Shown here: positions 1 through 64,000 of the stretch, piece by piece
Numbering within the stretch: position 1 is the stretch's first letter
Layout of the letters: each line of letters opens with the position of its first letter
Assembly: GCF_036669915.1 (NCBI RefSeq)
Contig: NC_089319.1
Coordinates: 20,586,885 to 20,650,884 of the forward strand
Direction: 5' to 3'
From: Pocillopora verrucosa
Lineage: Eukaryota; Cnidaria; Anthozoa; Scleractinia; Pocilloporidae
DNA length: 64,000 nucleotides
Made by a program: the position numbers and the translations under genes
Notes under the pieces: model-generated
Database searches by the model: none
What the model was told of the DNA's origin: nothing
What the model saw: the letters and a program-made list of their open reading frames with translations, nothing else

Positions 1-223
1 CCTCTTTGATAGAGTGAAGGATCAGGGTTTCTCTACAACCACTCCATCCTCATACCCTTTCAATACCTGTAGGGTGTTTTTTTTTCAAAGTCGAGGGTGA
101 AAAAACTATTTCAACACTGTTATTCAATGCTTATGTCACAAACTGTTGGTGTTGTTTAATAAACATTATGCTTTAATACTAATTATTGCATGACACTTTC
201 ATCCTCTTTAACATATTATCAAG

Positions 224-2485
224 AAACATCAACAATGGTGTCTACCGGTCAGGTTTTGCTACATCACAAGAAGCATATGATGCTGCAGTTAGAGATATCT
301 TCACACATCTTGATAAGGTGACAAATGGCATTAATTATGAAATGACACATTCAGCCCCGTGTGTGCAGTCTCCCAGAAAACCATAGGGAAAACTGGTGCA
401 TGCAGAGCCAGATGAGTTGACATGAGCTGCTTTGGGAAAAGGAATTCTCCCTTTGCTCACAGGGCTCCTTTGCATTTTCTAAGAACATGAATCGATATTA
501 TGGACTTCAACTTAACATAAAGCAAATGAGATGTTAATTTCAAAGAGTTCGTTCTGAGATGAAGAAAAAAAGGAAAAATGTTTACTATACAGTCAATCTT
601 TTTTTTTTTTGTCCTGTGAGTGCCCTTCCTTTGTTTGCAAGTACATCCTATTTAGGTTGAAGAAAATTTTCCAAATTTTCCACACTCAGTAGTCATATGA
701 TAAAATGCTTATTGACCGAGTAGGATAGGGCTCTAAAGGAAAATATTTGGCTTACAGTCACTACATCTAGTCTGTATGTCATGAGCTTGAGCCAAATATT
801 TCCCCATCAGGCCTTCCCACTCTATCACTATGTACACATTTTTATCCATCAAACATTCCAACATATATACTATTGGTTTAAATTCATGACATGGCTGAAA
901 ATACTCATGTTGAAACTGAGAATGTTCAAGTGAATTGTATATCACCTGATGATTATGTCCTAATTTTGAAATGTTACTTTTGGTATCACCACCTCTTTCT
1001 TTTAACTTACATGATTCAAGATTAATTTGTTCAGCCCTCTTTGCAATCTCTACCCTCAAATACTCTTATTGAGAAGGAAACCCATGTTGATTCATTGGGT
1101 AATCCTAAAATATTCAATAATTTGTTTATCTTTATTATCCAGGTAGAAGATATCTTGAGTAAATCTCGTTACTTGACTGGCAACACCATCACAGAGGCAG
1201 ATGTCCGTCTTTTTACAACTCTTGTTAGATTTGATATGGTCTACGTTGGTCATTTTAAGGTGCTACAGAATTAACAAATTTTTTATATTGTTTTTGTTGT
1301 TAGAAACTGCAATGAGCAGTCATGTATGATGTAAGGCCTCTTTTGAAAACCATAGTTCTGTCCAAATACCTTAAGCCCTTTGTCCCTTAAGAGTGACAAA
1401 CATCTAATTTCTCCTTACAATGTCACCCCTGAATCACTCTTTAATTTCACAAGAATAAACAAAATGATCACCATGTAAAGAAGCCCTTGATTGTTACCCA
1501 AATTCTCCTTGTCAGCACCTTAGGAAATGGATAGAGAACAGTATTTAGAATGTACTGTATATATGTGAGTTTCTAGTAATCATGATTATAAGGTATCTGT
1601 TTTATGTTATTATTTTTTTTTTGTAGTGCAATAAAAAACGTATTATGGACTATCCAAACATGTGGGGATATGTTCGGGATTTGTATCAAACAAGTGGAAT
1701 TGGTGAAACTGTGGATGCTGAACACATTCAAAAGCATTATCAGGTAAATAAATACTTGCAGTTGGAAAATCATGAGTTTTCCTTTTGGAGGGTCCAACAG
1801 AATGTAGTGTCTTGTCATATGCGGGCATGCCAGGAGGGTAAACACTTTATTAATTTTATATTTTTTTCTTCTTTTATCAAGAGAGGGTTCATATGTACCC
1901 TTGCAGATCCCCGCCCCCCACTCACTCCTAATATGAAAACGCTACCATTGCACTACTAGTATAAGGATTATTAGTTCAAATGATTTTGGATAAAACATGT
2001 AAATTTGGAGGAATCTAAAAATAAGGTGATGATGTGACAATATTTTGTTTTGTTTTTTAGCTTTGCGCAAAATTTTTGTAAAATTGAAAAGAACTGCAAA
2101 AATCAAACATGGGAAGAAAGATCTAAATAATTCAGAGACATAAACATAGAAAGAAGGGACAAGTTTGGCCATGAAAGGAAAGGATTGCCATGAATTGAAA
2201 ACAACAGCTTGTGAAATAACTGGCCTTTATTTTCAAGACATGCAAAGCATGATGACCAACCTCCTTTGAAAAGTTTAATTCAGTTGCATTTTGGCTCTGA
2301 AATATAGGAAATCTTATACAACAACAGTAATTTTTCAGTTAGATTTCTTAAAAGAGAAGGCAATGTGTGTTAACTGCTTATTTTCATACATTTTGTTACA
2401 GCAAAGTCACTTGAAGATCAACCCATATGGTATTGTGGCCATTGGCCCAGACCTAGACTTCAACAAGCCACATGGCCGACAGTAA
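224..2485 (+). CDS. Glutathionyl-hydroquinone reductase (xi-class GST), 3' part
   Basis: Only the last four exons lie in the window: 224-317, 1143-1259, 1627-1743 and 2402-2485 (stop TAA). All have GT-AG borders and compatible phases, and exon 224 begins inside a codon. The translation carries the signature of the xi-class glutathione transferases (ECM4/YqjG/PcpF family), which use glutathione to reduce glutathionyl-hydroquinones in the cytosol: [20 protein letters not shown], then the C-terminal GST helix segment [20 protein letters not shown], then [20 protein letters not shown], and the family-typical end [15 protein letters not shown]. The N-terminal thioredoxin-like domain with the catalytic Cys-Pro must lie on exons left of position 1. 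I see no earlier exon in 1-223. The assignment rests on family motifs and is secure; the exact exon-224 border is less so. Confidence 0.88.
1365..1562 (+). repeat. Dispersed ~200-bp repeat, copy 1
   Basis: This sits in an intron of the hydroquinone reductase gene. It shares blocks such as GAGTGACAAACATCTAATTT, TTCTCCTTGTCAGCACCTTA and GAAATGGATAGAGAACAGTA with copies at about 6940, 14030 (inverted), 35405 and 36035. It has no coding potential and is probably an old short non-autonomous element. Borders are approximate. Confidence 0.6.
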
Positions 2486-4252
2486 TGAGCTGTCAAAAAC
2501 GTGAAAAAAGCTGTATCACGCTTACTTATTAACTCACAATTTATTCACTTGATTGGATGATTTTACCACAAGGCTTTGGTTCACTCCCACTCACAACTCC
2601 TGGCTTATTTGAAAGAAACACACACTCAGCATCCTGTTGTAAGCATGTGGAGCAGTGCGACATTTGGGGCAATGAAATACATGGCACATACATGATTGTT
2701 TGGTTATGTTTAGATGAACGAAATCACTTATAAATGTCAATCAAATTAGGAATAATTAATGTCTTGTACAGTTTCTAGAACCTCTTGGTGAATTTTTATA
2801 AGTTATCATACATCTTAATACATTGTAAACTTATATGACTTTTATTTTTTAAATTTATGCACCAGCCCATGTTTGCCTTTGAGTCAACTTGCTTCATTTG
2901 TTAATGTTCTGCTGAACTTCATCAACTCTCTAAAATTACATCATTTCTGGATTCATAACCTTTTGAACAGCAACACAGATCTGTTTTTTTTGTTTTGATT
3001 TTTTTGTAAAAACTTGTCTTACCTTTCTTAAGTCAACAAAATTTTGAATTTTTACTGTTATTAAAACTTTTTGGACTTTTTTGTTCGGGAGGAACCACTA
3101 TTTAAATCAATATTTTAGGCTCTTTTTGAAAAAAAACAATTTTAGACCCTTACTGTACCAGTTAGTATTTTAGCATTAGATCAGTTGCATTAGTAGAAGT
3201 GGAAAGTCAGTGTAAATGGTTAAATTAAACCTTGTAAAACTAGGTAAATTATTTAAGTAGAAGGGTTTAAAATAAAATAAAGGACCATTCCTTTTTTGTG
3301 TGATTTGTCACCTTTGGCTATCTCTTTTTGGACCAAAAGTCTTTATCTAAGTTTTTTTAACCAGGTTTTCGACTGCCACTTGTCTACCGGTAAAGTTAGC
3401 TTTTGTTCCTATGTTAATCAGCTTCTTTCTACTGCTCCAATCACTTCTTAAGTCCGTCTAAATAAGGTGTTATTTCCTGTTTTAAGGGAAACTTTCGGCG
3501 AGGATGAAAAGCGTGTAGCCCAAGTGACAAGTTAAAGTCGTGATAGGTCCTCTATATTGGTAAGGGATAACTTTCCAACCGCAGCAAGCGAGTGATACCC
3601 TATTGTTTCTGTAGTTCATTTTTTTCTCTGATACTGCGTTGGATTTTCGTTGCAAAGGGTTCCATACTTCCAAAGGTTATCTGTTACGTGAAAAAGGACT
3701 GAAAGGGCGTGGGTGCAAGGAAGAAGCTGTGTGGGAGGCGATAATATTAGTCACACCCAAACCTTGCAACACGTGCCTCTTGCTTTAGTAGCGTGAGTAG
3801 TTCAGGCACTGTTTCCCAAATGCCTCGACATTTTTTCGATTTTTTGTTCCTGTAATCTCAGTGCTTTAAGTAAACGTAAAACAGTTCTCAACCCACAAAA
3901 TTAGTGTCAATTGAGAGTACGAAGGTAGACACCCAAATTAGATTTCCATTTGTCTGTGTTTTGGCAACAAAATATCATACTTTGTTTGAGGAAAATGTTT
4001 ACAGATACAAATGAAATTTGACAGTTTTGCAGAAGAAGTAATTAATCCTTCAGCCCAAGGGAGGGAAGTGTACTCGTAAATTTTGTCGTCTATTCAGCCA
4101 TATGAGTTTCCCGCTCCGATCCCCCACTAATATTGTTTTGTTCATCCCCAGTTCCCCGATCAGCAGTTGGTTCGAGCCACACTGTCCAGGCACACAAAAG
4201 CATTTCATTTTTGATATATTTCCTCGTCATCTTAAAGGTTAATGAGCCTGAA
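2486..4252. other. Intergenic: 3' UTR of the reductase and upstream region of GT8 gene
   Basis: No convincing ORF is present. The first part is AT-rich and should contain the 3' UTR and poly(A) site of the preceding gene (an AATAAA-like cluster lies near 3270). The part from about 3700 to 4250 should hold the promoter and 5' UTR of the next gene. Nothing else can be supported. Confidence 0.5.
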
Positions 4253-5410
4253 ATGAGGGATACAAAGACTAGAGAGAAAGGATCTCGTCGAACTGTATTC
4301 TTAGCAACGTTTATTCCAATCACAATTGTGGTAATTTTTCTCGTTTTATGGAGACCGATGTTGCTTCCATATTTCTTCCGATACGCGAAGTTGACAATTT
4401 CTGAATATGTCAATGACAAACAGAGGTTTTTGGACAACGAACTAGAGGCTGCACTCAAAGAATGGAGAATGTATCAACTGGAACGGCAATTTGGACAAGA
4501 ATGGTGCAAAAGGAACGTTAAACCAAGAAGCGACGTAACATGGCTAACTGCGATGGTTAATGACGATTTCGCCATTCCTGCATTGGTTTTAGGTCACTCC
4601 ATCCGCACTTTTTCCTGTCAACAAAACATGATAGCGTTTGTTTCAAACAAGGTGAGTGCAGGTGCACGAAAAGCCCTCGAGAGAGTTGGCTGGGACACTC
4701 GTTTGGTGGAAGGAATGGACTGTGACTGGCTTGATGCAAGATTGGGCAGTAAGCAAGATACTGGATTTTTTGCCAGACCAGGAGGAAACAGAATCAAGGG
4801 AACACATACTCGCTTCCACGCTTGGAATTACACAGAATTTTCTAAAATTATTTATGTAGATGCTGATTATATGCTGACAACAAACATAGACAAATTGTTT
4901 GATATCCCAGATGACTTTGCTGCTGCTCCTGGCTCAAGACCAGGGGTTCTGGATCCATGTTTCAATGCAGGGCTTCTTGTGTTTAGACCAGACACCAAAT
5001 TTTATCAGGAAATCATGGACTTGTGGTGGGAAACAACAAAAAAAGACACTTGTCCAAACGATCAGGTGTTGTTATGGCATTACTACGCTGATGCTGGTAA
5101 CTGGAAAGCTCTCCCTTATGCCTTCAACATCAGACGCATAATTTACAGGCCCCTTAATTCATTCCATTTTGCTTGCTGTGTTCCTCCCAAACCATGGTCT
5201 GCAAAGTGTAGACCAAGTAGAAAAGAAGCAGAAGCATACAATGGGCCGATTTTGGTCCCTGATGACATGTCATTAGTGTTTTGGAAGAATCTTTACGAAT
5301 TGTTGAAGATAAACAATTTAGATGAGTGGTGGAGAACAACAAAGTTCTTCCGAGCATCTGAAGAATTTAGTGCTGTGACTTTCTCTGACTGCCGGAAACA
5401 AGAGTCATAA
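4253..5410 (+). CDS. GT8-family glycosyltransferase (glycogenin/GUX-like), type II membrane protein
   Basis: This is an intronless ORF. The frame is open from ATG 4133 (425 codons), but the ATG at 4253 gives the cleaner type II topology: a short basic N-terminus (MRDTKTREKGSRR), one membrane helix (about TVFLATFIPITIVVIFLVLW) and a lumenal catalytic domain. In the 425-residue numbering the GT8 motifs are: VTWLTAMVNDDF at the start of the sugar-nucleotide fold, the metal-binding DxD in YVDADYML (243-245), FNAGLLVF (277-284), DQVLLW (310-315), and a late HFACCVPPKPW resembling the HF...KPW element of glycogenin and plant GUX enzymes. It should transfer a sugar from a UDP donor in the Golgi or ER; acceptor and sugar cannot be read from sequence. 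The product is 385 residues from 4253. If 4133 is used, the added 40 residues contain a second hydrophobic stretch. Confidence 0.85.
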   Translation: MRDTKTREKGSRRTVFLATFIPITIVVIFLVLWRPMLLPYFFRYAKLTISEYVNDKQRFLDNELEAALKEWRMYQLERQFGQEWCKRNVKPRSDVTWLTAMVNDDFAIPALVLGHSIRTFSCQQNMIAFVSNKVSAGARKALERVGWDTRLVEGMDCDWLDARLGSKQDTGFFARPGGNRIKGTHTRFHAWNYTEFSKIIYVDADYMLTTNIDKLFDIPDDFAAAPGSRPGVLDPCFNAGLLVFRPDTKFYQEIMDLWWETTKKDTCPNDQVLLWHYYADAGNWKALPYAFNIRRIIYRPLNSFHFACCVPPKPWSAKCRPSRKEAEAYNGPILVPDDMSLVFWKNLYELLKINNLDEWWRTTKFFRASEEFSAVTFSDCRKQES

Positions 5411-7800
5411 ATACTTTACAGATTACACTGCTACATTTACTGTTGTTTCAAAATCTGGTTTAGTGGTATGCAAAAAGGGATCATATATGTTCCATGGCCA
5501 TTCTTTTACATATAGATTGTTGATTGTTCAACTGTGTACTGCATATCATGTAGCCTCCACCTAAGAAATCTTCCATTCATGCAAATAATTTTTATTGCAT
5601 GTTACGGACCTTGTATCTAGCACCTTGGGTGCATTCTTGTCATCGTATTTTATTTTCTACCACTAACAGAACTCCTGTTCAATTATCAACTTGTTGTATT
5701 CCTCATTTTCAGAGCTGTTTTTCCTTAAGAAACAGAAAAAATTGTTCTGGATAGTTATATTTATTACAAATTTGATGTAAATGATATTTATATCATGGTC
5801 AGTTCCCTATTCAGATGTTTTTCTCAGTTTTTCCAAAAGTTGTTTATCTCTATCAACAGCTCTTCAAGTTGTGAGAAATAGAGAAAAATGTTGGGACATT
5901 TTGCCTTGAAATTTGTTGATCTAGCAACCTGTGTTTGACTTTTATGTAACAAGTTGCAACTTTTGGCTCTTACTTGGTGTAGAAGATGCAGTATACATCA
6001 CAATAGAATTTCATCACAACTGGGAATAAGAAAACAATGAAAACAATAATGTGACGTTTACTGTGTCTTCTACACCAATTAAGAGCCCAACTTTTGTAAA
6101 ACTTACTTTTATGGTCTGAAGTGAAAGTGAGAGAAGCATTTTCATAAATTTTTTTAAACCTTCTTTTGTTGTTTTCTTCCATGAAACTTTGCCTTTTTCT
6201 CTTTTGTTGCCCAAATAAATCAGCCTCTGTTATTGTGGATACTGGGGGGGGGGGGGGAGATTTACTGTCTGTAATAGTGAGAGACCAAAATAGCAGGTAT
6301 GAGAGAAAAATAATTGTTTTGTCTTTAAATGTATGAATTAATATGTAACTACGCAAACATTAAGTTCTAACATGGTCCCATGAACAAGAAAAAGATCTGG
6401 CCAAGAGCAAGAAATTCTTATGTTTGCACCTAATTGAAGAATGGTTTTTTTTATTTTCCTTTATTGTAAAGTCGCTTTATATTATGAGTTAGGATTTTGG
6501 AAAAAGTGCGTATGTGACCTCTTTAGCAAGAGAAAAAACACAAGCAAAATTTTGTGCTGGACGGGGGGGGGGAATGAGTGTGTAATAACAGGAGTTAATT
6601 TCAGTCATTTCCTCATGCGTTTCTGAGGGAATGGCTCTTCTCAGCCTGGTGTTCTTATGTCATATTATGTATTATGTTTTGAAATGAAAGGAGAATCTTG
6701 AGAACAAATGCCAGTCATACTGCCTACTCAAAGACAAGTGATGTTTTTGTTTTTGGATATGTAAAAATTGTACTAAAATTTTATCTCTGGTCAGCTGTTA
6801 ATGAATTTAGGTTGCAAAATGGCCACTTTTAGGAAAGTTGAACAAGAGGTGCTGATCTGTATGTTGTGGTGATCTGATTCACTAGTTTGAATTATGATTA
6901 AAGCAACTTTAATAAATTTAGTAGTTAATTGGCCTTTTTTAACCCTTGGACACCTAAGAGTCACTAGCATTTAGTTTTTCCTTACACCATTACTTGTGAA
7001 TCACACATCAAGGTCTAAAGTAAAGGAAATAAACACCAAATAAAGAAGCTCTTGATAGTAGAACAAATCCTCCTTGTCAGCATCTTAGAAAATGTATAGA
7101 GAGCAGTATGGAGAATATGCATACTGATATTCAGGGTTATCTACAAAGTGTTATTACTATCCCCATGAAGTAATTGTACCTAGGAATATATTTTCTGCTT
7201 GATTAGTCATTCTTGGACCTAAGGAATGGCTACTTCCTGAGCCAGAAAATTTCCATAGTTAAACTCTGAAAAAGTCGTTCTTTCTTACAACTGTTTTGTC
7301 TAGACTCACAAGATTTTTTTTTTGTGTGTGTGTTACATTCAAGAGATGTTGGTCTTTAAATTCAAGATCTTTACAAATTTCTTTACATCATGGTGTTGTG
7401 GATGTGGAAAAGGGAGATAGATGCCCAAAAAAAATTGATAAGAGAGGAAAGCACCCACTGTTCCAGAAATTAACTAATGCTTATTTCTTGAGGAGTTTTG
7501 TTGCTGAAGGATCTTAGATTGGGCTCTAGTAAACAGAAGATAAATAGCCTATGATCTGCATTGCTTTGAAATAGCCGATAAAGGCAAGGGTCTATGTGAG
7601 AGATGCGAGGACATGGTATGAGTGGGAAAAACTAATTTGCATGTAACAACAACAAAGGCGATGACTAGGAGAATGGTAATTAAAAAATTGAGTTTTATTT
7701 GTATCACAAAACTCGATTGAAGTTTCAGCGCTGAGTGTTACGTGTACGCCTTTGCATACCTACTTTTCTTATTCAGTCGTGAGAAGTCTGGATTCTGTTG
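5411..7800. other. Intergenic, no gene seen
   Basis: The stretch between the GT8 gene and ATAD5 is AT-rich, with short spurious ORFs only. It contains a G13 homopolymer (6245-6257), a second run of ten G (6563-6572) and a copy of the dispersed repeat (about 6940-7146). The first few hundred bases should be the GT8 3' UTR. Confidence 0.5.
6940..7146 (+). repeat. Dispersed ~200-bp repeat, copy 2
   Basis: It matches copy 1 (1365-1562) in order along its length: AGAGTCACTAGCATTTAGTT, then AAAGGAAATAAACACCAAAT, then TCCTCCTTGTCAGCATCTTA and AAAATGTATAGAGAGCAGTA. The flanks are unrelated to those of copy 1, so this is an interspersed element and not a segmental duplication. Confidence 0.6.
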
Positions 7801-7825
7801 TAGTTCCGCGGGCTCAGCTTCAAAA

Positions 7826-7835
7826 TGGCGCGAAA
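7826..7835 (-). promoter_or_regulatory. Candidate E2F site upstream of ATAD5
   Basis: TGGCGCGAAA reads TTTCGCGCCA on the minus strand, a match to the E2F consensus TTTSGCGC. It lies about 205 bp upstream of the ATAD5 start codon in a locally more GC-rich stretch. Vertebrate replication genes are commonly E2F-controlled, so the position is sensible. A ten-base match alone is weak evidence. Confidence 0.4.
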
Positions 7836-8040
7836 CATTTTCAAAGTAGTTCGAATGAAAGATAGTTAGGGTCAAGCTGAAATGTAACACGTAAATTCCT
7901 TATTACTGGGCTAGTTGTAGTAACTGTTTTAGGAAAATATTTTTAAATTTTGGATAAAGGGACATTTAATGTCTCAGCGGCCTAATTTTAAGCCAGGAAT
8001 GCGTTCTTTGATTGTCGCTTTTTGACCACGAACAGAACTC

Positions 8041-11000
8041 ATGTCAACAAGAATGGTTGGCGAAGACACAGAGCTGGAGGCTACGGTAAGATTTTAGTAC
8101 TCTACAAATTTAGTTCGTTATTTCCTTATAAAGCAGATTTGAATAGGAGACGATTCATTTGCCAAATAGTAAAAGTAACAAAACGATGTTGATGTTTTCG
8201 TCTAAGCAATGTTGAAATCGATTACTCTATTGTTGCCACTTTCATGTAGATTTCTGATCAGCGCGTCAATTTAATTTCATTTTTGAGTTCCTGTGATTTT
8301 AGATCAGAAAGATTTAATTATCTCCAATTATGTGAAATCTGGGAGGGATTGTGAACTGCTGATTTGGAGACAGTTTTGCACAAAGGAAGAGCACAAGTCT
8401 TTGAAGTGGTTCTATCTACAAATTTGTAAGGAATATAATTGAAGTAACTGGGATATGGAACACAAAACAAATGTTTTTAGATCCTTGCATATCATAACTG
8501 AACTTTGAAGTCACAAAGATGGGGATTAGGTTACTTCGAGGTTGAGTGTTTCCTTATGCAAGAAATGAAATGTACTTACATTTGACGTTTACTCTTTGTG
8601 ATTGAACAAGGCAACTCTTAAAAATGTGTTAGATTTATGGTTAATTTGTGTTTTGTTTGTCTCGACAGTCTAACCTTACTGATGGTGATCACAAAGAAAC
8701 AAGGAAATCCAGGCCTATTGATGCATTTTTTCAGCCAACCAAAGCAGTAGAAGGTGCAAAAACTCAGTTGGGACACAAGATTGCACTGTCAAACTTTACG
8801 AAACCCAGTCAGCCATCAACAGACACAATTGACGGCGACAAGAGGGAGAATGAGATAATTGAGGACACTAAAGCTTCTGGCTCAATTTGTGGAAACGAAG
8901 GCCAAACTTTGAAAAAGAAACAATGTTTGTTGGATGGAAAATTGGGTTACCAAGCACCAAAACAGGTTTCATCCCTAGAAGAAGAGTTAAAATCAAAACA
9001 AAGTAAACGTAAGTGGTCAGTCACATGCGCTGTGCGTAACACTTCAAAACTTTTGAATAGTTCAGGATCAGACTTTGAAGATGATGGGAAAGATTTATTT
9101 AATGCAAAAAATAAACTAGAACAAAAGTCTTGCAAGAAGAAGGTGAGAGATAAAAAAAGAACTGCACAAGAATGCAAGGGAAAAATCTCAAAACTGTCAG
9201 ATGACAAGGAGAAAGAAATTGAAACAAGTCAAGTTAAACATACAGGGGAAGAATCTCAGAGAAATATTGGTATTGAAGCAAAAGTTCCAGTTACCAGTGG
9301 TAATAGTGAACAAACTAAGGAATTCAGAACTAGTGCCTTTGATGTTTTGATGAATAGACAAATGGTTAGGAAACCAGAAGATGATGGGCCAGAGGTTTCT
9401 GTGGATGAATTTCAAGATGCATCAATTGAAATTATTTCAGAAACTTCAAATTCTTGTGATATTGTTGATTGTAAAGATATGCTCCACTCCAATTCAAATG
9501 TCACAAAATTATCAGAATCAAGGAAAGATTCTTCTTCAGATAGAAATCACTTTATCAAAAACACCGAGACAAATGCTTTTGATGTATTGATGAAGAAAGG
9601 AAAGAGTCCTAGAAAAGGAGATTCCCAGCTTCAACCTGAGCCTGATAAACTTCCAGAAAATTTTGATGGCTTGCCCAAAAAAAAACCCAAGATGAAATCT
9701 TTTGAATTTCATCTTAGTATTCTTGGTGGCAAGAAGAAAGATGTGGATTTTGTCACAGAATCTGAAGATCTAGGCACTGATGTTCAAAATTGTGAAAGGG
9801 GTGTAAAGAGGAAAAGGAAAAGGAGAAAACCTGGAGATGGAAGTGAGTTGCTTGAGAGTGAAAGTGATGAAGCCATTCTCAGTGAAAATTCTAAAGAGGT
9901 GGTGGTGGTTTCTAGATCAAAAAGAGGAAGGCAAACAAGTAAAGTTGCAAATGAAAAACATGTAGAGGGAGACAAAGTTGTGATGGACGAGAAGGGAAAG
10001 AGTGAGAAGAAAGGAAGAAGAACTGGGAACAGAAGCACTTCCACTGAGGCTACTGGCAGTGAACTGAGCAATACTCTGCGCGTCAGGGAAGCTCGGTGTG
10101 GAAGTGAAAAGAAACAGCAAAGAGGCAATGATGATGTAGATGCAAAAGAAATGAAGGAGAAAAGGAATGTAAAAGCTAGAAAGAGAGGTGACACAGCTTC
10201 CCCTTTAGCACAGTTTGAAGATCAATCACCCTGGTATGTTCATGATCATATACATGTATATTGTGTTGCAGAAGAATTTTGCAATTCCATTTTTTTTTTT
10301 TGTCATATGTTGTAACTGATTTGAGAAAATAAGTTCTCACTTAAAAAAAATTCTTAAAAATATAATGCCCCAAACACTTACCATCGTCAGTTGATGGAGG
10401 GAAGGGGGGGGGGAGATATTTGCAATTGAGTTGGAGAGGGTAGGGGCAGAGGCAGATTTTGGTGTCAGTTGTTGTTTCAGTCCTTCTGGGTAGTGAAGTA
10501 TTTCCTCTGAAGATAAATTCCAATGTAGTGACTACAAATTGACTCATTCTGTTTCTCTGAAAGCTCTGAAGACCTTGAAATGCCCAAGAGAAGAAGAGAT
10601 CACAAGAAAAAGAATGGACAGTCAAGCAAGGAGCAGTCAAGCAAGGAACAGTCAAGCATTGACTGCAGAATTGTTGATGAAAGGCAGGAAATAGCTGACA
10701 GTGAGAAAGAAAAAGGAACTAAGAACTTGACTGACAACAAGAAAACAGCTACATGTAAAGGTATGAACAAGAAGAATGATTTCTTGAGCTAAAATTATTT
10801 CTTGAGCTACTGATTGGCAGAGTGCCATGCTGAGCTACAGTATTTTGGGTTTTCATGTAGTGGCTAATTACCAATTAATTTACTACATTGATTTACCCAC
10901 AAAATAATTAGCAACCAATGAATCATTGGTTATATCCACAAAGAATTTTTTTTTTTTTGGTTTTGAGAAATAGGCAATTTTTTTTTGTTTTAGATTCAAG

Positions 11001-14000
11001 ACATATTTCTTACTAGCCCTGGTGCAAAGCAGGCTAGCCATAAATCTGGGGAGTATGACAAGTCAAACAAATTTTTTAACTTAAAGGACCTTACAGTGAG
11101 ATACTTGCTGGTTCTTGTGCATTTTAAATGCAATAATTATTTTACAAGGATCTTTTCATTTTCAGAGCCCAAACCTTTGGCCTCCATATTTCTAAAAAAA
11201 AAGGCATTGAACCCCAAAGCTGACATTTTAGAAGAACAACCCACAGATTTGGTTCATTCAGTATCATCACCCACCACAACCTCAACGACAATGGCGGACA
11301 ACACTGCTGATATCTGTAGAACAAGTGATACGCATTCCTCTTCCCTGAAAGAAAAACCAACCATCAATCAGGAAGCTGCTAAAAAAGCTTTTAATGCATT
11401 GTTCACTGGTGCACGTCATCAGAAAACTCCCCCTGTTGTTACTGCGGCAGAGGTTCTTCCAGCTCCATGGCCAACTGTCAGCCATGTGGTTCAAAAAGAG
11501 CATCATAGTTCTCTTGGTGTTAATTTCTGGAGTCTTCCTTGGCCTATTGGGAGAGGTCACAAATCAGATGATTTCTCTGGCAGTTTATTGCCTGAAGGTA
11601 CAGTAGGTGTATTGTACTACATGTGTTGTATATGGATACACAAATAATGATATTGATGAAGATGAGAGTTTGAACAGTTAGTCATGGCTTTATTCATCAC
11701 TGGTGTAGGTTCCAGTTGTTAGCTTTGTTTGATAATTTGTATTAATTTTACAGTACATATTTTTGTCTTATTATCGTTGAACAACTTGGGTGCATGAGGT
11801 GATCTCACAGACAGATGTGACTGCTAATAGAACTTAGCAAACGTGTTCTTTATGTCATATTTCTCTTCTATTCAGATTACATTTCCAACGCAATGTCACA
11901 AGAAGATAAAGTGATGTTTTCTGGATCAAGAGCTTTTGAACAGTCCTTGTGTCACTCCAAGAGAGTGGTTAGTAATATTCATAAATTGAGAGCTCTTTTC
12001 TTGTCAAAGTGTACCCTTAAACTGTTATACAATCCCCAATGGTGGATTAGAAATGGTGGAGGGTTGCATTGGATTTTATTACTGGCATTAACTTTCACAC
12101 CAAATTGAATACATTGCAGTATTCTGATGGAGTAGTCTCATCAACTGAGTCAGAGTAACCCTAAAATTATTTCAAATTGCTTCAGTTTTGATGATGGGTT
12201 GGGTAAACTTTGATATACTTAACATTTAGATATATGGTGGCTTTTGTTGCATGAATTTCCTTTTTAAAAATATCTTGAATTGTCATTGAAAGCTGACAGA
12301 ATCATTTTTTTTGTTGTGTAATATGCAAAATTAAATAAAATTTTTCTCAGTCTATCATAATGAGGTGTTTAATTTGTAAAAGGGGGTAAGTTTCTTAGCC
12401 CTTCGTCAGAGCAATAAACAAAGGGCATATGCTTGAAATGTCAGCTTGTAAACTCTTTATGGTGGCCAATTTATGTTATCAACTCAGTTTATAATACTAA
12501 ATTACCCTGTTTAATTTTGTTTTATTTTCTTCCATGACAAAATATTGACAGGAACCTAAAACAACAACCAAAAGTTTCTCGGAGGCTATCACAAAGAGTA
12601 TTGTCTCAGAGCTGGCTTTGTTTTACCCTGGCATACCCTTAAGGAAACTTTACAAACGATATTCATCAAAACGGCAAAAGTACAGAGTAATAGTACTGTT
12701 GCAGACCTTGAACAAACTGTCCCTGAGAAAAAGCCAGACGAGAGAGTGAAGAGCAGAGTGGATTCATTAGGAGACAAAGATGGGAAAGGTAACATTGTGG
12801 CATATAGTTTATGTAACAAAAGGGAAAAAGGAAAGCAGCAATTGTCTTGTGATGGGGAAAGAAGCCTGGAGAAAGAGATTGCAAGGAAAAAGGATGATTT
12901 ATTAGTATCAGAAGAGAAACAAGGTCCCTGCAACCAACCAGCCTGTGGCAGAAGCCACTCCAGAAAAGAAGATGAGAAGATGATGGTGTCCAATATCAGG
13001 TGAGGAGGTCATCAAGGGACGAAGGTTATCCTTAAGAAATTCCGAAGAAAGAAGACAACCTTGGAGTCTGACACTCTGGAAACGATAATTGGAGATACCA
13101 GAAACTACCCTCAAACAGAAAGAAAAGAAAGAGAACAGGTGATTATCAAGATGGTGGAAAAGAAACGTCAGAACCTTCCACACAATTCAACAAGGCTGTA
13201 GAGATACCTGTTGTTCCCAACAGTTGTGCAAGTAATGTGGAGACCTTTGTCAATGATGCATTGTGGACAGAGTTGTATCGACCACTGCACTCCACCGAAG
13301 TCATGGCTAATGCTTCTTCTGTCAGCAAACTGCGATCCTGGCTGCAAGAGTGGAAAATCAAGAGAGAAAAGACCCTGAGGAAAGAACTACAGCAACAGAA
13401 AAGGTATTGTATAATGTATTATACTTAATTGATCTCTTTTTCCTTTGTCATGTATTCATCATCACAATCTGAAACAATGACAAAAGTAATTAAAAAATAT
13501 TTCATACCAAGGAAAAAATTCTTCTTGCAACATTATTAGATTTTCAAGCAGAAATGCTGTGATAAGATACTAACATATCAATCAGAGGATTCCATGAAAT
13601 AACAAATTCTCAGAGCTCAAATTGTTAGAAATGTATAGCAGACAGTACAGAGAATTGATTGTTGGATCATAAGAGGGAAAGGCTGACTACAGATCAACTC
13701 ACTAAAGTACAACACCACCTACTCCTCAGCAGTAGCATTCTTTATGTAGCCAGTTGAATTTTGCTGAGTCTGGTTCTGATTTTATAGACTTCTAGCAAAA
13801 CAGAAAGGCAAGCAGTCAAGCCACAGCCAAGGCTCCAGCCACTCTCTGGAGTGGTGGGATGCAGACAGTGACTCTGACTTCCAAATGAGTGACCATGCTT
13901 CAGATGATAGTGACACAGAGGAAGGTGGTTTAAATACTGCCATGTTTATCTCTGGTCCCACAGGAGTTGGGAAAACAGCCATGGTATACGCATGTGCAGA

Positions 14001-17000
14001 GGAACTAGGTTACAAGGTATTAATTGCCTTAAGCCTTTAATCCCTAACATCAGTCTAAGCATGTTCTCCATACTGTTTTGTAGACATTTCCTATGGTATT
14101 GACAAAGAGAATTTGTTTAACAATCAAGAGCCTGTTTAGTTGGTGATCATTTCCTTTATTCTTGTGGCCTTAATGAGTGATTTAGGGGTGAGTCCTCTCA
14201 GGACTACTCTCACTTGAACCATCAGATCACACAATTAAATTTTATTCCTAGGCTCAAACCATCTACTGTATTAGAGAATTTTTTTGAAAGACTGTAGGTT
14301 ACCATGGTATTTATATGGTGTAGTTGTTCATGCTAAGCCAGTTTAGGTGCCTTTGATAGACTGCGACCCTGTCAGGGAGTACAAAAATCCAAGTAGTGTA
14401 GTCTTAGGGGTTATTGGGACAGCCAAATCACCCCATTGCAGTGACACAGTTATCCTACAAGGAGAGAGTCTCCAGAGAGTCATACCACATCTGAAAAAAT
14501 GACATGAAATTAAGCAAAAACATCTTGAGTGAAATAATGGTTCATGGACAGTATTTGTTCCATTTGCTTAATGTGCATGAGGAAATAGTGACTGTTTCTG
14601 GTATTGTGGGTAACTTTTGAAATTTGTAAAACTTTAGGTATTTGAAGTCAACAGTTCCTCCAAGCGTTCTGGCAAGCAGATCATGTCACAGCTTGAAGAA
14701 GCTACTCAGTCACACCTTGTGATCAACAACAAGGGTCCTGCCCCTCAGTCTTCCTTTGCAGGCCTCTTTGATAAACCTGTAAACAGTTCTCCCCCCTCCA
14801 CTGGTCCCCTGAGTGCCTTTTTGCAGAAGAATACAAGTGTGTCTGAAACCAAAGCCAGCAAGAATGGGAAAAGAAAGAAAGATGGGGACATGAAAGAGAA
14901 GAAGAAAGTGGAATCCAAAGGGAAAGGCAAATCCATTCTCAAGCAGCCATCACAACAAATTAAAGATGACAGTGAATCATGTTCAAATTTGTCTTCAAAA
15001 GCTGCCTCTCTGATTTTGTTTGAAGAGGTTTGTTCATTGTCTGATCATTTTTTTCTTAGAGAACAAAACTTGTTAATTTTATTTTGATTTCAGCTTCTCA
15101 GATTGTAAATTAGAGGACTTGACTGAAGACCCTGTGGTCATCTTCCTTCAAGACTTGTTCCCTACCTCCTGTCCTTTCTCCTTCTCTCTCCAGTCCTCCT
15201 GATCATTATCATCATTATCATTGTCATTATCACGAGCCCCTATTTTACCACATGTCCTATGAGCACAAATGTGTATTTGTATAGCTACTAATATATTTGC
15301 TGTTACGTCATTACTTGTCCAGGTTGATGTTATTTTTGAAGAAGACAAGAGTTTCTGGATGGCTGTAAACTCCTTCATGCAGAATGCTAAGTGTCCCATT
15401 GTTTTGATAAGCACGGGTAAGAAAACCCAATATGGTCAAGAACCATTAATAATAATAAATCACTAGTAGATGTTCTCTTGTTTTGTTTGTGTGTTGGTTT
15501 GTTTCCCAAATATTGTAATTCATAAATCCTGAAATGCAAAGCAGTAATCATTATTTTTCCTAATCTCCTGTAACAATTATCTCCTTGCTAAACTGCTGGC
15601 TGCATAGTGTATGTATGTACATGTTTAATCCAAAGCACAATCTCCTGCCAGTTATTAATATGTTTGTGCAGGTTCACAGCTTTGGAAAATTAATCTGCAG
15701 ATCTGTTTTTGTTTAGAAAGGGTAATTGATACTCTGTATTTCCTCTCTATGAAAGATTTGCACACAATTATTGGGTTAGGGTGTTTGAGATGGAAAAAAG
15801 TTCACTTTCATAAAATGCCCATTCATGCATAAACATGAAAAATATTTTGGGCAGTTGTTGATTTTTAAGTACTGTTATGTATGGCCTGCTAAAATTCAAC
15901 CTAGAGCGTAAGGCTTTCTGATTGACCTTTTTAGTTTATAAGTGCATCAGTTACTTGAAACTGTTTAATGTGACAGTTAGTTGTTTCCCAATTGAGCCAG
16001 ACACTCAGAGGAGATTAATTTCTTACCTTGTGTTCTTGATCCATATCGTGAATTGTAGCCCTGGATTTTCGCTTTTGTTTATTGCTCATGTGTTTTGCGC
16101 CTTGAAGGGGAAAACCTTTTCCTGTTACCTACAGTGCTCACACAGCAAGAGTTATTTATTTTGCCATTTAATTAATATTTTTTGTAGACTCACAAGTGAG
16201 CTGTGAGGGACGATATGAACAAGTCAAGTTGAAATCTCCATCAGTGAATCTTTTAGCTGCACATCTACAACTTGTAGCTTTGACAAACAATATTTTTGTC
16301 AATCCTGAAGACCTCAAGTCTTTGGTTGTACAAAACAACTGTGACATTCGCAAGTCTCTCTTTGAATTGCAATTCTGGTCAGGATCAGGAGGGGGAGTAA
16401 AGATGCCATACACAAGACCAGTGAGTCTAGAACCAATTAAAAATGATGTTGGCAGAAGCAATCTGAAGCCTCAACATACGTCTGTAACTTGTAAAAGTGG
16501 CAGTGAGAATCTGAAGACTGGCATTTCTTCTCAAGATGTTAATCAGTTTGAACCTCTTGTAACTGGTGGGGTTTTAAATGACGATGGAGAAGAAAGCCTG
16601 TTTCTTTCCTTAAGTGATTGGCAGGCAATCAAGAACAGAGGAGCTACAAGCCACTTGCGCTCTTCCACGAGAGGAACTCTTGGTCAAGCCTATGGTGATA
16701 ACTCGGATTCTGATTTCTTTGAGCCCAAGAGGGCAAAACTGTCATGTCCCGAAGGCTCAGCAGATTCTGTCTTTGAAATCACAGACACGAATGACAGTCA
16801 ACCAGCCAGCACCGTAAACGAAAAAGCTGATACCTCCCGCCAGCTTCCCCCAGTGGATTCCTTGCTGTTCGAGAGTGTGCACGGGATGCTCAATTGCGTG
16901 GCTGACCCAACTGTTGGGTCGTTGTCAATTCTGCAAAAGGGAAAGAAATCTGGAGATAACGTTAAGGTAAACAAACCTTTCTTCTTTTTTCTTTTTCTTT

Positions 17001-19418
17001 GTGGGAGCATCAACTTCCTTGGAGGGAAAAGGAGATTCTATTCTTTTGTCAAAGCTGTTTATTTACCACCATGAAGCCAGGTTCTTGTCTTGTTTTTCTA
17101 TCAAGTGTTGATATGAAACGGTCTCTTTTTCATTTTTTCGCCGGTTGATGTAGACCATAGCAAACTCATTTGCAATTAAGATGTATGATTTTGTGTGTTT
17201 TTATTTTGCTAAGGACTATGGCATTTTTGACAAGCTGCGACTGACACACTTCACCCAAGGACTTGATTTGAATTTGGTCCAAACAAATCTGAGTAACCTC
17301 ATCCCGCTGTTTGCTGAATCATCATCGTCATTGCCGCAGACCAGACATGATCCACAAGAGGCTCCACTTGAAGAGCAGACAACTGATGTTGAGCAACCAA
17401 TTGCAGAGGAAATGATTTTCAAGAGTGTTAATATATTCTCTGATAGAAGTCTTTTTGACGATGGCACTGATGAATCTACCAATAAAGGGGAGACTGAAGT
17501 TGTCACGGAAACAGATCATTCCATAGATAAAGAATCAGAAGATGGAAAGACGAAGCTGTTGAATACTTCTCAGGACTCCGCAGACACAGGCTTTAGTGAG
17601 TCTCAACCTAAAGAGGGGACTGGTGCCGCTGGGGAAGGTGAAATGCTTAAAGAGGACTCTGTAATCTGTGGAGAAACTATCTTGAAAGGAAAGAAACCTG
17701 TTCGTAAAACGCATTCCCATAGTAAGAGGAGTTTATCTGTTTCTATAACAAAATAGCAGTGTGAGTTTTAGGTCTTAAATATTGAAAAGTATATGACGCT
17801 GTAAACATCGGATTGGTTTCAGGGTTTGAATCCTGAAGGGGCAAGTTTGGCTTTTACTTCGTCCTCAATCGTTATGATTTTCTTTTCAATGTGTTGTTCA
17901 GGGTGAACTTAATTAATTTTCCTTTCAGGGGAAAGATGCTGCACCAAAGCTTTAGATGTATTCGCGCAGTTTGCAGAAAACCAGTCGTTTTTAGATGCCC
18001 TCTGCCCAAGTCTCTCTGTCTCTAACACCCAGTCTTCCTCTGTTGATTTTGGCTGGTGGGAAGCTGTGCTGAAGCCAGGGCTCACAGACGAGCACGTGAC
18101 CGTAGAGGAGTGCAGTCATTGGTTGGCTCGTGATACACGAGCAAGCATTCGGGCAGCATCAGAAGTGGCTAATTTGGAGAGTTGTCGCACCAAAGTGAAT
18201 TGTCTGGCTAACGATTTAAAAGAAGTTAAAAATGTAGATGAAGAGGAGAGCCCAAATATTTCGGAAAATGAGCTTTTTAATTCTAGCTTAATATCGGAAG
18301 ACCTTCCTCCACGTGATTGTGGTTCTTTGTTGCAGTTGATTTCACCCTCGCTCACACAAAGAAGGTAGGATACGCGGCAAAATTTCTTTACTCATACAGA
18401 AAAAGCCAAAAGCAACCCTGCGCTGAGCGAGAGGAAACGTTTGTTTGCAGATGTTATTGGTTCATTTTGACCTGTTGAACTTGCTTTGGTTTTGACTTAC
18501 GGTGCTTGATTGGACAGCTGGTATACCAAGAAAAATATCAGTAAATAAGTTATCAGTTGATCCAATGCCAAATTCTCTAAAGAGAAAACATCATAGGAAT
18601 TGTATGGCACTCAGTAAGGAGGATTACTGAGGAGATCTTGGGAGTGAAAAGATTAAGCTTTCAGAGATTCCCCCCCCCACCCCTCCCTCAGCCCAATATC
18701 AACCCTAATTTGTTATCAGTTGATTGTCGACAGGAGCACAGTTGTTGAATTGTTTGATTCCTTTCTTTGTGACGTCGTTTCACTTTTTTCTCTGCTTTTT
18801 TGGTATTTGTTGTTGGTTTTTATTTTTTTAACGGTCTCTTGTATCGCATCATGTGCGATTTTCGAGTTTGGCTTGGTTTAAAGACTCACTTGGTAAGCCC
18901 TCTATTTATTGTATTGGCCTTGTTTTATCATTCAGTTACTCAGCGAGCCGAAGAAAGCTCTGTACCTCCGTGCTGTCCTGTATCCCCTCACTGTACCACT
19001 GCGATCATCGCTGTGTAGCAAGTGATTACATACCAACGTTTCGCTTGCTTTGTCACTCAGAAAGGCTCCGAGAAGCCGCTAACGTCAAAAGAAGGTAAAT
19101 TAACAGAACTTTACGTTGCCTTTTTTCCCTAGTTCTCAAATGGTTATGAGCTCAGCCTGTCACAAAAATATTGGTATAACGTAATTCTACGTAAAAAGCG
19201 TGTTTAAAAATGGTTTGTAACTGTTGTTTATGTAGTTTTAGAGAGTACTGCCAAACATCGTTAATGTTCTTAGTGGTATGAGTTAGTGCTGTTACGAAAG
19301 TTTAAAACTGATGTAAACCTGATTTGTTTTCAGATTTCTTCATTATCTGGATCTTAATTCGTTTCCCTTGAGTCGTTCCACAATGGAGGCTGTAGCAGAC
19401 AGTTATCTGGGACAGTAG
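8041..19418 (+). CDS. ATAD5: ATAD5/Elg1, large subunit of the PCNA-unloading RFC-like complex
   Basis: Proposed exons: 8041-8085, 8669-10233, 10564-10760, 11166-11597, 11876-11967, 12552-12679, 12808-12999, 13224-13403, 13788-14016, 14638-15027, 15323-15416, 16188-16966, 17214-17721, 17929-18364, 18936-19094, 19334-19418. All phases agree and the total is 1836 codons plus stop, close to vertebrate ATAD5. ATAD5 pairs with RFC2-5 in the nucleus to remove PCNA from replicated DNA. Evidence by region: a PIP-like SRPIDAFF near residue 30; lysine-rich disordered N-terminus; LWTELYRPLHSTEVMAN before the ATPase; Walker A GPTGVGKT (near residue 1000); VFEVNSSSKRSG; the unusual Walker B LILFEEVDVIFEED typical of ATAD5; NCDIRKSLFELQFWSGSGGG; C-terminal LREAANVKRRFLHYLDLN. 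The frame between 12680 and 12807 is the least certain part: an intron there restores the frame, but its splice sites are only fair. Otherwise a 1-nt assembly error is needed. Confidence 0.9.
12390..12510 (+). repeat. Dispersed repeat with TTAGCCCTTCGTCAGAG core, copy 1
   Basis: Within an ATAD5 intron. It shares TTAGCCCTTCGTCAGAGC, GAAATGTCAGC and AAACTCTTTATGGTGGCCAA with the copy at about 35205-35335. Its first segment also recurs at 39625-39660. It has no ORF and is likely a short non-autonomous element; borders are approximate. Confidence 0.55.
14030..14225 (-). repeat. Dispersed ~200-bp repeat, copy 3 (inverted)
   Basis: The reverse complement matches copies 1 and 2: GTTCTCCATACTGTTTTGTA, TGACAAAGAGAATTTGTTTA and TGATCATTTCCTTTATTCTT appear in reverse order. 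It is inserted in the ATAD5 intron that follows the Walker A exon. Confidence 0.55.
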
Positions 19419-21819
19419 CGTAATGTAATGTGGTTTTTTCAGCAATTTATAATTTCTTGATTCTTTTACCGAGTGAAATGTAATTTGGGGCTGGAGGAGA
19501 TACTGTTGATGTATAAAAAGTAATGTTTTCGATCTCGTACTCTTATCTTCTCCAAAACGTGTCCTTGTGTCTCAGCAATTGCTATTATATCTAAACGCAA
19601 ATCCTGGTTGATACGTTTCGCTCGTTCTCATAGCCTCCGTGCCAAATAGTTTGCCAATTTTGTCTCGATAAGTTAACTTTTCATCATTCTTTTAAGTAAA
19701 AAACCTGATAAAATCTTAGGTCACGAATTTAAGAAGGTTTTTAGCGACGAGGGAAGATTTCTTTTTTAAGAGAATTAAGCTCCTCTGTAAGGTGGAGAAT
19801 CAAGAAGTTAAAAACTCGAACTAGGAGCTATGTGTACAGCACTTCATTATTGGAATTCAAGCAGATGTATTTCATAATTAAATACTTTATATACTTAAGC
19901 CAAGTTTTTTTAACTGTCATTTTGACTGTCAAAAGGTATCACAATTATCCAGTCGGGTAAATAATCACTGTTCTCAACTGATGAACTTCTGAATACAATG
20001 ATGTACAAACTGAAATATTAATATAATTCGTTGTCTGGGTTTTTCCGTGATTGGACAAGAAAGTCGGAAACTCCTCTGTTCTTTATAATTGTTAATAACC
20101 GGAGATACTGAGTCGATTGGACAAGATGGTCGGAGACTCCTCGGTTCTTCGTGAGGTTTTTCAAAAACAGAATCTACAAAGTCGACTGGACAGGAAGGTC
20201 GGAAACTCCTCAGTTTTTACGAGAATTGTCGAACAATGTGCGAGTGAACATATTTCAGATAAACAGAGATATTTTATTGTAAATATTTTTGAAACTGTCA
20301 GTGGAAGAAATGCTACTTTTGTTTAATATTTATGAATTTAGTTCTTCCTGATCACGATTTTCCCTCTATAGATGAAATCCCATTCTTGTGTTGCATGGTA
20401 TTGATGATGCAGCGCTTAAATTTGGACTTCCTTCGGAGAAAGGATTAAAATATATAATTCATCAAGGCCTCAATGTCATAAGCAGCTGTTTTCTTGACAG
20501 GTGTTTCGTGGAATTGTGGTGTGTCTAATACGAGAAATTTTACTCCAATTTTCCACGCGTAAACCTGGCACGTTTCTTAAGAAAACTCATCGCGGTGGTC
20601 ATTTGCTAGTCGAGATGACTTGTCAGTGGCTTTTGTTGAAGGAAATTTTTGCTTGGCTACTTGTCAGGAAAAACTTAGCTAACGGAAATCAAGGTTTCAT
20701 TCTTAGGCCGTCCATGAAATTGTTTTTGTGTGTTCGCTGGTGTTTTTATTTCCCTATTTGGATCTGCTATCTAGGGCTGAGATAGAAGATACCGAACCAT
20801 AGATACAACTTACTAATCTGTTTCCAGCGACCATTTGGAAACCACTGTTAATGATAAACCTATGAAGGAAGTGGGGTGCGATACGTAGCTAGATCTAAAT
20901 TTAAGGCATTTATGTGTATGTATAACTTAATTTAATTTATTCAATTAAGTTAGTCATGTAAAAAAAATTGCTTTTCCTCGTAGTCTTGAAATAAATTTGT
21001 AAAATCCAACTCGTTCTCATCTCAGTCACAACAACCAGAGGCCGATAAAAGAAAGCCGAGAGGTGTGAGATTTAAGGCGGTTTTTTAGCTGAGTGCGATC
21101 GACTGAGTTGACTCACGAGAAAATAGAAATTAGCATCTAGCGCGGTGATGTCCGCCTCGAACGGTTTCCCAAGATGAGGGTAACTTATGGGAAATTTAAT
21201 CTCAAGGGTGCGTTTTGGTGAAGGAACAGACACTTTCCAGTGAACGCGCGAGGAGCTATGCAGGATAAATGAACGGGGTTAGGCATCTTGCAAAACGGAT
21301 GCAATGAAAATGTCACGTGATTTGCCAGGAGCGTCTTATGTTAGAGTTTCAGTCTGCTGAGCCAATAATACGCTAAGTTGGCCAGGCATTACTTCAAAAT
21401 GAAATAAATGAATTTAAGAACTCTGTTGTTCGGCTTAGATACAGCTACTAGTTGTCATTTAATGTGACCAGGATTAATTACAAAAATTATTTTGGCTAAT
21501 TAGCTTAACTATTCTTAATTTGGCGAATACAAGCAACTTAAAGATTTTGTTTGCGATACATTAAAACAATATTGTGCAGACATTAAAAAAACTGTCACAT
21601 CATACTTCCGCATTTTAGTGCACATTAAGCGAATGTTTAAAGACCAAACAAAAATTTGTTCGTGATAAGAACTGTAAGATGTCCTTCCCCTCGTTATTAT
21701 TAGTCAAACACCATTCTTCCGTTGGAAAAACATGATGATTTATCCCTGACAATAGCCCAATCAAGAGGTATAATATCGTCAGTCGTGAATTTTTTCCATT
21801 GGATGAAAGACTGTCCATA
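19419..21819. other. Intergenic, no gene seen
   Basis: Between the stop of ATAD5 and the end of the minus-strand small membrane protein. It contains the tandem repeats at 20047-20240. The remaining short ORFs (for example 20501-20785) show no recognisable domain and no splice or codon support. The right part should be the 3' UTR of the minus-strand gene. Confidence 0.45.
20047..20240 (+). repeat. Three tandem units of 66-69 bp
   Basis: Units start near 20047, 20113 and 20182. Each opens with a variant of GTCGATTGGACAAGAAGGTC followed by GGAAACTCCTCGGTTCTT and then diverges. The spacing is 66 and 69 bp. The core is better conserved than the rest of the unit. A 69-codon ORF runs through units 2 and 3, but nothing supports translation. 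Confidence 0.7.
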
Positions 21820-22044
21820 CTAGGCTTTCCCTTGTCCGCCTGATGCAGAGGCATCGCTGCTCTTTGCTGGTCCTCCGGGTCCGTTGTTAGAAGTGTCTAC
21901 CGGCCTCTTGTTTCCAGCGTTCATGAGCATCCCAGCTATTGTGGCAATGACTGCAGCTATGAACCAGAAGAACCATCTCTTGGAGAAATATCTGCCAAAA
22001 GCTGCAAGAAACGCAGACGTCGCGATGGCAAATCCAACAGCCAT
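21820..22044 (-). CDS. Small two-helix membrane protein, unrecognised
   Basis: This 74-codon ORF on the minus strand starts at ATG 22042-22044 and ends TAG at 21820-21822. The protein has two hydrophobic segments split by a basic turn: VGFAIATSAFLAAFGRYF (about residues 3-20), then SKRW, then FFWFIAAVIATIAGMLM (about 25-41), then a low-complexity hydrophilic tail rich in Gly, Ser and Ala. The N-terminal stretch resembles, in character only, the membrane anchor of mitochondrial Pam18/DNAJC19-type proteins, but no J domain follows. The strong residue pattern (two clean helices, positive turn, polar tail) argues for a real gene. I do not recognise the family. A spliced 5' or 3' extension cannot be excluded. 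Confidence 0.55.
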   Translation of the reverse strand: MAVGFAIATSAFLAAFGRYFSKRWFFWFIAAVIATIAGMLMNAGNKRPVDTSNNGPGGPAKSSDASASGGQGKA

Positions 22045-23134
22045 TGAACTGCCTTTAAATTAATTTTTTTTTTTTAGTACGCAGCACAGTAAAGTCCTCT
22101 TGTCAGCTAGAATGATGACAAGAACAGAAAGTATGAATCAAAACACGCTTTAGAACCCTGCCCTGTTTTCCTTGTCAATTTGGCGTCTTGGTAAACTTCT
22201 CGACTGGTATTACGCGTTAAAGCGTTTGAAAGTGGAATTTCATTGGCTGGTTTCGGTAAATGTTGGGATTTAAATCACATGGTTAGCAGGTGTTTAAAAG
22301 AAGAAGCTGTTAATACCCTTTAATGGTTTTTTTCTATTTTTTTTTTGGTTCCATGCCTTTTAAACTATCAAGGAATCGTTTTCATTTCAGTACTACTCTA
22401 TCATTCATGTACATACAAGCATAAGGCTGGTTACTTGCAATCAAATTAAAACTGATTTAGATACCAGGATATCATTTTCAAGGTCAGCGTCTCACCAGGT
22501 GGTTCTTAAACTATTTACACTTGTTTTCAATGAACTAAAGCGTTTTGTGGTATTGTTTAAACAGACAATTCAAGATACGAAATATAACTGATGGTTGATG
22601 TTGGTGCCCGCTTCTGAAGGGTGGAAAGAAAGCGTATTTTAGTGTTATTAAGTATCAAGTTTTGAGCCCGACTTTTAAAGAAAATATAAATATTCGGTTT
22701 TTTTGTGTTCTGTAACCATAGCTGCATTGCAACAAAAAGTTAATGTAATCACAGATTCACCAAATTGAATTGTCAACTTCGCCGATTGAATAATTCATTG
22801 TTTATCTATTTTATTTTACACCGAACTGAAAGGCGTAATTTTCCCCTTATTGTCCATCTGTCAACCTCTTGTTCAAGTTATCTTGACAATCATCGCGGAA
22901 ATGATGATAACGTCATTGTTTAGGGAGGTTGTGTGTGCGCTTCTAAGGCGCTAGGCGGGTCTGGATTCTCATCTGTAAGGCGTGGCCGCGTGAGACTACT
23001 ACCGAGTGTTTACTTAGTTCCCAGGTAACCTCGCGATTATGCGCGAAGTTTGAAAACAACAGCCATGATGATCAGTTGTTCCGTCGCATGAATTGACTTT
23101 ATTCGATGTTTGCGTCCCTCATTTCTGACGAAAA
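22045..23134. other. Divergent intergenic region
   Basis: It separates the minus-strand small membrane protein gene from the plus-strand ERI2 gene, so it should carry both promoters. A GC-richer patch with several CpG (about 22900-23050) lies just upstream of ERI2. No ORF, RNA gene or repeat was recognised. Confidence 0.45.
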
Positions 23135-26100
23135 ATGTCAGAGAAAAATAGGCCACTACAGCAATTATCTTCAAATTCAATTTCTGCAAAGGAATTAGCC
23201 AGGTAAAGGTGTTTCATGTGTTCATGAAGTTGCTTCTAACTTCAGGTATGAATTATTTCCTAACTCTGCGATCAGTTTCTAGCAATGGAATATTTTTAGA
23301 AGTTTAGGTTTGGTCAAGAAAGGACCCTCGTCCTCAGATCGACAGAAATGTCGCGCTAAGGAGATGAAACAACGTAAGTATAGCATCTACTTTACTCAAA
23401 AGATACATGTATACTACATCAAAATTATTTCGGTGAGTTAAACTCACTGTTGAACTCAAGAGAAATCTAAACGATCTACAGTTTCACTATCAGGGAAAAG
23501 AAACAATTACTTTTCACTGATAGATTATAGGAACCCATAACATCTCTGAATTAAAAATCAGACGATCAGTTTTGTGAAATTTATTAACTGATTATAAGTT
23601 TAATGTAGAATTGAACGACAACTGATCACTTTTCATTCCAAAGTCTCATTCCAAAGTCTCGTCACCATAGATTTTAGGACGTAGTGACCCGGGTCAGTAG
23701 GGTAATTTGGGTGTCGAATTGCAACGTATATTCAATTTCATGATAGTTAATTAATAAATATGTATATTTTTCACTTACTGGCTTTCTTATTTCTATGGCA
23801 GGTCAATATTTTTCATACCTAATTGTTCTTGACTTTGAGTCCACTTGCTGGAAAGACAAGAAAATGAATTATGCCCCAGAAATAAGTAAGTATCAGTTTT
23901 GTCACCAAAAGAAGACCTGCATATTAAAAAAGATTTGATGTTTTCATGTGATGGATGCTAGAAAATAAATCATATTTAATTGTTTGAATGTGAAAAAAAG
24001 AATACATATACATGTATGTAGTGTGGGGGTCCACAGACCAGGCACAGTTTTGGCGCTTGTTGTGCCAAACCTTAAAACATGCTTAAAAAACAGTTATTTT
24101 ATTCTTTTACATTACTTTTAATTTTTTTTTGGTGCATAGTTGAATTCCCTACAGTGCTGCTAAATACAAACAGTGGTGAAATTGAGTCTGAATTTCATAT
24201 GTATGTACAGCCTCAAGAGCACACAAAACTGAGTGATTTCTGCAAAGAGCTGACAGGAATAACTCAGGTATGTTCTGAAAAGCACCAATTTAATGCAGAC
24301 AGAGGCATTCTGATTTTTTTAATGTTTCTCTCAGAAAATGTTGTCAGCTGTTCAATTTATGGAAAAACTAGTCTGTTTGCAACCCTCCTGTTTTTTCTTA
24401 GATCATTGTTCAGTGGGAAAACAAAGTAAGGGCTGCGGGCAGGGATTTAAAAACAAGCAAGTGACTGCCAGAGTTCAGCTGGCTACTTGTAAAGTGTTGC
24501 CAGTTACTCTGGTCAAAATAATCACCTTTTGGCCCTTAATGAACTTTTTAAAGTCACCTACTTTTGTCAAGTCTGGCACTTACTTAAAAACAGTATGAAA
24601 ACCTTGGTTGTGGGATATTTAGAGAACTTGAATACTACATACAGCAACTGGGGAATAGCCTTTCTTTCTTGAATATGTCAAAAAATGTGAAAAGTTTTGG
24701 GCAGAATATGGTAAAACTATCTGGACAGACAATTTTAACCAACTGCACCTAAAGTTATGGAATCATAATCTGAGGATCTCCTTTGCAAAAAAAATTGCCT
24801 GATTAAATGCTCTCCAACTGCAATGTACTTTGTGACAATGTTTCAAGTCCTTAAAGATATTTGCAAATAAACTTATCTGAAAATATCCTCTAGGCTCAAG
24901 TGGATGGTGGTGTTCCCATTGGCACATGTCTGATGCTGTTTGGACATTGGCTACAAGAGATGAAGGGCAAAAAAGGATTCAAGTTTCCTTGTGAAGATGG
25001 ACAAAAACAAGATCAAGAAAACAGTACAGATTGTTGGATTAAGTGGTGCACATTTGTTACATGGTCAGGTAAATGTGATTTCCATCTTCATGTTCTCCTG
25101 GTGCAGTATATGACCAGGTTCTGATGATCAGCAGATTAACCCAGCACTTAAAATTGTTTCAAGATAATTCTCATGGCAGATATAATATCACTTTTTGAAA
25201 TTTATTTTGTGCACATTAACTCCTGAACCTTTCTATTGAGATACCTTAATTTTTTTTGTTGCACATTTTTTCATATGAATAAAGACTGGGATTTGGGAAC
25301 TTGTCTCAAGAATGAATGCAACAGGAAGCAGCTTAGAACACCTCATTCAATGAGGAGCTGGATTGACCTCCAAGCAACATATAGGGTAAGCTGTAAAAAA
25401 CAAAAATTTACAACTGATTGATAATGGTCATTTACTTTTGACAGAGCTATTGTGGGGCTTATCAATTGCATTATCTCAAAGACTTTCCCTAAAGAAGCTC
25501 TCAATATTTAAAAACACAACCCGAGGAGGACTAGGGGAGAGAATCTGATGAATCACTTTCTTGGTCTCTCTCTCCTTTTCCCTCGCTTCAGCCAATGTGC
25601 TCGTTTTCTCTTTGAATTCTTGTCAGCTTATTGTGACATTCTCCTTTGTTCTAATTGGCTGTTAAGATTACTTTGGTTTTTATTTTACAACACTCAGTCG
25701 GAAAACATTCCATCCTCTCTCATGATGAATATATCTTAAGTATTCATTGTGTATACACTAACCAAAACTTTTACTCATTTTGGACAGAATTTTTACTGTC
25801 GTAAGCCCCAGGGATTGGCAGGTGCTCTTCAAGATCTGGGAATCAAGTTTTCCGGAAGAGAACATTCAGGTACTTATCATTAACCTTTTCCCTTGTTGTA
25901 GTTATCTTAAAACTTTCACCTTTAACCTTGTAATTCTTGTTAACGAGAAAATAGTTAAAAATCGTTTACTTGCATGAGCGGACTAGTGTTAAATATCGGT
26001 TAAAACTAATTTTAAAGAAGTTCTACCGTAACATGAACAGAAGAGTAGCTTCTTAGATTTTACACTGAGCTTTCCGAAAAAGAGTTTCATAATTTTTTAG

Positions 26101-28740
26101 CGCTTGCGGAAATAAAAAATTCTATGAATCTAGACTCAAACAGCAAGAGACATGTTCTATGCAAACACATTAGCGATGTCTCTCCTTCTAAACAATGTTA
26201 CCGCCCTTTCTGAATCTTCACATGTGCGCCCAGTCTTCTGGCATGGCTGTCTTTCTGATATCTTACCTTCCTTTTGTGAAAATTTCAATGAGATCTGAAA
26301 CAAGCTGCAACAATTTGTAGACTTCAATGAGGAAGCCTTTAGGAGATGGGGCTATATGCAAAAAGAACGCAGGTAAGCTTGCTGATCAAAATAGATTTAA
26401 CTTTCCTGTTTTTCTCCAGGGTTAGATGATGCCCGAAATACAGCTCGGCTTGCTTGGAGAATGATCTCTGATGGATGTGTTATGCAAATAACAAAGAGCT
26501 TAGACGGGGTGTGTATTTAGTGGGTAGAAATTGTTTCATACACGCATGAGCGGTGTGGCATGCCTTATCAAATGCTGTTTCAGATGAAGCCGGATTTATT
26601 TGACTATTACTAGTAAAGAAATTTATATTCTCTTGACCTCCCTCCGTTTTGATCGGCATAAACAAAACAGTAACTAAATCAAACTCAAGGACGGAATGAG
26701 ACTCTCGAAAAACACCTACACTGCACTCATTTTGACAGTGACTGGTCTGGTCCGTATACTACAACTGAAAGAAAGCGTCCCTAACATTTTGTTGAACGGG
26801 AGAGGTGCGGTCTTAAATTTATGCTAAAAAGAGCTCAGTGGGTGTTGCTCCTACCCAGAGCGCAAACGGAGTTTACGTCTTGTGAAGCATAGTTATGGCA
26901 TTTTTTTTGTCTGAACTTGTTTTCTTTTGTTTTGCGTCACCTTTTTCGGTAACACGAATTAGGAACCGGGGATTTCTCGTCGTGACTTTTGGTCAGTTTT
27001 GGGCCAACAATAAGTCTTTGTTTATCAAAAACGCAATAAAGTCCTCTTCAGTTCAGCTGAGCGTTTAATCTTAGAGTGGTTTAGATTTTTCCCGTGTTCA
27101 AATCGAGTCTGTGAACTTGTACATAGTCGGTTCTATTTCCGAACAATGTAAGTTATGGAATAAATACTCCCCATTTCATTGAAGTTTGTGTCTTCCTTTT
27201 GTCTCCCCTGTTTGTTATTTTTCTTGTCGTCAAAGAGGAAACGGATCCACGTCTTCATTCATTAACGAACCAGTGTTTTAAACGAGAAAAGTCTGCATTT
27301 CACTTGAATAAAGATAACGAACTGCAACCAATCACTGCAAATACTTCACAAGTTGCGATGAAACGAAGGCTTTGCGCATTGTAATGTTCTGGTTATGTTT
27401 ATTAATAGAAGGTAGCAGAGAGCTCTGACACAGACTCCTTAGTGAGATCGATCAGTCTGAGACTTTTATTGCGATTTTCATTTCCCTAGAAAGAACAATT
27501 GATAGCCTTGAGAAGGATGGAAAACAGACCCGGAAATTATGAAACGTTTTATGAACCTGGTATTTCTTATATTTTTCAGATGTTGGAAAAGTTTTGCGAG
27601 ATCGTTACTAAGAATGGTTACTTGAAAACTGGTTCATTGGCTACACAAGACATGAAACCCACAACTGGAACTTTTCTCAAGCATTCCTATGATGGCAAAG
27701 TGAATTCTTTAACAGAGGCAAAAACCCGAAAGCTTCAAGGTCAACAATCTACACTTCCAGAAAGAAAGACATACAAAAGTTTACACGTTTCCTCTGGGCA
27801 TGCGAAGCGTCAGAGCGGAAGAGAAACTACTGGGCTCGGTAGGCAACGCGATGAAGCTGTTAATGAAAAAGCTGCGGTTGATTATTCACTTGGAAAAGTG
27901 ACGATCGCGGGGAAAGATCACTCCGCGGAAATTAAAGGAAGTGAGCTTAAAGACGGTCATGATGCGAGACTTATGCCTCCTGCAACTGGTCTAAAAAGGA
28001 GGGCGCCACAGAATATTGTAGGATTGGCTGCCGCAAATGCTCGCCTGGTATCTGATGAGAGCTTCAACAGCACTCTAAAGAGTCTTATCGCTCCTTTAAC
28101 AAGCTTGTCAAATTTAACGAAAAGAGTAAGAAGCAATTATGGAGAATTTACTCATGAGACACCCAAATCCTCAGGTTCGGGGCTTCTTTTGAAGAGAGGA
28201 CTGGTGAAACAAACTCTTAGCATCAAGCATTTCACAGCACTGGAACACAGCAATCAACGAACATCCCGTGGAGTTGGACAAAACGAAAGCTCCAAGCCAT
28301 GCAAACCAGGAAATATTGAAATGAACGCTGCAACAACACCTTCGCTCACTGTCCAAGCAAATAAAGCTCTTCTTAAAGATAAGCACAGAGAGAAACAAAA
28401 CTTGAACAATGAGAACTGTACTTTCGCACGTCGATTTAATACAAAGTATAACAATTATAAGAAAAAACCTAACCTCTCCACCCCTCCCTCAATTACGACA
28501 AAAGTGAATTCCTCTGTCACCCCACCCATAAATTGTTTTAATAGAGGCGGTGTCACTCCACCGCTGTGTCAGTGTGGGCGCCGCACTCGTCGGAGGTCTG
28601 TCGTTAATCCGGGACCTAATCAAGGCAGAGCTTTCTTTACGTGTTCGTTAAGTCATGGTAGATTAGGTCATGAGACAAATTCTGCTGATAAAAAGGCTAA
28701 AAGAGGGTGCAGCTTTTTTCGTTGGGAGGTGAATCTGTAG
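23135..28740 (+). CDS. ERI2: ERI1 exoribonuclease 2-like DEDDh 3'-5' exonuclease with GRF zinc finger
   Basis: Ten exons... counted here as nine: 23135-23202, 23300-23373, 23802-23885, 24140-24267, 24894-25068, 25285-25385, 25788-25869, 26420-26508 and 27490-28740. All use GT-AG and keep phase, giving 683 residues. The exonuclease domain spans about 50-265. It has Exo I with Asp58 and Glu60 in YLIVLDFESTCW, the middle acidic residue in WSDWDLGTCL (about 177-179), and the last motif HSGLDDARNTARL with His236 and Asp241, which makes it DEDDh. The 416-codon last exon is mostly disordered and basic. It closes with a zf-GRF finger (Cys627, Cys629, Cys652, Cys674; motif CQCGR, FFTC, GCSFFRW), a domain known to bind single-stranded nucleic acid. 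This pairing is typical of animal ERI2. Poly(A) signal AATAAA lies at 28792-28797. Substrate is not known from sequence. Confidence 0.93.
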
Positions 28741-29540
28741 CCTCTTGCAGTCGAAGATGAGCTTTGGCATGATAATAATAATGATAATTGCAATAAACTG
28801 TTTGATGTGCAGTCTTCAGTGTAAATCATGGCGAAAAACTCTTTAAGACATTTAAAATAAATTGGAAGCCGCGTTTCCTTTTGTGTACTGTGTTCGTACT
28901 TAATCACGGGTGGTGCAGCCGGGGCGCAGAGTTTTTGCCACTTCAACACGCACAACCGCATTCAACACGCATCGTATTCTCACTCAGTCAATAAACCTTT
29001 AAGTTGTTCTACTTAAAAACTTCAACTGATGTCCATGGACTTCACTTTCTTGTACCGAACGCCTCCTTTGCGGCGAACTTCACTCATGAAATCCTTCTTA
29101 AGGCCTGAATAAGCCTTTGTTTTGTGCCAAGTCCTCCAAAAAATATTTGCCTTCTGCATGGCTACATCATCCACTGAACTGAGTATCCCATATTATTTTT
29201 AACTTTAACATCTCTGTCATTTTTTTCTTTTCCCTATCACTTGCAATTTTTACCCCTCCCTCTTTTATCACGTGCGTGCAAATCAACTTAAAGAGAAAAT
29301 AGAGCCGTAAAGCCATTTAGTTGATTATGAGAAAGAGCCAAAAGCCTTGAGCTACTGTTGATGCAAATGTACACCAGCCCCGCTCCCAAGGTATTTTTCA
29401 CGAGGCTGAATTTGCACGTGATATCTTTCAACTCATTTCCATTTTACGGTTCCTCGTGGTGACAACTGTTTTACTTCACGGGAAAGAAAGGCAAGGAAAA
29501 CTCGCCGATTTATCAAGTCTTCCGTTCAAAACTGACTGAA
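28741..29540. other. Intergenic after ERI2
   Basis: It holds the ERI2 3' end with an AATAAA at 28792 and a second AATAAA near 28854. No ORF or repeat was recognised in the rest. Confidence 0.4.
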
Positions 29541-31365
29541 AGTATTGAGGAAGCATTGCTTCTATTCTTTGAAGACGACCAGGCCAAAAGGTCTTTCCAT
29601 TTCAATATCTAACACACGGTAAGATACTCGTACGTTTAGCTGGTTGACTTGTTCAGTACAACGCGCTCAACGATTTAGAGAGAATTGTGAATTGATAGTT
29701 AGAATCTTACCGAACATGTGATTGCGAGGAGCAATTCCACTCTCATATCTTTGTTTGATAGCGGTAAAAAAGGTATTTGAGAGCATTTTAAAGGAAAACT
29801 TTTGTCAATAATTGCATTAGTCCACCCAACCCGTAAATGGCTCGATAGGACCGTCATCGCTCGGCGGTAAATTCAAACCGAACTTGTAAAGAAAAAGTTA
29901 AGAATGAATCTATCTGAATTGACGTTTGATATTCCTTGCATGGACGAGGATTGTAGGCAGAAAACGTCTTTATTGTTCTTTGAGAGTATTATAATCATTT
30001 AACTTTTCACTGCAGTCTCGTAGACCTCAGTAAGATAAATTAATTCAAGATTATTTTCTTTTTGCCTCGGAAAATAACGGCGTTGTTTTTTTTTCCCTAG
30101 TAGATGAAGCAATATGGAGGAAGCATCGGGAATAAAGCGTGGGAGTGACCGGAAATAAAAGGGAAAAAGGAAAGAATTACGAAGAGGTAAGCTGTTTAAA
30201 ATAGGTTTACAATCTGTACATGTAGCTGCAATTTTTTTCTTAAATAAGCACAAGACCATCTTTCATCAGTCAGGCCACAAGCCAAACTGTTGAGTCGAGT
30301 AATAACGTATTTGATTGTGTCAGCAAGAAAAATTAATACAAAGGATATGCAAATTGTACGTCAGAGACGACCTCTGGGCACAAAGTTATGTCGCTTACAA
30401 AGAATGATCGGAATGTACTGCGCTTTGAAAAAAGAGTTGCCTTATTAAAGCGTTTCCTTTTAACCGAAAATTGCGGAATAAGTCTCCATTTCTTTTACTG
30501 GCCAAGGAAGAATATCGAGCAGAATTTTTTCTTTCAAAATGAGCATTAATAGTTTTGGAAAAGTATTTGAGAAAATGCTGGGCACGTCCTTAATCGTTTC
30601 AAAATGTCGAGTATTGTAAGTTGCTTTGTTCAGGTGTCGTATTTTAAGGCTAATTGGCCCCGAAATAAAGCCACAGTGTGGGGTTCTAAGGAAATCTTTC
30701 TCGACTACATTACTAGAAATGTTGAATTATCGTGAAAGTGTAGATGCAATGCCGTAATATTTATTGAATATGAAGAGGTTCTTGAAAACTTGATTCCGCA
30801 ACCGAATTTATGTAGGGGTTTCAATCACTTTCTCCATTAGTGACTACCGGTGGCCACGGTTTTAATGCCTTAATGAACTTAAAAAAATGGCTTTCATCAA
30901 TATGCAACAATTCCTTTGAAGAATGAGTACAGTGACCTTTACTCAGAGCTGAAGTTTTAATGAATTGTGATCATATGACGATCATCAAGTCTAGAAAACA
31001 AATTCAAAGAGATAGAAGCGAAATATCTTTATTTACAACGCTTTTATTTCCTGTAACTAAATTGTCGAAATTTCATTTCGTCGATTTTTAAAATGTTCGT
31101 TCGTGTTATATTGCAGTCCTTTGATATCCTTGTGATACGCTGTGATGATGTGGAAAACAAGCCTTGAGGGAAAAGACAGGATCGAACTGAAGAAAGCGTA
31201 GCTTAGTTATTGGAGAAAGAAAGTCGAGAAAAGTGTTAGAGGTAATTACAGTAACTTAGACCTACCAACTACGTTTTCCGTAGAACGAATTCGGTCACAA
31301 ATTTTCGTTTAATTTTAAGACAATTTGTGAAGGAGCTCAAACGCTGATGGAATTAATTTGGCAAG
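29541..31365 (+). ncRNA. Possible spliced long non-coding RNA
   Basis: Splice-like borders are spaced as in a transcript. An exon of unknown start ends at 29618 before GTAAGA. Then come 30101-30186 (after TTTTTTTTCCCTAG, before GTAAGC), 31117-31241 (after TTATATTGCAG, before GTAATT) and 31320-31365 (after TTTAATTTTAAG, before GTAAAC). The 30101-30186 exon has stops in all three forward frames, so a protein is unlikely. A possible poly(A) signal lies near 32090. Splice-site strings alone can arise by chance; transcript data would decide. Confidence 0.3.
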
Positions 31366-32156
31366 GTAAACACATTCAAACGATCTTTTTCAAACGATCA
31401 AAATCTAAGAAAGTTTAGCTATTGGGAGGGACGCTTCCAGTGACTGCTTAAAAATTGGTATCATCGCAAGTGTAGTAAAAACGTCGAGGATTTTTAAATG
31501 CTGGTTTTCAACAAATAATTGGAAATAATTTGGCAAGACAACGAAAATACACTCTCTAATTTAGTGTAAGCTGTTGGAAAGGACACAAACGATAATGGCT
31601 TGAAAAAAATATCTCCAGATCGTTTAGCATAACTTGGAGAACGTCCTGCCAGCATGAAATATTTTACAATCTCGTCATAACATATATTATTGATTATCAC
31701 GTAAATTAAATGGGTAGAAATTATTCGAATATTTTTTTTTGGTTTGTTTTCCGTACAGTCACTGGAAATGCGTTCTATTGATAGCAATAGTATGTCGTTG
31801 GTGTTAACTTTCGGGATGGAAAATTTATATTCATTTATTTACTCAACTTTTTTGTTGGAATGTTCCAACATAGAACTGTTGAAAATGCCACTAAGGCTTA
31901 GTTATTATTGTACCTATACTTAAGTTATTTTAGCCTTTTGATTTTTGTAAATCTTTTCGTTCTCTTGAAATTGTTTCATCATTGTTGAGTGATATGTTTT
32001 TGATTTAGACTTATATTTTTATGATCTCGTGTAAACTTTGCCATATATAAGTAAAGAACTAGCTGTATGAAGTGAGTGAAAATACAAACAAATAAAAAAT
32101 GTGTCCACTATAGTCTTCCTTTTCTCTTTAATTACGTATATAAATAAAAAAAAGAG

Positions 32157-32540
32157 TTGCGCTTTTAAAAGGGCCTGGTAACAAGTCAAAATATAGGCTC
32201 TCTTTTACTTTTTTTTGCGTATGGAGGGTGGCTGAGAGGAAAAAAATTTCTGCGGATTTGAACAGCATCTAGAATTAAAACAAAAAATATACTTGACTTC
32301 TGATAGGAGAAAATCTTAAGTATGGAGCAAGATTTTTCCCGCCAAAAGACTTAGTATATTTTTGGATCAACACCAGACACAATTCAAAAGCGCAGACTTT
32401 TTTTTCCAGGGACAATTTTCCCGCCGAAAGACTTAGATTTTTTTTTTGGCCAAAACTTAGTTTTTCAGCAATGATACATAAATTTTTTCCCGTCAAAAGA
32501 CTTTTTGTTTTAATTGCGATTTGCCCTTTTAAAAGCGCAA
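32157..32540. mobile_element. 384-bp non-autonomous element with 18-bp inverted repeats
   Basis: The left end TTGCGCTTTTAAAAGGGC is the exact reverse complement of the right end GCCCTTTTAAAAGCGCAA. The interior is AT-rich and contains three degenerate copies of a TTTTCCCGCCAAAAGACTTA block (near 32330, 32415 and 32490). There is no ORF. No clear target-site duplication is seen. Confidence 0.65.
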
Positions 32541-35200
32541 ACTTGTAATGCAGAGTTCGTCGCATACACCGTTCGCCTGGGCCTGGGCACGATTATTTTC
32601 CCAATCGGGTTAAACGTAATTTTTGATAAGCTTTATTTCAGTCAACAGACTCCTTAAATCCTCTAACATCATCGTTTCTTGAATCTTGCTTCATATGATC
32701 TTGAGATCTTTCACATCTAAAGATATAAAAAGATGGTTTAGCAACAGTACTTTCGAGTATACTCTGAAGTTACCTATACCTACCCATAATGCCATCTATT
32801 GAAAATTTTCACCTTGTTTTGTTCTTCAGCTGTGTAAGCCAAAACCATTTTGCTAGATTATCAAGTTTCATGTTGCGACGGCTAAAACTCAAAGCCAAGG
32901 AATCTTGAACACATTTGGAGTAGTAACTTAAAGATATTTAAATGTCAAAACTGCTGACCTACAAAATATTTCTGAGTGTCGAAAAGCTGGGTCAGACTCA
33001 AAAAACAAATGTTTCATCTGCATATGAAGAAGCAATTCTACTTTTTCAAATAATTGTTCAGTACATATGTTTGAATCGAGCAATAGGTTGCTTTCACTTA
33101 CAACAACATTGAGGTGAATCATTGTTTTAGAATATACCACACAGATACCAAAAAAATAAACTCTTGACGCGTGACTTTGTCTCAACGGCTGCTCGGAAGT
33201 GAATAGTCCTTGCTATTCTCTTCCGAACCAGCCAATCAGCGTGCGCGAAAATCGCTATTCACTTGTGTTGCATTTGCTAATAATAAATACATTTAAATTC
33301 CATGAATAAAGTCAGTTCACGTTTTCACTCCTAAGATCTAAGCATCAATTCTCCACACTAATTACCAAACATTTCGAATAACTTTAGTTCTGAGAATTTT
33401 GCACCGAGTTCTTTGGTACTATTCTTGACCTCGTTACCTTTTGGCTTGCAAACTTTTGATATCGTAGGGAAAAATTTCCTTATTGGTCATTCCCAGCACA
33501 GAAAATTTATGAAGGATGACGTTCCCAGCAAACGACAAAGGGCGAGTTAGATTGAAATAAAAAAAATTAAAAAATCTTTCCTGTACAGTTGATTCAAATA
33601 TTTCCGTTTTACTTCAAAAATGGTTGAAACGGCGCACGGCAAAAGGTTTACTTTGAGTGGTTTTCCGCAAACCTCATCATTAAACCTTTATCTGTAACTT
33701 TCTAATATTTTCTTAATTCTTACAACTTTGTTTCAACTTAGTACACTTCGGTGAATTAGCCGACAGGGAACTCGAGATCATTTTTTCATAAAAGCTTCGA
33801 TTTCCCCTACCAATCCCTGGCAAAATCCATTTCATGGCACAATTTTCATCTGTCTTCGCGTTATTTTCTTTCGAAAAAATATTTTCAAATCCTAACAAAT
33901 TTACCTAGATCGAATTTCGCTAGTCTTTTTTTTGCTCCACGCGGGTGCAAAACTTTATTAGTTACATAGCGTTTACTTATCAATACAGTGCAAGAATATA
34001 TATATATTCTTTAGGTAATTTAGCGGTGGCATTATTGAGGTGGCTCGTAAAATTTTACTTCCTTTTTTTCTTTAAATGAGTTGCATCAGTTCCCAGAAAA
34101 CGTTGAATAAAGACATTTAAGATACCAAGATACACGCGAGGTCAAAAATCGTTGTCACAACAATTTCAAGAGGCGTCAAATTGTTTCTGATTTCTTCCGA
34201 ACTTCAGAGAGAAATAAGTCAAAAATTCTCGATCCAACCTTCTCCTTTCAAAGTAGTTTAGTTATGGGAAAACAATGTTATAAATTATGAAAAAAAAGTG
34301 ATTAGGATTTATCGACACCTTAAATTTCCTTTATTCATGTGTTTTTGCCACGACAAAACCATCCTGGTTTATTTGTTCTCGGGTAAACAAACTGAGTACA
34401 CCAAGAAGAGGTTTAAATCAACGAGTGTCTCAATGTCACCGGACAATACTGGGACCTGTCAAACCACTCCTCACTTTGCCACGGAAATTAGTTTTGGTAT
34501 CCTTCTTAAACGATTCAGTATATTGCAAAACGTTTCACAGGTTTAAATATATGTTTCTTTTAGACACTATCCTCTGTGAAATATTAGAATTTCAGAGGCA
34601 AAAAGGTATAAGCTACAATTGGCCACCTTAATCACAGTTAATGCTTAAAACAGATCTAAACTTGCTAAATAATTTTTGATGAGCAAAAGATAATCTTCTT
34701 TTGCGTTTGCTTCTCACTGATCAGCCATCGAATCATAAAAGAATATTTTCGAAATTGAAAGTAAAAACTTGAACTTAAGCCCAACAAGGATTAAATAAAA
34801 TAAGTGTTAACCGTCTCTCGGAAAATCTGGAAAAGGAAATACAATAATAAACTGACCTGAATTGACTGAATCTGTTTCATTGAACTATATCTTGTGTCTA
34901 ATACAGTGCCATCCCACTTGATATTCTCTTCCTGAAAATTAAGCGACATAGAAAACATTTTAGAGAAGTTGAACAACCAGTAAAAAATCATAACAGAGTA
35001 GGGTCAGCGTCTCACCATATAACAATCAATTGTAAACAGTTTAAATGCGACGGCGGGATGGCTTTGTGAAAAAATTGAATATCTATCAATTTATTTAATT
35101 TTTTTTTGGGAGGGGTAGGGTGTGGGTTTCGGGGGTATGAATCACATTGAGGGACCGGTCATTATTCATCGGAGGATTTTGGTTGTGTCACAATAACACT
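32541..35200. other. Intergenic, no gene seen
   Basis: AT-rich sequence with only short random ORFs. A small imperfect inverted repeat (GAAGTGAATAG near 33196 and CTATTCACTTG near 33253) flanks a CpG-bearing centre and could be a miniature element. Nothing else was recognised. Confidence 0.4.
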
Positions 35201-35204
35201 TAAC

Positions 35205-35335
35205 GTTTGGAGCATTAGCCCTTTGTCAGAGGGAAGGGTAACGCCCCGATGAAGGGCTAACACTCGAAATGTCAGCCTTTAAACTCTTTACGGTGGCCAA
35301 TTTACGTTTTCAACCCACTTGTTAACACTAAATCA
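35205..35335 (+). repeat. Dispersed repeat with TTAGCCCTTTGTCAGAG core, copy 2
   Basis: It matches 12390-12510 (TTAGCCCTTTGTCAGAG, GAAATGTCAGCCTTTAAACT, TTTACGGTGGCCAATTTACG). Here the left half has an extra inverted copy of the core (GATGAAGGGCTAAC), giving a small hairpin. Confidence 0.6.
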
Positions 35336-35404
35336 CCAATCACATTCAAAGTACTTTAAATCAACCAGTCACAACCAATAAACAATTTACGCCTCCTTTG
35401 TCAT

Positions 35405-35627
35405 TCTTTAACACTTTAATCCCTGAGAGTGACTAACATCTAATTTCTCCTCACAATATCATCCCTGAAACAAGCACTAAGGTCATGAGAATAAAGGAAA
35501 TGATAATTAACTCAAGAACCTCTAGATTGTTAATCAAATTCTCCTTGCCAGCCCATTAGGAAATGTATAGAGAACGGTATGGAGAATATACATGCTGATG
35601 TTATGGTGTAAAGGGTCAATGCAAAAT
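35405..35627 (+). repeat. Dispersed ~200-bp repeat, copy 4
   Basis: The best preserved copy in the window: GAGTGACTAACATCTAATTT, AAATTCTCCTTGCCAGCCCA and GAAATGTATAGAGAACGGTA align with copies 1-3. A truncated fifth copy follows at about 36035-36140. Confidence 0.65.
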
Positions 35628-35662
35628 TTCTCTTTCTTTCACAACTTGGCTATTCTTCCTTT

Positions 35663-35799
35663 GGTAAAATTTCCGCACAGCCCCATACTATTGTAAAACA
35701 AATCTGTTTTCCCAATGGCAATGTATTGTTTTTGTCATTGTTTTCTCTATCGAAGAACTGAATGCATAATGTAGGATGGGGCTGTGCGGAAATTTTACC
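35663..35799. mobile_element. 137-bp inverted-repeat element, first of a tandem pair
   Basis: It begins GGTAAAATTTCCGCACAGCC and ends with the reverse complement, GGCTGTGCGGAAATTTTACC. The inverted repeat is perfect over about 24 bp. The middle holds TGTTTTCCCAATGGCAATGT. It has no ORF, so it is a miniature element needing a transposase from elsewhere. Confidence 0.8.
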
Positions 35800-35804
35800 T
35801 TCAA

Positions 35805-35941
35805 GGTAAAATTTCCGCACAGTCCCATACTATTGTAAAACAAATCTGTTTTACCAATGGCGATGTATTGTTTTAGTCATTGTTTTCTCTATCCAAGAAC
35901 TGAATACATAATGTAGGATGGAGCTGTCCGCAAATTTTACC
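35805..35941. mobile_element. 137-bp inverted-repeat element, second of a tandem pair
   Basis: This copy has exactly the same length as its neighbour, in the same orientation and separated from it by only TTCAA. It differs by scattered substitutions (for example GAGCTGTCCGCAAATTTTAC at the right end), so the duplication is not recent. Confidence 0.8.
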
Positions 35942-36034
35942 CTTTTTTTCTCGGAAATTTTAATATTAATGATTAGTTGGTTATCACTTGCATGATTCCA
36001 AACCGAATTAGACTCTACTCAGTCCTATTACCAT

Positions 36035-36140
36035 TACTAATCCCTAACGATGATAAGCATCACATCTCTCTCAAAAGTATCACCCCTAAATCAAACGTTA
36101 AAGTCATGAGGATAAAGAAAATGATCACGAACTCGAAATG
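36035..36140 (+). repeat. Dispersed ~200-bp repeat, partial copy 5
   Basis: The left half only: CTAATCCCTAACGATGATAA, AAGTATCACCCCTAAATCAA and AAAGAAAATGATCACGAACT match the start of copy 4. Confidence 0.45.
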
Positions 36141-36740
36141 AAAGCTCTAAAAACTTTTTAGTATCGCTAAAGGAAAGAAGAGCTGATGCTTTCTCAAAAA
36201 ACATCGGATAGTAAGTGACTTTTTATGAACAGTGGAAGAAGAAGCTAAATGACTTACATGAGTTCAAAAAAGTAAACTTCTGTCTTCTCGTGGTTTCAAT
36301 CTGTTGACATGTCGTCGCTGACTTCAACCCGGGAGCGAGAACCGTTACGCACCAAAGATTAAGATACAAGTCACCAAACATTTTAACTTCCACTTTCAGA
36401 TATTCTTCCTGTCTAGGACATGTTAAAAGAAGCGTTGTCTGACCGAAAAACTGCAATTCGAGGCTTTAAAGCCAGCAGGCTAGCGTAGTTCCGAGCTCCA
36501 CGTGTAAAGATCCTGACACAAGTAAGATGAATATTTAATGTCGGCAGTATATTTGCAATTCAATTCGAACTTTTCGCGTGCCTCGCAATCAGTATTCAAA
36601 ATGACACCGTGTGGAGAAGGGCAAAATGTTTCTTTTCTGGTGGTGATTTTTATCCCAGAGGTCTAAGATCCCTGTGTCGCGAGAAAATTTGAAAATGTTT
36701 TAATTCCTAGCAAATGTTACCTTGTTGGTGGTAGAAATAA

Positions 36741-36802
36741 GGGGGGAGGAGGGGGGACTAGGGGGATAGGGGGGAGGGGGGACTAGGGGGATGGGGGGGG
36801 GG
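36741..36802 (+). repeat. Cluster of G-runs
   Basis: 62 bases consist of runs of four to eleven G separated by one to six bases, with two copies of GACTAGGGGGAT. It satisfies the usual pattern for a G-quadruplex several times over. It lies about 600 bp upstream of the kelch-like ORF. Confidence 0.75.
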
Positions 36803-37394
36803 TTAAATTGAGCCAAGAAAATATGATCTCCTAATTTAGCCTTAGGCATAATTTTGGGCATAATGCCATGTTTTTAGTGGTGACGCATAACGCTCATGAT
36901 TTATCTGATCCTACTGTGTACGTGATGGTATGAATCAATTCTTATAAGGTCTTTTATCTTCTGTCGCCTTTTTTGCATCTTACCTCAAAACTACAACCAC
37001 CAGTTAAAATGGCTTCGAAACGGCGTATTTTTGTTCCTTTATTTTCAGTGTTATTTAGTTTTATTCCTCCGATCGAAGCAAAATATGTTATTTTACTAGA
37101 TTAGATTCTGAGTGGAATTCTTCATATTACATACCCTTCCGGAATACAAATATTTTAACGACATCATTGTTCCATTTATATTGTCCTAGCTTAACACTAA
37201 TCTAAACAAAACAAACTATTTTTCCTGACCTATCAGATTCAGTATAAATTAAGCATGCATATCAATGACACTAAATTATGTCACGCGCTGGTTTGGACCT
37301 CAACGAATACATAATCCACTTTGTCAACGGTGCATTGTGATCTCTCGTCAGAAAGACTCGTAGTCGAGCAAATAAGCGTCTCTCTTACGGAAAC

Positions 37395-39185
37395 ATGGCC
37401 GAAAACGCCTCAAAAGAACCACGCAACACAGCTAAGAGTCCGTACTGCTGGGATATGATGCGGTTACTCGACAATGCCCGCAAAGAAGGTGAATTGACAG
37501 ATGTTACTATGCGAGTGGAAGGACAAACATTCCCCGCTCACCGATGTGTTTTGGCAGCCAGTAGCCAATTCTTTCATGGTTTATTTACCAACGATATGAA
37601 AGAAAAATCGGCGTCAATCGTAAATATCGAAGGAATTCCAGTTTCGGTGATGAATGAGCTCTTGTCTTACCTTTACACGGGAGAGGTTCAAATGAGCGAG
37701 GCGAATGTCGATGATCTGATCGCATCCGCGAACTACTTACTACTTCCCCGTCTAAAAAACATCGCTTGCAAGTTTAAGGAGCGGCATATGTCGGCCACAA
37801 ATTGCGTTGCTACCTTTCTATATGCTGAGAAATACGATTGCAAGGAATTGAAAACATACGCTGGCGAATTAATCAAGCAGAACTTCGCGACGGTCGGCAA
37901 GTCCAAGGAATTCGTGCAAATTTCCTGTCATCAAATAAAGGATCTTATTTCAAGCGACGACTTAGTAACTGGAACCGAAGAAGAAGTCTTTGAATTCATT
38001 CTAGAATGGATCGCGCAAAATCAAGACGAGAAGGAGCAACATTTTGCGGAGCTGTTTAGACTCGTTCGACTGAGCAGCATATCCGATCAATATTTGTACA
38101 CAAAGCTTATGTGCCATGAACTAGTGCAGGCAAATGGCGAGTGTAAGGAAATATTAATGGACGAAATTCGCTGGCGTGCCTTGTTCTCTGGACAACAGAT
38201 CTCCCGACAAAAACCAAGAACTTGTCTTCAGACTCATGAAGATGCAATCATCACATGCGGTGGCCTGTCGCCAGATGAACGCATTCGCAACTTGACTGTG
38301 TGTTATGTTCCGGCTACGAAAACCTGGTACGAGTTGGCACCCATGCTTAACAGACGGTTTCGCCATGGTTTGGCTTCCTGTCGGGGATATGTTTATGCCA
38401 TCGGTGGTAAAGGAGAAGACTCGGTCTACAACAGCGTAGAACGATATGACCCGCGCACAAACTCATGGGGCTTTGTAGCACCACTGCCTCAGAGAGTGAC
38501 ATTAATGGGTGCAGCTACCTTACAAGGGCTACTGTACGTCACTGGCGGGATTGCGTTCAGTAGCGAGCACGGTGGTAGGCGTTGTGACACTGCGCAGAGG
38601 TACAACCCCTCGACAAACTCTTGGACTGTAGTTGCACCTCTAAAGAGACGCAAGTCCTCTGTTTGTCTCGTGTCAGACACTCACTATTTGTACTGCATTG
38701 GTGGCTTGGCCGACGATGGTTTCCTCTCTGATGTGGATCGTTATGATCCAAAGTTGAACGTATGGACACAGATGGCTCCGATAGGCGAACAGCGCGGGTG
38801 CGCTTGTGGAGTGTGCCTTGAAAAAAAGATTTACCTCTTTGGAGGTACTGTTGACCCATTTTCTTTAAATGCCCTCGTAAGTTGCGAGGTTTATGATATT
38901 ACTCTGAACGAATGGCAATCAATCGCTCCCTTACAAGTTCCCAGATTTCACGGAAGTGCAGTCCTTTTACGAGATCAGGTATACTTATTTGGCGGAACCG
39001 GAAGTCAAAGTGTCGATCGGCAGAATTCTCGTATGGTGGAGTGTTACGATATCAAGTCAAATACCTGGCTCGATGCTCATTCTATGCCATATAATGAGAC
39101 ATACTTCAGAGGATGCCCAGTAAGCATGTTTAAAGATCTACTACAGTCTGTGAACAAAGTTACAACTCTTCCCCAAAGTAGTTAG
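37395..39185 (+). CDS. Kelch-like protein (BTB-BACK-Kelch), intronless
   Basis: This single-exon ORF of 596 residues starts at an ATG in good context (GGAAACATGGCC). The BTB domain spans about 26-131 (GELTDVTMRVEGQTFPAHRC ... LLSYLYTGEVQM), the BACK domain about 136-240 (CVATFLYAEKYDCKEL ... EEEVFEFILEWI), and six Kelch blades about 283-565. The blades show the expected double glycine and the Tyr/Trp pair, for example YAIGGKGEDSVYNSVERYDP, YCIGGLADDGFLSDVDRYDP and YLFGGT (twice). Proteins of this layout are usually substrate receptors for cullin-3 ubiquitin ligases: BTB binds CUL3 and the propeller binds the target. Which KLHL subgroup and which target cannot be told from sequence. The lack of introns may mark an ancient retrocopy or a cnidarian lineage expansion. 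The ORF is fully intact, so it is not a pseudogene. Confidence 0.92.
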   Translation: MAENASKEPRNTAKSPYCWDMMRLLDNARKEGELTDVTMRVEGQTFPAHRCVLAASSQFFHGLFTNDMKEKSASIVNIEGIPVSVMNELLSYLYTGEVQMSEANVDDLIASANYLLLPRLKNIACKFKERHMSATNCVATFLYAEKYDCKELKTYAGELIKQNFATVGKSKEFVQISCHQIKDLISSDDLVTGTEEEVFEFILEWIAQNQDEKEQHFAELFRLVRLSSISDQYLYTKLMCHELVQANGECKEILMDEIRWRALFSGQQISRQKPRTCLQTHEDAIITCGGLSPDERIRNLTVCYVPATKTWYELAPMLNRRFRHGLASCRGYVYAIGGKGEDSVYNSVERYDPRTNSWGFVAPLPQRVTLMGAATLQGLLYVTGGIAFSSEHGGRRCDTAQRYNPSTNSWTVVAPLKRRKSSVCLVSDTHYLYCIGGLADDGFLSDVDRYDPKLNVWTQMAPIGEQRGCACGVCLEKKIYLFGGTVDPFSLNALVSCEVYDITLNEWQSIAPLQVPRFHGSAVLLRDQVYLFGGTGSQSVDRQNSRMVECYDIKSNTWLDAHSMPYNETYFRGCPVSMFKDLLQSVNKVTTLPQSS

Positions 39186-40490
39186 GTATGTTGAGTCCGT
39201 ATGACAGTTACCCTTGCGGGTTTTAATGCGAACTTCTACCAGCCATAACTTTTAAAAGCCATCGCAGCCCGCCTACTGACATAAACTCAGGAAAGGATGT
39301 TTTCACGGGAAAAAGTTCTTTCTAGATAAATGGAAAGCTTTCCCTCGAAACGTATTTTCATTTCAATTATGAGATGAAAACATTTGTATTTGCGAACTGT
39401 CACTCAATTTGGCAAATCTGTTTACGCTTTAATCGAATTGAGAAGGCTTGTCTAACGTATTAGTTAAAAGGAACAGGATCTCATTTATTTCCAAGAGTTT
39501 GTTTTAGTATTGAAGGAGTAAGTCTCTAAAGAAACTGCGGTACTGCGTCGGTGAGGGGTATTACACGATAAGTTGGTTTTCTAATCTAAAGTGATAATGT
39601 AAACTGGATACTGTCGATAGTTTCTGAAGCTGGCGTTTCGAGCGTTAGCCCTTCGTCAAAACAAATGACTTTGTTCATGAAACAAAAACCGTGATCATTG
39701 AAAGGTCTGATAGTTTGTTTACAATTATGATCGAGGAGATGTGGAAATGGTTTAAAATCGCAAGCAGAATGTATCATGAATTTATTTAGAAGATCAGTTA
39801 CCTTAAAGCCATCTGGAGCTTCTCGCTGAACGTAAACAAATTCTCGAGATAAATTCACGAGCGTAAAGAATTCTTGAAATCACCTTTTAACTTAACAATT
39901 GAACATTAACATTTACGGCTGAGATCTTCCTTGAGTCACGCGACTGTAAAAAGATCACGCAATTTTCATTTTTTTTATTATTAATGAAACTGTTAGAGTT
40001 TACCATTTCTGATTAAAATAAACTTGTTTGACTGTCAGTGAGATATATTTCCGTCGTAATCAAACCCTGAAACTGCTATCGTTTCTTCGGTTTGATTGCA
40101 AATTTAATAACAACATATCATTAAAGAAAGGTACATTGACGGCGCAATATTAATTTATTTATGTTACGGGTCGTTTAATGCGAATGACAATATTGAAATA
40201 ATTTGTTTCACACAACAGTTTCAAAACTCTTGACCAATACGAAATTTGATCATTTCTTACTTAAAGTTGAGTTCAGATACAACACTCAAAAGAACTTAAC
40301 ACCTATCTAAGAATTGTGACGCCACTACCTCTACAGTCTCATAAGACCCATCGTTTACACTATTCCAAAAATCAAACAATCGTTGATTAAAGAAACATTT
40401 ACATAAGCTAATCAAAACTAAACAGTCCATTGATAAACCAGTCTGCGTCGTCTTCCGTTGGGTGCGATTGTCAATCCTATCACGTGATAA

Positions 40491-40492
<2 letters not shown>
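39186..40492. other. Intergenic after the kelch-like gene
   Basis: Contains the 3' UTR of the kelch-like gene (AATAAA near 40017), a fragment of the dispersed TTAGCCCTTCGTC repeat at 39625-39660, and the left flank of the microsatellite. No gene was seen. Confidence 0.4.

Positions 40493-40571
<79 letters not shown>
40493..40571 (+). repeat. (GA)n microsatellite, left flank of the large element
   Basis: 79 bases of uninterrupted GA dinucleotide directly abut the inverted repeat of the 11.7-kb element. A matching tract of the same phase and strand abuts the other end at 52299. Confidence 0.95.
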
Positions 40572-40573
<2 letters not shown>

Positions 40574-40585
40574 AGATTGCTCTGC

Positions 40586-40770
40586 GTATTTGCTACTATA
40601 AGTGCGTATTTGCTACCGTAGCAAATACTCACCTCGTATTTGCTACCGTAGCAAATACTCACACTGCGTATTTGCTACCACAAATGCGTATTTGCTACCG
40701 TAGCAAATACGCATAGTGCGTATTTGCTACCACGAATGCGTATTTGCTACAGTAGCAGATAGTCGTACCA
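40586..40770. repeat. Subterminal GTATTTGCTAC palindrome array, left end
   Basis: About eight copies of GCGTATTTGCTAC lie within 185 bases. Several face an inverted copy, so that GTATTTGCTAC directly joins GTAGCAAATAC and forms a 20-plus base perfect hairpin (near 40610, 40640 and 40690). The spacers are variants of CACAAATGC or ACTCACC. Clustered palindromes near an element end are typical binding sites for the element's own recombinase. Confidence 0.85.
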
Positions 40771-42032
40771 CAAATGCGTATATGTTTCTATTTTCAAATC
40801 TTTATATTAATAATTGTAAGCCTTTTACCTGTTGCCTATTCATTTAAGGCTCCACGTTTCACTTCGTGTGAAGTGCATTGAGTCCTATCGTGATGTACTT
40901 GTGTTTTGTATATCAATAATAAAAGTATAGATACATTTTAACAGAAACCCTGTCCCTTTTTAACTGAATGTATGCACTAAGAAACCACTTTACGCTACTT
41001 TATCTGGGAGACGCGTACGCCTAAAGCCCAATGTATCGTGTTATGAGATGTCATGAGATTGCGTTACGTGACGTTATGTGAGCCACGTAAACCGGAAAGA
41101 CGCACGTGAATCCTTCTGCACGCTGCTTAAAGAGGTTTGTAGTATTTTTTATCTTCTATAGTACTTTAATGTGTCTTAATTAACCTACTTTAACTGCCGC
41201 GTTGTCTCTGGAGGTTTGCTTTATATATTTTATGTTTGTGATCTGTCATGATCAGATGTTTGGATGACAAATTTTACTTTAAAACTTCAACTTTTAGCTA
41301 CTAAAGACTTGGGACGAATCTCTTGCATTCTGCGATGATATAATCAGTTATTTCTTCTTGTATTGGCACTATTAGGTGCTTACAGTTCGTAAATATGTTA
41401 CGTTTAATCGAAAGGTAGTATTGCCATCACAAAGAAAATGTTGAATTTAAAATACACGCAGTAGCCCGTTTGTACATATGCGTAATTCTAATAACGGACG
41501 TAATCATAGATTTTGCTGTCGCTAGACATTTCTTTACAATATTTAGATCAATTCAGTTTTAAAATAACCGTTTCTTGACCTCTGCCGTCATTTAGGCCAC
41601 TATAAAAAGGCAGCGAAAATTTCATGAAATTACGCATTCTTCCACAAACCGGAAAGCATGGCCCCAGCAGTCAGCGTGACTAATTATAATGTAACTAGAT
41701 AGATAAATAGCGCAAATACTAAATAGCGCACCTCCTCTTTAAATAGTATAGTTTTCAAACAGAAATAATTTTTTCAACAATAAGAACTAGGTACTAGCGC
41801 TAAGATTTAGAGAAATATTACTTTTCCCATAGATATTTATAATTTGTATAGACAAACAAAAAAAATTTAGTAAAAGGAGCCACAAAGCGAAACAAAAGAC
41901 TTGTTCAACTCTTCAACGTACCGCAAGTCGGGAACAGTTGATAACTACAACCTGTGTTTGTTAGCTCCAAGGCGTATTGTTAATAGCCTGTCATTTAACG
42001 TTTCTCTTTTTACCATATTTTTCCATTATAGT

Positions 42033-45000
42033 ATGAATGAAATGGACAACGCAGGATTTACTTCTTCCCCCGCCGATAATGGCGCGTCAACGTCCACCAA
42101 TGTAAATCACTCTACGAGGTAAGAGTTTACTTGCATTGCCTTCAGGCCATGTTCAAGTAGAGGTCGCCTTGTTATCGTGTGATAAGCTTCCTTGATACAG
42201 GGAAATTCCAGTAAGGCCTGAGATGTATATGGTGGATTGCCAATGACGGGCGTTGCACCAAGATGGCTATAAGTATCTCGTATCGAAAAAGCGCGAGCGG
42301 AATAAAGAAAAGAATTGAGTTGGTACCTGTTTATATGGTCTCGGGTACCCGAGACAACCCTTCCCCCGAGTGACCCTAGGCGAGGTAATTTTTTAGTACA
42401 ATCTGTGAAAGATTCTACCAACCGTTTATATGATCTGATGGGGGGCGAGACAGGTAGGGCAGGCAGGTAGGGTAACCCTGGCAAGAGGTACAACTTTTTC
42501 TCACACTTTGACACTTAGGCTCGCCTACCCGGAACAATTAACGGCGTGTCGAGAGTCACGTATTTTCGAAGTTTCAGCTTTTAAAGCACAAATTTACGTT
42601 ACAAAAGTAGAATGAGCTCAACAAAGCCCACACTAATCGAATGAAAGAAACTCAAACGAAGAATGATATCTAGAAATTTGAATACTGAAATGCTTTATGA
42701 ATAATTAAGTAGTGTTAATTTTAACCCGACTAAGAGGGACAACTTTTTCTCATATAAACGCTCGATAAAGTTGTCTCGGTAAGGAGGGTTGTCTCAGGTA
42801 CCCGAGACCATATAAAAAGGGCCTTATCCTAGCTCCCATGCTGTTCTAACTGATGCGTAAACCTACTATAAATGTGGTCCATGGTATATGAAATACCTAT
42901 AACCAATCAAAATTCTGGAATAGCACTGTTGACTACTTTTTAACAGCGTGAAATAACGCGAGTGGCCTTTTTTTCAGAATACACAGAGGGGAGAGTGTAC
43001 ACAAAAAATTCCTCTCACAAGTAAAACACTTGATGTATACCACGCAAGGTTTTAATTTCAATTTTAATTTCAAAAATTCGCGTTAATTTTGTGAAAGAAA
43101 AAAAAACATTACTGTACATGGAACTGAATTTTAATAAACTTCGCGTAAATTTTGTTAAAATGCTTCGTTATATTCCTATGGCAAGGTAACTGATTTGTTA
43201 CATGTTCAATCATATGACTAGATAACACTAATAAAACTTTTTGAATTAAGGTATAGCTATAAATGTGTTACCACAACGAGCCAGTTTTAGTGAGGGACTT
43301 TTATAAGTCCGAATAAGCTGTACACTTCCTTCAAGCTTAATCATTAATGGCAACTCCACTACGTTTTTGCCTTTTCTTTGAAAACTTGAAAGTAAACATT
43401 TTAGAATTGTGTCTAGCAAATGATTATTTACTCTTCTGTCATTATCACGTATATTGTTACGCCTCGCGCGCCTTGACTATCACCACGTCTTTAACATCGC
43501 AAATTATTCTCATTACATGACCCTTTAAAAGAATGTCTCTCACTTCACGAAGAGACACGGACGAACAACAACAACAACAAAAAAATGTTCCACAATACAT
43601 ATATATTTTTAGTTTCTTAACGTTTTAATGTTTTATTTTCGAGCTGCATGCGCTTAGTGCTCGTTTTTAACATTTTTCTTTTACCCTCATTTTTTCCAAT
43701 TAATAGTGTCAATGAAAAGGACCGCAAAGAAGTTCCTTCGACCTCTGCAGATAATGGTATTTCACCATCCTCCAATGCCAAGCGCCCCGCGAGGATCTCT
43801 AGGATTTGTAAAAAGTGTAAGCGAAGTGTAAAAAATCTTAGTCGCCATCAGAAAGAAGTGCATGGCATGACAAAAATGCGTCGTAAGCTTGATGGTTATT
43901 TCACTGGGGAGAAAAAGGCACCCAATCGGCGAGTAAAATTCTGCCCCCTCTCACCATGCAAGATGTCCAAGACGCCAATTTTCCAGCTTGATAAACATCT
44001 TCAAAGTGGAATTCACAATCTGAAACCAAAGTCCTCAGCATATGTCAAGGCATTAGCGCAAGCCCCACGAGCGTCACTCTCAAAGGTGAATTCGTACTTA
44101 AAAAGGCAAAGAAAACAAAGAGCGCGGACGAATGAACAGGCCACATCAGATAAGAAAAACTTTAAAGGAAACCTTAACGAGGAGTATGATGCATGCGATG
44201 AAGCTGGCAATTCTAACGAGCAAAATATGAAATGCGACCCAGAAGACAACGACATGTACAGCGACCAAGATTATGAAGAATTAGGAAGAAGGGCACAGGG
44301 CAAAATAAGAAGTAGAGAAGAGAAAACTCGAGAAAAGAAACGTAGTAAAGAAGACAGTGACGAAGAGTATGACAGGCTTGCACACAAGGCGTGGAAAAAG
44401 AATGAAGTTGAAAAAACAAGAGCTAGAGCCAAGAAACAAAATGCAAGAACCAGTGACAGTACCAGTGATGACCTTGTCGACAGTGACAAAGAATACAGGA
44501 AGCTAGTGACCGAAGGTTTGAATGCAGAATGCAAAGGAGACATAATGGAGAGCAACCACAAGGAAAGTTTCGATAATGATACAGAGGACAAGTGGGAAGA
44601 CGAGATTTACAGCGAAGAAGAGAATGCAAATACTCGTAACAAGAACGAAGATTTTGAATGTGTTGAGATCTCTGACAGTGAGGAGAGTCGAAAATTAGAT
44701 CCTGATTACCTCTGTAGCGAAGAGTCGGATCCAGATACCTCGACACAATCAATCACATCAATCTCTTCCTCCTCTCTCTCTCAAGAATGCGAGGGACTAT
44801 TGACTGAGCTAATTGAGGTAATTGGCGAGGACAAAATCAACGAAGGATCATTCCTTGATAATGACGAAGACTGGCGCGAAACGGTAAAACAGTTTAAAAG
44901 TAGAAGAATAGCTCAAGGCCATACCTTCAAGAGTGAGCTCGAGTCTGCTGAGGAACTGGCGCGAGTCAACGAAGATAGCATGTATGAGGCATTTCATGAA

Positions 45001-47256
45001 GCACTTGATGGAGATGAGAGCGATAACGACGAAGCATTGGACACAAACTGGGTCCCAAGCGACTGTGAAATCAGTGAAAACGATAACATCAAGACCAAAG
45101 GCCAACCTGGAGGCGTTGACCTAAGCACGGGAACACTGCTGACAGAGTTCTATGAATGGTTGACGGACGTAGACGGAGGATATCGAAGCGAAAAAATGGC
45201 GCAGCAGTACAAATCTCAGGTTTTAAGCGTCATAAAGAGGCTTCAGATGAATGAAACGGAAGTCAGACACGAAAATCCAAAACCACCCGTGTACCTGCTC
45301 TTGCTTCCTGGAAAAGAAGGAGTAACTCTGTTGAAGCAATGGTTGTCATATGCTGTTTCCATGTACCAACCTGGAACTGTGCGCTCATATCTTATGAGTT
45401 TGCGTTTATTTTATAAATTTTTGACGCAAGAACGCAAACCCGACATGTCTGAAGTAAGCGTTGACATGTTAAACGCCCGCCGGGATCTGATGTCTTCCTG
45501 GTCATCGGCCCAAAAGAAGAAAGTTCTGAGAAGAAAGCTTCAGAAGCACGAGGAAGATTTTAAGAAACTGATCACCAGTGAAAATCTCTACCAAATCTGC
45601 CATGGTGATCAGCGAATAAATGCAGTAAAACAGCTTGGCAAATCGTCAAAGGAAACCAGTCAGGGGGCCGAGGTTCAAAGGATAATCAGCGACAAAACTC
45701 ACTGCGAAGTAAGGGATTGGTTGATGACTCGTCTCGTCATCGACAATAGTGGAAGAAGTGGGGTCATTGCAAACATGACCGTAGCTGAATTCAAGGACGC
45801 CGTTTATCACTCGGGTACAGACGAAGACCAGGCTCGTTACAGAATTCTTGTTAGTAACCACAAAACAGCTGACCAGTATGGTTCTGCGGTTATCTGGGTA
45901 TATGACGATTTGTACAAAATGATGGACATGTACCTAAGAACTGTACGAAGCCAGTTCACGGCAGCTACCCCACAGGTTGAACAACTATTCATTTCAAGCA
46001 ACGGGATGCCCCTAACATCTTCGCAGGTATCAACGTCGGTATGGCGAACTTTCCAGAGAGAGGGGATTGTGACAGAGGGAAGAATATCTGCCACAATTAT
46101 ACGGAAGTCTCTTGCTACTGGTATGCATGTCCACATGCCAGATGAAAAGGATCATCTCGCTGCCCTAGCCCAGCATAAGACCCTGACACAAGCCAGGTAT
46201 TATCGTGTCCACGATAAGCTTGTCGAAACTGACCTTGGCCGAAGGGCAGTGAGCAAACTTGTTGCCCTCAAATCAAGCAACGTTCATCAGCCACAGAATG
46301 ATCCCAAGGAGACTAAAGCAGTCCCAAAGCCGTGGAAGAGGGAGGAAACGGAACATCTGAAGGAGCTATTTAAACAAGACCTCGAGACAGGCGCTATCGA
46401 GGAGGCCAACGTGAAGGAAAAACTAACAACAACAACGCTTCTGGAGGAACGCCCCTTGAAGGCTGTGGTCTTAAAGCTCCGGAGACTAAGAGAAGAACAC
46501 ATGAAAGGTTGCGAGCCCCCATCTGACATAGAGTCTGCTGAAGCGAAAGTCAAGAGGTATCTTGATTCAGCCCAACCAGAAGCTGCGCCGTCATCCATAT
46601 CGCACATCTCAGGCTCGGTATCTGCTGAATCTTCAAGGTTATGGAAAAAATTCACGGAAGAGCAGGCAACCCATCTTTTCAAATTAACCAAAGACCTTAT
46701 TGAAGCTAACGCTATCAAGAAAGAAGTCGTCTGGCAGCGGGTGAAAGGCGACAAAAGGTAATTGTACTTGTTTGTCATGCACAAAAAAATCCTACAAACA
46801 TAAATGCAAAAGAAAGAAAGATGGTAAACAAGGGAAGTAACGGGAGTTCATTAGCAGGAAACAATAAGGCATATAACATACCTAAAGACCCCTCGTGATC
46901 TCACAGATGAAAAGGTTATACATTACAATTAGTGAAATAGACTGATTAAATGATCATCAGGCTGCGTAATTAATTTACTGCTTAAATTGCTTAATCATAT
47001 ACTCATGAGGGCTGTAAAATTAGTTGTGTGGACATCAAGGAGGAGATTATTTAATAGTTATAAAAAAAAAATAGAAGTTTAAGTTGAGATTATACACAGG
47101 GCAGCTTAAGACAGTGTTGACAACGTTTTTTTTAGGTCACTGGAACTCGAGCTATTGTCAGGAAGAGAGGATCAGGAAGAAGAAATGAGAACAAAACAGC
47201 GATTAACAGACAAGGTCAGAAAAATGGCGCGGGAAAGTAAAGTAAAGAGGAAGTGA
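42033..47256 (+). CDS. Tyrosine recombinase of the large element (Crypton-like), with zinc finger and Myb-like repeats
   Basis: Three exons, 42033-42118, 43707-46757 and 47136-47256, join in phase into 1085 codons plus stop. The borders are AG/GTAAGA, TTAATAG/T, AG/GTAATT and TTTTTTTTAG/G. Residues 1-58 hold a duplicated motif (SADNG...SSN). A C2H2-like finger CKKCKRSVKNLSRHQKEVH follows near 63-81. Residues 150-490 are acidic and charged. The recombinase region is about 500-885: a core-binding helical part (GTVRSYLMSLRLFYKFL), then catalytic Arg712 (DNSGRSGV), Lys748 (SNHKTADQYG), box II with Arg828 (ATIIRKSLAT, Thr where His is common), His852 (AQHKTLTQ) and Tyr860 or Tyr861 (ARYYR). Two Myb/SANT-like units close the protein (KPWKREETEHLKELF, and RLWKKFTEEQATHLF continuing into exon 3). 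Such enzymes cut and join DNA through the tyrosine. It is probably the mobility protein of the surrounding element. Confidence 0.85.
42329..42816. mobile_element. Nested ~490-bp inverted-repeat element in the recombinase intron
   Basis: The left end TTATATGGTCTCGGGTACCC, continuing into GAGACAACCCT, is matched by the right end AGGGTTGTCTCAGGTACCCG, continuing into AGACCATATAA. The inverted repeats are about 32 bp with one or two mismatches, and each contains its own GGTACC palindrome. The long minus-strand ORF across its left part has no recognisable domain and is probably incidental. Confidence 0.7.
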
Positions 47257-47462
47257 ATCACGACTAAATACCTAATGGTTACTGAGCCAGGGGAGTTACC
47301 ATTTTATCGTGCATACTTTCTTCATAGTTATGGAGTATGTGTCATAGTATCAGAGTAACACTTGTTATTTAGTTGCGTTTCGTTTTATATTCAAAGTCTA
47401 CAGGGGTGTTTTCTTGTTAGTTAGGTCTGCTTTTATCGGAGTGTGTTAAAAGCCTTTTCCTT

Positions 47463-48130
47463 AGTTACCTAACAGCATCATTAATGAATAGGCATCAGTT
47501 CAACACTGTTGTCAATTACTAAAACGTTCCAGAATGTTATAAGAAACAAAAATGACGACGGTAAAATGTGGGTTAGAATAATCACTAGTTCCCTGATAAC
47601 GTCGTTAATTAATCGCACTATATCTCCCACGCGATTATCAATAACTAAAGGTTGCTTTCTACTTATTATACCTAGACGCAACTAAATAACGGGTGTACCC
47701 TGATAGTATTATTAAGCCCAAATAATGGATCAAAAACGTTGTTTTTAACAGTAAGAGCAAAGGCGTGCATAGTTAAGTAACCGTATATGTGGGCTTCTTC
47801 GGCTTTGAGTGAGTTAAAGAGTCAGTTTTAATTGTTACCTGACAGCGTCGTTAACGATTGCGCAGGTCGTCTACAATACCGGCTTACACTTATAAGAACC
47901 AAAGGACGGTTTAAATCTGATAGTATCATTAAGGCCGTGTAACGTAACAGATCAAAAACTATGCTCTTGACTACTAAAGGAATGCCTACAACATAGGTTA
48001 ATTCGGCCTGAACCGAACAATATGCCGATCGTTAACATTGAGTTTAAAGACCTTTTTAGTTCCCTGACAGCGACAGCAATAAATGCTTTTCGATAGCTAC
48101 CTGACAGCGTCGTTCAGTGAATGCGCAACA
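47463..48130 (+). repeat. Degenerate array of TACCTGACAGCGTCGTTAA motifs
   Basis: Five copies are recognisable at about 47463, 47588, 47835, 48058 and 48098. The consensus is TTAGTTACCTGACAGCGTCG followed by TTAATGAATGCGCA. The spacing is irregular (about 40-250 bp). All lie inside the large element, downstream of the recombinase gene. There is no ORF. Confidence 0.65.
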
Positions 48131-48329
48131 GATCGTCTATACGATTAAGGATCACTGAAGTGCACCTTAAAGCCGATTACAACAAAATTAACTAACGAGT
48201 GTAACTTTTACACTATCGTTAGGCTGGAATAGCCTCTTCTTTTGTTATGACGTTTTTAATAAACGCGAGCATTACTTTGGACACAATTTATAATCACTTC
48301 GAAAAAGCAAAACTTAACTTCTAGTACGT

Positions 48330-49280
48330 GTAGTTAACCTGTAGTACAGGTTAGTTTTTACATCATCAATTAACATTTTTATTAAACAAATTCTTACTGT
48401 CAGGCCTTTGTGTCATTTTCAAGGTTTATGTTAAAAAAAATCGTTAACCATAGTTAGCTTTTAGTTCATTATGTACTAAAAATTTACTTTTAGTATATAG
48501 TTAATGTTTAATACGCTTTGTAGATCATTGAACATTTTGATTATATACATTCTTTATGCCTGACCTTGGTGTCCTTTTCAAAGATTGTTAAAAAAAATAG
48601 TTAATCATAGTTAACTTTTAGTACTTTTTGTACCAAAAATTTACTTATAGTATGTAGTTGATGTTTAGTGCGTTTTTACATCATTGAACATTGGGATTAT
48701 ACAAAACATCATTGAACATTGGGATTATACAAATTCCGGCTGTCTCTGGCCTTGGTGTTCTTTTCGAGGCTCATGTTAGAAAAAGGTTGTTGTTGACCAT
48801 AGTTAACTTTAAATACGTTTTAATCTAAGAGTTAACCTTAAGTGCTTAGTTCAAGTGTAGTACGTTTTGTACATCGTTGAACTTTTTGATTATACATATC
48901 TAATATTTTCCTATGAAATTTTGATTGTCCAGTCTTGTAAACTGTTTTTGCGACCAGTCCTTACGACAAAATAAAGGTAAACTGATCATTAACCAAAGCA
49001 GTCGGTCACTGCGACTAGTTCGTTCGTTTAAACACTACATGGGACTTATCTCTGTTGTAGGTCATTAGCTTGACCGTCCCTACGTGTTTTCCGAATTGTA
49101 TGTTAAAAAAGTTGTAGCTAGGCATGGCTTCCTTTTTGTACTCTTTTTTAATCTGAGGTCAGCGTTAAGGACATAGTCAACCATTAATACGTTTTTGAAC
49201 AGCTATCACACATTTTTATTGTACCCTTCCTGACCGCCTGGCCGTGGGGTCCTTTTTGAAGCTTATGTTATAAAATTATT
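48330..49280 (+). repeat. Degenerate ~165-bp tandem repeats inside the large element
   Basis: Units recur near 48363, 48527, 48691, 48872 and, more diverged, 49205. Each has CATAGTTAACTTTTAGTAC, then a TAGTTAATGTTTAGTACGTT block, then ATCATTGAACATTTTGATTA, then GGCCTTGGTGTCCTTTTCAA. Unit 3 has a local 20-bp duplication of CATCATTGAACATTGGGATT. No coding potential is seen. Confidence 0.7.
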
Positions 49281-51059
49281 AACGAATAAAAAACGTTTTA
49301 CTTGGATAATTCTTTATTTCATGATGTTTTACTTCTATCTTGCATCTGCCTGATAGAAGACGTTATGAGCTAGTTTCGAATTACGCTTCACTGATCCTAA
49401 ACAAAAGATCCAAGTCGAGGTTCAGGGGAATTATTTGAATTTTCTTTTTTTTTTTTTCCCTCAACCTCGACTTCGCTCCTTTGTTCGGTATCAGTAGAGA
49501 GTATTTACAAGGTAGCCTATTTATCATTATCATTACCCTATCCTTATTCGCACTGGAACGATTTCTCTGTCTGAGAACACAGGACTTTACCAGTTACATC
49601 AAACATACCACTTCCTACTTTATTGTTTTCGGGTATCTATCCATCCATTCACTTTGTGATATACTGATTTAGCGAAAACAGATCGCATTTAAGTATGTAC
49701 TAAATAGTTACAAACGTTTAATTTAATTGGCAGAATTGAAAAATTAAAAAATATCTGGACATTTGATCATTTCCCTATTAACTGGAGCCGTTATCGGGAA
49801 AGGAAACTATGGTTCTCTACGCGTCCCTTGGACATCAATCATCTCCCCACTTCTTGTATTGCTGATGCTATTGGTAACTGGCATGCTGTAATTCGTGCGT
49901 CGCTCTAGGAGATATTGTCAAATGATATTTAAAGAAAAAATGTTGGTATGTTGGCCTTTGTTGGTGTATTGATCTCTCAACTTACTTTGCAAACTTCCTC
50001 CAGGTGAAATTTCATAACAATGAATCAGACGAATGTTTTTACACTGAATGATGTACTTTTCTATACTTTTTCTGTTCTTTTCTTCTAAATGGGTCAAATA
50101 TTAAGTGCTGGCCTGAACGCAACTGACAAATTCGATATAATATATAAGTAAAATTAGTAAGTACAAACTAGAACTATACTGAAGTGAATATATGAAATTC
50201 ATATGTTTGTACTGCGGAGTACACTTACTTCAAATCTCGTTCAAGCCTGAATTATTTTCAGGCAAATTATCATGTTGCTAATGAGAAGGAATGAGGAAAG
50301 GAGGCAGTCTCTCGTCAAGCAATCGAGCAAGAACCTTACACAGTGTGTCAAACTGGGGGTGAATATGGCATAGCCGCTTAAGCGACGAACGAAAGCAAAT
50401 CGTTTTGAAAAAGCTCCTCGAAACAAGCTAGTGTCAGTAGTGGTCTTGATCGGCGACGTGTAAACGAAAGGCGTAACGTCATCGAAAGAGCTCTATGCGG
50501 TTGCAAAATTTATGAACCCTGTCTGTATAAACGCTGCACGAGGTATGCTTTCTCTACCTTAGCCACTTCCGTGTGGTCCAATAGCTTTGTCACCTTTTCA
50601 TTCACTGGGTGGTTAAGAGGGACTCCTTTGTATTCTGACCAGTAATATTAAGTTTGTATGATCTCTTACTCAGGGGGTAGATCATGTGATTTATAAGTTC
50701 AGTTACAAGACACACGGATATTTAAGAATTTAAAAGCATAAAACCACTAAAGAGCATTAAAGCTCATTAAAGGGCATTACTCATCAAAACATCTAAGCTA
50801 AAAAAGTAACAAAAGACGAAGGAAGACTCAATGAAACAACGCAAGCCTTAAACTTATCTAACAAAAGAGGAAGACTAAAGATTTAACACGAGACTAAAAA
50901 TAACTATGAAAAGAAAATGTTTTATTTTTTCTTCGTTTAGGGCGTGTTACTTGTCCGCTCTCTTGTCTAGGACCCCTTTGGATATCACCCTCGTTGCTGA
51001 ATGGGCCATCCTGGCAAAATAAAGATTACCTTACCCTTTCTCTTATCTATTCTCTTAAG
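49281..51059. other. Right interior of the large element, no gene seen
   Basis: AT-rich sequence with stop codons in all frames at normal frequency. The largest open stretches are about 60 codons and have no recognisable features. If this element carries cargo, it is not visible here as protein-coding sequence. Confidence 0.45.
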
Positions 51060-51655
51060 ATGATGTCACACGGGACGATTTTTAACGACAATTTTTAACG
51101 GCGATTTTAAATCCATGTTTCACAAGACAACTTTTAACGCAACATTGTTGCGACAACAGTATGTTACACGGGACGATTTTTTAAGGCAACATTGCGCGCG
51201 CGATCAATAACAACGTCAGTATTTCCGCAGAAACTACATTTGAAATACTTTCACTGAATGTTGCTTTATCTTCTCCAATTCTCATGACCTCTCTCAGCTT
51301 ACATGCCCTCAGACTTTTTCACACTCCTACTAGCTCGTCTAATGTGAAGTTGAATTCAAAGTGCTCCTTCGGTCTTTTAAAGCGGTTTCTTTTTATTCTT
51401 TCGCTGCTTTCTTCGGCAATTTTAGGGACACGTCTCACAAAATTAGTCTCACCTTGTAGAAAGCGATGAGTTTACACCTATCGTTGTTATCAAGATGTAC
51501 TTCTGGTATAAATGTCTCTACCGGAGCGGCCTCACTGTCAACAATCTCCGCCATTTTGTTTATTGACATGAAAAAAGAAAAAATGCTGACGTTGACTGAT
51601 CACGCGTTGTGCATTCTGGTACGATGTTGCGTTAAAAGTCGATGGCGAGGGTGTT
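51060..51655 (-). mobile_element. Nested transposon fragment with a minus-strand coding exon
   Basis: The left end has GTCACACGGGACGATTTTTA followed by AACG-type repeats (ACGGGACGATTTT recurs near 51170). The right end has TTGCGTTAAAAGTCGATGGC followed by GAGGGTGTTACATCATC, a rough inverse of it. Inside, on the minus strand, ATG 51554 opens a 34-codon exon (51554-51453) that starts MAEIVDSEAAPVETF and ends at AAG/GTGAGA. This looks like the first exon of a transposon accessory gene, possibly of the Harbinger type, but the remainder is not intact. Confidence 0.35.
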
Positions 51656-51718
51656 ACATCATCAATGCATCGCATTTTCTAAAGAAAAATCAACTTTGTC
51701 ACCAAAAACTGAAAGTGG

Positions 51719-52290
51719 GTATTTGCTACTAAATGCGTATTTGCTACGAAATACATTTTTCTAAATAAATCGTCAAAAAGTGCTAAATTGAATTATTCGA
51801 AAATGGAAGCAGTTCTTCTTTCAAAGCGCAAGCCATATGTGGAAAAATTATTTTGTTATAAAGAAAAGAAGGACATTTATGAGGAAAAAAGATTCCAGTA
51901 CCTTCAAAAAAATCTTCAACTTTAAGGTCGAGTTTACTTCATAGCCTCAGACAGGATTTGGTTCAAAAATTGACGTGGGAAAGAACAAAAAATATTTCAG
52001 CTCGACGGGGGCTTTGGTGGAAAATATCTTTTCGTAAATGACCTTTAGAATAATCAAAAATATAAAATTTCTAATTATTTTAGGGTCCGTGTACCTATGA
52101 CTGAGTATTTGCTACGTCTGTCTGATGAAATTCTCGATATTTTCTTCACAATGCTCGTAATTCTCTTCATTGCAATGTGGCCACGAAAAAGAATGTTTAA
52201 ATGAAAGGTCTATATCCCAAAAACATATCTTAAGTCCTTTTTAATGAATAAAAAAAGGAAAAGGAGATAAAGTAGCAAATAGGCAGACAA
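51719..52290. repeat. Subterminal TATTTGCTAC copies, right end of the large element
   Basis: GTATTTGCTAC occurs twice at 51719-51748, once near 52104, and in inverted orientation (GTAGCAAATA) at 52272 within the terminal repeat. The density is lower than at the left end and no perfect hairpins are formed. Confidence 0.7.
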
Positions 52291-52296
52291 CAATCT

Positions 52297-52298
<2 letters not shown>

Positions 52299-52343
<45 letters not shown>
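52299..52343 (+). repeat. (AG)n microsatellite, right flank of the large element
   Basis: 45 bases of uninterrupted AG start directly after the terminal CAATCTAA. Together with 40493-40571 it reads as one GA tract interrupted by the element. Confidence 0.95.
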
Positions 52344-52347
<4 letters not shown>

Positions 52348-52639
52348 TTAAACAGTTTACTTTCGTATCTTTCATAATACATTCAGGCACGGATAGGAGT
52401 CTCATACAAGTGGAAATGGGGTCTATATTCCCACCAGGTAATGAGGGATACTCTAAAAATCGAGATAATACGTTGGCAAACAAATATTTTTGATTCCTAG
52501 ACATTAATTATTAAAAATTGGTCGGCAAAGTCGTGCATAAAGAATCTCTCAGCTCTATCAAGTCACTTGTGCGGTATACTGGTTCAGTATACAAGTCGGT
52601 TATACAATCCAAAGAAACACGAAAGAAACTTCCATCATG

Positions 52640-53280
52640 TTTTTTTTTCTTTTATTTTAAGGTTTTAAAATTCATTTTCAACTTCAGAGGCAACCACGAC
52701 TAAATTTTTTGCCGCGCACCAAAATGTCCCGTTTTACGTTAAAAGCTTCGATTGAATGAATGAATGAACTGATCACATCAAATGCAAATTTGCATAAAAG
52801 TCATCAAATGTTGCGTGGACACGCGCGTAAGTTTGATTTTTCCTCGTTCGCTCTCTTTCAAAATTGGTATAGTTTTCTCTTGTGCAGTGATCTGTGAATT
52901 CTGCTCCTTGGTTTGACAAACAAGACTTGTAGCTTACAGGTTTTCGTGTCACATCAAAGGCAAATTTACCTAAAAGTCATCAAATGTTGCGTGGACACGC
53001 GTGTAAGTTTGATTTTTCCTCGTTGGCTCTTTCTCAAAATTGGTATAGTTTTCTCTTGTGCAATGTTCTGGGAATTCTGCTCCTTGGTTTGACAAACAAG
53101 ACTTGTAGCTTACAGGTTTTTCGTGTCACCCTCACTGAAATAAAGGCCTCGGATGAATGACGCAAAATTGAATATTCATGTTTTCTTGCAGTTATTTATA
53201 GGTTTTGAAATTCATTTCAAACTTCTGAGGCAACCACGACTAGATTTTTTACCGCGCACCAAAATGTCTCGGGGAAGCAC
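52640..53280 (+). repeat. Nested tandem duplications
   Basis: A 176-bp unit is repeated directly (52773-52948 and 52949 to about 53125), with blocks GTCATCAAATGTTGCGTGGA, CTGCTCCTTGGTTTGACAAA and AGACTTGTAGCTTACAGGTT. This pair is itself flanked by two copies of a further block (about 52650-52735 and 53190-53275) with GAGGCAACCACGACTA and CCGCGCACCAAAATGTC. No ORF is conserved. Confidence 0.75.
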
Positions 53281-53421
53281 TGTCAGATTGCTTTTTATTG
53301 CCGAGTAACAAATAAAAGTTCCCAAACAAATCATTCATGTCTCAGAGCTGAGCGTGTGTATTCCGTTCATGAGAGACAAACTCGAATTATTTTTGCTCAC
53401 TCACCGAAAATTTGTTTTCAA

Positions 53422-53574
53422 CTAGCCCATTCTTTCGTCGTGCTCTTGTGGGACTTTGCGTGTTCTCATCGCTTGATTCCCACATCTTGGCTGTAACACG
53501 AACACCAGGAGTACTATAATGGCACCAGTGAGAGCGGACACAGCACACAACCATATATCCTTGGATGGAAACAT
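53422..53574 (-). CDS. 50-residue single-pass membrane microprotein, diverged relative of the cluster
   Basis: A short ORF on the minus strand, ATG 53572-53574 to TAG 53422-53424. The protein has a short N-terminus (MFPSKD), one strong membrane helix (IWLCAVSALTGAIIVLLVFV) and a basic tail ending PQEHDERMG. That tail is close to the PEEHDERFD ending shared by the microproteins at 54260, 56983 and 61740, and it lies the same distance from the helix, so I infer common descent. The rest does not align. A GTGAGT donor follows the stop, as in the relatives. It lies inside what would be the downstream exon of the 54260 gene, so it may be a second reading frame on that transcript. Function unknown. 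Confidence 0.45.
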   Translation of the reverse strand: MFPSKDIWLCAVSALTGAIIVLLVFVLQPRCGNQAMRTRKVPQEHDERMG

Positions 53575-54259
53575 CTCTGCTTTACCCTCTGTATCAGATG
53601 ACCCTTCTTAATATGATGCAAATGAGTTAGAAGAAGAAGAAGACAGCTGTTGCTATGGGGATGGTATGGGGATTCCCCAATAGCTTTCTTGATTTCTTGT
53701 CACGTCTAAAAAATTAAAAAAACGTATATCATTATTTAACATTTACATCTTTAACTTCTCTGTCCTTAAATTGCTATCTGGACACTTCCTAGCTTTGCAT
53801 CGACAATGTAAACACAGAGGAAATATTCACTGACATTCTCTCTCGTTCCGCGTGCATGTATTTTGATTAGGCGGAAGTGCGCGAACTTTGAAATAATCCT
53901 TTGTTTGTCTAAATAGCAAATAAATATTGATGTTACGTTGGGTTAGGGTAAGCCGATCCCTTCGTTCCAAGCTAGTGGAGTTTCATGTATCTAGCGTACT
54001 CCTTAACCTGGTTAAAAAAAAATTAATGTTAGGCTGTTGTTTTGAGTTATCAAAGCCACACTTGTTAGTTGATCTGATCGTAAAAACATATTCGTCTCTT
54101 TGATTTGAGTGAGAAGTACACGATTATTTTTGCTGTTTGAACATTTCCCATGTTCGAGTTCCGAGGATTCGATGAAGTCTTTAAAAAGAAGAACCAATAT
54201 ACCTGACAAAGTTTTCAAACGCATAGAAAAATGTTCTCGTTGTTATAACGCCTACCTTC

Positions 54260-54439
54260 TCAGTCAAACCTCTCGTCGTGTTCCTCTGGCTGCCGGTTTT
54301 CATTTGAATCAAATCGTCTCCTGATTTCTCTTAGCAATGATTCTCTATTTTCCCAGATCTTTACAATCGCTACCGAGGAAACTCCACCAACAGCGAAGAA
54401 CAATACACCACGCAAAAATTGATCATAAAAAAGAGCCAT
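54260..54439 (-). CDS. 59-residue single-pass membrane microprotein, cluster copy 1
   Basis: ORF of 59 codons plus TGA on the minus strand. The sequence starts MALFYDQFLRGVLFFAVGG. The membrane helix covers about residues 8-27, followed by KIWENRESLLREIRRRFDSN (a charged, probably helical segment) and the tail RQPEEHDERFD. Four bases after the stop there is a splice donor (GAG AAG/GTAGGC), and a matching acceptor (TTTTTTAG/ACGTGAC) lies at 53706, so the gene probably has a 3' UTR intron. This intron and both flanks are homologous to those of the 61740 copy. The size and layout (N-terminal helix, then a charged amphipathic helix) recall mitochondrial inner-membrane microproteins such as STMP1, but I see no real sequence match. 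Conservation of the frame among four copies is the main evidence that it is translated. Confidence 0.65.
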   Translation of the reverse strand: MALFYDQFLRGVLFFAVGGVSSVAIVKIWENRESLLREIRRRFDSNENRQPEEHDERFD

Positions 54440-56982
54440 TTCTTCTGAATACGTCTTGTTATAGGCAAATCACACTACAAGCTTTACAAGGAAGACACGC
54501 GCCAACCAAACTATTTGCTTAGTGACTGACCTGCGAGCCTTAATTCATAATATTTAATGATATGATAAGTAACTTGAGAGGGTATAATACCGGTCATAAG
54601 GTAAGGCTCACATGATGGTGTTAGGGCAGAAGGTACTTCGATAAGCTGTTTTAGTCGACTGAATATGCAGTGACTCGGCAACCAGCCAACAGGTTCAACC
54701 TACGCAGTCGACCTAACCTAATCCATTCACAGATTTTTTAATGTAACAGTTCTACGGATTCCTGTTAGGTCACAACACCTGAGAATCATTCTACAGGAAT
54801 ATTTCCATTCTTTCTCATCTTCGCTGGTAGGCAGAGCTCAACCATGCATAAACGCTCGGGTGGAGCGACACAAATTAGTTTGACGAAATAATAGCGTTAT
54901 GCTCCATCAAACTGGGTTGAAATCTAAAAAGGCGTTTGAACATTCTGTATTAAAAAATAAATACAACTAGAAATTAACTATGAATTAGCAAGAAAGAATT
55001 AAACGCACCGATAAGATGCTCGCGTTTTTCTGAAGCTTTTAAGATATCAGCTAGTCTATCGGCTCAATTAAGTCCCAAGTTAAAATCAAGAGCGATATCC
55101 AAACAATCATCCACACCGAAGTAAATTGCAATTGACCGACTTCAGTCTCGTCTATGAGTGCCATGTTAGGGATTTCCCTATTTTTCACTACAGCTCATTT
55201 ACACGATAACTCGAGTGCTCGTTTGAATGTCACGCCAGTTACATTAGTTTACTTTTTATTCTAGACTTCTCTCTTTAACAAACAGTACAAGTACTCGTTT
55301 GCTGTTGTATTTTTTAGGATTTCGATCAAAACCCTTGAGATCAAAATGTCAGGTGAATAACTCGACTACACAATTACTGTTTTTCAAGTCTTCATCGGTA
55401 TGATTATCTTTGTTGCTCATCGAGTCAATTTGTTACTGAATAGTTACCACGCAAGGGCACGAAATTCGATTCAATGTTGACTGCGACTGATAAACATACT
55501 GCTGCTTTCAATGCTCTTGGACAAACATTTCCCAAACAAATGCCGAGAGTAAGTCGTATTAAAGATTTTTATATTACAAGCCCATTGCGCGTGGCTATTC
55601 TATTCATCTTTACATGAAGCGTTCGTGGAGATGTTACGTAAAACTAAATTATTTTCATACTGCGTAGGCTTTCAGATGCTTGAATTCATCTGCTGGTAAA
55701 TCATAGGGCATGTGTTTTTTAGGTTGAGAACACACGGTTGAAGTAAAGTTTCTAGCTTTTCTACTAAATGAAATGAAAACCGCCCACGTGTAACATTTCA
55801 CTTTCAGAGGAAGTTATGGAATCAAATAGAATAAATTGACATCTTTTAAACCAATCAACGGCTGAGTTCACTTTTCGGGGATTCCCCCAAACGTTGAAGA
55901 AAAAAAAAACAATGCCATTCCCCCATTACAGAAGAACCAAGAGCGAATTCTCTTTCGGCGTTGAATTTTTTCTTTTTTTGTTAACCTTTCATTCACACAT
56001 CAATATATCTGACTAAAATCCTTACAAAAAAAGACTTTTTAAAGAAAACTATTTACACCTGCGAAAACAACAGTGCGGTCAGACCTGTCGTAAGCGTCGT
56101 GACCAAGTACAAAAACAGAACGCAATATAATTGCAAGTATTTAAAAATCCTACGATACAATGATCTATTAAAATTTGCCATCTCATGCACGTTTCAACAA
56201 AGCGTAAATAGAACAAAGTTTTAGTTATTACCTGAAGATTCGCAAATGAAAAAAAGCACTACCAAAAGGCTGACTAGTGCAGCTCAAAAATGCGGAACTT
56301 ATCCGCGTCAACAATGTCTTGTATGTAAACAGCTTTCCTGCCAATGGACATGCACTGAACAGAGTCAGCTAACAGCCAGTGATTCTAGTCTATGATTTCT
56401 ATGTTACAATAAAAATTGATACAAATCAAGATATACATGTACTACAAGTTCTGTTCTAACTTGAATCAATCTGTTGTGTGATGAAGTCTGTAAATCAAAT
56501 AACAGATCTTTACTCTTCTTTTTCCGTCCCACCGTAAGTCGCATTTGTCTAAAAACACAAAAGGAAACTATAAAACAATAACAGGATTAGATTTATTCAA
56601 GATTTGGAAACTTTTAAGATTTCTAAATATTCTGTCTTCAAGTTTTTCCCATGACACGCGAGCTTCTGAAACGAAAACGAACTTTCAGCATTCAGCCGTG
56701 GTGCCCTTTTGACCACAGCGTAATGATCACTCTGAATATTCATTCACAAAGTAGCGCGAGAAAAACGTGCGCGATCCTGCCTCAGCTTGTTGTTTTACTT
56801 CGCACGGGGGGCGCGTGAAAAGAAATTTACCTCGACGAATTTTTCCAAAGTAAAAAAATTATAGTCTGGCTTAGAGCAGTGACAATAAATGGAACATCCA
56901 TATACCGAGCTTGCTCCAGTATATTCATCATTCTGTCAGACTTTGAAAAAATATTCTCATAGCTTACAGAATTCTTACCTTC
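54440..56982. other. Spacer between microprotein copies 1 and 2
   Basis: Contains the promoter of copy 1 and the presumed 3' exon of copy 2. A splice acceptor-like TTTTTAG lies on the minus strand near 56549. No other ORF is convincing. A GC-rich patch with GCACGGGGGGCGCGTG lies near 56805. Confidence 0.4.
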
Positions 56983-57162
56983 TCAGTCAAACCTCTCGTC
57001 GTGTTCTTCTGGCTGCCGGGTTTTGTTTGAATCAAATCGTCTCCTGATTTCTCTCAGCAATGATTCTCTATTTTCCCAGATCTTTAAAATCGCTACCGAG
57101 GAAACTCCACCAACAGCGAAGAACAATACATCGCGCAAAAATTGATCGGAGAAAAAAGCCAT
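56983..57162 (-). CDS. 59-residue single-pass membrane microprotein, cluster copy 2
   Basis: 59 codons plus TGA on the minus strand, starting MAFFSDQFLRDVLFFAVGG. It is identical to copy 1 at most positions. Differences are at the N-terminus (FFSD for LFYD), Asp for Gly after FLR, Leu for Val before KIWENRE, and KTR for ENR before the tail QPEEHDERFD. A consensus donor (GAGAAG/GTAAGA) follows the stop codon. The ATG context (CAGAAGAAATGGC) is shared with copy 1. Upstream it differs from the other copies by a segment carrying a perfect CRE palindrome. This looks like the most typical family member. Function unknown. Confidence 0.68.
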   Translation of the reverse strand: MAFFSDQFLRDVLFFAVGGVSSVAILKIWENRESLLREIRRRFDSNKTRQPEEHDERFD

Positions 57163-57218
57163 TTCTTCTGAATTCGTCTTGCTGCGTGCAACCCCACAAA
57201 TAAAAACTTATGAACCCG

Positions 57219-57226
57219 TGACGTCA
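57219..57226. promoter_or_regulatory. CRE palindrome TGACGTCA upstream of microprotein copy 2
   Basis: The full 8-bp cAMP-response element lies 57 bp upstream of the copy 2 ATG, inside GTGACGTCAC. It is absent at the same position in copies 1 and 4. A TATA-like AATAAAAACTTA precedes it on the plus strand. Its role is inferred only from position. Confidence 0.35.
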
Positions 57227-59976
57227 CTCCCCTTTGCAACGGTCAACATCCCAGATGACGAGCTTGATCCCGAGTGTTTACCTCACGCTTAGTATCAACC
57301 AAACTATTTTACTAATAGCTTGCGGGGCTTAGCTTAAAATATTTATTGACAAGTTACGCTTTAACTTGAGTAGGTATAAAATTACGGAAAATGATGACGT
57401 TATGGCCTGTCTTCATTTCATAACCCTTTCCCTGCTTAGGGAAGCTGATTGATATGTTTTATCCAAACAACGCTGAGGCGGCCGTTGAGGTAGCTTACGT
57501 GTAACCGTACCCTCTGTCAACACTTTCAATCTTGCTCCGTTCTCGTAAATTCCTCCGATTGCATTTTAAAGGCCAAACTGATCATTGAAAGGCGGGACAC
57601 GCACATGAAAATTGCGAAATTGAGAACAACACAAAAAAACGACTTTTTAGACAAGCTCTAAAAGATGTCGCTGTTTTTTTTTAAATTGAAGTGGTCAGTT
57701 ACCATACTACTGTTTGCAAATAATAAATTGGATTTTAAATGAAACGTCGCCCTCAAATAAACGTCGCACTCGAATCACGAAAACTTTAATTAACGCCGCG
57801 ACGTTTAATCGAATAAATACGGTAGTCTCATTCGCAGCCGTTTTTTGGTCACGTCACACGATGGGGTTGCGACTGAAAGTGCTTCGCCAAGCGTTATGCA
57901 GTGACTTGGCACCTATCCCTATGCAAAATGCCAATCAAATGTCATCTGATAAGAGCAGATACTTTAAATAGATTAACGACCGTCAGCAGGTGTGAATTAA
58001 CTCATAGCTGTTCTCAAATACTAATCCGATTCACAGAAGCAATAAACACTCATCACGTTCCCTTTCTTCAAATAATCAAAGCATGAAGGTATTTTTAATT
58101 GAAAAATTTGTCAACTTTGCCAATTGAACAGCAAACCAATTACAGTCATACGCGATGCAAGGCCTGTTGAAGTCCTAAATGTAATAACTGTCCTAAATGT
58201 AATAAAGTCCTAAATGTAATAACATTTGGTCCTAAATGTAATAACATTTGGTCCTAAATGTAATAAGACAAATATGCGAAATCATTGCAACAATGTGCTT
58301 CATCGAACCGCGGATAGCGCTTGAACAGTCATGTTACCGCATACAGAGCACGTTATAAGATTTTCTTTACACAGTAAGTATTACAGTCTTAAACCCCTAC
58401 AATAACTGAATACGGCACTTAATTACACTTCCAAAGGCAAAAATCTTCGTCTGACACTGAATTTTATCTGGTACTTTATCAAACGTAAAATGTTGATTTG
58501 TCCAAAGCAAGGGCGAAGACTGTGATTCCATCGAGTAAACCTCGAGCGGCCTCTATAAAGCTGTTTAACTTCACCTTGTTAAATATGCACGAAGTAATAA
58601 GGGGATTCCCCTTTTCTCACATTCATGATTTGCATAACATTTGGATGTCACGCTACTTTGGTTTAATATTCGCTATCGCTCTTTTTTTCTCTGACAAAGT
58701 TAACATTGGGCCTCTTTTTCCTTGGAATTTTGAAGAGTGCGGCCAGAGCCCTCCAAACGACAATTTCAAGTAAATAAATCGCCTGCTCAAAAGTAGTTTA
58801 CACTGAAATGTTAAACAAGTGATATTGTGCTGTCACGAAATACTCCCCCATCTTTTTACTGAATGCAAACCACGCGAGTGCAAATATATAATTTTACAGT
58901 TTAAAACTGTTATGAACAACTCAAGTTGTAAACTTCAAACTTTGATGATTGGGGGCAAAACTGTGACTTCAACACAAACAAATCAGAATTTGAAAAGTAA
59001 TTTTAAATTCATACGTCGGAAAGACCGAGAGCCTATGAATAATGTCCGGTAAACAATTATATTTGTTGGTGATAGTCAGTCATTGATCATTACTTTTAGT
59101 GAAATGTTTATTATTTTACTATAACAAATTAACAGAGCTGAGGAAAATCTATAACCTATATCAAGGTTTATTTGCGTCCTGTTACACGGTTTCCGGTTGC
59201 ATCTGGTTTTACGGCACTTAGTTGTGAAAATTCTGTAACTACAAAACCAAAAGTTTCCGGTTGAAGAAGTAGGAATATTGGGAAAACGTAAACTATTCGT
59301 TCTAATAGTAAAGCACGAAAACATGACTGTTTAAACAAATTATTGTGCTTCAAACTGGCTCGATTTAGCATGTCGTTGTAAGAACTTAAAGTTTGAATGC
59401 AGTTTCCATAAATCAAATGTAGCGAATGGTGTTTCCATGAAAAGAAACTGCGTCTCAGTCGCAGATATTTACATGTGTGGCAAAATGAATGTGAGGTCGC
59501 ATTGAAAGATTATCTCGATATCGACTTCTCAAAACAGTGATGTGTTTCCAATAATTAATTGACCCTGGCTATAATTCACCAGTTAGATGTTGGAAATATA
59601 TACTTCCTAGAACGACGTTAAATTCTGTCAAACAGAGGAGAAGTTTCATTACATAACTATTAAACTTTACTCTTTTTTGGCGGGAAAAGAGATCATTTCT
59701 GTCGGGAAGGAATTACGGAGACCATGATCTTCTAAATTCTCTTTTTTAATTAATTGGCCGTTACGGCCATTTCGGCTATCGCACCCAAGCGTGGGTTAAA
59801 CGCCTGAAAAATAATAAGAAAGCGTGTCCCTTTGCAGGCAAGTCAATTAACAACTCCAGATTCAGTGAGGAGTTATCCAATGTATATTGCTGCGTCTTCC
59901 TAACTTTTATCAAATTTTACAGTCGCTTTTGATAAGATGTTCTAGATAATCCTTAGAAAATCGTCACACTCACGCG
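57227..59976. other. Upstream region of copy 2 and intergenic, no gene seen
   Basis: Part of it (about 57829-57945) is homologous to the 379-bp satellite unit at the window end (CGCAGCCGTTTT, ATGGGGTTGCGACTGAAAGT), so it is duplicated upstream flank of a microprotein gene. A short tandem repeat lies at 58172-58266. The small ORFs show no domain. Confidence 0.45.
58172..58266 (+). repeat. Five copies of GTCCTAAATGTAATA
   Basis: The motif repeats with spacers of 2, 1, 7 and 7 bases. The longer units read GTCCTAAATGTAATAACATT with TG after them. The palindromic core (AATGTAATAACATT) could form short hairpins. Confidence 0.8.
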
Positions 59977-60224
59977 ATGATTGAAATACAATACTTAATA
60001 ATTACACTTGCACACACGATGCCTGATACTAAATATATCTGCCAGCATAGCTGTCGACAAATGTTGATCAGTCATTACCATGAGTGCGGAATTACTTTAC
60101 AAAACATCCTCCACGACGATATACAACGTCACGCACCTAATTTGCGAAAAATATGCGTGCTGTGTTTGAGAGAGATTCCACTCTCAAAAACAGCAACTAA
60201 TTTGCACGATGACATCATTGTTTT

Positions 60225-60745
60225 ACTGGATGTCACGCCATTTTTAGAGCAATCATGTTCCTTCCAGAATTTTCTCGTCCACGAAATGAGGCCGCTGCGT
60301 TTTTCGGGGTTTTCCCAAAACCCAACCAATATAGATTGGACTGACAGACAATAAACCATCAGGACGAAACACTGTTCTTAAAAAAAGCATTAAAGTGGCG
60401 GTGCGATTGTTCTTGGGTTATTCTTCGACATTAAAAACAAATCGCGCAAGCGATGAAGTTTAAAATAAAAGTTCCGGTTGTAGAAATAAACGCAATGGGA
60501 AACTGTAAACTATTCGATCTAATGGTAAAGTTCTGGATGTCACGCCATTTTTTTTTAATGCAATCATGTTCCTTCTAGTGTTTTCTCATCCCCGAAATTG
60601 TGCTGTTGTGCGTATTAGTCCATTCTAGAATGGACTGACGGACAATAAACCCTCAGGACAAAAGTGTTAAAATAGACATTTAAGTGGCTGCACGATCGTT
60701 CCTGGGTTCCTTCGACATTAAAAACAAATCACGCAAGTAAATAAT
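60225..60745 (+). repeat. Direct duplication of about 250 bp
   Basis: Two copies, about 60225-60475 and 60533-60745, share CTGGATGTCACGCCATTTTT, AATCATGTTCCTTC, ACAATAAACC, and TTCGACATTAAAAACAAATC. The 125-codon ORF ending in copy 1 (59977-60354) is broken in copy 2, so it is probably not coding. Confidence 0.65.
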
Positions 60746-60762
60746 GGTGGCTTTTTAATCTT

Positions 60763-61916
60763 TTATTTTATATATTACATTCATTAATAAGGCTGCAACA
60801 TTCAATACATAGCAGGAACGCTAAAAACTGACAACTACAAAAGCGGTATCGGCAAAAAGGAACTCATTGACATTATATTCTTATTATCATGTAAACAAAT
60901 TGCAAACCCACTTGTCCTATGGTCACTATCATAAATACAACAATTATTATTGATCTGCATTACATAATCCGGCGAGGCTAAGCAATGGACAGGCTAGGGT
61001 GCATTTATGAACTGCCGTACCCATACGTGACATTCAATATATACAGTTCTAAAAGCCTTTACAGCACAGCATACAACAGAAGACGTCGACTGAATCAGAC
61101 CATTACACAATAGCTTCCCTGATTTCTCGGGAGATTGTCATATCTGAAGAATTAAAAAATATGTTTCATCGTTTAACATTTACCTATTTAACTTCTCTGT
61201 CCTTTAATTGCTATCTGGTTACTCTTTAGCTATCCATTAACCATGTAAAAACAGAGGAAATATGTAGGTCAGAGGTCTTCACGTGTGGTTTTGTAGAGCA
61301 AGCGGAAGTGCGGTAAGTGTAAAATTGTTCTTTGATTGGTCAAGACTATTAGTTTACCTAGTGCAATGTGAATTACTTAAGATTATTTTCGACCGCATTT
61401 TTTGTCGCCTGCCTTCCGTTCCGCTTTCTTTCTCTAGAAAAGTAAAACTGGTTAAAATAAATGATCGTTAGAGTGCTGTCTTGAGTTATTAAAGCCACAT
61501 TGAGGTTAATATGTTCGCAAAAATAAATTCATCTCAATGATTCGAGCGACAAGCACACAATTATTTTTCTGTTTGAACATTTCCCGTACAACACGTCTAC
61601 CTGCAAGGAAGTTGGTCAACAGAGATGTCGAAGATGTCTTTAAAAGAAGAACTAACATGCATAATACCTTTTTAAGATAACTTTAGATCTGTTAGACGCA
61701 TATAAAAATGTTCCCGTTTCTGTCATAACTCTCACCTTCTTAGTCAAACCTCTCGTCGTTTTCTTCAGGCTGCCGAGCCCCGTTTGAATTAATTTGTCTT
61801 CTGATTTCTCTCTGCACGAATTCTCTGTTTTCCCAGATCTTCAAAATCGCTACTGCGGTTATTCCACCAAAAGAAAAGAGCAATACTCCACGCAAGAATT
61901 GATCGGAGAAAAACAT
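60763..61916 (-). CDS. 58-residue single-pass membrane microprotein, cluster copy 3, with 3' UTR intron
   Basis: The coding part is 61740-61916 on the minus strand (ATG 61914-61916, stop TAA). It starts MFFSDQFLRGVLLFSFGG, and aligns with copies 1 and 2 through helix, KIWENRE and tail (RQPEENDERFD). It is the most diverged of the three intact copies: ITAVAIL for VSSVAIL and REFVQREIRRQINSN for RESLLREIRRRFDSN. The substitutions keep the reading frame and the physical character, which suggests selection on protein. After the stop comes AAG/GTGAGA; an acceptor TTCTTCAG/ATATG lies at 61144, and an AATAAA poly(A) signal is at 60762-60767, so the last exon (about 61143-60750) is non-coding. The intron is homologous to the one in copy 1. 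Function unknown. Confidence 0.62.
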
Positions 61917-61929
61917 AATTTCTTCCAAC

Positions 61930-62334
61930 TTGTCCAGTTATAAAAAAAATCACACCAAACGTTGCTACTAAAACACACTAGATACTAATCACTCATATTG
62001 GCTATCGAGTGACTGAAAGAAAGCCTAAGCTCAAAGTGCTTTATCTTATCATTGTACCGCCCATCAAAATGTTTGACACCTGCAAACCAAAATATCTATT
62101 TTGTCGTCTGCTTTATAAATTAATCAGAACAATTACTACTGGAATATGCTTTTTAAGCATTGTGGCCCGCCGTTTTCAAACAGTCATTCTTATGTTAATA
62201 CAGTCTGCCGTAGGCTATCAATATTAAAAATTTCAGCTGAAACATTTGTGGTTTGGTGGTTTCGGCAAGATAGCCTTTACGTCACGCCACGAGCAAGCTC
62301 GACGATTCGCCACAACATTGAAATATTTCATGTA
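61930..62334. other. Upstream flank of copy 3
   Basis: It shows no clear similarity to the upstream flanks of the other copies and has no supported feature. The minisatellite begins at its right end. Confidence 0.35.
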
Positions 62335-62828
62335 ATGCTAAGCAATTTAATGTTGAGCTAGAGCATTTGATGTTCTGCAAAGCTATTTGACGTAACACTA
62401 CACCGTTTGTGTGTACACTGTACCATTCGACATTACGCTGAGCCGTTTCACGCAACGCTACACTGTTTGTATATGTACGCTCTACCATTCTACATTACGC
62501 TGAGCCATTTCACGCAACGCTACACTATTTGTGCGTACGCTATGTTGTTTGACATTACCCCGAGCCATTTCACGCAACGCTACACCGTTTGATATTTGCG
62601 CTGTGCTATTCGACATTGCGCTAAGCCATTTCACGCAACGCTACACCGTATGTGTGTACACTGCACCATTCGACATTACGCTGAGCCATTTGACGCAACA
62701 CTTCGTCGTTTGTGTCCTGTATTGCAAAAGAGTGCTAAGCCATTTCACGCAACGCTACACCGTATGTGTGTACACTGCACCATTCGACATTACGCTGAGC
62801 CATTTGACGCAACACTACATCGTTTGTA
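62335..62828. repeat. Minisatellite, unit about 62 bp
   Basis: Seven to eight units are recognisable through GAGCCATTTCACGCAACGCT, near 62440, 62502, 62563, 62624, 62686, 62740 and 62802, each followed by ACACCGTTTGTGTGTACACT and CATTCGACATTACGCT. The unit is open in several frames on both strands. That is why long ORFs appear here; they have no other support. Confidence 0.88.
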
Positions 62829-62959
62829 TCAAATCGTTTCCTGATTTCTCTCAGCAATGATTCTCTATTTTCCCAGATCTTTAAAATCGCCACCGAGGAA
62901 ACTCCGATAACAGTGAAGAACAATACACCACGCAAAAACTGATCAGAGAAAAAAGCCAT
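62735..62959 (-). CDS. Microprotein cluster copy 4, tail replaced by minisatellite
   Basis: ATG 62957-62959 opens MAFFSDQFLRGVLFFTVIGV and continues SSVAILKIWENRESLLREIR and KRFDTN, matching copy 2. At the point where the others have the (R)QPEEHDERFD tail and stop, the frame runs into the minisatellite (DVVLRQMAQRNVEWCSVHTY and on) to a stop at 62735, giving 74 codons. The helix and charged segment are intact; the conserved acidic tail and the following splice donor are lost. It is either a decaying copy or a member with a new tail. Upstream, the start context is shared with copies 1 and 2. Confidence 0.45.
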   Translation of the reverse strand: MAFFSDQFLRGVLFFTVIGVSSVAILKIWENRESLLREIRKRFDTNDVVLRQMAQRNVEWCSVHTYGVALREMA

Positions 62960-63025
62960 TTCTTTTGAATTCGTCTTGTTATAGGCAAATCGCACCACAA
63001 GCTTTGGTAGGGAAACACGCTCAGT

Positions 63026-64000
63026 ACCAACCAAACCATTTGCCTAATGACTGATATGCGTGACCATGGCTATGAACAAAAGTTCGCATTGATTTGAGTG
63101 GGAGGTGTCTTTTACAACACAATCAGTGCGGCTGTTTCTTAAGTGTAAGGAGTGTATAGTCACATTCACAGCCGTTTTCCGAACACATTACATGATATGG
63201 TTTCGACTGAAATGCTTCGGTAAGCTCTTTACTCGCTTACTCTACGCGGGGTAGCTGGGCGCTGATTACAAAACAGCGGCAATTAAACTTTCACGTATTT
63301 ATTGTAAAGGACAAGTTGTGCGTTAAAATTTAACAAACTAAAGTCAACTCAGAATATAATGTGCAAAAGTTGTACTTAAAGCAGGTACATTACTCACTGG
63401 TTTTACCAACCAAACCATTTGCCTAATGACTGATATGCGTGACCATGGCTATGAACAAAAGTTCGCATTAATTTGAGTGGGAGGTGTCTTTTACAACACA
63501 ATCAGTGCGGCTGTTTCTTAAGTGTAAGGAATGTATAGTCACATTCACAGCCGTTTTCCGAACACATTACATGATATGGTTTCGACTGAAATGCTTCGGT
63601 AAGCTCTTTACTCGCTTACTCTAAGCGGGGTAGCTGGGCGCTGATTACAAAACAGCGGCAATTAAACTTTCACGTATTTATTGTAAAGGACAAGTTGTGC
63701 GTTAAAATTTAACAAACTAAAGTCAACTCCGAATATAATGTGCAAAAGTTGTACTTAAAGCAGGTACATTACTCACTGGTTTTACCAACCAAACCATTTG
63801 CCTAATGACTGATATGCGTGACCATGGCTATGAACAAAAGTTCGCATTAATTTGAGTGGGAGGTGTCTTTTACAACACAATCAGTGCGGCTGTTTCTTAA
63901 GTGTAAGGAATGTATAGTCACATTCACAGCCGTTTTCCGAACACATTACATGATATGGTTTCGACTGAAATGCTTCGGTAAGCTCTTTACTCGCTTACTC
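63026..64000 (+). repeat. 379-bp tandem satellite, runs off the window
   Basis: Units begin at 63026, 63405 and 63784 with ACCAACCAAACCATTTGCCT. The spacing is exactly 379 bp twice, and the third unit is cut by the window end. Units differ by only a few bases (for example CTACGCGGGG against CTAAGCGGGG), so expansion is recent. The start of the unit equals the upstream flank of microprotein copy 4 and resembles those of copies 1 and 2. No ORF of note is present. Confidence 0.92.

Follow-up and report, generated by a model that had tools for sequence, protein, structure and literature searches.

An 11.7-kb tyrosine recombinase element with inverted ends interrupts a GA microsatellite in a stony coral

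How did a segment of 11,727 bp, lying at positions 40572-52298 of a 64-kb stretch of stony-coral DNA (the window), come to interrupt a GA tract in phase, and does the tyrosine recombinase (YR) that it encodes account for its mobility? All features of the element described here were read from one copy, at this coral locus. The two halves of the interrupted tract are as follows.

40493..40571, plus strand: left part of the (GA)n target tract split by the segment, 39.5 units, 100% matches
52299..52343, plus strand: right part of the split (GA)n target tract, 22.5 units (AG), 100% matches

Both halves adjoin the segment, as the first-pass annotation had described with (GA)39 on the left and (AG)22 on the right. 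They are in phase, with G as the last base of the left tract and A as the first of the right, and the sequences beyond them are TCACGTGATAAAG and ATGCATTAAACAG. Since the two flanks share one orientation and do not form an inverted pair, they were assigned to the target sequence, and the possibility that they form part of the element ends was excluded.

Inside the GA tract, the segment is bounded by two terminal inverted repeats.

40572..40600, plus strand: left terminal inverted repeat, TTAGATTG-CTCTGC-GTATTTGCTAC-TATA
52268..52298, minus strand: right terminal inverted repeat, holding the fourth right-side GTATTTGCTAC site (52272-52282, one mismatch)

When aligned, the two ends are identical at 26 of 29 bases with one 2-bp gap, in line with the imperfect inverted repeats claimed previously, although the length of 26-28 bp given for them was slightly short (29 bp on the left and 31 bp on the right). 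The alignment score of 41 was not attained by any of 100,000 random 40-bp pairs taken from outside the element (maximum 37), ruling out chance as the origin of the full end; in an earlier control that included the element, one of 20,000 random pairs reached this score. The outermost motif TTAGATTG, placed at 40572 on the plus strand and at 52291-52298 on the minus strand, is unremarkable by itself, with 4 matches in the window compared with 3.96 expected. The observation of a YR element with inverted ends in a GA tract is confirmed.

The second motif of the ends, GTATTTGCTAC, recurs in subterminal positions on both sides.

40586..40762, plus strand: left subterminal array of ten exact GTATTTGCTAC sites, seven direct and three inverted
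51719..52115, plus strand: three GTATTTGCTAC sites of the right subterminal region (51719, 51737, 52105)

With at most one mismatch, 14 sites are found in the window, every one of them near the element ends (10 left, 4 right), compared with 1.04 expected. None of 100 shuffles reached this count, which rules out chance as the origin of the array at this stringency. With up to two mismatches the enrichment is moderate (29 matches across the window versus 18.6 expected), and the additional matches are mostly dispersed through the window at chance level. The left array, which contains three 23-bp palindromes and a degenerate site with two mismatches at 40752-40762, is proposed to consist of putative arm-type recombinase sites.

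These observations bear on the possibility that the structure is accidental, the YR gene of an older, differently bounded element having come to lie between two unrelated GA tracts, or these tracts being assembly joins. Only a single copy was seen, and microsatellites are frequent assembly break points. However, the boundaries between element and GA tracts are exact on both sides, the tracts are in phase and the inverted repeats match. Of the three dinucleotide tracts of at least six units found in the window, two form the element edges, and the GTATTTGCTAC array is restricted to the element. We consider an accident of this kind very improbable.

The recombinase gene and a smaller insert occupy the following positions.

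42033..42118, plus strand: likely 5' coding exon of the YR gene, with ATG at 42033 and a GTAAGAG donor
42326..42820, no strand assigned: insert of about 495 bp between inverted repeats of 36 bp that are 94% complementary
43648..46757, plus strand: main coding exon of the YR gene, starting at ATG 43648 or at acceptor 43706 or 43793
46758..47135, plus strand: predicted spliceosomal intron of the YR gene, GTAATT ... TTTTTTTTAG
47136..47256, plus strand: 3' coding exon of the YR gene, with TGA at its end and conservation among family members (best E 6e-10)

The recombinase ORF at 43648-46761 is open over 1037 aa, and to this extent the gene is intact, as had been noted. Its reading as a single intact ORF was replaced by that of a spliced gene with the 3' exon and a likely 5' exon, the latter resembling the N-termini of the recombinase family (best E 8e-4). 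Six candidate acceptors for the 5' exon keep the frame open, and the predicted protein length is 1085 aa with acceptor 43706, 1056 aa with acceptor 43793, or 1076 aa with ATG 43648. The insert at 42326-42820 lies within the predicted first intron and is probably a nested MITE outside the mechanism.

The main exon encodes two C2H2 fingers, an acidic linker, a SAM-like domain, the YR catalytic domain and a C-terminal helical region. The catalytic residues are R703, K739, T816xxR819, H843 and Y852, with Thr replacing the histidine of HxxR; the R, K, R, H and Y that define the YR superfamily are thus conserved, together with the predicted core-binding/catalytic fold. Structure prediction suggests that the protein adopts a recombinase fold. 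PF02899 was found in 29 and PF00589 in 17 of 32 family members (Pfam, E up to 0.1), both falling below the cut-off in the window's own protein. Beyond the catalytic domain, about 165 aa plus the 3' exon are conserved in the family, which has many members, all the named ones coming from corals.

To which known elements is this one related? Cryptons (CryptonA/CryptonI) are likewise DNA elements that encode no recombination enzyme besides a YR, and they occur in cnidarians, being known from Nematostella. The locus could accordingly be an animal Crypton-like element, its inverted ends having arisen by chance or representing mere recombinase-binding motifs near one-sided ends, while the 4- or 6-bp terminal direct repeats described for Cryptons in the portion of the literature available could hide in the GA tract. 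However, Cryptons have short direct repeats only, which are unreadable in GA here, and the first-pass annotation was right that they lack terminal inverted repeats as far as the published animal Cryptons are concerned; according to the available part of the source, these have neither terminal repeats nor C-terminal domains (PMC3212892). The coral element, in contrast, has inverted ends far above chance and a long C-terminal extension on its protein, and the scan of 32 members listed 9 Pfam families without DUF3504 among them. A Crypton-like origin therefore appears improbable.

We analyzed the remaining coding content by means of the stop-to-stop ORFs of 60 aa or more, 25 in total (9 + 16), of which 17 were scanned with Pfam at E 0.1. 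Among the others, four consist mainly of left GA-tract sequence, two run antisense to the YR exon and one falls in the right flank; the last is the YR, which was scanned separately. None of the 17 ORFs contained a Pfam domain at or above the cut-off, hence no cargo domain, and they gave no Pfam match to a conjugation module or to viral core genes, of which those lacking a Pfam model would escape. Sub-cut-off matches to neuropeptide FF (0.026) and bZIP (0.087) were read as chance. No Rfam match at gathering score was obtained in 40400-52500.

A remnant of a YR retrotransposon (DIRS/Ngaro) that lost its reverse transcriptase is already disfavoured. DIRS1-like elements can have inverted repeats and Ngaro is abundant in Nematostella, as stated in the available part of PMC4157794, but the scanned ORFs contain no match to reverse transcriptase, RNase H or methyltransferase, and a predicted intron interrupts the gene, followed by a conserved exon. 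We give such a remnant hardly any credence.

In a different reading, the inverted ends are those of a DDE cut-and-paste transposon with a preference for GA tracts, which is mobilised in trans or has lost its transposase, and the YR gene rides along as a passenger, in the way known from composite elements. Dense subterminal repeats are typical of hAT and CACTA elements, and the GTATTTGCTAC array could be counted in favour of this reading. As far as the accessible descriptions go, Tec, Sardine and Thon of ciliates and MarCry-1_FO of a fungus carry a DDE transposase besides a YR gene; inverted ends are stated for Sardine, Thon and MarCry-1_FO, and the 16-bp inverted repeats and TA duplications of MarCry-1_FO are owed to its mariner DDE. 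The sources disagree on Tec, since the available part of PMC4157794 lists TEC among the elements with a YR domain only. Likewise, the nimaviruses of sesarmid crabs insert in (AT)n with 46-bp inverted repeats and a Ginger2-like integrase and are themselves without a YR, clear inverted repeats being unique to them among nimaviruses in the text available (PMC10871703). In contrast to DDE elements with inverted ends (Ginger2, mariner, composite), however, Pfam detects no DDE domain in the 17 scanned ORFs (60 aa or longer) that lie outside the YR exon, a search that an intron-split, decayed or trans-acting DDE could escape, and no long gene other than the YR is open. The GA tract is uninformative either way, as any even-length target duplication is invisible in (GA)n. 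On balance, we regard the DDE reading as rather unlikely.

Other recombinase elements share single features with the coral element. Starships are eukaryotic YR elements, some with inverted repeats (PMC12134995, in the part available), but those are large fungal elements that carry cargo, whereas the coral element measures 11.7 kb, has one gene and no large accessory cargo recognizable by Pfam in the 17 ORFs. Starships have a DUF3435 captain located at their 5' edge; the coral YR gene starts 1.5-3 kb inside the left end, and DUF3435 gave no match in the 32 family members (Pfam, E up to 0.1). Endogenous nimaviruses of crustaceans (majaniviruses and relatives) encode a telomere-specific YR that targets (TAACC)n, and they resemble the coral element in residing in an animal genome, in a YR with C2H2 and SAM-like domains, and in their microsatellite location (PMC10871703, as far as available). 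They are, however, large viruses, while no viral domain was found in the 17 other ORFs, and the YR-bearing ones target telomere repeats or rDNA and not (GA)n.

The feature combination resembles some bacterial transposons more closely than known animal recombinase elements. Conjugative transposons of the Tn916/Tn1549 family have a YR and inverted ends around a short crossover, with separate arm and core binding, as described in the available part of PMC5871717. Circles with a crossover spacer also characterise Tn916-like transposons. The coral element shares the YR and the inverted ends, and its predicted YR structure matches Tn1549 Int. It differs in its animal host, in the introns and zinc fingers of its gene and in having no conjugation genes in the ORFs scanned, and while Tn1549 uses diverse insertion sites with minimal homology, the coral element occupies a GA tract.

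Taken together, our results favour, with a probability slightly above one half (about 0.53), a stony-coral DNA transposon moved by its own YR in a manner similar to Tn916/Tn1549 or lambda integrase. The YR would excise the element as a circle with an expected junction of CAATCTAA-(GA spacer)-TTAGATTG. As the two TTAGATTG ends would be opposed across a short GA crossover in this circle, the terminal inverted repeats may represent the two core half-sites, and the zinc fingers or the C-terminal region may bind the GTATTTGCTAC array as arm sites. Recombination of the circle with another GA tract would follow, the latter supplying the matching crossover; since a GA crossover is asymmetric, a single fixed insertion orientation relative to the purine strand is expected. 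More tentatively, the locus may represent an animal family with an integrase-type att system, in which the inverted ends of the circle would restore a core site with a GA crossover, a long arm array would build up the complex and any genomic GA microsatellite would act as attB, with fixed orientation and little gene damage.

Pattern searches returned one match in viral_contigs with the YR protein, 12 with alignment A2, one with P0134 and four with P0020, and 20 in genome_contigs with alignment A2, none of which encoded a relative. With the end pattern, 34 viral matches were obtained, and with the palindrome pattern none among viruses and three among prokaryotes. Since tblastn of the YR against all 37 loci gave no match better than E 1.2, these matches were taken as chance. 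In the mostly open-access literature searched, no title or abstract opening names a YR element of corals that combines inverted ends with a GA target, and no work combining tyrosine recombinase, scleractinian and transposon was found. The initial proposal of a distinct class was nevertheless too strong, because YR elements with inverted ends (some Starships) and YR-linked microsatellite insertion (nimaviruses) have already been published. What stands is that one unit brings together a YR gene, inverted ends, subterminal palindromes and GA flanks; this combination was not encountered in the literature searched.

Animal DNA transposons that use a YR are poorly understood, and one reason is the difficulty of defining their boundaries, as noted in the available part of PMC3212892. 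If the ends described here are real, the substrate sites, the target and the enzyme of such an element are all identified, and its mechanism can be decided by simple tests. A recombinase that lands in GA microsatellites could serve as a tool, and such landing could be the reason why a large element can spread and do little harm.

The GA tract at this locus is split by a segment of 11,727 bp (40572-52298), and the two parts of the tract are in the same phase.

Parts of the split GA tract
40493-40571, left part, (GA)39.5, perfect
52299-52343, right part, (AG)22.5, perfect

Dinucleotide tracts of at least six units are rare in the window (three in 64 kb), and two of the three form the edges of the element. 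Reading inwards, GA precedes the left end and TC the right end; the flanks are thus direct to each other, not inverted, and GA is therefore the target. A role of the GA flanks as part of the inverted repeat was ruled out by this direct relation. Further features were found in the window on either side of the element.

Features outside the element
35663-35941, two-copy tandem duplication, 142-bp unit, 93% matches
37395-39185, BTB-kelch-like single-exon ORF, 1.3 kb to the left of the GA tract, named by eye from its translation
52773-53129, two-copy tandem duplication, 176-bp unit, 93% matches
62376-62827, degenerate 60/114-bp tandem array, adjoining the 379-bp satellite
63025-64000, 379-bp satellite, 2.6 copies, 99% matches, running to the window's end

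Aligned with the reverse-complemented right end (31 bases), the left end of the element (29 bases) shows 26 identities, three mismatches and one 2-bp gap. The alignment score of 41 was reached by none of 100,000 random 40-bp pairs drawn from outside the element (random maximum 37); an earlier control of 20,000 pairs, in which the element was also sampled, yielded one pair with this score. The imperfect inverted repeat proposed in the first-pass annotation is borne out by these values, its span being 29 (left) and 31 bp (right) instead of 26-28 bp. The two ends share their outermost eight bases, TTAGATTG, a sequence that is common in the window (4 seen versus 3.96 expected).

The subterminal motif GTATTTGCTAC occurs, with at most one mismatch, at 14 sites in the window, every one of them close to an end of the element (10 within 180 bp on the left, 4 within 580 bp on the right); 1.04 are expected by chance, and none of 100 shuffles equalled this count. 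At two mismatches 15 further matches appear, one of which (40752-40762) extends the left array, while the others resemble background. Within the left array, sites of both orientations follow one another at start-to-start distances of 12-20 bp, with three 23-bp palindromes among them, which confirms the subterminal palindromes noted earlier. At either end the outermost site lies inside the inverted repeat.

A segment of ~495 bp (42326-42820) in the predicted first intron of the tyrosine recombinase (YR) gene has 36-bp inverted repeats at its two edges, 94% complementary to each other, and resembles a nested MITE; a clear target duplication was not seen next to it. Several degenerate repeat families occur in the element's right-hand 5 kb (47257-52298), including ~157-bp units at 48364-48705 with relatives as far as 49275, and no gene was found there among the ORFs scanned.

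With about 8,000 candidates scored, the YR had at least 50 direct protein matches and at least 95 in a profile search, and a search from the most distant PF00589-bearing member gave 63 proteins (P0096 and P0099-P0160), the three sets overlapping. Among the matches listed, the closest relative is 99% identical across the compared part, and named relatives come from Montipora, Pocillopora and Stylophora; by its recombinase, then, the window is of stony-coral origin. Several family clusters contain hundreds of sequences (430, 290, 264 and 226), as would be expected of a repeated element, though several assemblies may contribute. Relatives were not found in the viral and prokaryote contig collections (viral_contigs, genome_contigs). 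Members of the wider set that were read also have C2H2-like fingers; its named members include the stony corals Desmophyllum and Oculina, and some metagenome copies are named 'site-specific recombinase XerD', although eukaryotes appear to account for at least part of this wider family.

No second enzyme was found: outside the YR exon, 17 ORFs with a length of 60 aa or more were scanned and none gave a Pfam match at or above cut-off, and the YR is therefore favoured as the element's mover. The same result speaks against the main rival, a DDE element carrying the YR as a passenger, although published parallels for such an arrangement exist.

Animal Cryptons are without terminal repeats (PMC3212892), in keeping with the first-pass annotation's description of Cryptons as lacking terminal inverted repeats; some Starships have inverted repeats (PMC12134995); nimaviruses with a C2H2 and SAM-like YR insert into telomeric repeats, and those nimaviruses that bear inverted repeats and insert into (AT)n carry a Ginger2-like integrase but lack a YR (PMC10871703). 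The coral element has inverted ends, as Starships sometimes do, and by the terminal-repeat criterion is not a Crypton; unlike either nimavirus type, it joins a YR and inverted ends to GA. Because of this literature each single trait already has a precedent, whereas the combination of YR, inverted ends, dinucleotide target and arm-like array without a DDE gene was not found in the titles and abstract starts searched. The proposed distinct class is thus reduced to a new variant among YR DNA transposons, known here from one copy.

In PMC5871717, Int of Tn1549 is described as binding the inverted ends that flank a short crossover in the circular form, with a distinct domain for arm binding; Tn1549 requires almost no crossover homology. 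Transferred to the coral element, this scheme would make the inverted ends core half-sites, with GA as the crossover and GTATTTGCTAC as putative arm sites; either the zinc fingers or the C-terminal region of the YR would be the putative arm binders. The whole of this assignment is inferred. A GA-matched crossover would be nearer the lambda type, since Tn1549 needs so little homology; the proposed way of working resembles that of Tn916- and lambda-type elements, of which the coral element is not a member. On this reading, the element's orientation would be fixed relative to the purine strand, circles would be joined at TTAGATTG, and there would be no duplication past the crossover.
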